This document shows positions 1-64,000 of a stretch of DNA of 64,000 nucleotides, in pieces (the stretch's first letter is position 1; each line of letters starts with the position of its first letter). Position numbers and translations under genes: made by a program. The notes beneath the pieces were generated by a model, which searched no databases, was not told where the DNA came from, and saw nothing but the letters and a program-made list of their open reading frames with translations. The DNA is from Vigna angularis (taxonomy: Eukaryota; Streptophyta; Magnoliopsida; Fabales; Fabaceae): contig NC_068976.1 in NCBI RefSeq assembly GCF_016808095.1, positions 35,272,371-35,336,370 of the forward strand, written 5' to 3'.

Positions 1-1111
1 CTTAAACCCGATGTCTCGGTGAAGAAAACCTATTCTTAATTACTAGTTCACAATGTCTTGTATCCCTAGCAATTAATTATGCATTACATTCGCATAGAAG
101 CTTAAAGGCAACCAACCCTCCTATCTCTATGTCTAGGTAATATTGCATTTGGGAGAATTTCTCCAGTTCTAGATTTTCTCATATGTGTCCATAGTGACAA
201 AATCAATGATCATGCAATTGAATGGGTTAAACAAAGCATGCATAGAGTGTAGAGGAAAAACCCTAACAATTAATGAAGTAAAGCATTTATAATAAGAATC
301 AATTCAATACATGAGAGTTTCAAAGGATTATATTGTTTCCCCAACAACAGTGGAGGTTTAGCTCACCATACACATGGTGAAACTAGATGAAAATAATGAA
401 AAGAATGAAAGATAAAACCCTAAAAGTTGAAGATCGGAGCTTTCGCATCCAAAATCCACCTCCGAGGGGTTAAAGGAGTGTGTTTTCGCCTCTTTCTGTC
501 AAAAGATATGAACCCTAAGTCGTCCAAAACCTTAAATAGTTCAGAAAAATATCAGCAAAATGGCCCAAGCCCACGTCGTCAGCGCTCAACGCCCCAAAAG
601 GGCGCTCAACGGTAGCTGCGACACTCAAATGACCCTAAGTTGTGGCGCCCAAGCGTGAAACAATGCTTTCAAAACCAACTGGCGCTCAGCGGTGGCGCCC
701 AAGCGTGAAATAATGGTTGAACTACCAGAATGACGCTCAGCGGTGGCGCCCAGGCGTGAAACAATGGTTGCACTACCAGACTGGCGCTCAACGGTGGCGC
801 CCAAGCGTGAAACAGTGCTTTCACCTCTAGGTTGGTGCTCAACGCCCCAAACTGACGCTCAGCGCTATCTACGATTCTTCTATGTGCCACTTTTCCAGCC
901 TTTCCTGACTCCAGCTCCTTGCTACTTCAACTTCTTCATCCAATTCATCTTAATTCCTGTCAAAACAAGGAAAAACAAGCACAAAACCCATTCAACTCTT
1001 TTATTCTCACAACTTAATCAAAAGCATGATTTCAAGTTAACTTCTAAGTCATAAAGGGTGTTTTTAATATCAAAATTAAGTATAAAAATAACGGTTTTTC
1101 AACCGTTATCA
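1..1111 (-). repeat. 3' LTR of decayed Athila-like element (truncated by window edge)
   Basis: Read on the minus strand the LTR begins TGATAACGG at 1111 with a short hairpin (ATAACGGTTGAAAAACCGTTAT). It is preceded by a polypurine tract and runs off the left edge. Its sequence is clearly related, in opposite orientation, to 36632-37560: both share the TGATAAC start, the TTTTTATACTTAATTTTG stretch, the leader around the translation-like CACCATG area and the CGAGACATCGGG end. It sits downstream of Athila-type integrase coding, so it is the 3' LTR of that element. The 545-870 part contains a short local repeat of GGCGCCCAAGCGTGAAACA. Confidence 0.75.
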
Positions 1112-1124
1112 CAACCCCAAACTT
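1112..1124 (-). other. Polypurine tract of the Athila-like element
   Basis: On the minus strand AAGTTTGGGGTTG lies directly against the LTR start. This is the position and composition expected for the plus-strand primer of an Athila element. Confidence 0.65.
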
Positions 1125-2434
1125 AAAATTTTTCTTGTCCTCAAGTAAACAAGATATAACTCAGTCTTTCATCAATCAATACAATGGTTCAACACATTCA
1201 AAAACTCTTTCTTCCAAGACAAGTAATTACTCAAATCAGCTTATCAAACAGAATTCAGTCAAGATATGCATATGCCTTGATCACTCATCATGTTGTTCAC
1301 ATAATCACATAATATCCAATAGATGTTATTCTCATGAATGATCAATTAACTAAACATAGATGTAATCATGTATTCATGGAACTCTTCCTCACCAGACAAA
1401 GTGTTTCACTCAATCACACAAGTGTATATAAAGGTCACTCTTTCACTATACTATCCCAATGTCACATAGAACAAAATTGTCTTTCATTTCACACAATTAA
1501 TCCTACTCACAGACAAGTATCATCACAAGGACTTTCCATGGCTTGTAACGTGGTTGGGCTAAGAAGAAAAATTGGTTTTTCAAGATCACAAAATCCTTGA
1601 GTTAAGAGAGTCATTCATAAATTTATCATTCAAGTACAATCTCTCTTTAGACAAACCAATATCACTCATTCCCAACTTTCCCCTTTTTGCATTGAGCTTT
1701 TCTTAACTTGCATTTTATTTTCTTTTCTCATACTTCATACTTGCTCAAAACTTAGCTCAATGTTTTTCATTACTTTCCTTTTCAATTCTCCCAATCAACC
1801 CCAAACTTGAACCTTTAGCAATACCACACAATGATTCTCAACTTAACTCAAGGTAAAGATTTTCACAAAGGATCTGTTTAAGGCTTGAGGTTCAAAAAGG
1901 GTAGAACACTTCATGCTCTTTTTTATTTGGGTAAAAATCATGCATTGGCTAGAAAAAGGGTAATAAAAAATGGCCTTGATCATGTGACACAAGCAAGCAA
2001 GTAGTTCAATCATAGAAACCTGGGCAAAATCATTCATGCTTTCAAAAGAATAACAATCATTCAAACAAATACTTTAGAGTTTAAAACCTCACACAAGTTA
2101 ATTCAATGTTCCACATACACCAAATACACATCTTGCTTAGCATCATAATCACAATCATAACATCATGCATTTGTTCACACTGTTTGTGAACAACGACCTG
2201 AATATCAAACATCATGTGAAACATCTCAACATCAATCAATATCAAAGCATCATCAAGAAATACTCGTCACATGCAAATCAATGTCAAACCATCACATCAG
2301 ATATAAGTTTCAAACTGAGTACATCAACACCTATTCTAAAAACAGAAGCAAAATAAAGATAAAAAATGAGTTTAGAAAACTGGGGTGTCTCCCAATAAGC
2401 GCTTCTTTAATGTCACTAGCTTGACCCAATAAGC
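1125..2434 (-). other. 3' untranslated spacer of the Athila-like element
   Basis: This 1.3-kb AT-rich stretch lies between the integrase stop and the polypurine tract. I see no long conserved frame in it. Athila elements usually carry such a long spacer, sometimes with a degenerate env-like frame; nothing env-like is recognisable here. Confidence 0.5.
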
Positions 2435-4409
2435 TCATGGATCTACCAACTTCATCACGGTGGACAGACGTTCCATTTCTCCTCCCAAATAATGCTTGAG
2501 ACGTTGACCATTCACTACCCAACTTCTTTGTGGATCACTAGCAGCTGGATCAACCAATTCAATTGCTCCATGGGGATGGGCACCCTTTACTACAAATGGT
2601 CCTGACCATTTTGACTTCAACTTCCCAAGAAACAACTTCAAACATAAATTGAACAATAACACCTGCTGCCTTGGATTAAAAACCTTTTTTATCAGCTTCT
2701 TGTCATGATAGAATTTTACCTTTTCTCTATAATTCCTGGATGAATCATATGCATGCAACCGCATCTCTTCAAGCTCCAATATCTGCCTTCTGCGTTTATT
2801 ATGAGCATCATAGGAATCAAAATTCAAAAATTTTAGAGCCCACAAAGCTTTATGCTCCATCTCCACTGGCAGATGGCATGCTTTCCCATAGACTAACTGG
2901 AAAGGTGGTAAACCCATAGATGTCTTCATTGCCGTCCTATATGCCTAGAGAGCATTATCCAGTTTCTGTGACCAATCCTTTCTTGACGAAGCAATTGTTT
3001 TCTCCAAGATCCTTTTTATCTCCTTGTTAGACACCTCAGCTTGCCCATTTGTCTGTGGATGATAAGGTGCAACCACCTTATGTGTCACACCATAATGTTT
3101 GAGTACTTTTGCAAGCTGAAAGTTGCAAAAATGAGATCCTTCATCACTAATAAGTACTCTTGGAGTTCCAAAACGTGTGAAAACTTGCCTCTTCAGAAAT
3201 TTAATCACAATACTAGCATCATTCTTGGGACAAGCCAGGGCTTCCACCCATTTACTAACATAATCCACCGCCACCAGTATGTATTCATTGTTGAAAGATG
3301 GTGGAAAGGGTCCCACAAAATCAATACCCCAGCAATCAAAGACTTCAACCTCTAAAATGCCTTATAATGGCATTTCATGACGTCTTGAAATAGCCCCAGT
3401 CCTTTGACATTTATCACAATTTTTGGCATGATTATGAGCATCTTTAAACAGGGTAGGCCAATAAAATCCTGACTGGAGAACTTTTGTTGTTGTTCTCTCT
3501 ACATTAAAATGTCTCCCATAAGGTGAATCATGATAGTGCCAGAGAATTCCTTCTGCTTCTTCATTTGTTACACACCGCTTCAGAAGGTTATCAACTCCAA
3601 TCTTGAACAAGTAAGGATCATCCCAAATAAACTGCTTGGCATCATGTAAATTTTTTTTTCTTTGTTGCCAATTGAGATCTTCTGGGATTACTCCTGCAGC
3701 TTTGAAATTAGTCATATCAGCAAACCATGGCCTTTGTTGGATATACATGAGTGTTTCATCTGAGAAAGATTCCCATATTTAATCTTCCTTGTTTGTAACT
3801 TCACTGTTAACCAACCTAGATAAGTGATCAACGATTACATTTTCACTTCCCTTCTTGTCACGGATATCCACATCAAACTCTTGTAGTAAAAGCATCTATC
3901 TAATCAATCGCGGCTTAGAATCTGGCTTGGTTAGCAAATACTTTATAGCTGCATGATCTGTGTAGATGATCATTTTAGACCCAATCAGATAAGGTCTAAA
4001 TTTCTTCAAAGCATACACAATAGCAAGAAATTCTTTTTCTGTGGTGGCATAATTCAACTAAGCTTCATCCAAAACCTTGCTTGCATAATAGATAGTGTGA
4101 AATACTTTCTCTTTTCTCTGACCCAGCACAACACCTATTGCATAATCACTGGCATCACACATTAATTCAAAATTTTGATTCCAATCTGGAGCTACAATCA
4201 CTAGGCTGAAACCAATTTGCTTTTCAAGATGTCAAAGGCTTTTAAATATTCTTCATTCATCACAAAAGGTACATCTTTAACCAACAAATTACTCAATAGT
4301 TTAGCAATCTTTGAGAAGTCTTTAATAAATCTTCTATAAAACCCAGCATGGCCTAAAAAACTTCTAATTTCCTTCACATTTGTTGGTGGTGGAAGTTTCT
4401 CAATGACCT
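2435..4409 (-). pseudogene. Athila-like pol, 3' half (RT tail, RNase H, integrase), broken
   Basis: Reading leftward on the minus strand, the reverse transcriptase tail at 4409-4200 contains FLGHAGFYRRFI-type residues. A stop-ridden RNase H follows. The integrase zinc region at 3748-3362 has an HYHDSPYGRH...CDKCQRTG pattern. The integrase core at 3316-2945 has DYVSKWVEA, a D in SDEGSHF and E in [13 protein letters not shown]. The C-terminal part at 2929-2435 carries the Athila signature GKACHLPVEMEHKA. Stops separate these blocks, so no full polyprotein can be made. The frame resumes exactly at 30165, where the rest of the reverse transcriptase lies; the break is the solo LTR insertion. Assignment to the Athila lineage rests on the GKACHLPVE and MCIDY...DQMLERLAG signatures. 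Confidence 0.88.
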
Positions 4410-6042
4410 TGATGAGTGCATATTTATGTCCACATTTATGCTTTAAAATTCAAATTTTTGACGGGATAATTGTGCTTAAATGATTGATTTTAAGTGAATT
4501 TGTGATTATTGGAATTGTTGGATTTGGGAATTAAAGAGACGTAAAAAGTGAGTTTTAGCGCATAAAATATTCTTGAATGTTCTTATGTTTATTTTTGCAG
4601 CTGAAATTATAAGTTCTATTGGTCCAAATGGCAATTCAAGGCCCAAAATCAGGTTTTATTTCGAAAATAATGTACAGATGGGCCAAACAGACAACTTTTA
4701 CCCTTGCACCTCCCAATTTCTCTACATACATCCCTCTTCTCTTAACCAGGCCCAATACTAAGCCAAACAGTAACCCTATTCTAAATACAGCTCCTAAATT
4801 TCCCTACCCATACCCCTCCTAAACCAGACTCCACTAGATCATGCCACGTGTCCAAATCCTCCCCACACAGATCTAGCCAACCACATGTCGCCACATCATC
4901 ATCTTCTCTAACAGAGAAACCCTAATTCCTAACCCTAGTCGTCAACTGCCGCCGCGCTGCTCCACCGCCAACCTCAGCGCCATCGAGCCGTCACGCACAA
5001 CCGTCGTCGTCGCGCACCATGCTCATCACCATCCTTGCACGAGTTTCTCGCCGGACAGCCACCATCAACCATCACCACCGTTCATCTTCTCCATCCGCTG
5101 GCACACCATCCATGAAACCGCGGCACTACACCTTTCTTTTTCGCGAGTTCTTCACGTCGTCACCATCCTTTCCGCCACTCGCGCTTTGCCACTACAGCAC
5201 CGCCGCTGCCATGGCCGCAACAATCTTGTAGTCGTCGCACGACCTTCTTCCACGGTCAATCATCATCTCAGACCTACAAATCCAAAAACCCAGAAAACCC
5301 AATCTGGCCACAGTTTATCTCCTCCGTCGCGCACCACCATTAACATCACGATATCGCGCCGCCGCCGAAACCCCATGCCCATCGCGCCATCAACAAACGG
5401 TGAGATCAAGCTTCTCCATCTTCGTTTCCTTCATCGCGACATAGAGCATCTCTTCTTCCACTACCTGCAAAGTAAACACAAAGAACCAGAGGCAGCCATT
5501 GACGCAACCGAGCGCCTCCTCCATTCGCGAAACACCACCATCAAGAGAACTTCCTCGCATGGTCGTCTTCTCCATCAACCAGCGTCGCCGTTGTGTAGCC
5601 ACCATCATTCTCGCACACTAGCAAAAATCCCTTCACGGCGCAGGCGCATGGGCAACCTCTTTTCCCAAATCTGAACCCTAATTTGGGAGAAAGAGGGCAG
5701 CCACGTATGAAGCCCTCATTGGGCACGCCTCTCTGGTCAAAACTGGTCAAAGCTGTTTGGAATCTAGTTAAGGGTGGTCAACTAAGGGGCTTTCTTGCAA
5801 TTTCAGAAATTCTAAAGGGGCTAAAGTGCAGATAGAGGAAATTTTAGGGTATTTGTGCAATTTTGGAAAGTCAAGAAAAGCTAAAAGATAAAAATCAGTT
5901 GTTGAATTAATTTAATTTGGGAATATCAATAGAAATTATCTTCCAAATAATGTTATAATTATCTAAATCTTTTAGTTATTTGGAAGATATAAGTAAAATA
6001 TTTTGTCAACTGAATACTCAGAGTCCAAGCCCAATCAAGCCC

Positions 6043-6050
6043 TATATAAA
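6043..6050 (+). promoter_or_regulatory. Probable TATA box of the solo LTR
   Basis: TATATAAA lies in the context CCCTATATAAAGAGACCCAGGG, about 350 bp before the Ogre insertion point. A pyrimidine-rich start region (TTCATTCTCTCATACTCC) follows it. This is the layout of an LTR U3/R boundary and gives the LTR a plus orientation. Confidence 0.5.
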
Positions 6051-7044
6051 GAGACCCAGGGACTTCAATTAATTCATTCATTCTCTCATACTCCTCTCAC
6101 TTTTCTTTCATCTTGTATTCAACTCCGTTCATGGAGTGCTAAGCATCTAGGGTTATTCTGCTGTAATTCCCTAATGGATTCTGAGGTTACGTTAAGTTAA
6201 TGCAATTGTTTATTTTGATTATTGATTTAAGTTGTTCTCTCTCTATGTCTTTCATATCTCTATCTTGTTAAAAGTAAAGATTGTTGCATCATAATGTGTT
6301 TGAATCTACATGCATATTGATTATATGAGTTCTAGGGTTTCTAGGTTTAATTGAGAATTTACTTTGATTTAATTTAGGAACTTTCATATGATTAAATGGT
6401 TTTTACTATCAATTGAGAATGTACTTTGGTTGGTAGTTGTCGCAACCGGAATCGCGACGGGACGACGATCCAAAAAGAAACGGATTTGGAAAAGAGATTT
6501 GGAGTCGCCACCATAGTTTATTCTGGAAAACTACGGAAAAACCATAAAATAATAAGACACGGTCCACGAAAACCAGATTTTGGGTTCGGGAGTCGGTTAC
6601 GTGTAGGGAAGGTATTAGCACCCTACAACGCCTGCCCGAAGGCAGTACCTTTAACTAAATGCACGAATATGATGTGGTTTTCAAAATGTTTAACTAGTCC
6701 CTAAAATAAAATTCTAAATAAACAAAATATATTTTTTAGTTTTTTGGGCCCGACAAGGATTGACCTTGCTCCTACGTATTCTCATTAAAAATGAGAAATC
6801 AGGGTTACGTAGTTCTTTTAGAAACTGTTGAGAAATTTGTTTGAAAATTTGTTTCAGAATTTGTTTGGAAAATGATTTGGATTTTTGGGAAAGTGAGCCT
6901 GACAAGGACTGGCCTTGCTCCTACGTATCTCCACTTTTGATGGAGAATCAAGGATCACGTAGTTCTGGCAGGAAATATTGTTTGCTGTTTGAAATTGTTG
7001 ATGTTTTTGGTTTTTGAAGATTTTATATGTTTTTGGTATTTTTA

Positions 7045-7850
7045 TTTAAGAAAGATAAAAGGTTCTTAGCACAAGGACGATGCGAGCGATCACACGTGTG
7101 CTTAACCTTTAAAACGTATTTTTGTAATTTTTATATTTAAGAGAGAAAAAAGGTTTTTAGCACAAGGACGATGCGAGCGATCACACGTGTGCTTAACCTT
7201 TAAAACGTATTTTTGTAATTTTATTTAAGAAAGAGGAAAAGGTTTCAGCACAAGGACGATGCGAGCGATCACACGTGTGCTTAACCTTTAAAACGTATTT
7301 TTGTAATTTTTATATTTAAGAGAGAAAAAAGGTTTTTAGCACAAGGACGATGCGAGCGATCACACGTGTGCTTAACCTTTAAAACGTATTTTTGTAATTT
7401 TATTTAAGAAAGAGGAAAAGGTTTCAGCACAAGGACGATGCGAGCGATCACACGTGTGCTTAACCTTTAAAACGTATTTTTTTGTAATTTTATTTAAGAA
7501 AGAGGAAAAGGTCTCAGCACAAGGACGATGCGAGCGATCACACGTGTGCTTAACCTTTAAAACGTATTTTTGTAATTTTTATATTTAAGAGAGAAAAAAG
7601 GTTTTTAGCACAAGGACGATGCGAGCGATCACACGTGTGCTTAACCTTTAAAACGTATTTTTTTGTAATTTTATTTAAGAAAGAGGAAAAGGTTTCAGCA
7701 CAAGGACGATGCGAGTGATCACACGTGTGCTTAACCTTTAAAACGTATTTTTTTTGTAATTTTATTTAAGAAAGAGGAAAAAGTTTCAGCACAAGGACGA
7801 TGCGAGCGATCACACGTGTGCTTAACCTTTAAAACGTATTTTTTTTGTAA
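7045..7850 (+). repeat. Tandem array of nine G-box palindrome repeats in the 3' LTR
   Basis: Nine units of roughly 80-95 bp each contain AGCACAAGGACGATGCGAGC followed by ATCACACGTGTGCTTAACC. CACACGTGTG is a perfect 10-bp palindrome holding a CACGTG G-box. Units come in two types that differ in the linker (TATATTTAAGAGAGAAAAAA versus TATTTAAGAAAGAGGAAAA) and roughly alternate. One unit has GAGTG in place of GAGCG. On the minus (element) strand a TATATATAA sequence lies just before the array near 7850-7860. Confidence 0.9.
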
Positions 7851-10209
7851 TTATATATAAATATTTTATTTTTTAAAACAAATAGATATTTAGAATAAAT
7901 AAATAAAACCAAATATAAACAATAAAAGCAATAACAACAATAGAAATGATAAAAACAAAACAAATAGTGGGGGTGCCCAAATGAGAAAGTGGGGCTGCAG
8001 AACAAAATTGGGGCTCCTTTGGCTTGTAGGAACGGAATGGGCTTCTATCCAAACAGAGGGGGGTGTGGATGGAGTGCGCGTGTGGCAGGAAGAAATGGGA
8101 AGCAAACCGCCCCAGGCCCAAGGCCTCTTAACCCTAATCAGAAACCCATTAGGGTTCCTCCAACTTCATCTCATTGGTAGGCAGCCCTGAGACCTAGGGT
8201 CATTTCTTCTGAAGGAAAGAAAACAGAGACGCCCATCTCTGCCACCCACGGCCATGACCCAGCCTCCCCACAAACCGGCCACCGCTAGCCGCGGTTCGCG
8301 GCGTCGTCAACGACGACAGACGCCACCGGAGCCACCGCCGGCCCCAACACCACGTTCCCCTCCTTCTTCTTCTCTTCGCGCGTGAGAGAAAAAACGCTTC
8401 CGTTCATCGCCGAACACCGCTTCCTCCGAAACCAGCCACTGCGCCACCGAAACCAGCCACCGCGCCGCCACCTCTTCCGGTCTTGGCGTCGGCGGCTACC
8501 CCAAGCGCCACCGGAACTGTCTCCAACCGCGGCGCCTCTCTCTCGTCCCTCTTTCTCGTCTTCGCCGGCAATGGGGAAATCCCCTTCCCCTACATTTTTT
8601 CACACAACACTGCCACCAACCGAATTCCGACAGTTACTCCCCCTTTTTTTGAACCTAGAGCTTGCAACCGACGATTATTCCCATACCCCTCTGATATCCA
8701 TTTTTCTATTTTGAGTGCTGGAATGAAGTTATGTGATGGGAAGCATGGTTGGGGTTAGGAACCAAGTGAGTTCTTTTCTGTTTTTCAGGTACAAGGTGGG
8801 GGAGAATGGAAAATGATGAAGAAGATGTTTCTCTGTCCAGTGAAAGAGGAAACAATTTGTGTATGTGAGGAGCAGAGGGGTTCGGTTCTTTCTAAGACTG
8901 GAAAACAATGGGTTTGGAACAGAAAAGAGGATTTAGCTTGGGTTGAGGATATGGAGGAAAAATGGTCCGGATGGTTTCAGAGGGCTGGAGTCAGTGCCCC
9001 TGGCCGCGGTCATGAGGTGTAAAGATGAAGATGAAGGTGATGAAGGCTGCTGGATGTTGGCCGCGTATACGAGTGGGGTTATGCGGTGTTATCGGTGACA
9101 CAAGGATGAAGGCGTTGGAGATGATGAGCAGGGCGTGAATGAGATAGGCCGTTTGGCCGGGGGGCAAGGTGTTGGAAGCGAACGTTCGGGAAAAGAGAAA
9201 TCCAGAGAGGACGATTGAATGGAAACGGGGATGAGGGCAGACACTATACACTGGGTATTTTGATTAACGTGTGAAGTCACAAACTGCTATGTAATGATCA
9301 AACATCTTTCATACGCATAACATCATTTATTCACACCCAATCTCACATTCATATCTAAATACGTAAGCAGAAGCATGCATTCCCATCAGACACGACCAAG
9401 AGTTTAGATAAAGAAAACTCACCTCCGCAGCTTTAAGACGTTTCTCCTTCTGAGTTCTCCTTCTTCTCTATTCTTGGCGAGAAGTTTCTTGTTCCTCCCG
9501 GGATGAATCCTCTTCCTCTGTCTCTTCTTTTTCGCAACCCCTTTTCTCCTCTGACGAGTGATGTCCTCGGATAGCCACCAGGATACCAGGATCCAGTTGA
9601 ATCAATGTCTTTTCTCTTTGTCTTTTTTTTTTCTTTCAGCCCTCTTTTTTTTCGTTGGCCAAGTCCTCTCTTTTCTCCTCTGTGAACTCTCCTCCCCCTT
9701 TTTTTGCTTTTGTGATTTTTGGTGTTAAGATGATGGACGTTGGCTGATGTTGGGTATGGTGATGGTCGTTGGCCGTATCTATTGGTTATTGGAAATAGGT
9801 GAAGATGAGGTGGTTACTCGTAAGAGGAATCCAAGGTTGGGGTTGATGTCGCTACGGTGGAGGGGAGTTTTCGGGTGTTTGAGATGGCGGCTTGCGAGGG
9901 AGGAAAAAAAAAGGTTGGAGTCCCTGTTCTGCCTGGTGAGTGAATAAGGATGTTCGTTTTCTTTGATGTCTTTCCCCCTTCAATCCGTGGAGTCCCCAAA
10001 TGGTTCTGGTGGTAGTGGTCCCAGGTTCTCCTTCCAAAGAAGAAAAGCCCAAGATAATGGGTTTCCTCGTGTTCCCCCAGAATGTTCCCTCGAATGTCTT
10101 CCCAAGAATGTTCCATTCTCTTGAATGGCGTAAAAGAACACTTTGCAGCTCCAGATGGCCACCCGTGGCAGACAACCCAGAAAGTGAAAGCGTCAGAGAA
10201 ACCCATACT

Positions 10210-11365
10210 GTAAGCCGCACTACTTTTGGACGCTCGTCAGCACTACTCTTGGATGCTCGTCAGCACTACTCTTGGGCGCTCGTCAAAATGAGATCCGCTA
10301 ACGAGCGCCTCCAGACTAACGCTCTTGAAGGATAAACGAAATAACCGAACGCCCAAACTCGAAACCGAACGTTCAAACCGAACGCTCACAGAGAAAACCA
10401 TACAGACCGAACGCTCAAAACTCAGTTCCCAAAATGAGACCGAACGTTCACAAGGAAAGACTGAGGATACCGAACGCTCGCAAGTTAAACCACCATTCGG
10501 ACGTTCGGCAAATAGGGAAAATGAGCGCCCGTTCTCATTGGTGAAAACCGAACGACCTTCAAAACTAATTGGACGAACGTTTGAAAGTTGGACGAGCGGT
10601 ACAACAAAGATAGGACGAGCGCTCCAAACCGAGGACGAACGTCCTCAGTATGACCGAACGCTTAAAGAATGCTTTACTATTTGGACGAGCGGTACAACAG
10701 TGATAGGACGAGCGCTCCAAACCGAGGACGAACGTCCTCACTATGACCGAACGCTTAAAGAATGCTTTACTATTTGGACGAGCGCTCCAAACCGAGGACG
10801 AACGTTTACTATTTGGACGAACGGTACAACAGTGATAGGACGAGCGCCCCAAACCGAGGACGGACGTTTACTATTTGGACGAGCGTTACAACAGTGATAG
10901 GACGAGCGATCGCATAGATCGAACGACGAAACCGAACGCCAGAGGACGAATGTTTGAAAGTTGGAACCATCAGGACGAACGATTAAGACGCTCCTTACGA
11001 GTGAGAACGAGCGGCAGAGGATGGGGACGCCACCCATGCCGAACGCTCGTTAAGACAAAATACCGAACGCTCAAAACACGCTTTACTATTTGGACGAGCG
11101 TCCAAATACTTCCGAACGCTCGCTCAAAACAAAAACGAACGAACGCTCAAATTATGAACGAACGCTCTACTATTTGGACGAGCGTCGCGACACTCGAAAT
11201 GCCGAACGCTCGCTCAAAACAAAAAACTAACGAACGCTCAGATTATATGAACGAACGCGCTACCATTTGGACGAGCGTCGCAACAGTGATAAGACGAGCG
11301 CTCCAGACCGAGGACGAACGTCCTCAAAAAACAGTATGACCGAACGCTCTTTCTGGAGGACGAAC
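10210..11365 (+). repeat. CGAACG/GACGAGCG-rich repeat region in the 3' LTR
   Basis: A kilobase-scale stretch is built from interspersed short motifs (ACCGAACGCTC, GGACGAGCG, GAGGACGAACGTCCTCA) and 90-bp higher-order units such as the one starting ACTATTTGGACGAGCG. In the element's own orientation this lies at the start of the LTR (U3). Apparent proteins of 100-190 residues here are Arg/Thr/Glu-rich shadows of the repeats. Confidence 0.85.
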
Positions 11366-11476
11366 GCTGTTATTATTATTTTTATTTTTATTTTTATTAT
11401 TATTATTATTTTTATTTTATTATTATTATTGAAAATAAATTTTATTAATCAACCCGGACGAAATTGAGTGTTGACA

Positions 11477-11490
11477 GCTGCCCCTCTTTA
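11477..11490 (-). other. Ogre polypurine tract
   Basis: On the minus strand TAAAGAGGGGCAGC abuts the LTR start TGTCAACAC. This is the expected primer for plus-strand DNA synthesis. Confidence 0.8.
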
Positions 11491-11619
11491 CTTAGATTTT
11501 ACTAGATCATATGACAAACAAAGTTTTCATATTATCAAAGTAAAAGATAAGTAAAGATAAAAACACTAATTTCGTTCGGGTTTCAAGATAAAGAAGAAAA
11601 ACAAGCAGGAAATAAAATA

Positions 11620-12575
11620 AATGACCATTGCCACGCAGAGGGTCATTTGAAATTTGGACCGACCATTGCCATGAAGAGGGTCGTTTGAAAAAGTAAAAAT
11701 TTGGACTGACCATTGCCAAGCAGAGGGTCATTTGGAAAGTTTGAAATGTGGATCGACCATTGCCATGCAGAGGGTCGTTTGAAAAAGTAAAAATTTGGAC
11801 TGACCATTGCCAAGCAGAGGGTCATTTGGAAAGTTTGAAATGTGGATCGACCATTGCCATGCAAAGGGTCGTTTGAAAAAGTAAAAATTTGGACTGACCA
11901 TTGCCAAGCAGAGGGTCATTTGGAAAGTTTGAAATGTGGATCGACCATTGCCATGCAAAGGGTCGTTTGAAAAAGTAAAAATTTGAACTGACCATTGCCA
12001 AGCAGAGGGTCATTTTGAAAATTTGAAATTGTGGATCGACCATTGCCATGCAGAGGGTCGTTCGAAAAAGTAAAAAAATTGGAGTGACCATTGCCATGCA
12101 GAGGGTCATTTGGAAATTTTGGATTGACCATTGCCATGCAGAGGGTCATTTTTAAAGATTGGACTGACCATTGCCATGCAGAGGGTCATTAAAATCTGGA
12201 CTTGACCATTGCCACGCAGAGGGTCATTTGAAAAATTAAAATTTGGACTGACCATTGCCAAGCAGAGGGTCATTTTGAAAATTTGGACTGACCATTGCCC
12301 AGCAGAGGGTCATTTTGAAAGATTTGGATTGACCATTGCCATGCAGAGGGTCATTTTGAAAAATTTGAAATGTGGACCGACCATTGCCATGCAGAGGGTT
12401 GTTTGAAAAATTTGGATTGACCATTGCCATGCAGAGGGTCATTTTGAAAAATTGGACTGACCATTGCCATGCAGAGGGTCACTAAAATCTGGACTTGACC
12501 ATTGCCACGCAGAGGGTCATTTGAAAAATTAAAATTTGGACTGACCATTGCCAAGCAGAGGGTCATTTTGAAAAT
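11620..12575 (-). repeat. 22-copy tandem array in the Ogre 3' untranslated region
   Basis: About 22 copies of a 36-48-bp unit contain GACCATTGCCATGCAGAGGG followed by TCATTTGAAAA and a TTTGGACT-type linker. Copies vary at a few sites (CATGCAG, CACGCAG, CAAGCAG, CCAGCAG) and in linker length. Pairs of units form a higher-order period of about 94 bp between 11660 and 12040. Tandem arrays at this position are known in Ogre elements and are considered a source of satellite DNA. Confidence 0.92.
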
Positions 12576-14044
12576 TTTGGACTGAAATCGTTGTACTATC
12601 CTTTTGAGAAATTCTCTTGTGCGTTAAGGATTTTCGAAAAATACCTTGCTTATTACGAAATGCATGATGTAATGTCATGAGGGTGCATGAATGCATGAAC
12701 ACACGCATCCTTCTTTTCCTGTTCCTCTCTTTTTCTTTTCTTCTTTTTTTTTTAGCACCCCCCTCTTAATTAGACTGCCCATGTTTGGAACTCGTTGTCA
12801 AACATCGTCATCAAACTTGATGTACGTTCAAAACGTAACCATAGCGAAAATGGCAAGAGACTGTGAGCCCTCTAATGAGAAAGAGGAAGGTGTGACCATG
12901 AGTTCAAATTCTCTTTATCGCTTCCTGCAATCCAATTGGGCTTGAACCCGGGAAGGTGAGGAAAAATATGGACGAGAAGTAGATAGCTGAATGATTGTAT
13001 GTGGAGCTAACATTTGTGTTCTCCTTACCTAGGGAGGTATGGTTAGCGTGGAAATGTGTAAGGCCCCCAAGACTGCCCCAACTTTGCCGTGTAGGCGAAA
13101 AGGTTTGGGTAGGAAGGATTGCCCCAATTGGTTCGATTTTCTTTCGTATGCTGCTAGCCAGCTGGCAAAGAGATCCCTTCTTCCTGAGACATTACTTTTT
13201 TCATTTTCAATTTTTGGACAAAATTGCAAGTCATCACACATTATCGCAAAATTAAGCTTTATGAAAATTTGAGCAAACATTATTCAATCCGTGTGGACTT
13301 TATTAGGCTTGTAATGTGGCTAGGGCTAGAAGGTATTGAAAGGAAGGGGTATAAAGGCCCAAATGAATGTTTGTCGGTTGCATTTTTTGAAACAAGGGTT
13401 GTCATCTAGCACTGTGTCAACTATTTGACCTTTTGAGCACTTTGTTTTGTTTTTTTTTTTTCTTGAACTCCATTTTTTTCATTTTTTTTTACTTTGGGAT
13501 TTTTTTTGTTCTTTTTGCTTTTTCTTTGTTCACTCTTCTTGATGAAATTTCCTTGTTCGATCATTGAGTGCTCTTCATTTGCATCATGGGTTGACTCCTA
13601 CGTGATGACAACCCTTGCTTGGGGATAATTTTGAAAAAAAGTTTATTTTTGGCTCAAACAGGGTGGCAATGGATATATATATTATTTTTTTTTTTTAGAT
13701 AAAGAAAAGATGGCCACACATCATTTTGAACTCTGATTGCTTTATTTTCAAAAGGTTAATTCTACGATTGGGTGACCTCAGCATGAGTCCTTTTTGAAAG
13801 TTCTTTTGTTTGTCTCAAGGGATTTGAGGATCACCCCACTAGCGCAAGTGAGGAAAGTTTTGGCCAGGCCAACCTGCCCCCAGTGTTATATTCACGACAA
13901 TCCTTTATTTTGAAGGGAAATGAAAAATGTTATGGGCTCAATGCGATGTGAAAGCGGATGCTTTAACGAGAAATGAATACAAGTCGCCCCGGAAACCCTG
14001 AATCAGGAGAAGACCCCACGTCTTTGCCATTTCAAGTTTTTTTT

Positions 14045-14076
<32 letters not shown>

Positions 14077-14412
14077 AACGTACTATGTCCTAGACACCTT
14101 AATTGACAACGAATTCAACATCTGCATTTTTATTCTCTCTTTTTTTTTAGTTTTCCACGACATCCCTCATGAACGAGCTTGTGCCAACCGAAAATACCCG
14201 CGATGCCTTTACTCATGTGTGCTTAATTATCATTGCCTTTATTTTCCCTTATTTACCTAAAAGCTCAGCGCGACATGCAATATTTCAATAAGCGTGCGAA
14301 CAAAAATATGAATGAAACCGTGCAGTATTTATTGAATGAAATAACACAGAGTACAATGAACCGTAAAGATCATGTCAATATCCCTTAACAGCACTCCCCC
14401 GTCACGGAATCA
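12576..14412 (-). other. Remainder of the Ogre 3' untranslated region
   Basis: No conserved frame was found between the array and the pol stop. The stretch contains several long T runs, the longest about 34 bases at 14039-14075. It also has short near-repeats such as GACTGCCCCAACTTTG and GATTGCCCCAATTGG near 13072 and 13118. Confidence 0.6.
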
Positions 14413-17400
14413 TCATGCGTAAAACTTTTTAACCGCATCCGAATTAACCGGTAATGGTAACTCCTCTCCATCCATCCTCGTGAGAATTAGTGCCCCGCCA
14501 GAGAATGCTTTCTTCACTACGAATGGCCCTTCATAATTCGGGGTCCACTTGCCTCTATGATCCTTTTGTACAGGCGAGATCTTCTTCAACACCAGCTCGC
14601 CTTCGTGGAATTCTCTTGGATGCACCCTCTTGTCAAATGCGTTTTTTATTCTCCTTTGGTACAATTGTCCATGACACACTGCCGTTAACCTTTTTTCTTC
14701 GATGAAATTGAGCTGATCAAATCGAGCTTGAACCCACTCAGCTTCCTCTAGTTGGGTTTCCATTAACACTCGTAAGGATGGAATTTCCACCTCAAACGGA
14801 AGTACTGCTTCCATCCCATACACAAGCGAGAAAGGTGTTGCCCCAGTTGATGTTCGTACCGATGTGCGATATCCATGTAGAGCGAAAGGAAGCATTTCGT
14901 GCCAATCTTTATAGGTGACCACCATCTTTTGTACAATTTTCTTAATATTCTTATTGGCAGCCTCTACCGCCCCATTCATCTTTGGACGGTAAGGAGAAGA
15001 ATTGTGATGATGAATCTTGAATTCCTCACATAACTCTGTCATCATCTGGTTGTTCAGGTTAGTGGCATTATCAGTGATAATTCTGTTAGGGAGCCCGTAT
15101 CTACAGATCAACTCCTTTTTTATGAATCTAGTCACCACCTTTCTAGTCACGTTTGCATAAGAAGCAGCCTCCACCCATTTGGTGAAGTAATCGATCGCGA
15201 CTAGTATGAAACGATGTCCATTCGACGCCTTCGGCTCTATAGCTCCGATGACATCTATCCCCCACATCGAAAATGGCCATGGTGCAGACAACACGTTCAG
15301 AGTAGTGGGTGGCACATTGATATTATCTGCATACTTCTGACATTTCTCACACTTTCTCACATGTGTGCAACAATCGCTTTCCATGGTCAGCCAAAAATAA
15401 CCAGCTCTCAATATCTTCCTGGCCATCGAGTGCCCGTTCATGTGGGTGCCAAAAGTACCCTCGTGCACTTCTCTCAATATCAGCTCAGCCTCCTTTGCAT
15501 CCACGCATCTGAGGAGGACCATGTCGTGATTTCTCTTGTATAAAATATCCCCACTCAAGATAAAATTGCCAGCCAATCTCCTTAGCGACCTCTTATCGTT
15601 TTCAGACACCTTCTCAGGGTATTCTCGTGTCTTAAGATAATGCTTGATATCAAAATACCAAGGCTTACCATCTAATTCCTCTTCGATGAAATGACAATAT
15701 GCTGGCTCTGCATGACTTTTCATTTTAATCATTGGTAAGTTTGCATCTTGGTCAACTTCAAACATTGACGACAAGGTAGCCAAGGCGTCTGCCAATTGAT
15801 TTTCTTCTCGAGGTATATGGTTAAGCGTGATGGAATCGAAATACTTCATTAATCCCCTGATGTAAACCTGGTAGGGAATTAATTTTGTATCCCTAGTCTC
15901 CCATTCTCCCTTCAACTGGTGGATGACCAAAGCTGAATCTCCGTATACATCTAGAACTCTTGCCTTAGATTCGATTGCCGCCCGAATACCCATAGCACAA
16001 GCCTCATATTCTGCAATGTTATTCGTACAATTAAAGCACAACCTTGCTGTCATTGGTATATACTGCTTCCGTGGAGAAACAAGCACTGCCCCTATTCCAT
16101 GTCCCATCACATTCGAGGCTCCGTCGAATAATACTGTCCATGCTTTTTCGTCTCGATCTTCTTTGTTCTCTTCTAGTAGAGCCATGATGTCTTCATCGGG
16201 AAATTCAGGTTGCATTGGTTGATAATCACTAATGGGTTGATGAGCCAGATATTCTGCTAGAGCACTACCCTTGATGGATTTCTGAGTAACATATACGATG
16301 TCGTACTCTGACAATAGCATCTGCCACCGAGCTATCCTTCCAGTGAGAGCAGGCTTTTCAAAAATAAACTTGATAGGATCCATCTTGGATATCAACCATG
16401 TAGAGTGACTCAACATGTATTGCCTTAGGCGATGAGCAGCCCATGCCAATGCACAACAAGTTCGCTCTAACGATGAATATCTTTGTTCACATTCTGTGAA
16501 TTTCTTGCTCAAGTAATATATTGCATGCTCTCTTTTTCCAACTTCATCATGTTGACCCAATACGCAACCCATTGACCTTTCCAATACAGTTAAGTACAAA
16601 ATGAGTGGTTTTCCTGGCTCTGGTGGGCGTAGTACGGGAGGGTTCCGTAAGTATTGTTTGACTCTCTCAAAAGCGGCATGACAATCCTCATTCCACACCA
16701 CAGCTTGATTCTTCCGTAACAACTTGAACAATGGTTCACAAGTAGCAGTTAATTGGGAGATGAATCTAGCAATGTAATTCAATCTACCCAAAAACCCTCG
16801 AACCTCCTTTTCTGTCCTGGGTGCCGGCATTTCCGTTATTGCTCTTACTTTGTCAGGATCAACTTCTATCCCTCTTTGGCTGACGATAAAGCCCAACAAT
16901 TTTCCAGACTTTACTCCAAACGTACATTTGGCCGGGTTTAACCTCAGTTTGTACTTTCTCAATCTCTCGAATAACTTTCTCAAGTTGAGGACGTGTTCTT
17001 CTTCCGATTCAGACTTTGCGATCATGTCATCCACATAAACTTCGATCTCCTTGTGCATCATATCATGGAAAAGTGCCACCATCGCCCTTTGATATGTTGC
17101 CCCGGCGTTCTTGAGCCCGAAAGACATCACCTTATAACAAAAGGTCCCCCACAAAGTGATGAAGGTCGTCTTTTCCATGTCCTCAGGCGCCATCTTAATC
17201 TGATTATACCCCGAGAAACCATCCATGAATGAAAACAGCGAGTACTTGGCTGTATTGTCAACTAAAGTGTCGATGTGTGGTAACGGGAAATTATCCTTCG
17301 GACTTGCACGATTCAAATCACGATAGTCGACGCACATTCGAACTTTCCCATCTTTCTTAGGCACTGGTACAATATTCGCCACCCATTGTGGGTATTTCGC

Positions 17401-17857
17401 CACAGCCAGAAATCCTGCGTCGAATTGCTTCTGTACCTCTTCCTTAATTTTCAATGACATTTCTGGTTTCATTCTTCTTAGTCTTTGCTTGACCGGGAGG
17501 CATTCCTGCTTAAGTGGGAGCTTATGTTGCACAATATCGGTATCCAACCCTGGCATGTCATTGTAAGACCAAGCGAACACATCCTTAAACTCCCTTAGTA
17601 GGGCTCGCAGCCCTTCCCTCACTTCCTTTTTCATGCCAGTACCGATTTTTACTTCCTTTATCTCTCCTTCCTCTCCCAAGTTGAGCTCTTCAACATCCTC
17701 CTGATGGGGTTTTATCTCTTTAGACTCTTGTTCCACTAATCTCAAGAGCTCTGGAGAGGGTTCCGGATCATCTTCGTAATCATCTTCCGTATTATCGACA
17801 GGGTGCTCAAAATCAGGAATATCGACATTGTTATTTTCGAAAATTTCATTGTCATAT
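14413..17857 (-). CDS. Ogre pol: reverse transcriptase, RNase H, archaeal-type RNase H, integrase
   Basis: This frame encodes the replication and insertion enzymes. Residue numbers count from the TTG at 17745, and the frame is open upstream to 17857. The RT spans about 95-330 with FSFMDGFSGYNQI and the catalytic YVDDM at 237-241. The first RNase H (about 378-500) has lost its usual first aspartate (LTVLERSMGCVLGQ). A second, archaeal-type RNase H (537-660) keeps its acidic residues (FDGAS D541, NNIAEYEA, D603, ADAL D653). Integrase has an HEGTFGTH...CEKC zinc region (761-802) and a catalytic D831, D892, E928 triad with exact DX35E spacing. There is no ATG near the start. The upstream end follows a good 3' splice site (TGCAG at 17858-17862), fitting the known Ogre intron between protease and RT. 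The frame is intact throughout. Confidence 0.95.
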
Positions 17858-18041
17858 CTGCATTATTTAAATTTATGAAAAAGAGAATAAATAAAAGGGA
17901 AAACCAATGACGAATGCAAAATGATGATAAAACACAAACAAACACAATTTGATTATCACGCTGGGCATAAAAAACTAAACATCAACCCGTAAGTCCTGAA
18001 TCCTAAAGCCTCGGGTGAAGCTATAGGATTAATTAAAACTA
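17858..18041 (-). other. Probable Ogre intron region between gag-protease and pol
   Basis: The gag-protease frame stops at 18042 and pol opens at 17857 in a different frame without an ATG. On the minus strand the spacer ends AAATTTAAATAATGCAG, a typical plant 3' splice site. I could not fix the donor: GT dinucleotides near the end of gag-protease do not obviously restore frame. Splicing of an intron here is established for pea and Medicago Ogre elements; its use in this copy is inferred. Confidence 0.55.
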
Positions 18042-21000
18042 TTACACTTTATTCAGATTAAGCATCACGGGTAGACTCAGAGTTTCCCAATTGTTGAGTG
18101 GTGCAGCTGGGGAGCAAGCCTGCACGAAACTTGAGCATTCAGAGCTATCTTCATCCTCAACGGCGGCTATATGGCCCGCGTTGATCCATCCAGCACTACG
18201 AAAGCTCTCCTTGATGTCACGAATACCAATCTTTTCCACCTGAGGTTCACGCCTTTCTACACGAGCCAGACCGCGCTCTCTCCTTTCTTCTATCAGCCTG
18301 CGTTTGTCCTCTTTGTTGGGCTTGTACCCTAGGCCGTATCGGTTTCTATTCTCAACGACCTTTAGGGGGAAAGTTCGACCCTGCCCATGCTTGCCTAAAC
18401 CTCTACCAGGTATATACCCCTCTTTCAGCAAGACCTTGATCATCATGATAGAAGCACGTGTCAAATGTGGGCTCACTAGGAATGGTTCCACATAGGCATT
18501 TCCTACGATCTCCAATGACTGGAAGGCTGTTTCAAGAGCTTCCTCGGCCACCTCAACATATCGCGTGGACGATGGTCCGCTCACAAGGAGGTCCTCCTCT
18601 CCTGATATTATCACCAGCTTATCTCCCATAACGTATTTCAGCTTTTGGTGTAGTGTGGAAGGCACGACTCCTGCGAAATGGATCCACGGGCGACCCAACA
18701 AACAACTATAAGCCGGGAGGATATCCATAACTTGAAAGGTCACTTGAAAGACACAAGGACCGACTTGAACAGGCAATTCAATTTCCCCCATCACTGCCCT
18801 TTTACTGCCATCAAATGCCCTCACAATCATAGAGCTTGGCTTCATATGTATTCCATCACATGGTAGCTTCTCCAATGTCGATTTTGGCATGACATTGAGA
18901 GAGGAACCATTGTCCACCAAGACACGCGCTATAACGTGATCTAAACATTTCACTGAGACATGAAGAGCCTTGTTATGACCTCTCCCTTCAGTGGGTATCT
19001 CCTCATCAGTAAAAGTGAGGTAGTTATTAGCGATGATGTTGCCAACGATGCCCTCAAACTTGTTCAACGAAATACCATGCTCGACATGAGCCTCACTGAG
19101 TACTTTCATCAACAACTTTCTGTGAGAGGTAGAATGCATAAGCAATTCTAACAAGGAAATCCGAGCAGGCATGCGATTCAACTGCTCCACTACTTTATAC
19201 TCACTCTGTTGAATGAATTTTAAAAATTCGCAGGCCTCTTCTTCGGATATTTCTTTCTTTTCTCCCTCGTTAGGGGTCTCCTCTACCTGCGCGCCCTTTC
19301 CTTTTAAGACCTCCCTAGCTTTCGCGGTCATTGTTCTTTCATTATTATTGGTCCCCTCTTTTGTCACCGTTGGTGACGCGAAGATTCGACCACTTCTCGT
19401 CATCCCACCTATGCCTGTTATGTTCTCAACGGCCGAATCTGCGCCTTTTCCCTCGTCTAACACATGTGCTTCATACGTCCAAGGGACAGCCTTCTCACTT
19501 TTGTAAGGAAAGGGAGACGGCGCCCGAATGATGACAGACGGCCTTTTTTCAGTCACTGGCACAGGGGTGGTTCTAGTGAAATGGATCACCAATGGCTCAG
19601 GCAAAGTCACGTCGGATTCCCCGCCGATTTGTGTGAACACTTCACCCTCCTTATCCTTGCAGCGTACTTGCATTAAACTTCTATCCAGCAAGTCCTGTAA
19701 AATATCTTCAAATTCACCACATTCCTCAATAGAGTGTCCATCGTCTGGATGAAGCGCACATGTTACATCCTCGCCACAATCGCCTTTTAAAAGGCCCACT
19801 TTTATCAACGCCTTAAAGATAAGTTTCCTAGAACTTTGGATTTCACCCGCGTATCTTATCAGCTCATGTTTTTCATTCTCGACGGCATTCGTCGAGGCAC
19901 TCCCATGCCCAGCAAGCGGATTAGTCTCGACGCTAGGTTTATCTTCTTCAAACTTTAACCACCCCGAGTCGATTAGAGTCTGTACTTTGTGTTTAAAAGC
20001 CAGACACCTCTCAGTTGAGTGACCAACACCTCCCCCATGGTAACTACATTTGGCTTCTGCATCATAACCCCTAGGGTACGGAGGTTGCACGGGCTTCATC
20101 GGGCAAATGGCAACCAAACCCCTTTTGATGAGATGGGGTAACAATTTTGTATAAGTTGTAGGGATGGGGGTGAAATTAACAAATTGGTTCCTTCTCGGGT
20201 AAGCGTTTTGGCCCGCATTCTGATTTGGACCTGCAATTGCCCCAGCCCTCCAAGTATCAGTTGAGGGCAATGGCGGTTGATAATACCCTTGTTGTTGTTG
20301 AGGCCTGGCTTGATGAGCAAACGCCGCATTGGCTGCATAAGGGGGTTCCCCCGCATATGGTCGGAAGCTATGAGTGGGAGCTTGACCTCCCCACGCAGGC
20401 ATTGCCGATGCCGCATGCACATCCCCTTCCTTCTTCTTTCCCGCATTGAAATTGGGTTTTTTGTAATTCGCAGTGGCGGGCGAACTGTATGCAATTTTCC
20501 CGCTCTTAACCCCAATTTCTATCCGTTCGCCTATTATAATGATATCAGCGAAATTAGCAGATACATTCGCGACCATGTTCTCGTAAAACGGCGGCTGGAG
20601 AGTGTTCACAAACATTGCCACCACCTCCCTGTCATACAAAGGTGGCTCAACTTGTGCAGCTAACTCTCTCCACCGTTGGGCATATTCCTTGAAAGTTTCG
20701 TTGCCCTTCTTTGACATACTTTGCAGCTGCAGTCGATCCGGTGCGATGTGCGTGTTGTATATATACTGCTTTATAAAGGCGTCTGCCAGGTCTGCCCAGC
20801 AACGGATTCGAGACGGCTCAAGATGGGTGTACCAGTTCAACGCTACCCCGGCCAAACTGTCTTGAAAAAAATGGATGAGTAGCTTATCATCGTAAGCGTA
20901 CGCAGCCATCTTTCTACAGTACATGGTCAGATGGCTTTTCGGGCATGTGTTACCTTTGTATTTCTCGAACTCCGGCGTTTTAAATTTGTGCGGTATCATC

Positions 21001-21575
21001 ACCCCGGGAACCAAGCTCAGTCTTGCAACGTCTCCGAACCCAAAGCTTTCCACTCCTTCTATAGCTCTAAGTCTTTCTTCCAGAAGTTCCAACTTATTTT
21101 TAGTTCCGACGAAGCCATCGAATCCCCTAACTATTGTGGTATGTGGCGCGCCCCCGGCTGAAGGATCCTCCTTGACCATTACGTGTGGCACTACAGTTAC
21201 CCGCGTTCCTTCCACTGCGGTCGACTCATTCGTAGTTACACCTGTCATGGGTGCCGAAACTAGGACAGGGCCCTGAGTACCGATGGGCGGTCCACTGATG
21301 ATTTGGGGGAAAGAGAAAGACGCATCTTCTGCTTCCGAGTAATCTCCCATAGGGGGAGTGTATCCTGGGGGTAGGCCATACATCGGGAACGAAATCGACG
21401 GGCTCAAAGCGTTAAACTTTGGGGGATAAGGGGGGATATTCCCTTCGATTCGTGCTGACGAGGACTCTCCCGCAGTCTTAAGAGATTCTAGAGCAGTAAG
21501 GATCTGACCCATCTGGTCCTTCAGCTGACTGATATCGGCTTTGATAACTTCGTGGGCTTCCTCCCAATCTTCCAT
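18042..21575 (-). CDS. Ogre gag-protease with G-patch
   Basis: This 1,177-residue intact frame starts MEDWEEAHEV. The gag core (about residues 205-330) has WADLADAFIKQY and the FKEYAQRWRELAAQV motif of retrotransposon gag. A Pro/Gln/Ala-rich linker follows, then a Cys/His motif (CSYHGGGVGHSTERC). The aspartic protease active site is VDNGSS at about 887-892, with Asn where most families have Thr, followed by LLGRPW near 960. A G-patch-like segment (GYIPGRGLGKHGQG, about 1053-1067) lies near the C-terminus. The product packages the RNA and matures the polyprotein in virus-like particles. The gene lies 298 bp after ORF1 and just before the intron and pol. Confidence 0.95.
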   Translation of the reverse strand: MEDWEEAHEVIKADISQLKDQMGQILTALESLKTAGESSSARIEGNIPPYPPKFNALSPSISFPMYGLPPGYTPPMGDYSEAEDASFSFPQIISGPPIGTQGPVLVSAPMTGVTTNESTAVEGTRVTVVPHVMVKEDPSAGGAPHTTIVRGFDGFVGTKNKLELLEERLRAIEGVESFGFGDVARLSLVPGVMIPHKFKTPEFEKYKGNTCPKSHLTMYCRKMAAYAYDDKLLIHFFQDSLAGVALNWYTHLEPSRIRCWADLADAFIKQYIYNTHIAPDRLQLQSMSKKGNETFKEYAQRWRELAAQVEPPLYDREVVAMFVNTLQPPFYENMVANVSANFADIIIIGERIEIGVKSGKIAYSSPATANYKKPNFNAGKKKEGDVHAASAMPAWGGQAPTHSFRPYAGEPPYAANAAFAHQARPQQQQGYYQPPLPSTDTWRAGAIAGPNQNAGQNAYPRRNQFVNFTPIPTTYTKLLPHLIKRGLVAICPMKPVQPPYPRGYDAEAKCSYHGGGVGHSTERCLAFKHKVQTLIDSGWLKFEEDKPSVETNPLAGHGSASTNAVENEKHELIRYAGEIQSSRKLIFKALIKVGLLKGDCGEDVTCALHPDDGHSIEECGEFEDILQDLLDRSLMQVRCKDKEGEVFTQIGGESDVTLPEPLVIHFTRTTPVPVTEKRPSVIIRAPSPFPYKSEKAVPWTYEAHVLDEGKGADSAVENITGIGGMTRSGRIFASPTVTKEGTNNNERTMTAKAREVLKGKGAQVEETPNEGEKKEISEEEACEFLKFIQQSEYKVVEQLNRMPARISLLELLMHSTSHRKLLMKVLSEAHVEHGISLNKFEGIVGNIIANNYLTFTDEEIPTEGRGHNKALHVSVKCLDHVIARVLVDNGSSLNVMPKSTLEKLPCDGIHMKPSSMIVRAFDGSKRAVMGEIELPVQVGPCVFQVTFQVMDILPAYSCLLGRPWIHFAGVVPSTLHQKLKYVMGDKLVIISGEEDLLVSGPSSTRYVEVAEEALETAFQSLEIVGNAYVEPFLVSPHLTRASIMMIKVLLKEGYIPGRGLGKHGQGRTFPLKVVENRNRYGLGYKPNKEDKRRLIEERRERGLARVERREPQVEKIGIRDIKESFRSAGWINAGHIAAVEDEDSSECSSFVQACSPAAPLNNWETLSLPVMLNLNKV

Positions 21576-21873
21576 AATTCTTGAATTAGCCCGGGTTCTA
21601 TAGGGATGTCGTGGAAATTTAGCCGTTGTCCTTCACTCGTACTGCTTTATTATTTTAATCGAATTAAATTAGATGAGAATGAGATATGCTAAAGAAAAAA
21701 ATATGATGCATGCTATTGAAGGGTGGAAATCACAGGATCACGATAACATCAATGATGGAAATTAACACAAGTTGGTACCAAACGAACATTCTGCACCTTT
21801 CATTTAAAGAAAAATTCAGTTCAATACATTGCCTAAAGGCACAAAATACAATAGTCTCATTTATACATCACTC

Positions 21874-24093
21874 CTAAGCTCGAACGATGAAGGATTTCAT
21901 CTCGCCTACCAACCATTTACAATGATTAATAAAAAGTTTGATTTCTTCCGGCGGGTTACAAAAGTGGGTACTAGCTTCAGCGGCCAACACCATCTTGGGG
22001 ATGTCTTCAATTGCTCCGTTTGCCAACATAACCAATTGAGAAAAACTCCCCTTCCAGTGCTTCACAGCCTCTTCTTGCTCTGCGATGTGATCTTCCATTC
22101 GCTTCACCAACGCCCGATGCCTTCCTTCAAATTCTGTCGACCTCCATCGTTCCTCCTGTTCCTTAATATACTCCTCCATTTGTTTTATCAGAGTTCGATG
22201 CTCTTCTTCTGCTTCTGCTAGCTTCCAGCGTTCCTTGTTCACATCTGCCTCAAAAGTCATGGCCATTTCCTTCATCTCGTGCCCCACTCTTTCTACCTGA
22301 ATCTGCGCTTCCCTTAATCTTTTCAAGGCCTCTCGTTTATCTCTTTTGGCTTCTTCGTAGAGGTACTTCCACTGTTTTCCCTCTTCTAACGCCGTATTTT
22401 TCTCTTTCACTCTCATGGCCAGCTCTTTGCTTGCGGCTGCAAGATCTTGTTTCAATCGGAATGTGTAATCTCTCTCGGCCTTTTGATTTCTGACAATTTC
22501 TTCATAGGCCTGTGCTTTTTCTTCTTTGTCATTCCGCATATCAATAAGATCATCGCGCGCAGTTCGTAATTCCTTTCCCAACCTAGCATTCCTCTCCCTC
22601 AATTTTTCCACTTCTTCCTTCAATTCTTTCATCTCTTCACTCTCTAGGTCTCGGGAGGGCTCTTCATTAACCAGCTGATCACCGATTGGCTTGAAAGGCA
22701 ATTTGACTTCCTTCACCCTCTCCAGGATCCATGTATGATAACTAACTTTGCTGTCCACCACTCCCAGCCTTAGATCCTTTTCCGCTCGCACAACGCTTTT
22801 CCAAGCACTTCTAATTTTCCTCAGCGTCTCAATGAAGTGTCCATCCTCATAATAGATGAACAGCGTTGTGAGGTAGTCCGGTGAGGGTGCCCCCTTCATG
22901 GGATGTCCGAATTGCCTTTGAACCAAAACAGGGTTATAATTGATGCAATATCGGGTACCTATGAGGGGTACATTGGGAAAGTTGCCACAATGATAGATAG
23001 AGGGCTTAACCGCAAGCCAAGGAAGACGCCACTTTACTTTTCCTCCATTCAAACCGGCAAAGAATTGGGCCCACTCATTTCCCCCTTTGTCTTTAAGCCC
23101 CTGGTGTGACAGATCTTCTGACGAACACCTGACATCAACCGACCCTTTACATACACGCGTAGTCATCCATGCATACAGCGCCGGCAAACAACAAAGAATT
23201 CTCTTCCCTTTTCTCTCATGGCAAAAACTCATGGTCCCATAGACATCCGCAAGGACTGCAGTCACAGGATTCTCCAATCTCGTCTTTCTCTCCACGAAGA
23301 CATCTATTGCGGTATAATCCACAAAGTCTTCTATTTTGGGGAATAAAACCACGTCGTATATGGTGAGAGCTAGCACATCCATAAAAGTCTCCCAGTCTTC
23401 CTTATCAGCCAGATGGTGTAGGTACTGTTCCAAATATCCTTGTGTCAGTCCACGTACCTGATTCCTTGTTACCATCCTGTCTTCAAGTTCCTCGAGAGGT
23501 ACTTTCATTATAGCGGCAATGGTAGGGATAGCGGTGTGATGCTCTGAATGCTGGTACGGAGTGGTACCCTCTAGTGGCAATCCTAGGATGCGCTCGAACT
23601 CCTCTACAGTTGGCGCCAGCTGAAAATCTTGGAAGGTGAAGCATCTTAGTGGAGAGTCGTAATACTGTGCTAGGGCTGTGATAGCAGGCAACTGTACCTC
23701 AACTTCCATTAGGCCCAACAAGTCTCCATACCTCTTCTTGAAAGCTCCTCTTTTTATGGCCTTTAGTCGTTTGCCTAAACTTATCAGCCCTGTCAGATTT
23801 CCCCCATGAATCCTCAGGCGGGGTTTCTTCCTTAAAATGATAGAATCAGTCTGTGGTGTGGCACCAGAACTCGTATCAACTTCCATCCAGTGAGACCTCA
23901 AGTGAATACCTGTGATTTCCCCTAAAACCAGCACGTCACCCAATGATGTATGAATATGATGCATGAAAATACAGTGAAGTAAAAACAATATGATGAACAA
24001 AAACGCATGCATGGTATGAGAATGCAAAGTCATTATTATATTTATTCTTTTTTGAAAAAGAACAAACAGTGTGAGAGTTACAGGTATATACAT
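21874..24093 (-). CDS. Ogre ORF1, protein of unknown function with a long coiled coil
   Basis: This is an intact frame of up to 739 residues upstream of gag, the position of the Ogre-specific ORF1. From the first ATG the protein begins with a hydrophobic stretch unlike the rest. The internal ATG at 23886 (residue 70, MEVDTSSGATPQ) is a more natural start. Residues about 110-470 form a globular region (for example YYDSPLRCFTFQDFQL, LPLEGTTPYQ, WRLPWLAVKP) resembling plant domains of unknown function found in Ogre-related proteins. About 490-700 is highly charged with regular heptads and is a predicted coiled coil. I recognise no enzymatic motif. Intact length in a young element suggests selection, but its job is not known. 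Confidence 0.85.
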   Translation of the reverse strand: MYIPVTLTLFVLFQKRINIIMTLHSHTMHAFLFIILFLLHCIFMHHIHTSLGDVLVLGEITGIHLRSHWMEVDTSSGATPQTDSIILRKKPRLRIHGGNLTGLISLGKRLKAIKRGAFKKRYGDLLGLMEVEVQLPAITALAQYYDSPLRCFTFQDFQLAPTVEEFERILGLPLEGTTPYQHSEHHTAIPTIAAIMKVPLEELEDRMVTRNQVRGLTQGYLEQYLHHLADKEDWETFMDVLALTIYDVVLFPKIEDFVDYTAIDVFVERKTRLENPVTAVLADVYGTMSFCHERKGKRILCCLPALYAWMTTRVCKGSVDVRCSSEDLSHQGLKDKGGNEWAQFFAGLNGGKVKWRLPWLAVKPSIYHCGNFPNVPLIGTRYCINYNPVLVQRQFGHPMKGAPSPDYLTTLFIYYEDGHFIETLRKIRSAWKSVVRAEKDLRLGVVDSKVSYHTWILERVKEVKLPFKPIGDQLVNEEPSRDLESEEMKELKEEVEKLRERNARLGKELRTARDDLIDMRNDKEEKAQAYEEIVRNQKAERDYTFRLKQDLAAASKELAMRVKEKNTALEEGKQWKYLYEEAKRDKREALKRLREAQIQVERVGHEMKEMAMTFEADVNKERWKLAEAEEEHRTLIKQMEEYIKEQEERWRSTEFEGRHRALVKRMEDHIAEQEEAVKHWKGSFSQLVMLANGAIEDIPKMVLAAEASTHFCNPPEEIKLFINHCKWLVGEMKSFIVRA

Positions 24094-24640
24094 TTCTCCC
24101 TTTGTGCCCTAATAGAGGTCCAACGCTTTGAAGTTCAAGGTCAGGTATATGCACTCACAAGGATAGCTTCCTAATGCTTAAATCAGGCCACCAGAGCTAT
24201 GGCTCTTTTCACTGTTTCTCCACAACAGTCAGAGTAATCAACTAGGTGTGGAGACACAAATGAAGAGAACAGACTCTGGCTGGGGTTCTCACGATAGCCA
24301 AACAGGAAGTATGTCCCAAGTGGCACCGCTACACAACCCCTCTATTTCTAAGTTACACTCAGACCCGGGTATAGGGTCCCACTCATGACATGCATAATGT
24401 GCGTGTGTGAAGGGAGAATGCAATGCATACCCAAACCCTCACCTGCAAAACAACCAGAAAAATTCCCAGGCAGATATAAAGATGATTTCTACCCTAGGGT
24501 TCAACATACAACAAGCAAATTTAATCACATGCGATTATTCAAATATCAAAGATAGATAAAGAAAAAAAAAAGGAAGAAAAACACAAAGAAAAACCACATT
24601 GAATTCGCGCATATAGTTAAATGGCTTGACTCTCTAAAAA
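24094..24640 (-). other. Ogre 5' leader
   Basis: This 550-bp untranslated leader lies between the primer site and ORF1. It has no conserved frame. It ends near an AG-rich tract and may contain processing or packaging signals, none of which I can identify. Confidence 0.5.
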
Positions 24641-24658
24641 TCCCCAGTGGAGTCGCCA
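24641..24658 (-). other. Ogre primer-binding site (tRNA-Arg type)
   Basis: On the minus strand the LTR end GGTTGCGACA is followed by two bases and then TGGCGACTCCACTGGGGA. It starts with TGG (pairing with the tRNA CCA end) and matches the tRNA-Arg-type site known from Ogre elements. Confidence 0.8.
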
Positions 24659-25267
24659 TCTGTCGCAACCGGAATCGCGACGGGACGACGATCCAAAAAG
24701 AAACGGATTTGGAAAAGAGATTTGGAGTCGCCACCATAGTTTATTCTGGAAAACTACGGAAAAACCATAAAATAATAAGACACGGTCCACGAAAACCAGA
24801 TTTTGGGTTCGGGAGTCGGTTACGTGTAGGGAAGGTATTAGCACCCTACAACGCCTGCCCGAAGGCAGTACCTTTAACTAAATGCACGGATATGATGTGG
24901 TTTTCAAAATGTTTAACTAGTCCCTAAAATAAAATTCTAAATAAACAAAATATATTTTTTAGTTTTTTGGGCCCGACAAGGATTGACCTTGCTCCTACGT
25001 ATTCTCATTAAAAATGAGAAATCAGGGTTACGTAGTTCTTTTAGAAACTGTTGAGAAATTTGTTTGAAAATTTGTTTCAGAATTTGTTTGGAAAATGATT
25101 TGGATTTTTGGGAAAGTGAGCCTGACAAGGACTGGCCTTGCTCCTACGTATCTCCACTTTTGATGGAGAATCAAGGATCACGTAGTTCTGGCAGGAAATA
25201 TTGTTTGCTGTTTGAAATTGTTGATGTTTTTGGTTTTTGAAGATTTTATATGTTTTTGGTATTTTTA

Positions 25268-26073
25268 TTTAAGAAAGATAAAAGGTTCTTAGCACAAGGA
25301 CGATGCGAGCGATCACACGTGTGCTTAACCTTTAAAACGTATTTTTGTAATTTTTATATTTAAGAGAGAAAAAAGGTTTTTAGCACAAGGACGATGCGAG
25401 CGATCACACGTGTGCTTAACCTTTAAAACGTATTTTTGTAATTTTATTTAAGAAAGAGGAAAAGGTTTCAGCACAAGGACGATGCGAGCGATCACACGTG
25501 TGCTTAACCTTTAAAACGTATTTTTGTAATTTTTATATTTAAGAGAGAAAAAAGGTTTTTAGCACAAGGACGATGCGAGCGATCACACGTGTGCTTAACC
25601 TTTAAAACGTATTTTTGTAATTTTATTTAAGAAAGAGGAAAAGGTTTCAGCACAAGGACGATGCGAGCGATCACACGTGTGCTTAACCTTTAAAACGTAT
25701 TTTTTTGTAATTTTATTTAAGAAAGAGGAAAAGGTCTCAGCACAAGGACGATGCGAGCGATCACACGTGTGCTTAACCTTTAAAACGTATTTTTGTAATT
25801 TTTATATTTAAGAGAGAAAAAAGGTTTTTAGCACAAGGACGATGCGAGCGATCACACGTGTGCTTAACCTTTAAAACGTATTTTTTTGTAATTTTATTTA
25901 AGAAAGAGGAAAAGGTTTCAGCACAAGGACGATGCGAGTGATCACACGTGTGCTTAACCTTTAAAACGTATTTTTTTTGTAATTTTATTTAAGAAAGAGG
26001 AAAAAGTTTCAGCACAAGGACGATGCGAGCGATCACACGTGTGCTTAACCTTTAAAACGTATTTTTTTTGTAA
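25268..26073 (+). repeat. Nine-copy G-box palindrome array in the 5' LTR
   Basis: This is the copy of the array at 7045-7850, with the same unit order, the same two linker types and the same GAGTG variant in unit eight. The array has not changed since insertion. Confidence 0.9.
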
Positions 26074-28433
26074 TTATATATAAATATTTTATTTTTTAAA
26101 ACAAATAGATATTTAGAATAAATAAATAAAACCAAATATAAACAATAAAAGCAATAACAACAATAGAAATGATAAAAACAAAACAAATAGTGGGGGTGCC
26201 CAAATGAGAAAGTGGGGCTGCAGAACAAAATTGGGGCTCCTTTGGCTTGTAGGAACGGAATGGGCTTCTATCCAAACAGAGGGGGGTGTGGATGGAGTGC
26301 GCGTGTGGCAGGAAGAAATGGGAAGCAAACCGCCCCAGGCCCAAGGCCTCTTAACCCTAATCAGAAACCCATTAGGGTTCCTCCAACTTCATCTCATTGG
26401 TAGGCAGCCCTGAGACCTAGGGTCATTTCTTCTGAAGGAAAGAAAACAGAGACGCCCATCTCTGCCACCCACGGCCATGACCCAGCCTCCCCACAAACCG
26501 GCCACCGCTAGCCGCGGTTCGCGGCGTCGTCAACGACGACAGACGCCACCGGAGCCACCGCCGGCCCCAACACCACGTTCCCCTCCTTCTTCTTCTCTTC
26601 GCGCGTGAGAGAAAAAACGCTTCCGTTCATCGCCGAACACCGCTTCCTCCGAAACCAGCCACTGCGCCACCGAAACCAGCCACCGCGCCGCCACCTCTTC
26701 CGGTCTTGGCGTCGGCGGCTACCCCAAGCGCCACCGGAACTGTCTCCAACCGCTGCGCCTCTCTCTCGTCCCTCTTTCTCGTCTTCGCCGGCAATGGGGA
26801 AATCCCCTTCCCCTACATTTTTTCACACAACACTGCCACCAACCGAATTCCGACAGTTACTCCCCCTTTTTTTGAACCTAGAGCTTGCAACCGACGATTA
26901 TTCCCATACCCCTCTGATATCCATTTTTCTATTTTGAGTGCTGGAATGAAGTTATGTGATGGGAAGCATGGTTGGGGTTAGGAACCAAGTGAGTTCTTTT
27001 CTGTTTTTCAGGTACAAGGTGGGGGAGAATGGAAAATGATGAAGAAGATGTTTCTCTGTCCAGTGAAAGAGGAAACAATTTGTGTATGTGAGGAGCAGAG
27101 GGGTTCGGTTCTTTCTAAGACTGGAAAACAATGGGTTTGGAACAGAAAAGAGGATTTAGCTTGGGTTGAGGATATGGAGGAAAAATGGTCCGGATGGTTT
27201 CAGAGGGCTGGAGTCAGTGCCCCTGGCCGCGGTCATGAGGTGTAAAGATGAAGATGAAGGTGATGAAGGCTGCTGGATGTTGGCCGCGTATACGAGTGGG
27301 GTTATGCGGTGTTATCGGTGACACAAGGATGAAGGCGTTGGAGATGATGAGCAGGGCGTGAATGAGATAGGTCGTTTGGCCGGGGGGCAAGGTGTTGGAA
27401 GCGAACGTTCGGGAAAAGAGAAATCCAGAGAGGACGATTGAATGGAAACGGGGATGAGGGCAGACACTATACACTGGGTATTTTGATTAACGTGTGAAGT
27501 CACAAACTGCTATGTAATGATCAAACATCTTTCATACGCATAACATCATTTATTCACACCCAATCTCACATTCATATCTAAATACGTAAGCAGAAGCATG
27601 CATTCCCATCAGACACGACCAAGAGTTTAGATAAAGAAAACTCACCTCCGCAGCTTTAAGACGTTTCTCCTTCTGAGTTCTCCTTCTTCTCTATTCTTGG
27701 CGAGAAGTTTCTTGTTCCTCCCGGGATGAATCCTCTTCCTCTGTCTCTTCTTTTTCGCAACCCCTTTTCTCCTCTGACGAGTGATGTCCTCGGATAGCCA
27801 CCAGGATACCAGGATCCAGTTGAATCAATGTCTTTTCTCTTTGTCTTTTTTTTTTTCTTTCAGCCCTCTTTTTTTTCGTTGGCCAAGTCCTCTCTTTTCT
27901 CCTCTGTGAACTCTCCTCCCCCTTTTTTTGCTTTTGTGATTTTTGGTGTTAAGATGATGGACGTTGGCTGATGTTGGGTATGGTGATGGTCGTTGGCCGT
28001 ATCTATTGGTTATTGGAAATAGGTGAAGATGAGGTGGTTACTCGTAAGAGGAATCCAAGGTTGGGGTTGATGTCGCTACGGTGGAGGGGAGTTTTCGGGT
28101 GTTTGAGATGGCGGCTTGCGAGGGAGGAAAAAAAAAGGTTGGAGTCCCTGTTCTGCCTGGTGAGTGAATAAGGATGTTCGTTTTCTTTGATGTCTTTCCC
28201 CCTTCAATCCGTGGAGTCCCCAAATGGTTCTGGTGGTAGTGGTCCCAGGTTCTCCTTCCAAAGAAGAAAAGCCCAAGATAATGGGTTTCCTCGTGTTCCC
28301 CCAGAATGTTCCCTCGAATGTCTTCCCAAGAATGTTCCATTCTCTTGAATGGCGTAAAAGAACACTTTGCAGCTCCAGATGGCCACCCGTGGCAGACAAC
28401 CCAGAAAGTGAAAGCGTCAGAGAAACCCATACT

Positions 28434-29496
28434 GTAAGCCGCACTACTTTTGGACGCTCGTCAGCACTACTCTTGGATGCTCGTCAGCACTACTCTTGGG
28501 CGCTCGTCAAAATGAGATCCGCTAACGAGCGCCTCCAGACTAACGCTCTTGAAGGATAAACAAAATAACCGAACGCCCAAACTCGAAACCGAACGTTCAA
28601 ACCGAACGCTCACAGAGAAAACCATACAGACCGAACGCTCAAAACTCAGTTCCCAAAATGAGACCGAACGTTCACAAGGAAAGACTGAGGATACCGAACG
28701 CTCGCAAGTTAAACCACCATTCGGACGTTCGGCAAATAGGGAAAATGAGCGCCCGTTCTCATTGGTGAAAACCGAACGACCTTCAAAACTAATTGGACGA
28801 ACGTTTGAAAGTTGGACGAGCGGTACAACAAAGATAGGACGAGCGCTCCAAACCGAGGACGAACGTCCTCACTATGACCGAACGCTTAAAGAATGCTTTA
28901 CTATTTGGACGAGCGCTCCAAACCGAGGACGAACGTTTACTATTTGGACGAACGGTACAACAGTGATAGGACGAGCGCCCCAAACCGAGGACGGACGTTT
29001 ACTATTTGGACGAGCGTTACAACAGTGATAGGACGAGCGATCGCATAGATCGAACGACGAAACCGAACGCCAGAGGACGAATGTTTGAAAGTTGGAACCA
29101 TCAGGACGAACGATTAAGACGCTCCTTACGAGTGAGAACGAGCGGCAGAGGATGGGGACGCCACCCATGCCGAACGCTCGTTAAGACAAAATACCGAACG
29201 CTCAAAACACGCTTTACTATTTGGACGAGCGTCCAAATACTTCCGAACGCTCGCTCAAAACAAAAACGAACGAACGCTCAAATTATGAACGAACGCTCTA
29301 CTATTTGGACGAGCGTCGCGACACTCGAAATGCCGAACGCTCGCTCAAAACAAAAAACTAACGAACGCTCAGATTATATGAACGAACGCTCTACAGTTTG
29401 GACGAGCGTCGCAACAGTGATAAGACGAGCGCTCCAGACCGAGGACGAACGTCCTCAAAAAACAGTATGACCGAACGCTCTTTCTGGAGGACGAAC
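28434..29496 (+). repeat. CGAACG/GACGAGCG-rich repeat region in the 5' LTR
   Basis: This is the partner of the region at 10210-11365 but one 93-bp unit shorter. The cluster of three substitutions near 29387-29395 (CTCTACAGTTTGG versus CGCTACCATTTGG) matches other units of the array and so looks like gene conversion or slippage. Confidence 0.85.
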
Positions 29497-30164
29497 GCTG
29501 TTATTATTATTTTTATTTTTATTTTTATTATTATTATTATTTTTATTTTATTATTATTATTGAAAATAAATTTTATTAATCAACCCGGACGAAATTGAGT
29601 GTTGACAGTAGTAATAATTTCAACTATAATCAATTGAGAATTTACTTTGATTGATTAGCTTTTAACTTGGTTAGGAGATTTAAGAATAGACATGATTAAA
29701 CACAATAGAATTTGATTGAGAATGTACTTTGGTTGAATTTATTGTGAATAATCTAGAAAGGTTTTGCATTTGATTGAGAATTTACTTTGGTTAAATGCAT
29801 GATCGCCCTCAAATTAATTAAGAATGTACTTTAATTAATTTGAAACTTAAACAATAATCAATTGAACAATTATCTGTGAATAACTAATGATGAATCTATC
29901 TTGGAAAAGCAGTGGAATTAGCCTATTTCATCGTAACTGTTTTTAAGTTTCTTATTTATTCTTTAAACACTCTTCAACCATTACTTTTATTCATAAGCAT
30001 TGCATAACATTCATAAGAGTCAGATATTCGAAAGCAATTCTGTGTTCGTTGGGAGACGACTCAGGGTTACGTTAACCCTATCTACTTTCTTGGATACTAC
30101 TTGGCAATACTGAAGTTTCCTTGAAAAGTAGTATTAATTTGATAGCTTCAACGACAGCCTATCA

Positions 30165-31650
30165 GACCTTTACTTTGGCTTTATCCACTTCAATCCCCAT
30201 AGCAAAAAGCTTGTGACCCAACACAATTCCTTTTGTTACCATAAAATGACATTTCTCCCAATTAAGCACAAGATTCGCCAAACACCTTTGGAAAGAATCT
30301 CCAAACACCGAAAAATCATCCATGAAAACTTCAGTACACTTTTCTATGAGATCCTCAAAAATTGCCTGCATACACCTTTGAAACGTAGCTGGAGCATTAT
30401 ATAACCCAAATGGCATCTTTTTGTAAGCAAATACACCAAATAGACATGTGAATGTCGTCTTCTCTTGATCTTTTGGATCCACCACAATTTGATTATATCT
30501 AGAATATCCATCTAGAAAGCAGTAAAAAGCCTGACCTGCCAATCTTTCCAGCATCTGATCCATAAAAGGAAGGGGAAAATGATCCTTCTTAGTGGTCTTA
30601 TTTAACTTCATATAATCAATGCACATCCGCCACCCAATAACTGTCTAGTAGGAATAAGCTCATTCTTCTCATTATAAATTATTGTCATCCCACCTTTCTT
30701 TGGCACTACCTGTACTGGACTCACCTATTCACTGTCAGAGATTGGATATATAATGCCAGCTTCCAGCAACTTCAATACTTCTTTGATAACCACCTCCTTC
30801 ATCACAAGATTTAACCTTCTTTGTGGTTGAGCACTTGGTTTATAGTCATCCTCCATAAATATTTTATGCATGCAATAAGTTGGACTTATACCTCTGAGAT
30901 CTGAGATTGACCATCCAATAGCTTATTTATTGACTTTCAATATTTCTACCAACTTTTCTTCTTCTTCAGGAAGCAAAATTTTACTAATGGTGACTGTTTT
31001 TGTTCCATCTTCTTCTAAGAAAACATACTTCAAATGTGATGGTAACATCTTTAATTCCAACTTCTTTTCTTTGACTTCTTCTTTGGTATCAATCATTTCA
31101 AAATTAGCCTCCTCCACTGGGATTTCCTTTAACGTCTCCAAATTCATCATACACTCATCAATTAATTTCTCTTCCTCTTCATTCAAATCTTAACATGCAT
31201 CAATAAGAGTTTTTTCTAACGGAGAATAACAACGTACCATCTTCTCTTGCCCCATACAAACTTCATCAAACATATCAAATTAGAAACATGTTTTATCATC
31301 TTTAGGGTGTGTCGTGGCTTTGAATACATCAAAATTCACTTCTTCATCTTGCACTCTCAGTTTAAGCTTGACATTCTCCACATCAATTAAAACTCTAGCA
31401 GTCTTCATAAATGATCTCCCCAGGATGAGAGGCACATCTCCATTCTCCTCCATCTCCATTATGACAAAATCCACTAGGAATACAAATTTGTCTACCTTCA
31501 CCAGCACATTGGAGTGCCATTCTAGTAGATTTGAATTCCAAACCTTCATTTCTTTTGAACATAGCGAGCGTCATTAAATTAATGCTAGCTCCTAAATCAA
31601 TCAATGCTCTTCCAACTTCCAACTCTCCTATGGTACACGGAATGGTGAAG
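30165..31650 (-). pseudogene. Athila-like protease and reverse transcriptase, 5' part, broken
   Basis: The minus-strand RT block at 30626-30165 starts MCIDYMKLNKTTKKDHFPLP and holds FYCFLDGYSRYNQI and the catalytic EVFMDDFSVFG. It ends at the solo LTR insertion and continues at 4409. The protease lies at about 31620-31280 with DLGASINLM in place of DTGAS and PLILGRSFM downstream. An acidic segment lies between them (31186-30923). Stops and frame changes break the blocks (for example near 30640, 30925 and 31270). It is the middle of the same element as 2435-4409. Confidence 0.87.
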
Positions 31651-33005
31651 CTTCATGGATCTTTAAACTTAGGAGGTAATAATTTTTGTATGATTGCACT
31701 GCAATTACTTTATACTTCAATAGTATCCTTTTCACTGTATTTTCTTTTCTTCGTGAGGAGCTCCTTCAAAAACTTTGCATACGAAGGCATTTGTTGCAAT
31801 GCTTCAGAGAAAGGTATGGTAATCTCTAGCTTCTTAAAAATTTCCATGAACCGCTCAAGTTGTCTTTCTTTCTCCTTCCTTGAATAAGTCTTTGGATAAG
31901 GAAGTGGTTTTTCAACATCTTTTTTTCTCTCATCTAACTCTTCTTTCTTTTTTTCTCCCTCAATTCTCTCTTTCCGCTCAATTACTTCTTTCTAACTCAC
32001 ATTTTCTTTCTCTTTTCTCTCTATTTTTCTCTCATCTAACACTATACCACTTCTAGTAACAATGGTCTTACACTCTTCCCTAAGATTAATTTTTGCATTC
32101 CTCTCACAACACTCCATCTTGTTAACCAATTGCCTAATGTGCGTCTTCATGCTTTTAAATGCAGCCTCTATATTCTTACAATAAGATAAGCTCATTTTCA
32201 TGAATTGCAGGAAGGTTTCCTCAAGCTTCGTTGTCTTCTCACATGGAGTAGGTTGTTGCTGCCATTATTTCTGCTGCCACTGAACCAATGAAACATTATA
32301 TATTTCTTGTGGTAATAAAGAAAGTTTCTTTGTCACTTCTTCCTACTATTGAGTGATAATTTTATTTTGTGCAAGCAAGGCATCTTGAGATTGCAATTAT
32401 AGGACTCCCTTCTGTTGAGGTGGAGCTCCTCCTTCGCTATGTGTCTCGTTGTCATTAGTAGTCATGTTGGCAATCAATTCAAATGCTTCCTCTAGAGTTT
32501 TACACTTGATATTACCTCCAGCTGAGGCATCTAACATCAATTTGGTTTGTGAACCAAGACCTCCAAGGAAAAGAATGACTATTGTTGCTTCATCAAAACC
32601 ATGAGTGGGTGTCTTTCTCAACAAGCTTTTGTATCTATCCCACGCTTGACCTAACGTCTCCTCCATACCTTGCCTGAAAGAGGAAATTTCTTACTTCCCT
32701 TTTTTGATTTTGGACTGTGGGAAGTACTTGTTCAGAAACTTTGAAACCATAGCTTCCCATTCAGTAAAGCTATCCTCTAGGAAAGAATTCAACCATAGCT
32801 TAGCATTGCCTCCCAATGAGAAAGGAAACAAACTAAGCTTTATAGCTTCATCCGGCACACCATTGATCTTTACAGTGTTGCAAATCTCGTTGAATGTAGT
32901 CAAATGCTCATATGGACTTTCATTAGACAGTCCATTAAATTGATTGCTCTTTACCAATTGTATCAATGCCGGTTTCACTAATCTAATATAGCCAATACAA
33001 AAACC
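31651..33005 (-). pseudogene. Athila-like gag, broken and cut by copia insertion
   Basis: The minus-strand gag core at 32978-32691 (KPALIQLVKSNQFNGLSNES and a following LSLFPFSLGGNAKLWL) is the Athila gag signature. Its continuation is at 32666-32397, and a charged C-terminal part runs down to about 31650. The frame is still open at 32999 but ends against the copia LTR at 33006, so the N-terminus is lost. AAACC at 33001-33005 would be the left target duplication of the copia element; its partner was not found. Confidence 0.82.
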
Positions 33006-34050
33006 TGCAACAAGAACAATCCTCTCCTGTAGTCACCCCTTTGAGAACCCCTCAAAGTACAAAGAACTCCTCGTTCTTCTTCCTAACCTAACACACAGGG
33101 AACAATAACACAAAGTTTGCTAATCTTCTTCTCCTGATCAAACATCAAGCACCTCAATTGTGTAGAATGATCAGTCTCTTCAATACAATAGTCTACTTCA
33201 CAAGAATTCTTCAAGATCCTTTAATCTTTCACGTTCTTGATTCTTGGAGCTTCTGAGTAATCTGTAAGCTTTCTAAACTCAATAACAATCAGATATGAAA
33301 ATGTTAGAATCAATTCTTCTTACAGAAAACAATCAATGTGTCAATATATAGTTTAAGTCAATCCTGACGCAATAAATCGATTAGCCAACTTATGTAATCA
33401 GTTACATTAAACAGGTGTAACAGAATTCCAACCAACTTGGCTCCTTAATTGAATACGCAATTAATACAATCGATTTCCATTAAATGCTTAGTCAAACATA
33501 TTTAAAAATATGACCGTTATAGCCGTTAGACAAACATAAGTTAGCTTTCAAATCTTAACAGACTTAATTGAATACATAATCCATGTAATCGATTAAGTTT
33601 CAACACTTAGCAAATTTTTGAAAACTTTTCTTTCCAAAATTCATCACAACACATTTGAAAAAAGATATGTGCAAACTCACAAGTTTTAATCGATTTACCA
33701 ACTAATGTAATCGATTCAAAACTGGTTGTTTTGTCACAGTTTAAAACTCAAGTTGTCTGATGACCTTAATTGATTATCACAACACTGTAATTGAGTAAGT
33801 CATGCAGATATGCTTTTGTGCATGTGGTTTTTCTATTTTCAAAATATATATTGTGCATACACAGATATGATCACTTTACAAACACAGTAGTATGCATCAA
33901 TCAACACAATATGTCAAATGTGACAATCACAATATGTGCATATTTTACAATAAGCATAAACACATAACACAGTACACATACATGTGATTTTATTAACAAT
34001 GTGTTGTCATCATAAAAAACAAACATCACAGGGATTGTATTTAGCTGACA
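33006..34050 (-). repeat. 3' LTR of a copia-like element
   Basis: On the minus strand this LTR starts TGTCAGCTAAATAC at 34050, right after a purine-rich tract, and ends TTCTTGTTGCA at 33006. It has several ATCGATT-containing segments (33380-33780), common in legume copia LTRs. It is inserted in the Athila gag. Confidence 0.7.
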
Positions 34051-34066
34051 CTATGCTCCCTCTATC
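34051..34066 (-). other. Polypurine tract of the copia-like element
   Basis: GATAGAGGGAGCATAG on the minus strand abuts the LTR start, the usual form of a copia polypurine tract. Confidence 0.65.
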
Positions 34067-35127
34067 AACAATAATATAACTTTATATCTAAGATATTAAA
34101 CATACTAACATCATGATTATGCACTTCACTTTCATTGCCTCCCTGAAGTGGAGAATCAACATAAAAAATTCATGCTCATTAAATGTCACATCCATAGAGA
34201 TATAAAATTTCTTTGATGGTGGATGGTAAGCACAATAACCTTTTTGAGTTGATCCATACCCAACAAAAACACATTTGATCTCTTGTTCTTCAAGCTTTGT
34301 ACATTGATGTGGGTGTAAGTGATCATATATAACACATCCAAAAACATGAGGTGGTAAATAAACTATGGGAGGAAGGATACAATTATCATACAACATATCG
34401 GAAGGCCTTCGAAAGTTAAGCACACTAGAAAGGGTTCGATTAATTAAATAAACGACACAGCTTACAGCCTCACCCCATAAATGAGACTGGACATTACCAT
34501 CTATCAAAAGTGATCTTGTCACTTCTAATATATGTCTATTTTTCTCTCGGCCACTCCATTTTGTTGTGGTGAACAAGAATATGTAGTTTGATGCAAGATG
34601 CCTTTATAATTCATGAACTCTATTAATCCAGTCTTAAAATATTGTCTTCCATTGTCTGATCGAATGACCTTAATAAATGTGTTAAATTGTGTAATGATCA
34701 TATGATAGAAGGAACGAACCACATCACACACATCACTTTTATGTTTAAGAAGAAACACCAGGTTATCCTAGTATAATCATCAACAAAAATGATAAACCAT
34801 TTTTTTCCATTATGTTTAGATTGTGGGGCAGATCCCTAAACATATGTGTGAATTAATGAAAAAGGAAAATCAATTTTTTTATTGGTTGAAGGAAACGCAC
34901 CACGATGACTTTTTGCCTTAACATAAGTTTCACAAAGAAAATCAAAAATATTGAGTTTATGAAATAATGATGGAAATAATTTTTTTAAATAACCAAAAGA
35001 AAGATGTTCTAACCGTCTATACCATAACCAAATTTCCTTTTTGTTTTTATTTTGTATGTGATCATTCGCAAGACAAGCCAACACTCCTTTATGGGTTTGT
35101 TGTGAGACATTTTTAAGATAATACAAT
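34067..35127 (-). pseudogene. Copia pol remnant: pre-integrase and integrase, RT and RNase H missing
   Basis: The minus-strand pre-integrase zinc-like region (35126-34836) has WYRRLEHLSFGYLKKLFPSL. Integrase follows with IRSDNGRQYFKTGLIEF and QQNGVAERK, then the SHLWGEAVSCVVYLINR and FGCVIYDHLHPHQ blocks (34758-34088). Right after DSPLQGGNESEV the frame meets two stops, the polypurine tract and the LTR. The whole reverse transcriptase and RNase H are therefore absent. The first integrase aspartate is also lost (LIHTYV where LIHSDV is usual). The pre-integrase part is split from its upstream piece (36435-36631) by the LTR at 35128-36434. Confidence 0.85.
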
Positions 35128-36434
35128 TGATCGAGGCTGCACCCGATACAAATTAAATGCTTAATTAAGTGCAGTATAATACTAGGAAGTGACTCCTAGG
35201 TCGTCTCTCAAGGACCAACTATGGTTCAGGAATTAAGTCGAACACTTGGTGGGGGGTTTTGTGGACGGTTTTGTTTAAGGAAATGAACTAATTAATGCAC
35301 GAAATTAAACACAGAATTAAAACGGTTGATCATTAACTCAAATGCAATGTTCCCAATCATAGATTAACCAACACCACACTACTATAACTCCTAATCCAAC
35401 ACAAGTTAACCAACTAAGCGAAGACTAACTATGCTTTCATAATTACAAACTAAGCGAATGCAATGCATAAGTTCAATCAATTTTGCACCATGAAGTCCAA
35501 TCAACTAAGTGAATATTAAACACCAATTAGGCAAGTAAGCGTATACACAATCACAAGCACAAAATAGATTGAATGTTGAGCCAAATCAGAGCAGCAAAAT
35601 CATAATTCCAACTCAGAAATTTCAAGGAAACGATGCAATTTCGTTAATGACCAAGCAAGCACACTTAAGCTACCATTAAAGCGAATTCAAATCAGTAAAA
35701 CAGAATTGCAATTGAGACCATAATAGCAGCAAAAACGTAACAGCAATGCACCAAAAACGTAACAACAACAAGCACCAAAACATAATTCAAACTAAAACGC
35801 AACTTAAATTAAAACTAGAAAACGTAAATGCAAGTGGGAAACATAAATGGGCAGCAATGAAATTGGGGGAAAACGAAATTGAAAAACAAGAATGAAAGAA
35901 GAACACAAAACGAAAATGTAATTGCAATTAAAAAGAGGATTCAATACATAAATAGTGAATTGAAAGAAAACCTAAAACCCCCAAAAGCGGGGGAGGGGGG
36001 GGTAGAAAACGCACCAAGACCTTGAAACCCTAAGAAGAAAAACGAAAATGAGGGAGGGAGAGTATTTCCCAAATCTGATTTGGGGTTTTAAAAGGGGAAA
36101 AGACGAAAATGCCCTCTATATGGACTTCTTACAAAATATTGACCAAAAATAGGCCCAAAAGTCAAATCTGGTCAAAAACTAACAAATAAAATTACAAAAC
36201 GAAATTAAATGGTGTTGCAGCCCTCTTGAAGTCCTAACCATAATTCCAAAATTGTCCTGGAATTAATAATTAGAATAATTAGATTCAAATCATCCAAATT
36301 AATTAAAAATATGAATTACTGATCAAATTAAGCCCAATTAGTGAAAATAAGACAATAATGGAGAATTAAACACAATTCACTAATATAATTTGGTATGGAA
36401 AGTTAAGTGAATAGTACAAAATAATGATTTATCA
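35128..36434 (-). repeat. Solo LTR-like insertion in the copia remnant
   Basis: On the minus strand it begins TGATAAATCATTATTTTG (36434) and ends GCAGCCTCGATCA (35128), about 1.3 kb. Copia coding resumes on either side. A U5-like end carries CTTGAGAGACGACCTAGGAG, similar in layout to the end of the solo LTR at 4410-30164. A clean target duplication is not visible (ATCGA versus ATCAA at best), so the edges are approximate. Confidence 0.6.
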
Positions 36435-36631
36435 ACCGTCCTTTTCACTCTCCCTACCACTAGCAATCTTCTGCTTCGAATGAATGTTTTGGAAAGGACA
36501 ATGGGTTGGGTAAAACAAGGCAACACAAAAATGTGATTTGATTAGCTTGCTGATGAAGATAAGATTATTGTACCATGTAAGAACAAATAAAACATCAGGA
36601 ATCGATAAGAAGAGTGAAAGGGATATAGTAC
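36435..36631 (-). pseudogene. Copia remnant upstream of the pre-integrase region
   Basis: On the minus strand the frame reads ISTISLSLFLSIPDVLF and, further on, LISKLIKSHFCVALFYPTHC and KIASGRESEKDG. This matches the copia segment just before the pre-integrase domain. It joins in sense to 35127 and is cut at its other end by the LTR starting at 36632. Confidence 0.65.
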
Positions 36632-37840
36632 TGATAACAGTTGAAAAACTGTTATTTTTATACTTAATTTTGACCTTAAAGACAACCTTTATGACTTAGA
36701 AATTAGCTTGGAATCATGCTTCTGCTTAAGTTTTGGAAATAAGAGAGTTGGATGGGTTTTATGCTTGGTTTTCCTTGTTTTCGCAGGAATTAAGATGAAT
36801 TAGATGAAAGAAGTTGAAGTAGTAAGGAGCTGGACTCAGGAAAGGAAGTGAAAGTGCACAAAAGAAGAGCCGCAATCACCGCTAAGGGCCAAAACTGCAG
36901 CTGAGCGTTAATTCTGAAGACCCGCACTTACCGCTGAGCGGCAAAAGTGCCGCTGAGAGCCATTTATTTGGGCTTGGGCCTATTTTCTGTAATTTTTAGG
37001 AAACTATATAAGGTTTTAGCCGAATTAGGGTTAGTATCTTTGGACAGAAAGAGGCGAAATCACACTTTCTTCACCCCTTGGAGGAGGATTTTGGATACTC
37101 AAGCTCTATTCTTCAACTTCTAGGGTTCTATCTTTCATTCTTTCATTGTTTTTCATCTAGTTTCACCATGTCTATGGTGAACTAAACCTTCATTGTTGTT
37201 GGAGAACCGATGTAATCCTTTGAAACTCTCATGTATTGAATTGGTTCTATATTCTATATGCTTTCTTTCATTAATTGTTAGGGTTTTTCTTCTATACTCT
37301 ATGCATGCTTTGTTTAACTCATTCAATTGCATGATCATTGATGTTATTTGTATGGACACATATAAGTAAATCTAGAACTGAAGAAATTCTCCCAAGAGCA
37401 ATATTGCCTAGACATAGGGATAGGAAGATTGGTTGTTTTAAGCTTCTGTGCGAATGTAATGCATGAATAATTGCTAGGGAGACAAGACATTGTAAATTAG
37501 TGATTAGGAGTAGGCTTTCTTCACCGAGACATCGGGTTTAAGGTAAATTAGAAAGTGGCATTAACATTAATGAAGAAAGATGAATTCTTGAATACATGAG
37601 AGTGGATAGGATGAATCGGAAACCCCAACAACATCATCATTCCATATTTTACATCAATCACTTTTGCTTCTTTCGATCCAATTGATCAACACATGCATTC
37701 ATATTTATTTTTCAGTATTTGCATCTAAACCTACAAGATTTTGCTTGCAAGTCTAATTTAATCAACAAATCACATAATTGTTAATGAAACCTACAATGAA
37801 TGAGAAATTGTTAGTTGAATAATTACATTAACTTAAAACA
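36632..37840 (+). repeat. Plus-strand LTR of the same family as 1-1111
   Basis: It starts TGATAACAGTTGAAAAACTG and follows the left-edge LTR through the leader, the CACCATG region and the CGAGACATCGGGTTTAAGG block (about 37530). It then continues past what the window shows of the other copy. The right end is not clear and may be truncated. No coding follows, so it is a solo or broken LTR. Confidence 0.6.
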
Positions 37841-38329
37841 AACTCAATAAGTATGACTAACGCTTTAATGTATGGAGTGAAGTAAACATGTCTTAGTGAG
37901 GTGGTAATCCATGATATCATATACTATGTAGCTTGAGCCTAGGTTATAAGATCCTTGAACGCTTTAGGGCTAAAAAAAATCCATACTCCATTGACTGACT
38001 TAGCTCCACACTCATTGTGCCCATATACCTAAGACAATGAATTATACTCTAAGTTCAATAATTTTAATATAGTAAATATAGAAGACGCATTACTACTTAC
38101 ATGCACAGTTGGATGATAGAAATGTTTAAAATATAGTCTCCACCAACCACCTCTAATGTATCAAAAAGGGAAATATAAAATGGGACATAACATTTGATTC
38201 CAAATATTCGATAGTATTTTATTGTATCTTTATTGGTTTTCTATTTAACTTCGACAATATGTTGACAAGGTTTGAAAGAGGATCATCCTCTATTTTTGTC
38301 ATGTCGTCATCTTCATCAATAGCAGGGGT
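37841..38329. other. Unassigned sequence
   Basis: AT-rich sequence with many stops. On the minus strand it may be further tnp2-associated debris, since it directly continues the tnp2 fragment at 38330-38424. I see no conserved motif. Confidence 0.3.
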
Positions 38330-38424
38330 CTTGCACCTTTTATCATGTTGTCACATTTTCTTCCATTTGCATGTCAAGTCCTTTACATATTCCTTAATGA
38401 CAAACAATCATTTGAACTTAGGTA
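38330..38424 (-). pseudogene. CACTA tnp2 transposase remnant, downstream piece
   Basis: On the minus strand it continues the tnp2 frame from 44142 across the solo LTR: PKFK, then KDLT, then HANGRKCDNMIK with a frameshift. This matches the HANGRKCDGM-type block that follows the LWYLP-type block in tnp2 transposases. Confidence 0.6.
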
Positions 38425-40676
38425 TTATGTGCTGAGACAAGATCGTTTAGAGACTAGATCGTCTAAGCAACTTAGGTTTTGAAGTTTAACAAAAACATTA
38501 GATGAAATATTGTCTGTATGAAATGTTGTTTTAAAGAAATAACGTACAAGAGAAAAATATTTTAAAACATCTTTTATAGACAAAAACAAGTTCATAATAA
38601 CATTTTCTAAACTATATTGTTTGATGAATGAACAATTTCTAATAAAAGGAAACGTCTCTCTTAATTAATCATCTTATAAATGAAATGGGTAACAAACAAT
38701 GTTTTACCAACAACATATAAACGTCTTAACAAACAGTGTCTTAACAAGCTAGCGTGTTATGAACAAAAACGTCTATCTCATGATAAAACTAAAGCTTAAA
38801 AAATGTTTTATTCAAAACAATTTTAATTCAAATAAAGCGTCTTATAAAATGTACCGTCTAACAAAAGACCGCTAAATGTTGCATAGTTCAAACAATTTTT
38901 TTGATAAAGCATCTAATGTTTTACACCATTTGATGATCATATATGTTGAATGTTTTACCAAACGATGCTTTTATTAATGAAATGACAAATGATAAAATGT
39001 TTTGAACACGTGACCTAAAGCTTATCAATGTTCAAAATATTTAATGCATGTACGATAAAGTGCTTTAATACTTGTATATCTTATTCTTGATATTTGTGCA
39101 GATCACAAAAGCATAAAGACTTGATCAGAATCACTACACCCAAGAAAAAAACATTGAGAGATATGAATAATATTTTGGGAATGTTTCCCTTAAATACTTT
39201 TGCTCTAACACATCGTACAAGCTACATTTTTCTAAAAGGCTATGCTAAGCTCTGTACCTCTACAAAGTAGACTTGAGTCCGACTTCTCACAAAAAGGCTA
39301 CATGCTCTACATGAAGTTAACTTCCACTACAAAAAAAGCTGGAATTATCTATTGATATTTACATACGGATTTTAATCTGTATATAATATTAATATTACAT
39401 ACAGATTTTACATAGGGATTCAAAAAAATAAGTTACATACGGATTTGTATCTACCGATAATCCGTATATAATATCCGTATGTAAATAAAGCACGTTGTGA
39501 TGGGAAAGTTATCTAAATATTAAATCCATATGTAATGAGATCTAATCTGTATATAATTAAAAGTGAATGTTTTTTACCGAAATTACATACCGGAAAAATA
39601 TTTTATTAAAAAAATTTAATAACGAGGTATTTCTTACGAAACCCTTTTCCCCATTTTAATAACTTCTTTTCCTCTGCTCTCTCGAACCTTCTTGATGGAA
39701 GACGCGAAGAAGACCGAGTGGATCGAATCGAATATAGTTTAAACTCTTGATGAAGGAAGTTAATAAGAGAACTCGAAAGAGGAGGAACGCACCTACAAAA
39801 CCCTAGGTTCGCGATAATACTCCAGGAGCGGAAAGGATTCGACGTAGAGTGAAAAATAGGAAGATTTTTCGGTGATAAATGTGAATTAGGTCGCGTGTTT
39901 GGTGGAAAAGGAAGATTCAAGAGTTGAATCGGTGAAAAGGTGCCAAAATGAGGATGTAATTGGTGGAAAAGATTATAGCAAGCACAAATCAAGTCGCAAA
40001 GTGTGATTTGGTGATGTGAATCACGACGATGAGGGCTCTGTGAGAGTGATGAGGTAAGGAGATTCACGAGCTCGAGAAGAAGCTAGGGTTAGGTTGTTGG
40101 ACTCGTGAAAGCTCAAACCGTTGTCGCTGCGTGACTGAGCTATTGTTCCATAACCACCATTGGGTTTTCTCACCTCCTACAAACGGTTAGGTTTGTGCTA
40201 ATGTTTGCAATTCATTGTTTTAGGTACTGTTTTAGGTTTAAGTAGTTTGAAGGTTTTGATCTTTAAGATACCGGTTTGTTCTTTTGTCATCGTTTTCTTC
40301 TGAATCTGATCTTGGCTCATCAAAGTGTAAAATAAAGTGATCCTTTTAGTGGAATTGCTCGTCAATATCAAATAAAGTAAAATGGTCCCCGTAAAATGGG
40401 ATTTGTTTCCTCTAGAGTGAACACACAACAAATCATGAAACTAAAGTTTTGATATGAAAATTTCAGAAGATCCTGCTTTCATGTGTTTTCAAATCAATCT
40501 TTTATTTGATGGCGATTAATTGAAATACCATTGATGAACCCAAAAGATTAAGTTTGAAATATTCGTATTTCATGCTTGCATACCATCTTTGCGTCGAAAT
40601 GCATTTGATCTCATTTAATGTAATTTGATCTCACTTTCAGCTTATCTTGCGGACTTCGTAAGTCATTCTTGTGAAA

Positions 40677-40820
40677 ATGGAGATGATAACTAATGTTACT
40701 GAGTATGAAGCAATTGCAAAGGAAAAATTGCCAAAGATGGTTTATGACTACTATGCATCAGGGGCAGAGAATCAGTGGACTTTGGTAGAGAATCGAATTG
40801 CATTCGCAAGGATTCTGTAA
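40677..40820 (+). pseudogene. Captured glycolate oxidase 5' fragment
   Basis: A 47-codon frame starting [18 protein letters not shown] continues through [17 protein letters not shown] and [10 protein letters not shown], then stops. This is the N-terminus of plant glycolate oxidase, the peroxisomal FMN enzyme of photorespiration. The rest of the enzyme (FMN-binding barrel, catalytic His, C-terminal targeting signal) is absent. A spliced-looking 5' leader (CTCACTTTCAG just upstream at 40630-40640) suggests genomic DNA, not cDNA, was captured. It cannot make a working enzyme. Confidence 0.85.
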
Positions 40821-41102
40821 TCTTCTTATCTCCAGAATCATGAACTCTATGTATCTGTTCTATCCTTTAGAAACTTGCTTTTCATCAAAATCTAAGTTGA
40901 ACTTTCTCTTGATTACTGAAGATGCTCATCAAGATTCTCGTGTTATGAGATTGCAACTTTCCTTCCTTCAATTATTTTTCACTTTTTTCTCATTCTGAAG
41001 CTCTGTTCTTATTATCTATTTGGTTCACATCAAGCAGATTCTAGCCACATATTCTTGTTGATGTAAGCAGGATAGACGTGTCATAACCAATTCTTTATAA
41101 TA

Positions 41103-41106
<4 letters not shown>

Positions 41107-41140
<34 letters not shown>

Positions 41141-41143
41141 ATA

Positions 41144-41182
<39 letters not shown>

Positions 41183-41189
41183 ATATATT

Positions 41190-41220
<31 letters not shown>

Positions 41221-41221
41221 T
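41107..41221. repeat. (AT)n microsatellite inside the Pack-CACTA
   Basis: Runs of AT dinucleotides broken by repeated TTTGTATATATTT blocks. Confidence 0.9.
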
Positions 41222-42404
41222 CAATGTTTTAATTGAGAAAAAGGTTTTTACAAGGACTTACACCTTATGTTTTTTTTGGACTCTTTGCAGCTATTGAATG
41301 GGTGAAGGGAAAATAAGGTGGGAAAGCAAATGGAGGAAGGAGGAAGTTTTGTCAATAAAAACACGTGACTTGTAGCTTCCAAAAAGTGAAAAAGTCTTGA
41401 TGTCTAAAAGTGCTGCAATGCTGGATTTCAATTTCATCACATAAAGTTTCTTGTTTCAGGTTCTTATCTTTGCTTGTATTGTTAGAGGGGCTATAAGGAT
41501 TCAACCTCAGAGTATCCATTGATTCAACACTTCTTTGATATTGTGCAGGGCTTGAGGTTAGGCAGCAACTACTGGTAAGGATTTCCCATGTAATTCTCTA
41601 AACTCTTGAGTTTGCTTATTTTGTCTCCTTACATACTAAAGAGATGCCATCAAGACAACTCATATTTCATGTTTTCTAGATTCCATATTTTTGAATCTCC
41701 ATTTTCTATGTAGTTATTGCTTTGAAATTTAGTCACTTATTCTAAAATTTACATTTTCACCTCATGTTATCACTGTTGAAGATGGATGGGGAGGTATTTC
41801 GCAAGAGCTATAGTTTCCTATAGTTTGTTTAATTATCTTAGTGTCTTTTGAAATCATAAATATATAAATGTTTAAGCTCACGTTGGATATTTAAAATTCT
41901 AAGAGCTCACGTTAGAAGTGGATAAAAGGGGATGTTAAAGCCTTCCCTACTCATTTGTTGGAATTTCTTACAATTGTCTATTGGTTGAATCATTATTGCA
42001 AAATGTACCCCATTAATTTCCTTTTAATATGCACTTTATGTTTAAAGTTATTTTTGTTGAAATGCATTCTTACCACAAATTTTAATATTACAATATCCAC
42101 AATGTTGACACTAGTGTTCTAATTTCAATATGAAATCCTTTGCAGCACCTTTTTAAGGAGTTATGGAAATGATATGATTAACATCGACCATTGTTGTTAC
42201 CATCATTTAAGAGTATTAATCCATCTAAATAGGTAGCATTTCATTGGTTAAATTATATGTTCATCTTGCTTCCTTCCTAATTAACCATGAAATGTTTAAT
42301 ATGATTTATTATCTTGGAAAGGCCATTTATGCAGGAATATCTTCATTCTTATTTAGTTTTTTTTAACCTTTCATGGGATGGATAAACATTTCTTAAAAGG
42401 GTTC

Positions 42405-42815
42405 TAAAATGTTGTCAAAGCTAGTAAGATGAAAATTTGGTGTTTAAGAGGCAGAATGAGCTTAAAGAAATTTACAGAGGAGTTCACATGGATGTCGATA
42501 GTGAATCTGTAAGACAGATTTTGACTAGTCTCATTGAATGTGCTACAAAACCTGTCATATTATCTCCTTTATATAGTTTTTAAAACTCTGTTTCTATTTT
42601 TCAAAACTATTTTCACTTAAATACTTTCAAAAATTATTGTTGTGTTTGTCCATAGTGTTTGGTATTGGTTCTAAATTTTCCTTGATTACTTTTGATTGCT
42701 TTGCAGGTAATGTTGATCTGTCTCATTTGCTTCAAAACATGGATGGTCAGATAAGACAAGCCAAGGAGCGAGCTCTAAGCGTAAGGATATCTTAGATATG
42801 ACTGGGAATCTTGTT
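42405..42815 (+). pseudogene. Captured MAP65 fragment with intron
   Basis: The first piece (about 42405-42545) reads ASKMK, then after a one-base frame slip LVFKRQNELKEIYRGVHMDV and DSESVRQILTSLIE. After an intron with a clear acceptor (TTGCTTTGCAG, ending 42706) the second piece reads GNVDLSHLLQNMDGQIRQAK and ERALS. A lost base then breaks the RKDILD stretch. This is the middle of a 65-kDa microtubule-associated (MAP65/PRC1/Ase1) protein, a microtubule bundler. Retained intron structure points to DNA-level capture. The frameshifts show it is not a functional MAP65 gene. Confidence 0.82.
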
Positions 42816-44141
42816 TTGTAAATAAATAGTTGTTGGAATTAGTTTTTATAATTTTATTCTGGTTTTAACAGTGTAGTCCATAATGGCTTGACATACTGTA
42901 AAGTTGAAATTTAATGTTAGAATATAATAGGTTATGATTTCGAGTTAGTTGAAAAATTTAGTTACACGTTATAAATCTAAAATTTGTATTAGTTATATAT
43001 TTGACACTGGATTCTTTTTAGTTCCACTTTGGTTTCAAGTATAAAGATACTAATGCTATAAAAAGATATTTTATATTAAATTAGTTATTCAAACATTTTT
43101 TTAATGTGTAAATTTTATGATAATATATAAATAATTTTTAAATTTTTTTTTTTGAAAATAAATAATTACATACGGATTCATATATACAGATATTATATAC
43201 GGATTTTTCTATATGTAAGTTACATACAGATTTTATATACGGATTTTTCCGTATGTAATTTATATATGGATTTTTTCGTATGTAATTTAGCTATGCTTAT
43301 TTTATATATGGATTTTTGTCCGTATATAATTCGTATATAATATAATTTTATATACGGATTTTGGATGTTATATACGGATTTTGACCGTATGTAATTGTGA
43401 TTTTTTTTGTAGTGTTCTTTGTATAATGATCATCTCTCAAAAAAAATCTACATATAGATGGATGCTTGAAGAAGTTTAAAGAAAAGAAGAAGAAGATAAG
43501 ATAGTGAACTCGTGAATGCTCAAACAAGCTTATTGTGCTCATAGATTGTCTGAAACTAAATTTTCTAAGAGAGAAAAACAAAAACCTTAATAATATCTCA
43601 TATTTATTTGTATTGTCTCTATCCTCTCTTCGACAGTTATCAATATGTATTTGTCCATAACATTGATTGTGTTGTAGATTCTGAAGAGAATTAAAACACT
43701 TGGTGTTTAGCTCAATTGAGTTAAACAGTCTAGACATGTTGTCTAGGGTTGAACTAGAAGTAGTTAGAATATTGCACACCAAGAGTAGTGAAACTCAAAT
43801 TAGTCGTGTTGACTAGGTGAACCAGTAGTGGTGGAATACTTGTTGTAAACTTGGAGAGGTAAAACTTGTATGATCTTCTTGAAGATTAGTGGAACCCCTT
43901 AAGAGTTCTTAAGAGAGAACTAGACGTAGCTCAGGTTGAGTAAACTAGTATAAAATTTGTGTTTTATTGTTTTGATTTTTGAAATGTTTTCCATATACGC
44001 TCTTCATAAAAACCAACATCTAATCATTTTATTTAAATTATATATCTGCTACAAATCATTATAAACTACTTTGGGAAAAAATTTTGAAAACACTATTTAG
44101 CCCCCTCCCCCCTCTAGTGTTTTTCCTATGTTTTCATTATG

Positions 44142-44816
44142 AGAAGGTACCACAACATCGTAGTGGGGGACCATCCACTTTTTTCATCAACATTATTTCC
44201 AGTAACTTTCTTTTTAAGATGTGATAACCTATATGTTGGGCACCTCTTCAATGCAACAAACTCGTTTATGTACAATACACAATCATTAAAGTATGCATGT
44301 ATTTTCTTATACTCCAAATCCATTGGACATAGAATTTTCTTGTAATCCAACAGTTTTGTGAAACTTTTATCGGTTCATTCATTTTTTTCTTTTAAATTGA
44401 ACAATTTTAAAATTGTTAACAATCATATAAAGTTAATGCATGATGTTTCTTTGAATCAGACTTCAATGTATCATATAAATGAGCTATTCCAAAATTTTCT
44501 TCATTAAAATCAAGTACCATGTCCTCTAAATGACCATTCATTCATTCTTCCACATATTGTGATGTTCATGACGTTGTAAGGTTGTCTAATACTTCTCTAT
44601 GTCAAGTCCAATTTGTATATCTCCTTACATACTAAAGATGAGCAGGTGATCACGCATTTCACCAAAATCCTAACATATTTGATTTAAACAACAAACACAA
44701 GGATAATAATATGTCTCGTTCACAAAAATGACGTGTTCTTGAGCATATTGCAAGAACTCATAAACTCTTTTTTCATACTCTTCATTATGAGGTGCATTCA
44801 TCCAACTTCAATCCAT
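44142..44816 (-). pseudogene. CACTA tnp2 transposase remnant, 5' part
   Basis: From 44816 on the minus strand the decayed frame begins with a start codon, an early stop and SWMNAPHNEEYEKRVYEFLQ, the transposase-associated domain with its Cys-rich YYPCVCCLN and FGEMRDHLL segments. After several stops it continues with tnp2-type MDYKKILCPMDLEYKKIHAY and a CPTYR remnant of the Cys motif, then MLWYLL. It ends at the solo LTR and resumes at 38424. It is a dead En/Spm-type transposase, older than the LTR inside it. Confidence 0.78.
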
Positions 44817-46400
44817 GCTACATTGGTAACAAACTTCATCATTCTCAAATTTTTAATTCTCACAATGCGAGACCATACTGATTCGAAAAAAATATTTTTC
44901 ATAACTCGCTAATATCTACACGGAGAAGTCTATCATCATTAATTTGATAAAATTTCGGTAGCATTTCACATTAATTTTCAAAGTACACGAAATGAAAATG
45001 GTTACTCATGACCACAATCAAGTATGCATCAAGAAAACAACACAAAATGGTCTGAACCAATTTGTTTTCAAATTTATGCATAAACTTACAATGTACACAT
45101 ATTAACAAATTATGAAAAATAATTCTTCTAAACTGTTCGATCAAACAATTCAAAATTTAATACAAATGATTAAAGTTTAATGACTAAATCTTAAATGGAA
45201 CTAAGGTTCACTAATGTTTACATCTAAAATTATTATAAATCTCAATATAAACTAACAATGCACCTAAATATAAACTAACAATACACCTAATAATAATTTA
45301 TAATTTAATCAAATTATAAATTAATCAAAAATATAATAAATCTAAAATTATATAAACATAAAACATCTAATATTAATCAAACATAACTCACATTCTACAC
45401 AACCAAAAATCATAAAGTCACATTCTACAAAACCAAGGAGAACATTAATGCAAAATAATGATTGAGTTCCCCAAAAACAGTCACGAATGCACATTGTAAT
45501 GATGAGATGTGAAACTAACTATAATGGAAAAAAATATTCAAAGGGAAAGATGTTTCTCGATGCACCACAAGTAAAAATGGCCAAATATGTCACTTTTAGT
45601 TACCAATGGAAGTCCTAACACCCTCTAAATGTTTACTGTCATCGACAAGTTAAACTTAAATTCAATAAACATTCTTTAGATATATTTGTGACATTATGTA
45701 TGACAAAAATAAGTATCTGTTATTAGTTTTTTTATTCTATAAGCTAAATCAATAATGGATAATGTATACAAATAGAACTTTTATTGTATTCTTGAATGTG
45801 TTTGAGATTTTTCTTAATTCATAAAATACCCAAAATACTAAAAAATGCTTTGTTATATAATCAAACCCAATTTTATTTGGCATTGAAGCTTTCGAATTAA
45901 CCTACATGAAGCCGCAAAGACAATTTTTTAATACAAGTTAGAGAATTTGACATTTACTTTGAAAATTTAGTGACCTTTGTTTTTTCAATCCCTTAAGTAA
46001 CTTTTCATTACATAGTTTTATTAATAATTATTTTTCTCCAAAGTTTATATAAATAATCGAATTTCTTAATTTTTTTAGTTGTAGAAATTGAAGGAATATT
46101 ATAAAATTTACAACAATTTACGTATAGGTTGAAGTAACTTAATTAGTTCTCCTTGATCATCCATTTTCTCACTGTAAAAGTTTTTATCATTTTGAGTCAT
46201 AGTTCATATTTCATATTTAATTTTTTTCTTTTAAAACTATTCTGTTTAATTCTATTTTAAATTTAATTTATTGAGCAACTGGTCTAATAAAAGAATAATA
46301 GTATAATTTATATATTTCGAAATACTATTTTTTAATCATATAAAATAAACATTTGTTGTGTCTAAATACTAATTAGTTTTAAGGGAAAATGATAACGTGT
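44817..46400. other. AT-rich intergenic sequence
   Basis: No conserved frame or repeat unit was recognised. It separates the transposon pile from the host gene island. Confidence 0.5.
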
Positions 46401-46439
46401 GCCTGAAGTTCCTCGACGCCACCGTGTCAGTGAATAATA

Positions 46440-47945
46440 GGGTTACTACCGTAATTTTACGTGTTTCTTTCTCTCACACTCTCTATTTTGCCATAACCTA
46501 ATATTAATCTTTTCCCGCTTACTTCAGAACTCTCTATCATCGGTTTGCTTGAAAGCTTTCAGCTAAAGGATTTGGGGATAGAAGACCGAATCACAGTGAG
46601 TTTTACTTTGAGCGATTTATAGTTACGTCAAAATCTTTGTCGCGAAATTATGTTTTTTCCTGAATTATGTCTGATTTTAGGTTAGGAAGGAAAATGCCCA
46701 AAAAGGGGATGGGAACTTAAACTTGGATTGAAAAATTACTTAATGTTTGTTCTCTTTGGAATTTTTCCATCGTTCTTGTGCTGATTATGTGATGTTCGAT
46801 TTGACTCTTAGCGCTCTCACTGAAAATTTACCTCTGTACGTACTTAAAATATCTTAGAATTTCAAGCCTTTTCGTTTGAAGTGATTTTTTGTAAGAGAAT
46901 GGAGTTCAATGATAGCCGCTGAGTTAATTGAAGTTAGTTGGGGATATTATTTACTAAACTGGGTTGCACTGGATTTTGTCTTGTTTTGGAATGGATTATC
47001 GGTAGAAAAAATCAATCAATTTTCCATGGCCAAGGTGAAACAAATAATTCATTCTACCTTTTCATGGTTTCACTATCATAAGGTAGAATCGGTTCTCGTA
47101 TTTTGTTCAAACACGCTAATTGTTACCGGCCTGAACTTCAGTTAAGGGCCTTTTTGAAAACCTATTCGGTTTACGTTGTTTCTATTGGGCCAGATTTCTC
47201 AAACAGACTATACTGTTTTATTGGAAATTGGTTTTTTCAGAGACTCCCATTTTGTTCTGTGTTAGCTTTGTGGAGCTGAATTTTGGTTCAATTTTTCTTT
47301 AGGTGAGAATGAAGTCCATTTAGTTTTGAAATCAAATAAATTTATTCTCGCCTCAAAATATTAAAGAAAATAAACACTCAACAGTAGAACCAATAATTAA
47401 TGTGTACTTCATCTATCTGACTGATGTACAACACTAGGGCGTTTCCCCAGTTCTCTCTTTCTCTGTGTCTATCACCATCATAATTCATGAAGACACCATA
47501 TCCACGGTCAACTTAATCACTTTTGGTAAAACCTATCTTGCACCTCCTTCTTTCTCACATCAACACCTCTTCAATGTTCCCCATGGTTTAGGTCTTTTCT
47601 CTTTCTGTGGGTTTGTGAATCCATGTGCCATTATGTTTTTAATTAAATGCCACAATTATCACATAAATTCCTATGAACTTTAATGTGGAAAGCTGTTTGA
47701 TTTTAAGAATTTCAATGGATGAGCTTTCTACTAATGGCTCTTTGCTAACTGGGAATGAAACCATATACATGTTCAATGTTTGTAGAAAACTTGCCATTGC
47801 CATGATGCACTGTTGTTCTCTTAAATACCATTTACCCATTCAGTTGTTGCCTAGCTTACATCTAAAGTTCAAGTGACAGTTATCTCTTTTTTAACGATGG
47901 TGAAATTGCTCCTGCATTCTCTCATGTTTGGCTGCAATGTTTCAG
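46440..47945 (+). promoter_or_regulatory. Probable 5' leader exon and leader intron of the YqaJ gene
   Basis: The sequence changes near 46380 to a promoter-like region with a C/T-rich stretch (TTTCTTTCTCTCACACTCTC). A short ATG-free exon ends AATCACA at about 46597 before a strong donor GTGAGT. A matching acceptor (GCTGCAATGTTTCAG) ends at 47945, just before the YqaJ exon. Frames inside the intron have no domain. Whether this leader also serves the downstream SICKLE-like gene cannot be decided from sequence. Confidence 0.5.
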
Positions 47946-48090
47946 GCACCAAAGTTGCTGTTATGTGGATGCACTTGTTGCATGTCTAAGTAATAAGAGA
48001 AACTTTAGTAGTAATGCTTCTGTGCTGGTTTTTAGAGAAACTAAGCCTTGCTTCAAAAAACCTTCTAGAAAATTGCACGCACTTGGTGAT

Positions 48091-48885
48091 ATGTTAAAAT
48101 ACAGTTCTGTTGAAACTTATTCAGTCCTTCAAGCTAGCTGCCTTCAACATTGGTTTAAAAACTGGCAAGCACATAGGAGAAACAAATTGACAGCTAGCAC
48201 TTTTGCTGCTGCTATTGGGTTTTGGCGTCGACAAAGGGTCCAGCTGTGGTTAGAGAAGATTGGTGCTATTGAACCTTTCTCTGGAAACCTTGCCACCTGT
48301 TGGAGCAATATCAAAGAGGAGGAAGCACTTGAAAGATACAAACTGATAACTGGAAATACAGTGTTGTTTCCTGAATTTCAGGTATATGATTCACACCCAC
48401 AAGACAGCTGGCTTGCTGCTTCACCAGATGGTGTAATCGACAGTCTAGTGCATGAATTGCCTTCTCGTGGAGTACTGGAGATAAAGTGTCCATATTTCAA
48501 TGGGGACTTAAGTAAAGCTTTCCCCTGGTCTCGAATTCCAATTCACTATATTCCTCAAGCTCAGGGTTTAATGGAGATTCTAGGAAGGGATTGGATGGAT
48601 TTTTATGTTTGGACTCCTAATGGTAGTAGTCTATTCAGGTTACATCGTGATGCTGAGTATTGGGATGTAATGGAAATAGCACTGTATGATTTCTGGTGGA
48701 AGCATGTCCATCCAGCGAGAGAGTTGTATAGTAGTAATGTATTAAGAAGTCCCCTTTTTCAATTAAGAACAGTGAGGCCAGCTCCTAGGCATGAATTATG
48801 TAGAGATATTGTTTATAAAAGCAAACACATTGCTGCTAATTCTAAGTTGTTGATGCGGGAGATACATGGGAAATTGATAAATTGA
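48091..48885 (+). CDS. YqaJ-type (lambda exonuclease-like) nuclease domain protein
   Basis: This is a single coding exon. The first ATG in frame gives 264 residues (MLKYSSVETYSVLQ). The frame is open further upstream to the splice acceptor at 47945, so an N-terminal extension of up to 48 residues from another exon is possible. The fold is that of YqaJ phage recombinase nucleases. Counting from 47965 the residues are E120 (EEEALERYK), D155 (AASPDGVID), E172 and K174 (LEIKCPY) and Q200 (PQAQGLMEI), the full D...ExK metal-dependent nuclease set. It probably cuts or trims DNA ends. The compartment is unknown; with the extension the N-terminus (Arg/Lys/Ser-rich) could target an organelle. Such proteins are widespread in plants but poorly studied. 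Confidence 0.85.
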   Translation: MLKYSSVETYSVLQASCLQHWFKNWQAHRRNKLTASTFAAAIGFWRRQRVQLWLEKIGAIEPFSGNLATCWSNIKEEEALERYKLITGNTVLFPEFQVYDSHPQDSWLAASPDGVIDSLVHELPSRGVLEIKCPYFNGDLSKAFPWSRIPIHYIPQAQGLMEILGRDWMDFYVWTPNGSSLFRLHRDAEYWDVMEIALYDFWWKHVHPARELYSSNVLRSPLFQLRTVRPAPRHELCRDIVYKSKHIAANSKLLMREIHGKLIN

Positions 48886-49931
48886 TGCCTTCAGTTGGTA
48901 TAGGAGAGTCATGAGACGAGTAACAAATTCTTTATTATAGACTACACAATATTTGAGTGGTGAGTGTGAATCAATATTGTTAATGAATAAATTGATGTTA
49001 TTGGAGAAGAATGACATTATTACTTTGTCGTGTTGATTATTAGATGAGATTATTTGAAGCTGGAGAGTGGGTAGAGACAGACTTAAAAGGTTATAGAACT
49101 ATACAAAATTGAGAAATGTGATAGAGTAAGGGTTGTGTTTGACTGCAAGGATGCCTATAGATCTCTTCAAATGTCTCGTGTGTTTGCTCTTGCACCCTCC
49201 CTGTCTTCCTATATTCGTCAGTGTATTAGATCTGTTGGTTCACTTTTCTAATAACAATAAAATCACCTGCTATTTGGAGTTAAATGGTTACAATGGGATA
49301 TATGGAGTTACTTGCTATAAAATTCAGTTTGAGGTTGCAGGTCTTGTTACTTTTCTCTTCCTCTCTTCGATATTACCTTATATTAAGACTCTTCTTCTCA
49401 TAGTCAGCACGACCCAGTAACATAGGTTCCAGCAAGGTGATTTATTAGTTCTGCTGAGCTTGAATTGAAGTTTCAATTGTAATTTTAATCAATTGATTGT
49501 TAACTTGGTTGTCCTAATTGTAATTTGTACAGGATGTTATCTATTAATGTTTTGAAAGGCATAAAGTTGTCTCTTTTATACTAAAAGTGAACTAGTAAAT
49601 ATTTGTAGTCCTTGCAGGTTTCCTGTATGTGTTTGTTAAACTATGTTATGATTTACTATCCAGTGTTTTGAGTGAAAAGGTTCAAATTTTGACCATGCTG
49701 TCTTATGCATTTTCTGAAATAGGTAAAGGGTGCTTTGAATAAAAATCTGGGACTTGAAAGGTACTTAATTACCTTCAAAATTAACAGCTTTTCATAAGTT
49801 TATGAGAAGTTGTTTGTTTTGCTTATTGTTTTTGCTGTTTATGAGCAGTAGTTGATGTGTTTGTGACAAATTTTATGGTGGCTATTATTGCTTATTTATA
49901 TTATGCCTGTAACTACCTTTTGGATTCTCAG
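48886..49931 (+). other. Spacer between YqaJ and SICKLE-like genes
   Basis: This 1-kb AT-rich spacer should hold the YqaJ 3' end and the SICKLE 5' leader intron, which ends TTGGATTCTCAG at 49931. The matching upstream leader exon was not identified. Confidence 0.5.
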
Positions 49932-49936
49932 GTTAC

Positions 49937-51815
49937 ATGGAGGATTCAGAGCAGAGGAAGAAAAGGCTGAGAGAAATGCGCATGCAAGCTGATCATGCTG
50001 ATGTTTCTGGTGCTGTGGAAGGTTCTGCTATGCCCGGTTCTCTCTCAAATCCCTTGATTGAAGCTCCTTTAATTATGCCATCATGGGATAAATCGAATGC
50101 TGCTCCAAGGTTTGACTTTTATACAGATCCGATGAGTGCCTTCTCTTCTAACAAAAGGAACAATACCAGTATCCAGGCTGCACCGGATAGTTTCCCTCCA
50201 AATGTTGGTCCCTCTCCTATGGCACAATATTCATCCCCACATCCAGGTACTGATATGTTCATCAATTACTGTTTACCTGACGTTGGTATCCTTCAATTTG
50301 ATTTGTATAAGTGGCTATGCAGTCAGAGTCTTGTAGATTCATGTAGCAATAAGATAATAAGCCTGATTTATGGTGAATATTATACTACGTCCATCCATAA
50401 TGGAATGAGGACTTTACATTCCGGCAACACCCCTTCCCCTTTGACACCTATTTAGCAAGTAGGCTGATATTTTTACCCTTCAAATGTCGAGTTTTTACAT
50501 TGAATAAGTTTTCAGCACATTATTTCCATCGATTGACAACAATCTACACCGTTTTGAAAATTGACTCAATCAAGAAGGAAATCTAGTCCTCCAAAAGATT
50601 GTTTAAATCATAACAATTTAGCATAAAGGATTTGGTTGAGTCCAATTTGGATCTTTTAAAGGTACAGATTTATATGTTAATTTAAATACTTTTGGGTGAT
50701 TCAGATGACGCAGTCCCAATCTTTCAAGGACTAAAACTTCATGCTACTCTGTAATCTATGAGAAGTTTCCCTGGTCTGTTTTTATATAATAAATTAATAA
50801 TTGTTGAATAAAAAGTATGCAGCATTGCTTTTTGAGTCAGTTCTATATGTTTTCTAGTATTAACTACCTCAAATTTCTCGTGTGCTCTACTATCTAGATT
50901 TACCTTATCTATTCCTCAATGACAATTGTTATTCATTGATTGGATATAACAGAATCAACAAATCCACGGATGACTCTGCCTCCTTTTCAAGTATCAGCAC
51001 CAGCATATGGAAACCTGGATTTTAGTGGACCTAGAGGCCCTGCTCACGATAACTTCCTATTCCATCCATCAAGTGTTGGTAGACATCCATATCCTAGATT
51101 CGAACCATCAGGTGGTCCATTATATAACTCTACACAGGGCATAACTCACCGGGCCAGTTACAGTCCTAATCCTTCTCCAGGATACAGGAATAGTCCTGGG
51201 CCCAGTTACAGTCCCAATCCTTCTCCAGGATACAGCAACAGTCATAGGCCCAGTTACAGTCCCAATCCTTCTCCAGGGTACAGCAACAGTCCTAGGCCCA
51301 GTTACAGTTCCAATCCTTCTCCAGGATACAGCAACAGTCATAGGCCCAGTTACAGTCCCAATCCTTCTCCAGGATACAGCAACAGTCCTAGGCCCAGTTA
51401 CAGTCCCAATCCTTCTCCGGGATACAGGAGCAATCCTAGGCCTGGTCAAGGGCGAGGCAGGGGTGTATGGCACAACCCTGGTAGCTCTGTTTCAGGACGG
51501 GGTAGTGGACGAGGACCTAATTTTCATGGTCATTTGTCCAACGAAAACCCAGGTCCTGGTCCCAATCGATTTTACAAGAGCTCCATGGTTGAAGATCCAT
51601 GGAACCATTTAGAGCCTAAGATATGGGAAGCAATTGATGGTTCTTTACATTCTTCACGAATACCTGAGAAAGTAAAACCCTGGATTTCAAAATCAAAGAG
51701 TACAATAGGAGAGGGATCATCTGCTGCATCTGTCAAGTTCCGTTCTGAACCAAGCCTTGCTGAGTACTTGGCCACTGCATTCAATGAAGCTGCCAACGAT
51801 GCAGAAAATGTATGA
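49937..51815 (+). CDS. SIC: SICKLE-like proline-rich protein (miRNA biogenesis and splicing factor)
   Basis: There are two coding exons, 49937-50246 and 50953-51815. Donor CCAG/GTACTG and acceptor ATATAACAG/AA join in frame (HPG becoming HPE-STNPRM) to give 390 residues. The N-terminus (MEDSEQRKKRLREMRMQADH, then LSNPL and RFDFYTDPMSAFSS) and the C-terminus (RFYKSSMVEDPWNHLEP, PSLAEYLA) match Arabidopsis SICKLE, a nuclear proline-rich protein needed for normal miRNA levels and for intron lariat RNA turnover and splicing. The middle has six tandem 16-residue units (172-267) and an RG-rich stretch (269-291, GQGRGRGVW, SGRGSGRG). A leader intron ends 5 bp before the ATG. The intron-retained reading of exon 1 (172 residues) is unlikely to be the main product. 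Confidence 0.88.
51156..51443 (+). repeat. In-frame 48-bp repeat in the SICKLE-like gene (six units)
   Basis: Six tandem copies encode SYSPNPSPGYSNSPRP with small changes (SHRP, SSNPS, RNSPGP, RSNPRP). The third and fifth units, and the second and fourth, are most alike, suggesting duplication as a 96-bp pair. Confidence 0.92.
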
Positions 51816-53266
51816 TGACAGCTGCTCATTACATGAAGGGCCCATCATGACGTTACAGAGAGGAATGAATTTCCAGCCAGTGAAAAAAGCAAATAAATTT
51901 CAAGTCACTTCATAGATTAATGCCAAGGAGGTACTATTTGTACTAAAACACAAGAAAATTTTTGGGATGTGTTCTGTACTTCGCACGGTTTGATATGTTG
52001 GCGTCCAATTAATTGTGTACTATCTAAAGTTGTACCGGTCCAGATAAAAAGTCCATTAATTTGTCTAGAAAGTATAAACTGCAAAATTATAATCACATGT
52101 GGAGCGCTGGTACCTGGTGAAATTACGATCAAATGCTTTATCTCAAGTGACATGTGCATGCCTATACTGTGATGCAGTGAGCATTTAATGGACTGCTAAT
52201 ATGAAAGTGTTTTTCTAATTAGACTTACACCCACTAACATCACATTTTTGTCTTTCACATTTTTTACCGCTTTTAATCTTGTTTGTATTACTACTACAAA
52301 GTATTGTCATTTGGGCAAGCTGGAATACACACTTGTAAATTTCATTTATTATGATATCATTATTAGGAATATGACTATTTTAAAAAGTTGTTAGGATAGA
52401 TATCATTTATAAGAGTGTTTGTAAAATTTAAAATAATTAAAATGAAAAATAAGAGCTAAAGTAGAATTTAGATAGGTTAAAAAACAATGCTTCTTTCGTT
52501 ATCTTTTATGAAAATACAATTTTTACCACCCTTCACTACCGGAACAAAAGAAAAGCAAATCATATTCTAATGACTTATCTGTGAGTGAACAAATTCGAAG
52601 AATACCAAACAAAAATGGAAACACTCTAGTCGCAAACTCATATCATCGTAAATGAACTTTTAATGATAAGTAAACACATTTTTGTTTATCTTTATGTTCC
52701 CTCACTATAATTTTCCCTTCTTTTTTTTTTCATTGCATTATCAAGTCTTTTTCGCTTAGATTAATAGGGATTGTGTGGGTAAACCATGACAGTATATACG
52801 AATTCCTTTGATTATGAATTTTGTTTTTCCAGAATTTTTATATTTAGCATAAATTGTGTTACAATCATTTAAAATTATACTGAGGTTGACTTTTGACTAT
52901 CTTCTGAAGTTGCTTCCAACCGAACTCCAATCCAACGTTGCGTAGAATGTGAATTAAATTTAAAAAACATAGCCTAAGTGATTTCATATTGTTAGATAAG
53001 TAATAAAGTGTGAGGAGAAATCTAAGGTAGAGCGCATAAGTGGGGATATGTGATATAATCCAACAATCACTCCACTGACCAGTAAGTACATAATGGAAAG
53101 TAAATGGTATAAAAGAGCATAAACTACTTCCTGAAGGAAGAAGAAATGAAGAGTTGAAAAAACGTGATATCCATGGACTGTCCCTGTAACTCCCACAAAG
53201 TGTTACAAAGTTTCTATGGGTGGAGTCAGAAAAACAAGTATTTAGTGTTGTAGAAGGCATCCATCC
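51816..53266. other. Convergent intergenic region (3' ends of SICKLE-like and VIN3-like genes)
   Basis: It holds the 3' untranslated regions of two convergent genes and AT-rich spacer. Frames here lack conserved features. Confidence 0.6.
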
Positions 53267-56200
53267 TCACAAGGGTTTTTGCTCGCAACATATTTCATCG
53301 CTGAAAGTGTGTATGAGCTGGTCTGCTAAGCTTGCTGGGTCGTCGATCAATGCATCAACAAAAGCACTAACCACCCTTCTCTCCTGTTGAGTAGCCTTAA
53401 GGCTGAACCAAGTCAGAAATCTCACTCTGAATATTTCATCTATGTGCCCTAGATGCTCCAACCATTTCACCACCCTCACCGAATACTCGTAGTCATTTTC
53501 CTTCGACCGCTTTCTACCATTCAAACCAGGAATTTGCCTCATCTCGTAGGATTTACAAGGTGTCGAAGGTGAAACTGCAGCAGCAAGATTTTTATATGCA
53601 AAAGGCTCTAAACACTGAGGCTTCGACAGGAACTCTTCAAACCTTCCTCTGATGTTCAAACTCATGGGTTTCCCAGGTTGTTGTCGAGATGATAACTTCA
53701 TGTCGGAGTTGGCAGACTCTGTGGGATGATGAGTTTCAGCAGTTATATGATCCTGACCACACATTTCCACTCTAAAACGATTTCCCCCACAACTTATTCC
53801 TTTTCCAGAATTGGTGGGCTCACACTGGGTCACCCATTTAGCCTCTGCAGCACCCAAAATCCCTGTGCTGCTGAACAGAGAAGCCTTGCAAAAGTACTCA
53901 GTTGAAGGGTGCAGGTTTTCTAATTTGAATCTTTTCTCCGGCCTCAAGACGATGAAGGTGGGTTGTTCAGGGTAGTCTGTAGTTGATACTCTGTGCCAAA
54001 GCCTGCAGCCTAGAAAGTTCTTTAAAAGTTTGTCATTGTACTCCAGCACGATAACCACTGAAGTAGGAAGACACTCTTCAAAACGAATTGAACATGCTGC
54101 CGAATAAAGTCACCAGAAAAGTCATATCAGTACGGGTAATTAAAGCAAAATTTACTGATGCAAAAACAACACTGTTTAATGGTTCAATTGATTTACTTTA
54201 TTTGATCTCTCATGTTGTCATATCATATAATCATTTAGAAGAAATGCAATTTCATATTCTCAATCATTGTCTATCATGGAATGAGACTTGCCATTGCCAA
54301 TGTCTAAACCATTTAAGTCTTCTCCATATTGAAGAAAAACTGAAAAAGTAAAATTATTTAGTTCTTTCCTTTATTCCTCCATATTGAGAATAGTCATACT
54401 TGGAATTATTCTGGATCCAAAATTTCAAGACTACTGTATTTTATCATGAAAATCAAGATAAGTTCTGGTTCTGCCTGCCATTTGTTCAATAAAATGACCA
54501 TTGAAAAAATAATAAAAAGCTTACTTGGTGCATCTTTCTTTTCCACAGAAACAGAGAAAAGGTCAGAAAACTTTGAATCAAAACATTCAATTGCAGCTGA
54601 GCACAATCTCTGAACCTCAGCACCACATGAAAGCCGGCTTACAATTCCACGAGTCATCCTCGCATATACATGATCGAGTGATCCCACTTCATTCTCCAGT
54701 AATTTGAGAGCAGTTTCTACAATCTTTTGCAGTTCCTTGTACATTTCTGTTCCTACAAGAATTCTGTGAGCCAGGGATATTCGCAAAGACAGTATATCCA
54801 TTCTTCTTGCTTCTTTGGCAACCAATAATTGCTTTCTCCATGTCCTGTAAAATCCAAACATCCATTCCAAAAAACAAAATAAAATAAAAACTGTAGCTTA
54901 TATGAGCCACCTTACACTGCAACAGACCACTAATATGACTCTTTGTAATAACACCTCTTTTGTTAATAAGTTATCCCATTAACATGTGAACAGGTGACAA
55001 TTTATTAATAGGGTTTATAAAATTACGAATGAATGTATGTATGTAATTATCTATGCATATTTTACTTTTGCATGCTGATAAAGAAAAAGTATATAACCAA
55101 CTTACTTCATCAGTTCATTACTTTTTCCACAAGAAACACAACAGAAGGCTCCATCTAACTTAATACCACAACTACCCTTCAAATTGCCAGACATTTGACT
55201 ACTCAAAGCACATTGCAAATGACAGGACATTCCACATGACTCCTCATTGGGAAGATCAGAGCTGCAAGTCAACCACAAACTTGGATCCTTGTTATCATCA
55301 TAGCAATGACATATGCAACAAGAACATCTCTTGCAAAAAGAGTCGTCTGGATTCAATGTAGCTTTGCATGCGACATTTTGACACAAAAAGGTTTTCACTA
55401 CTTCCTCTTTAATGTTCTCTAGAGGTGCATGGTGTAAATCCTCAGATGCAGGTTTCTTTTTCCTTTTAGATCCAATGCAACTTCTGGTAGGAGCTGGCAT
55501 ATTTCCGGTTACGTGCAAGTTCGAGTTCTTAGAAATTATCTTCAAAAGATGTTCTATCATTTGACTCTTGGTATAGCCTGTATACTTCCTCTCTTTGCCT
55601 AATTCAGCACAGATTATTTCTAGAAGTTCCCTGCGTGTAAATGTCTGAAGCATAGTAGAGGCATCTTTTGACTGTCGTGCAATCTCATGGACTAGTCTTT
55701 GCTTTTCCGGCAAACTCAGCACACCCCATTTTGCAGGGTCAAGAAGAAAACCTGTAGAGAAACACAACATTGTTAGCTTGAACTTCATTACGTGTCTAAA
55801 GTGCTGATAAATGATGTTCAACACGACTTATATGGAAATATAGTTAACAAATTTACAATATGCATGACTGTCCTCTTGTGAATTAAACACTATATTTATC
55901 ATCTGCCAAAAATATATAATACGTTTACAAAAAGAAAAGACTAAAATAACACATGCAGAAGGTGCAATCCAGAAAAGAAATAAACCGTTATATACTGTGT
56001 TTAACATATAGTTTTCCAAACCAAACATTAATTCAAAATAATGCAACAATAACAACCTGCCAGTAGTTGAGCCATTATCACTATGCATTCTGAATATTAA
56101 AAAACTGAGTTCTCATTTGCATTAACCTCTAATACAGTTCGTACACTTCAATTCCAAATACATTATTATTATTAATATTATTATGAACTTAACAGCGCAT

Positions 56201-57207
56201 GCAGCTAAACACACTTCCATTTCCCATTCCTAATTTGTTAATGTGATGAAGGGGGCGCCATCACAGGTGGCAGGCATAAAAACGAACAACATTTAGCCTT
56301 TAGAAGTGAAGGAGGTGCCACAAGAGTCTAATCCTCACAGAAAGGGAACAAGAGAATAACAGTCAGAAATTAATTAACCATATTTCTATGGTCTACTTTT
56401 TCTAAAAAAAAAAAGGCTTGTTGAAAATAAAAGATTGAAACAACTCAAGACAACCCTATATCAACTGCATTAACATTTTATCGATCAAAATTACAAAGTT
56501 CCAAAATCGTCAAGTAGTATCACTTAAACTTGAAACTAGCAACCACACGATTCACTGGAGAAATTGATAATCCTAATCCATGCATCAGAGAGATTCACTA
56601 GAGGCACAACCTGGGACATGCATATGTAGATACTGAATAGAGATGTCTCAACCTAGAGAGAAAAATCTGGATGATACACTTGCACAACCACCTACGGGAT
56701 TTCAGGGATTTATCCAAATATGTTAAACCTTAATTTCTTCGTAACTACATAACCCAGAACCGCTTATGAGGGAAAACATTAAAAAAAACCGAGGAAAGTG
56801 GAAAAAAATTTAATTTTTATATAACTGGTCAAGTATGGCCTCAAAGAAAAACCATTTGCCTTTACAAATTTCCCATTTTTCCAACAGTTGTGTGATGAAA
56901 ACAGGTATGTAAAAGCACCCAACTGCACAAACCATCAAAGCAATAATGCAAATGACGAAAACTGAAACTTTCATAACCTACATTGTGAACTGAAGAACAC
57001 CCACGATTTATTTAAGGTAGATACAACAGAAAAGAAAGTAAAAAACGTGAAAGTTCATGGTTTTTTATTTTTTATTTTACATGATAAAAAAACGTAAAAC
57101 CCCAGATAGTGAAACAGCAAGAGAGAGAAAGTGATGAGAGAAAAGTGACCTGAATAAGCGGTGTTGGTGCCCAGAAAAGCAGAACCCTTGGTCTCTTCTT
57201 CGTTCAT
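53267..57207 (-). CDS. VIN3-like (VEL family) PHD-finger protein, Polycomb accessory factor
   Basis: Four coding exons on the minus strand: 57207-57150, 55751-55106, 54844-54525 and 54096-53267. All junctions have GT/AG sites and the frame closes at 617 residues, the size of VIN3/VRN5 proteins. The N-terminal VEL region has FLLDPAKWGVLSLPEKQRLV and AELGKERKYTGYTKSQMIEH. An atypical PHD finger spans about 143-230 (CQNVAC, CKRCSCCICHCYDDNKDPSL, CHLQC). A helical extension (236-341, TWRKQLLVAKEARR) follows. A fibronectin III domain covers about 343-435. The C-terminal VID polymerisation domain (542-617) has VVKWLEHLGHIDEIFRVRFL. The family assists PRC2 in H3K27 methylation, for example at FLC during vernalization. 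Exon 3 is joined to exon 4 by inference from phase (DAP-T-CSIRFEE). I cannot say firmly which paralogue it is; VRN5/VIL1 is a guess. Confidence 0.92.
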
Positions 57208-58544
57208 GATTCTCCACACACAAGAATTTGCAGTTTTATCTGAGAGTGAGTAGCGGCATTGCTGATCTATTGATATTGGTGGGAGAGAGAAAGAGAGTGA
57301 GAGAAAAAGATAGAAGGAGTGGCATGTAATTGAGCATTCAATGCTAGGATACAAAATTTATGCTGTGACGAGTGATTTGGTATAACGTAATTCCCGAAAA
57401 GGGAAACTCGGAAACAAAAGTGCCAAATAATCAAATAATAAAAGGCTTTTTGGTTGATTAGGGTTGATACAAGTAATTAATTAACATATTATTTTTATAA
57501 GAAAGGTTTTATTGTCTAATATCATATCACTAAAATCTCATTTCATATACACTTCTTCTTATTAATAAATTCAGCAACTTTTTAGATAAAATCATTTACT
57601 GTTTAAACCTCTAAATTAATCTTCTTTAGGTCAACTTTTAATGATCATGGTGGGTTTTTCTCAACATTCAATATATATTTATATTTAGAAAGATAAAATA
57701 GTTTATGTTTATATATTTAATCCATTTTGGTGAATATAAAAAATAATTTTAGAACCATAAAACTTTTCTATAAATATAATATAAATGATTGGAACTTCTA
57801 ATAATCCAATAGTTGGATTAGAAAAATACACTTTATAAAAAAATATTGAATGTGTCATGTAACTTATGTTATCAATAAATATGTTTATGATCATTTTCAT
57901 TTTATAACAAAAATGATAAAACTAAATTAAATTAATTATACAACACTTTAATATTTTAATAATGAGTTTAAGTTTTTTTTTCTCAAATATAGTTTAGTGA
58001 CAAACAATTTTTATTTTAATATCTATATTAGTATTGTTCTTGAAGACTAATTAATAACATGAAATATTTACGTGAAAAATCAATACAAATATATGAACAT
58101 GCAACATAATCTATTATATTTAAGTATTTTATAATTCTTTTATTATAAAAATAAATAATAAATAAAATTATTAATAAGAAGTAGAATTATCTTCTTTTTA
58201 CTTATTTTCATCCCATTCAAACAAAGTCACCTATTATATTTTCTTTCTTTTTCTTTTCGTTTTTACTCCCTTATATCATCCAAACAAAGACAAATAGTAA
58301 TTTCTAATAAAATAAATTGAAGTTACATTGATATTATATAATAAAATTATATTTATTAAACTATATATTATAAATTTCTTAGAATTTTCAACTTAATTAA
58401 ATATATAGAGTGTTAGTTTTGGGTATATATTTATATTGAATACTTTCTCTCAATAGTTAGAAAGAAATAAAAAATGAGAAAGAAAAGGTAATTATTTAAA
58501 AAATAAGAAAAAATATTTATTAATATTAATATTGTTATTATAGT
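57208..58544. other. VIN3-like 5' leader/promoter and AT-rich intergenic sequence
   Basis: About 57208-57350 (purine-rich GAGAGAGAAAGAGAGTGAG on the plus strand) is likely 5' untranslated leader with a CT-rich tract on the gene strand. Beyond 57400 the DNA is AT-rich with no recognised feature. Confidence 0.45.
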
Positions 58545-59505
58545 ACTCCAAGCTTATCCCGGTACCTGAAGACTAGTATCTTGCCTATTATGAAACCTAT
58601 TAGTGACTGCGTACGACCCACTTGTATTACGGATAATATTTTATTCCAACACATCTCTGGCCTATTTCATCTAGAAACACACAGGAAAACTTATTAGACC
58701 ACAACTCAAGACTAGATGTCTTTACGCCTTAAGTCAGTTAAGCAAGATAAGTGATTAGTTCATCCCAAGATCAAGCACAAATCAACTAACCACTTTAAAT
58801 CAAATGAAAACTGCATAAATGAAAGTGTCACCAAATACAAGAGAGTTTGAATCTATTATATCATGTTTCAACACATTAAGATTTAGCTTCTCATAAAGAT
58901 AGAAAGAATTACAGGCAAGGAGGAAAATATCTCCTAATCCTTTAAGGATGTATCTTTGAAGTATAAGGACTATGTGAGAGACTTATTAGAGTCTCTCTCT
59001 AAAATCAACTTGAGAGGGCTGAGACCGAAGTCTAGTTCTCTCTTCTGGATCTTTCTACTTCTCTTCAAAATATGTCCAATGTGCTTGTATTTATGGACTT
59101 TCGCAGCACGACTCAAGCAGTGGCTCAGGGCTCCAGCGTTGAGGTTTCCTCCCTTGGTAGGTTTCCTTTATGGCTCAAGTTATGAAGATCTGGACTTGAG
59201 CTACTTGAGGTTGTTTAATAATTAAGAACTCTCCCATGACTCAAGCCTTAGTTGATGGCTTAAGAAAACCTTTCTTGGTGGTTGTGGCTCAAGCCCTCAG
59301 GTGGCGCTCCAATCGTGGCAAGTCAGATTCTTCCAAAATAAATGCAAATATTCTTCTTTTCATCAAAATGCATATTTAACTCCTTGCATTCATGTGTTTC
59401 TACAAAACAAGTAAAATTGGGGTAATTATCACAATTTTTATGCATAATCAAAACAAGATAAGTGCTAATTAAGCATTGAAATTCACTAATATCAAGCCCT
59501 TATCA
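58545..59505 (-). repeat. LTR fragment (gypsy-like)
   Basis: On the minus strand it starts TGATAAGGGCTTGATATTAG at 59505, the TGATRA form shared by the Athila-like LTRs in this window. It holds a GGGGTAATTAT-like block and GC-richer leader text with GGCTCAAGCC repeats. The far end (about 58545) and target duplication are not clear. Confidence 0.45.
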
Positions 59506-61157
59506 ATAAGAAATTATTAAAAATATTCTAAATAAATACTTGGAAATCACTTATACTATTCCTGATGAATGAAAGTCAAGATGACTAACTCATCCTCGTA
59601 ATGATTTCTTTCACAAAGAACATGAGAAATTTTGAACTCTACATTCACTCATTAGTAGCACCATAATCACAAGTAAAGTGTAATCATTCACCATGACAAC
59701 AAATGAAATAAACTGATTGTAAAGTAAAGTGTAATCAATAGTATCAAATATGTAAAACTTCTGCCCAAAAATCACAATTTATTAAAACACATTAGTGCTT
59801 ATTAGAAGTTTGTGCTTTGAAAGATTTAATATTAATTTTCATTTGTGATCTACCCTTGTAGGATTTTCTATAGTTTGAATTATCTCCTCATCTGTTTCAC
59901 TATTATAATCTCCCTCTTATGAACTATATCAATCAATATAAAAGCTAATTTGAATTTCTCCACGAGACGAGCTTCCTTAGCCGTGAAATAATTAGGAATT
60001 GTTTCAAAATTACTATGATGTGAATTAAGTTGTTTTAAGCCTTACAAATTAATTATTGAAAGAGACATATTTTAGAGAATGCATATCAATTAAGGAATCA
60101 AAATTCATGGTTCACTTCCATTAAAAACATCTAGATTATTAAGAGAAAATGATCCATTCACAACACAATATTATTAGGTTGATCCATAATAACAAGTTGT
60201 AACTGAGTAACAAGCGACACCACAACAGACTTAACCATAATAGGTTGTATTGGTGACTAGATAACGAATTGTTGCACCACAAAATACTATACCATATGTT
60301 TCACCATAAATGGAACCTCAAGTTGCATCAGCGACTGTAGCACGAGCTGAACCTCAAGCTACACTGACGACTGTACTACAGGCTCTACCACATACTCAAT
60401 CACAGACTGAACTTGAGGTTGCACTAGTGGTTGTACCATAGGCTCCACCACAAACTTGACCCAAGGTTGCACTACAATCTTCATCACAAACTACACCACG
60501 GGAATATATTGAATCATAGGAACCAAATCTTAAGAAGCAACAATGTCACCCTCAAGACAATAATGTTGTATTTTTGCACTAAATATTTATCGCCACCAAA
60601 ATTAGCTTTGATAATGAGTACATGTTCAATCCAAGCTAACAACATATTATAACCTTACTCTGTCAAAATATGAAATTCTAACCAATCTAGATATGTAAAT
60701 GTTAAAACACCATCAATCATTCTAAAAATTAATACAATCACTGTTACCTAATGCCCAAAAAGTATTTTCAAGAACAATATCATATGTATCCTTAATACCA
60801 TGTCAAATGATGATTTAATGAACACATTTTTTTGATATTTAGATTTAAGAAATCGAATATGAATGACTTCAGCCCAAGTCATTTTGTCATAAACAAACTC
60901 ACAAACTAAATGTTAAAGATAAGCTTTATTTTTTAATTGAATATTAATAACCTGCAAATCACCGTTCATATTAAAATCACACAAAAAATAGACAATTTAA
61001 CTGTGAGCAGTTTCATTTTCTATGTATAGTTAGCCCCAACAAAATTTTGAATCCATTATTTCACCTTCACTGTATAATATTTAATATTTTTCATAAAAGT
61101 AAAAGATAATGAGAGATGAATGATTTTTATACATGAATATTTTTCGCTAATGAGAAG

Positions 61158-61159
<2 letters not shown>

Positions 61160-61213
<54 letters not shown>
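61160..61213. repeat. (TAA)n microsatellite
   Basis: An uninterrupted run of about 17-18 TAA/AAT triplets. Confidence 0.95.
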
Positions 61214-61699
61214 GATAATAATAACGATTACAATTATAATTATTTATAACTTTCTATTAAACATACACATACATGCTTTTTATTATTTTTTTAATCAAAT
61301 AGTACAAAAACACTTTATTTCACAAGTTATATTCTTTCCAGCAATCCTAAAGGTTATTATTACTATTGCGTAAGGTAATATTTTATAAAGATTTTAAAAT
61401 ATATTAAAAATATTAAATAATATTTATTTTTAATACAATAACTTACAATCAATATATTTTTTATAAATATTATCTTGTTTTGTTAATATTTTAAATTTGA
61501 TGTAGTATTTTGAAAAAATACAATTGTAAAATACCCAATATTTAAAATTTTATGTAATTCTTTCTATTTATTTGAATAGAGTAAATAAAATATTTAATAT
61601 TTGAATTTTTCCTGTTGGAATAAAACAATTAAATTTCTCTTTTAAGATATATAATTTTATTTTAAAGTATAAAATTTATAAAAATATTAGTCAGATTTT

Positions 61700-61789
61700 A
61701 ATATTTAAATAACATTTAAAAAATTCATTTCTTTCAATATATATATATATATATAATATTTAAATAACATTTAAAAAATTCATTTCTTT

Positions 61790-61855
<66 letters not shown>
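61700..61855. repeat. 55-bp tandem duplication ending in (AT)n
   Basis: The block AATATTTAAATAACATTTAA ... TTCATTTCTTTCAATATATAT occurs twice in a row; the second copy runs into a TA dinucleotide tract of about 65 bases. Confidence 0.9.
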
Positions 61856-61857
<2 letters not shown>

Positions 61858-63009
61858 AGATCAACATCCACTCCTGATTGAATATGGAAGTTAACAAGAA
61901 AAGTTAGCTTTTAATTATAACTTGTATAAGTTTTTATCCTATGTAAAATATCTGAATTTAACTTTTATTATTGTGAGAATTTAACTTGATATAATCTTTG
62001 AGTGTCTTTTTATTAGTACAAAATAACATGCATACATGCTCAAGTTAAGTGTGATTAGGTTTAACATGCAAGTAGAGTTTTACACAATTAATGGTATATA
62101 TATAAGATATTGTTTTCTTACTCCCTCACTTATCTAATGCATGAGACAACTTATTTGGTTCATCATTTTTGTGTTTCTTTCCCCACAATTTTAAATTTTT
62201 TTCACACACATATGTTTTATTTTTTAATGTTTTCAAATTCTTTAACTAACAACATTATTCTTTATCTATTTTTTCAGATAATTAAAATTAATTGTAATGA
62301 TATTTTGAATGAAAAAGAATGCTTAAATATGCTTTTTTTTTATCTTAAATTATTTTAAAAAATTATGTTTCATTTATACTTTTTCATCCTTATCCTTTAT
62401 AAAAGACTCGTGACACTACAGTTTTTACCATTTGACAAAAGAAGTTTGACAATAAATTATAATATAACCTTACGTTGTTCGTTAGAATAACAACAAAGTT
62501 TGCTTAAAGATTAAGAGATTTGATTTTCCTAAAATTTTCTCACAGATATATAAATATTTTTTTTAATTTAGTACATTTTATATATTTGGTATTTTTAAAA
62601 TTTTATATATTTCTAAAAATACTATTTCTCATTAAAAAATATTTTTTGAATACCAGAAGATGTTTTGTATGATTCATAAAATACAAAAACAAAATAAATA
62701 TATAATTTAATTTAAAAATGAAATATAAATTTTGAAAATAGTTTTAAAACAAATATTTAACTATTAATAAAACTATTCCAATATTGAGACTGAGATGACA
62801 TTTATTTTGTGAGCTCTTCTCCTTGCGTCTCATTTATATCATCCTGTATCTCCAACTTTTATTTTCCATCTTTGTCCTTGTCAGAAGCCTAGCAGATTGT
62901 GTAGAAGAATCTTCAATAAAATGAGATTTTATTCTCCTTTAAAACACACAAAAATCCTACACCCCCTACATCTCCTCTCTCTGTCCTTCATTTTGTTTTG
63001 ACACATTTC

Positions 63010-63569
63010 ATTTTCAATTTTCTTGAATATCCTCTCCTATTCTCGATTGTGAAGGACTCCATGAATAATTTCTATTTGCCATTTTAGGACTAGACATGTT
63101 GAATGATGTCTTAGATTGTTTACAAGAAAATGAAGAGAAATTACCAAGCTTGCTAGAGCTGGACTTTGAATTGTCTTCCATCTTTGTCCATTATTTGAAA
63201 ACCCAGTTTGAGAACAAGTTCTCCTCCTTTTGCCTTTCCTGATAAGCCAAAGCTTGTGTCTCATTGCTTCACCTGAGTGCTTTGTCGGTTTTTCTCAATG
63301 GATTCTTTTATCAGCTCACTCAAGTCCACTAAGCTTCTTCCAAAATCTAGCTCCTTAGCATCAACAACAAAAAAGTATATCCAAAAGGAGTGTAGCTCAA
63401 ATTTGATCTGCTTTGTAGTGCCTTGGTTGGACGTGTGATAAACACGACACCCGATGAAAAGGGTCTCTTCAAAATTTGTTGCTCCTTCTGCAACTCTTGA
63501 TGACATTGTCTTAAAAGCACCATCATTTGTTTCCTTTTTTCTATCACAAACTCTCTTCTCTCTCGACAA
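63010..63569 (-). pseudogene. Captured PMI1-related (C2-NT domain) gene fragment
   Basis: On the minus strand the frame reads ETLFIGCRVYHTSNQGTTKQ, FELHSFWIYFFVVDAKELDF, GRSLVDLSELIKESIEKNRQ, a stop, DTSFGLSGKAKGGELVLKLG and FQIMDKDG. After a frame shift it reads EDNSKSSSSKLGNFSSF and NRNYSWSPSQSRIGED. This is the end of the N-terminal C2 domain and following linker of PLASTID MOVEMENT IMPAIRED1-RELATED proteins, which act in chloroplast and nuclear movement through actin. The full protein is over 1,000 residues, so only a piece is present. The stop (where Trp is expected) and the frameshift make it dead. It adjoins CACTA-like inverted motifs, suggesting transposon capture. Confidence 0.75.
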
Positions 63570-63720
63570 CCTTAACCGGCGTTCAAAGTACGGTTAAGGC
63601 TTGTCGGCATTCCAACGTCGATTAAGGTTTTGTCGTAACTCGAAGTTTAGTGACCCTTAACCGACGTTTGAACTCTGGTGATCCCTTAACCGTATTTCGA
63701 ACGTCGGTTAAGTGTGCCAC
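63560..63720. repeat. Subterminal inverted motifs of a CACTA-like element
   Basis: At least six copies of CTTAACCG(A/G)CGTT or its complement lie within 160 bp (for example CCTTAACCGACGTTTGAAC and CGAACGTCGGTTAAG). Dense, both-orientation short motifs are typical of CACTA subterminal regions. The terminus itself may lie beyond the window. Confidence 0.55.
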
Positions 63721-64000
63721 GAGCTCAATACTTACCTTGAATGTCGGCTTCACCACCTTCCTTTTCCTACGACCAAAACGTTGGGCCATTACAACACCAC
63801 AAAATGGAAGCAGAACCACAAAACCTCTCGCACGAACAACATAACACAATAACAAGTGAGTTACGAAGAAGGGAGTGCAGCGTTTATACCAGCAACCATT
63901 ATTGCAAGATCCCCTATGCAAAAGTTCATTAAATGGAGGGAAAAACAGTCTAATGGGAGGACTAATGGGAGGTGCAAGGTGATATAAGTGAGGTGCAATG

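Follow-up and report, generated by a model that had tools for sequence, protein, structure and literature searches.

Tgm-Express1 of soybean is described as a CACTA element of ~5.7 kb that carries five genes, lies in an intron of F3H, and gives rise to proven chimeric transcripts (Zabala and Vodkin 2007, PMC1947982). It is a close precedent for the element reported here, which was found in a 64,000-nucleotide stretch of Vigna angularis DNA (the window) and which we refer to as the GLO-MAP65 element, after its captured pieces of glycolate oxidase (GLO) and MAP65 genes (Table 1). Both are legume non-autonomous CACTA elements that hold, within their inverted ends, fragments of exons and introns from several host genes unrelated to one another. 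As described in that report, however, Tgm-Express1 captured other genes and its transcripts are proven, whereas the GLO-MAP65 element has relatives holding each capture that are visible in the genome. Pack-CACTA elements of Arabidopsis have been mobilised in real time (Catoni et al. 2019, as cited in PMC13317346 and PMC8903248), and the route proposed in the two citing papers, by which neighbouring insertions lose their inner ends and yield a hybrid element, resembles the one considered below, although ours is read from present-day sequence. The fused Pack-TYPE elements of rice and maize likewise join blocks of two elements and hold several captured loci each (Gisby and Catoni 2022, PMC8903248), but that report details Pack-PIF and Pack-Mariner examples in its text and places CACTA examples in a supplementary figure. 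In common bean, pvCACTA1 has the same kind of CACTA ends and 3-bp duplication in a legume; its inverted repeats are given as 145 to 158 bp (PMC4938662), in contrast to the 13 bp and gene cargo of the GLO-MAP65 element.

Table 1. Features of the GLO-MAP65 element, by position in the window
Feature	Position	Strand	Basis
Whole non-autonomous CACTA element, 4,090 bp	39325..43414	+	Ends and duplication
Left target site duplication, TTC	39322..39324	.	Flank reading
Right target site duplication, TTC	43415..43417	.	Flank reading
Left terminal inverted repeat, 13 bp	39325..39337	+	Motif scan and shuffles
Right terminal inverted repeat, 13 bp	43402..43414	-	Motif scan and shuffles
Left subterminal ACATACGGATTT-type repeats, 7 matches	39361..39533	.	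Motif scan
Right subterminal ACATACGGATTT-type repeats, 8 matches	43166..43382	.	Motif scan
Leader block common to C9 element, with gaps	39652..40191	+	
Leader part also common to MAP65 sisters, 88-90%	39800..39967		
Captured GLO piece: upstream region, exon 1, intron 1, part of exon 2	40192..41080	+	834/888 vs C1 donor gene
GLO exon 1, coding part	40677..40816	+	PDB and Vigna unguiculata GLO matches, donor comparison
GLO intron 1, 221 bp as in donor	40817..41037	+	Donor comparison
Start of GLO exon 2, stop codon just past splice	41038..41080	+	Donor comparison
TA-rich microsatellite	41096..41220	.	
Block common to C9 element, 214/226	41186..41411	+	
Stretch in neither C9 element nor sisters; holds 30-codon frame	41412..41992	+	
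3' module common to MAP65 sisters	41993..43414	+	
MAP65-5 exon piece 1, with frameshift	42407..42538	+	Phaseolus vulgaris and genome matches
MAP65-5 exon piece 2	42707..42808	+	Phaseolus vulgaris and genome matches

The inverted repeats, the 3-bp duplication, and the subterminal motif place the GLO-MAP65 element in the CACTA (En/Spm) superfamily, and its cargo of host gene pieces with donor loci in the same genome is that expected of a Pack-CACTA. TTC precedes CACTACAAAAAAA at the left border and follows TTTTTTTGTAGTG at the right border, and the CACTA...TAGTG inversion is perfect over 13 bp, where at least 10 bp is the criterion. With at most one mismatch, the 13-bp motif matches only the two element ends in the window; at least two such matches arose in 7 of 100 shuffles, and the motif by itself is thus weak evidence. 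This frequency is what speaks for a chance arrangement or an assembly artefact with no transposon at all, a reading to which we give practically no credence: CACTA...TAGTG combined with a perfect 13-bp inversion and with 3-bp flanks that match each other is found a single time in the window and never in 100 dinucleotide shuffles, and the presence elsewhere in the genome of sister elements with their own ends and duplications refutes it. The perfect CACTA ends and TTC duplication claimed in the initial annotation are therefore borne out. Matches to ACATACGGATTT with at most two mismatches number 18 in the window, against 7.05 expected (a count of 18 was reached in 0 of 100 shuffles), and 15 of them lie at one or the other end of the element. 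A Pfam scan of the longest frame (158 codons) and of the cargo pieces detected no transposase.

Both gene pieces proposed from the initial reading were recovered, in the same orientation and with intron sequence in each, and homologous donor genes were found in the same genome, on C1 for GLO and on C5 for MAP65. The GLO piece matches the Pfam FMN_dh family (2.2e-6), glycolate oxidase in the PDB (6e-20), and Vigna unguiculata GLO (94%), and its donor on C1, a gene with further exons, is identical at 834 of 888 aligned bases. Relative to this donor, the piece comprises 485 bp 5' of the ATG, exon 1, the complete intron 1 with intact splice sites, and a partial exon 2; the retention of introns had been recognised before, but the partial exon 2 had been missed. 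The MAP65 piece is of subtype MAP65-5 (86% to Phaseolus vulgaris MAP65-5, E 4.5e-29), an identity that rests on this protein match and on the genome matches rather than on Pfam, where the piece scores weakly (0.05), or on PDB searches, which returned nothing useful for it.

Splice sites and sense orientation have been preserved in the cargo, whereas its reading frames have been disrupted. A stop codon follows directly after the first GLO splice, four codons of GLO exon 1 differ from the donor and three of the four alter the amino acid, and the MAP65 frame is interrupted by a frameshift. Because the frames are broken, the cargo is most likely passenger DNA. That selection instead keeps it, as a chimeric gene or as a producer of small RNAs acting on the parent genes, would accord with the sense direction, with a GLO intron 1 that is intact together with its splice sites, and with the precedent of the chimeric transcripts reported for Tgm-Express1 (PMC1947982); given the stop codon, the altered exon 1 codons, and the MAP65 frameshift, we consider such a role very improbable. 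If the host is affected at all, the route would be spliced RNA or small RNAs.

The GLO piece and its donor differ by 35 transitions and 19 transversions in 888 sites, for a Kimura distance of ~0.064 (worked by hand). At a commonly used substitution rate of 1.3e-8, this would correspond to ~2.4 My. At the rate given for bean CACTA elements, 6.63e-8 (PMC4938662), it would correspond to ~0.5 My, and the age is too uncertain to use; the suggested search for donors and dating by divergence thus yielded the donors and a distance but not a date.

A genome search with the MAP65 query returned 22 rows, namely, the GLO-MAP65 element, three donor-gene rows, and 18 other places; seven loci match the first MAP65 exon only (L027, L028, L030, L031, L038, L039, and L040). 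This sharing of the MAP65 cargo among elements had been missed in the initial annotation. The 3' third of the GLO-MAP65 element, with MAP65, falls within the sister element family, whose members carry, in place of GLO, pieces of PEP carboxylase (four S sisters and L026) or pectin acetylesterase (all five exon-2-type loci). Four sisters have both ends and their own 3-bp duplication, and eight of the nine loci inspected terminate in TTGTAGTG after the shared 3' sequence. The ends had been expected to recur as a repeat family; the subterminal repeats and the 3' end do recur, but in the sisters the inverted ends have the sequence CACTACAAGAAA, not CACTACAAAAAAA, and none of the relatives inspected has the exact 5' end of the GLO-MAP65 element. 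Genome-wide, CACTACAAAAAAA is over-represented (268 and 295 counts versus 76 and 78 for the reversed pattern). Seeking sisters by CACTACAAAAAAA alone was abandoned: the eight paired elements fetched (L009 to L016) all belong to a different CACTA family (ends such as TTATTTAGAGGGGG); they showed no cargo match and, in L013, a single weak subterminal match of 41 bp.

An element on C9 (3,639 bp, with a TTA duplication and a phytocyanin piece) carries the GLO piece as well, bounded by identical donor junctions on both sides; its ends are of another CACTA type. Since the leader adjoining GLO is also found in the C9 element, the GLO block was not taken directly from the gene, and since the C9 ends differ in type, the GLO parent would be an unseen third element, or ends would have been exchanged more than once. 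Over a comparable 62-bp stretch of the leader block, C9 matches the sisters at 59 to 60 positions and the GLO-MAP65 element at 58; C9 thus appears nearer to the sisters, unlike a simple GLO-lineage leader, in a stretch too short to decide. A third gene piece, at 41490 to 41577 (a 30-codon frame, RGYKDST...), was considered and is not claimed; it has no relatives, and no match was found in PDB, Pfam, or the protein collection, where the candidates were only of ~233 to 740 residues.

The two parts of the GLO-MAP65 element have different closest relatives, as is the criterion for hybrid Pack-TYPE elements, and the breakpoint between them is sharp. At the 3' end, similarity to five sisters is 0.952 to 0.965, compared with 0.942 to 0.974 among the sisters. 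The leader block stands at 0.886 to 0.899 versus 0.946 to 0.982 among sisters, and the first 330 bp at 0.795 to 0.849 versus 0.895 to 0.962, the 5' comparison consisting of local alignments of 159 to 275 bases; slippage also makes subterminal repeats evolve rapidly. Without any fusion, a member of the MAP65 sister lineage, old and diverged, could have acquired GLO, either directly from the gene or via another element, when the gap left by its excision was wrongly repaired, which would fit the presence of the sisters' type of subterminal repeat at both ends and the part of the leader common to the sisters. Such a member should diverge at both ends, whereas here the 3' end is as close as the sisters are to one another and the 5' end and leader are outliers; together with the GLO-adjoining leader in C9, this makes capture in place unlikely.

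We think it probable that the GLO-MAP65 element is a fusion of two older gene-carrying CACTA elements, inserted at the TTC site. Its ends, target duplication, donors, shared captures, sharp breakpoint, and 5'/3' discordance are observed features, and the relatives and the discordance can be accounted for by a single capture each of GLO and of MAP65, followed by a fusion. One lineage would have captured the GLO piece, from the upstream region to exon 2, a capture surviving in the C9 element, and another the MAP65-5 exons, surviving in many sisters. We infer a tandem-insertion route, in which two such elements, probably inserted close together, would have been cut out together, as a single unit, at their outer ends, the 5' end of one and the 3' end of the other, bringing GLO and MAP65 into one element that then inserted at its present site. 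Movement would have been in trans, by a CACTA transposase, and the cargo would have lacked coding function. A parent type has been found for the 3' part, and the GLO relative on C9 has other ends. The probable mosaic origin had gone unnoticed in the initial annotation.

The GLO-MAP65 element is of a kind already known and offers a good case study but no new principle. Models and a small number of fused examples supply most of what is known about the origin of multi-gene cargo in DNA transposons; here, one genome holds both donor genes, elements with each capture singly, and the apparent recombinant, so that the order of capture, amplification, and fusion is testable by sequence alone. The GLO capture now occurs in two element types, and the 3' platform, which consists of the 3' end and a MAP65 exon with its splice acceptor, occurs with at least three 5' cargoes (GLO, PEP carboxylase, and pectin acetylesterase). 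We suggest, tentatively and at somewhat less than even confidence, that gene pieces, once captured, move around this genome as interchangeable cassettes, passing from one CACTA lineage to another whose ends differ. If so, each cassette swap would be a new spliceable combination, a transposon-borne form of exon shuffling whose steps are still visible.

The ends of the CACTA element are as the initial annotation had described them: CACTACAAAAAAA starts at 39325 directly after a TTC, and TTTTTTTGTAGTG ends at 43414 directly before a TTC. The window contains a single 13-bp perfect inversion with a matching 3-bp flank, and 100 shuffles contain none. Both ends carry subterminal repeats of the ACATACGGATTT type. 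The longest frame of the element (158 codons) had no match in a Pfam scan, which also covered part of the shorter frames. The proteins nearest to the captured pieces are from Vigna, Phaseolus, and Glycine, which makes a bean-group legume the probable host.

Features of the window, in window positions
Feature	Positions
Element	39325-43414
Leader block (5' of GLO)	39800-39967
Shared, with gaps, with the C9 element	39652-41411
GLO donor sequence	40192-41080
Common to element and S44, S46, S47	41993-43414
Common to element and S45	42071-43414
Common to element and L049	42702-43414
3' end compared with five sisters	42707-43414
Direct repeats	6438-11477, 24661-29608
Inverted repeat	1-573, 36969-37542
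Two downstream frames	47866-48885, 53267-55827

The genome searched comprised 448,266,875 bp in 33 contigs, with the window at C7:35272371-35336370. For the glycolate oxidase (GLO) piece (query 40600-41090), three candidate places were found and all three were scored: the element, C9:18453489-18453993, and C1:42058738-42059232. The place on C1 is a GLO gene that has more exons downstream and whose exon 1 translation is identical over 47 residues to GLO from Vigna unguiculata; the proposed homology to GLO within the same genome is thus confirmed. Donor sequence in the element runs from 485 bp 5' of the donor ATG into exon 2, matching the C1 gene at 834 of 888 aligned bases, and the two copies of intron 1 have the same length (221 bp). 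Four codons of exon 1 differ, three of them with a change of amino acid, and in silico splicing of the element copy gives MEMITN...FARILF, after which a stop codon replaces the R of the donor.

Two exon pieces match the microtubule-bundler gene MAP65-5 (E = 4.5e-29; 86% to Phaseolus vulgaris), with a shift of reading frame between NVVKASKMK and LVFKRQ. The search with 42390-42880 returned 22 rows: one for the element, three for the MAP65-5 gene at C5:3.698-3.700 Mb, which bears out the other proposed homology, and 18 for other places. Five of these 18 match the whole query, one matches query positions 1-288, seven match solely within the first exon piece plus its flank, and the remaining five match solely from about the second exon on. 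A 1,647-bp stretch of the donor intron (L048), which starts with TGATAGG and ends near CCTAACA, is missing from the element and from all of the five elements compared; it is perhaps a later insertion into the gene.

Five MAP65-sharing sister loci (S44 to S47 and L049) were examined at length. Both ends and a 3-bp duplication are present in S45, S46, S47, and L049 (TCC, AAA, ATC, and TTA, respectively, as printed), with inverted ends alike at 11 to 12 of 13 positions; the ends of S44 are damaged. Substitution identity to the element over the shared alignments is 0.970 for S44, 0.975 for S45, and 0.974 for S47; the S46 alignment falls into two parts, at 0.994 and 0.962. The GLO block had no match in any of the five. 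At 41993 there is a sharp break between the element and S44, S46, S47, and a further such locus, L026, with the word TTATTGCAAA common to both sides, and PEP carboxylase exons stand where GLO would be in all four of S44 to S47 and in L026 (Pfam, 3.6e-8 and 8.9e-8 in S46). All five exon-2-type loci (L032 to L036) contain a pectin acetylesterase piece (7.6e-12) instead of GLO, and there MAP65 exon 2 abuts a foreign intron exactly at the splice acceptor (TGCAG/GTAATG). Because their 3' parts are mutually 98.9 to 100% identical, these are young copies. Two other sister copies, L024 (C2:10268854) and L025 (C2:10238258), lie about 30 kb apart with an identical downstream flank, ATCATTAATT, and are probably a single element duplicated together with its surroundings.

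The GLO-carrying relative on C9 spans 3,639 bp and has a TTA duplication; its inverted ends are alike at 12 of 13 positions, and its ends differ in type from those of the window element. The shared part is 89 to 94% alike, and both GLO junctions are identical in the two elements. Beyond it, the C9 element holds a phytocyanin-like gene (single frames, 0.044 and 0.016; joined, 3.2e-11). Distances in the GLO block among the element, C9, and the donor are nearly equal (834/888 between element and donor; 652/692 and 87/95, and 644/681, in the other two comparisons), the pattern that a single capture with a split soon afterward would produce. At the level of sequence, two captures are demonstrated, with donor loci in the same genome and each common to several elements. 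The five cargo genes each have the same direction within their own element, although five of five are too few to test.

A typical sister element would be about equally close to the rest of the family along its whole length. At the 3' end, closeness of the window element to the five sisters is 0.952 to 0.965, and that of the sisters among themselves is 0.942 to 0.974. The first 330 bp give 0.795 to 0.849 (local alignments of 159 to 275 bases) versus 0.895 to 0.962 among sisters, and the leader block gives 0.886 to 0.899 versus 0.946 to 0.982. Therefore, the element falls within the sister family in its 3' part but not in its 5' part; judged by these alignments, it is shown to contain a junction of two lineages. 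Neighboring elements probably left as one unit through their outer ends, as has been proposed for the origin of Pack-CACTA elements (PMC8903248, section 9; PMC13317346). Since the C9 ends are of the other type, an unseen GLO element or one further exchange would be required. Where the leader block can be compared (62 bases), C9 agrees with the sisters at 59 to 60 and with the element at 58, and this nearness to the sisters, together with the other ends of C9, appears to count against a simple fusion.

Tgm-Express1 (PMC1947982) from soybean, a related plant, is the same kind of element. Among the openly licensed papers listed on Pack-CACTA, Pack-TYPE, CACTA in legumes including Vigna, and CACTA with glycolate oxidase, no title or abstract opening describes the window element. 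The inverted-end sequence turned up solely in an unrelated paper, and no CACTA capture of a PEP carboxylase gene fragment was found in openly licensed literature.

A second CACTA family (L009 to L016) has nearly the same inverted ends and different subterminal sequence, with a matching 3-bp duplication in seven of eight. Elsewhere in the window, direct repeats of about 5 kb (98.8 to 99.4% alike) flank long frames that by eye are gag/pol-like, which probably marks a young LTR retrotransposon whose LTRs are very long, and an inverted repeat (86.8% alike) flanks the retrotransposon region on both sides. The two downstream frames are candidates for a YqaJ-type nuclease and a VIN3-like protein.

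As for the captured gene pieces themselves, their broken frames argue for a cargo that would be passenger DNA.
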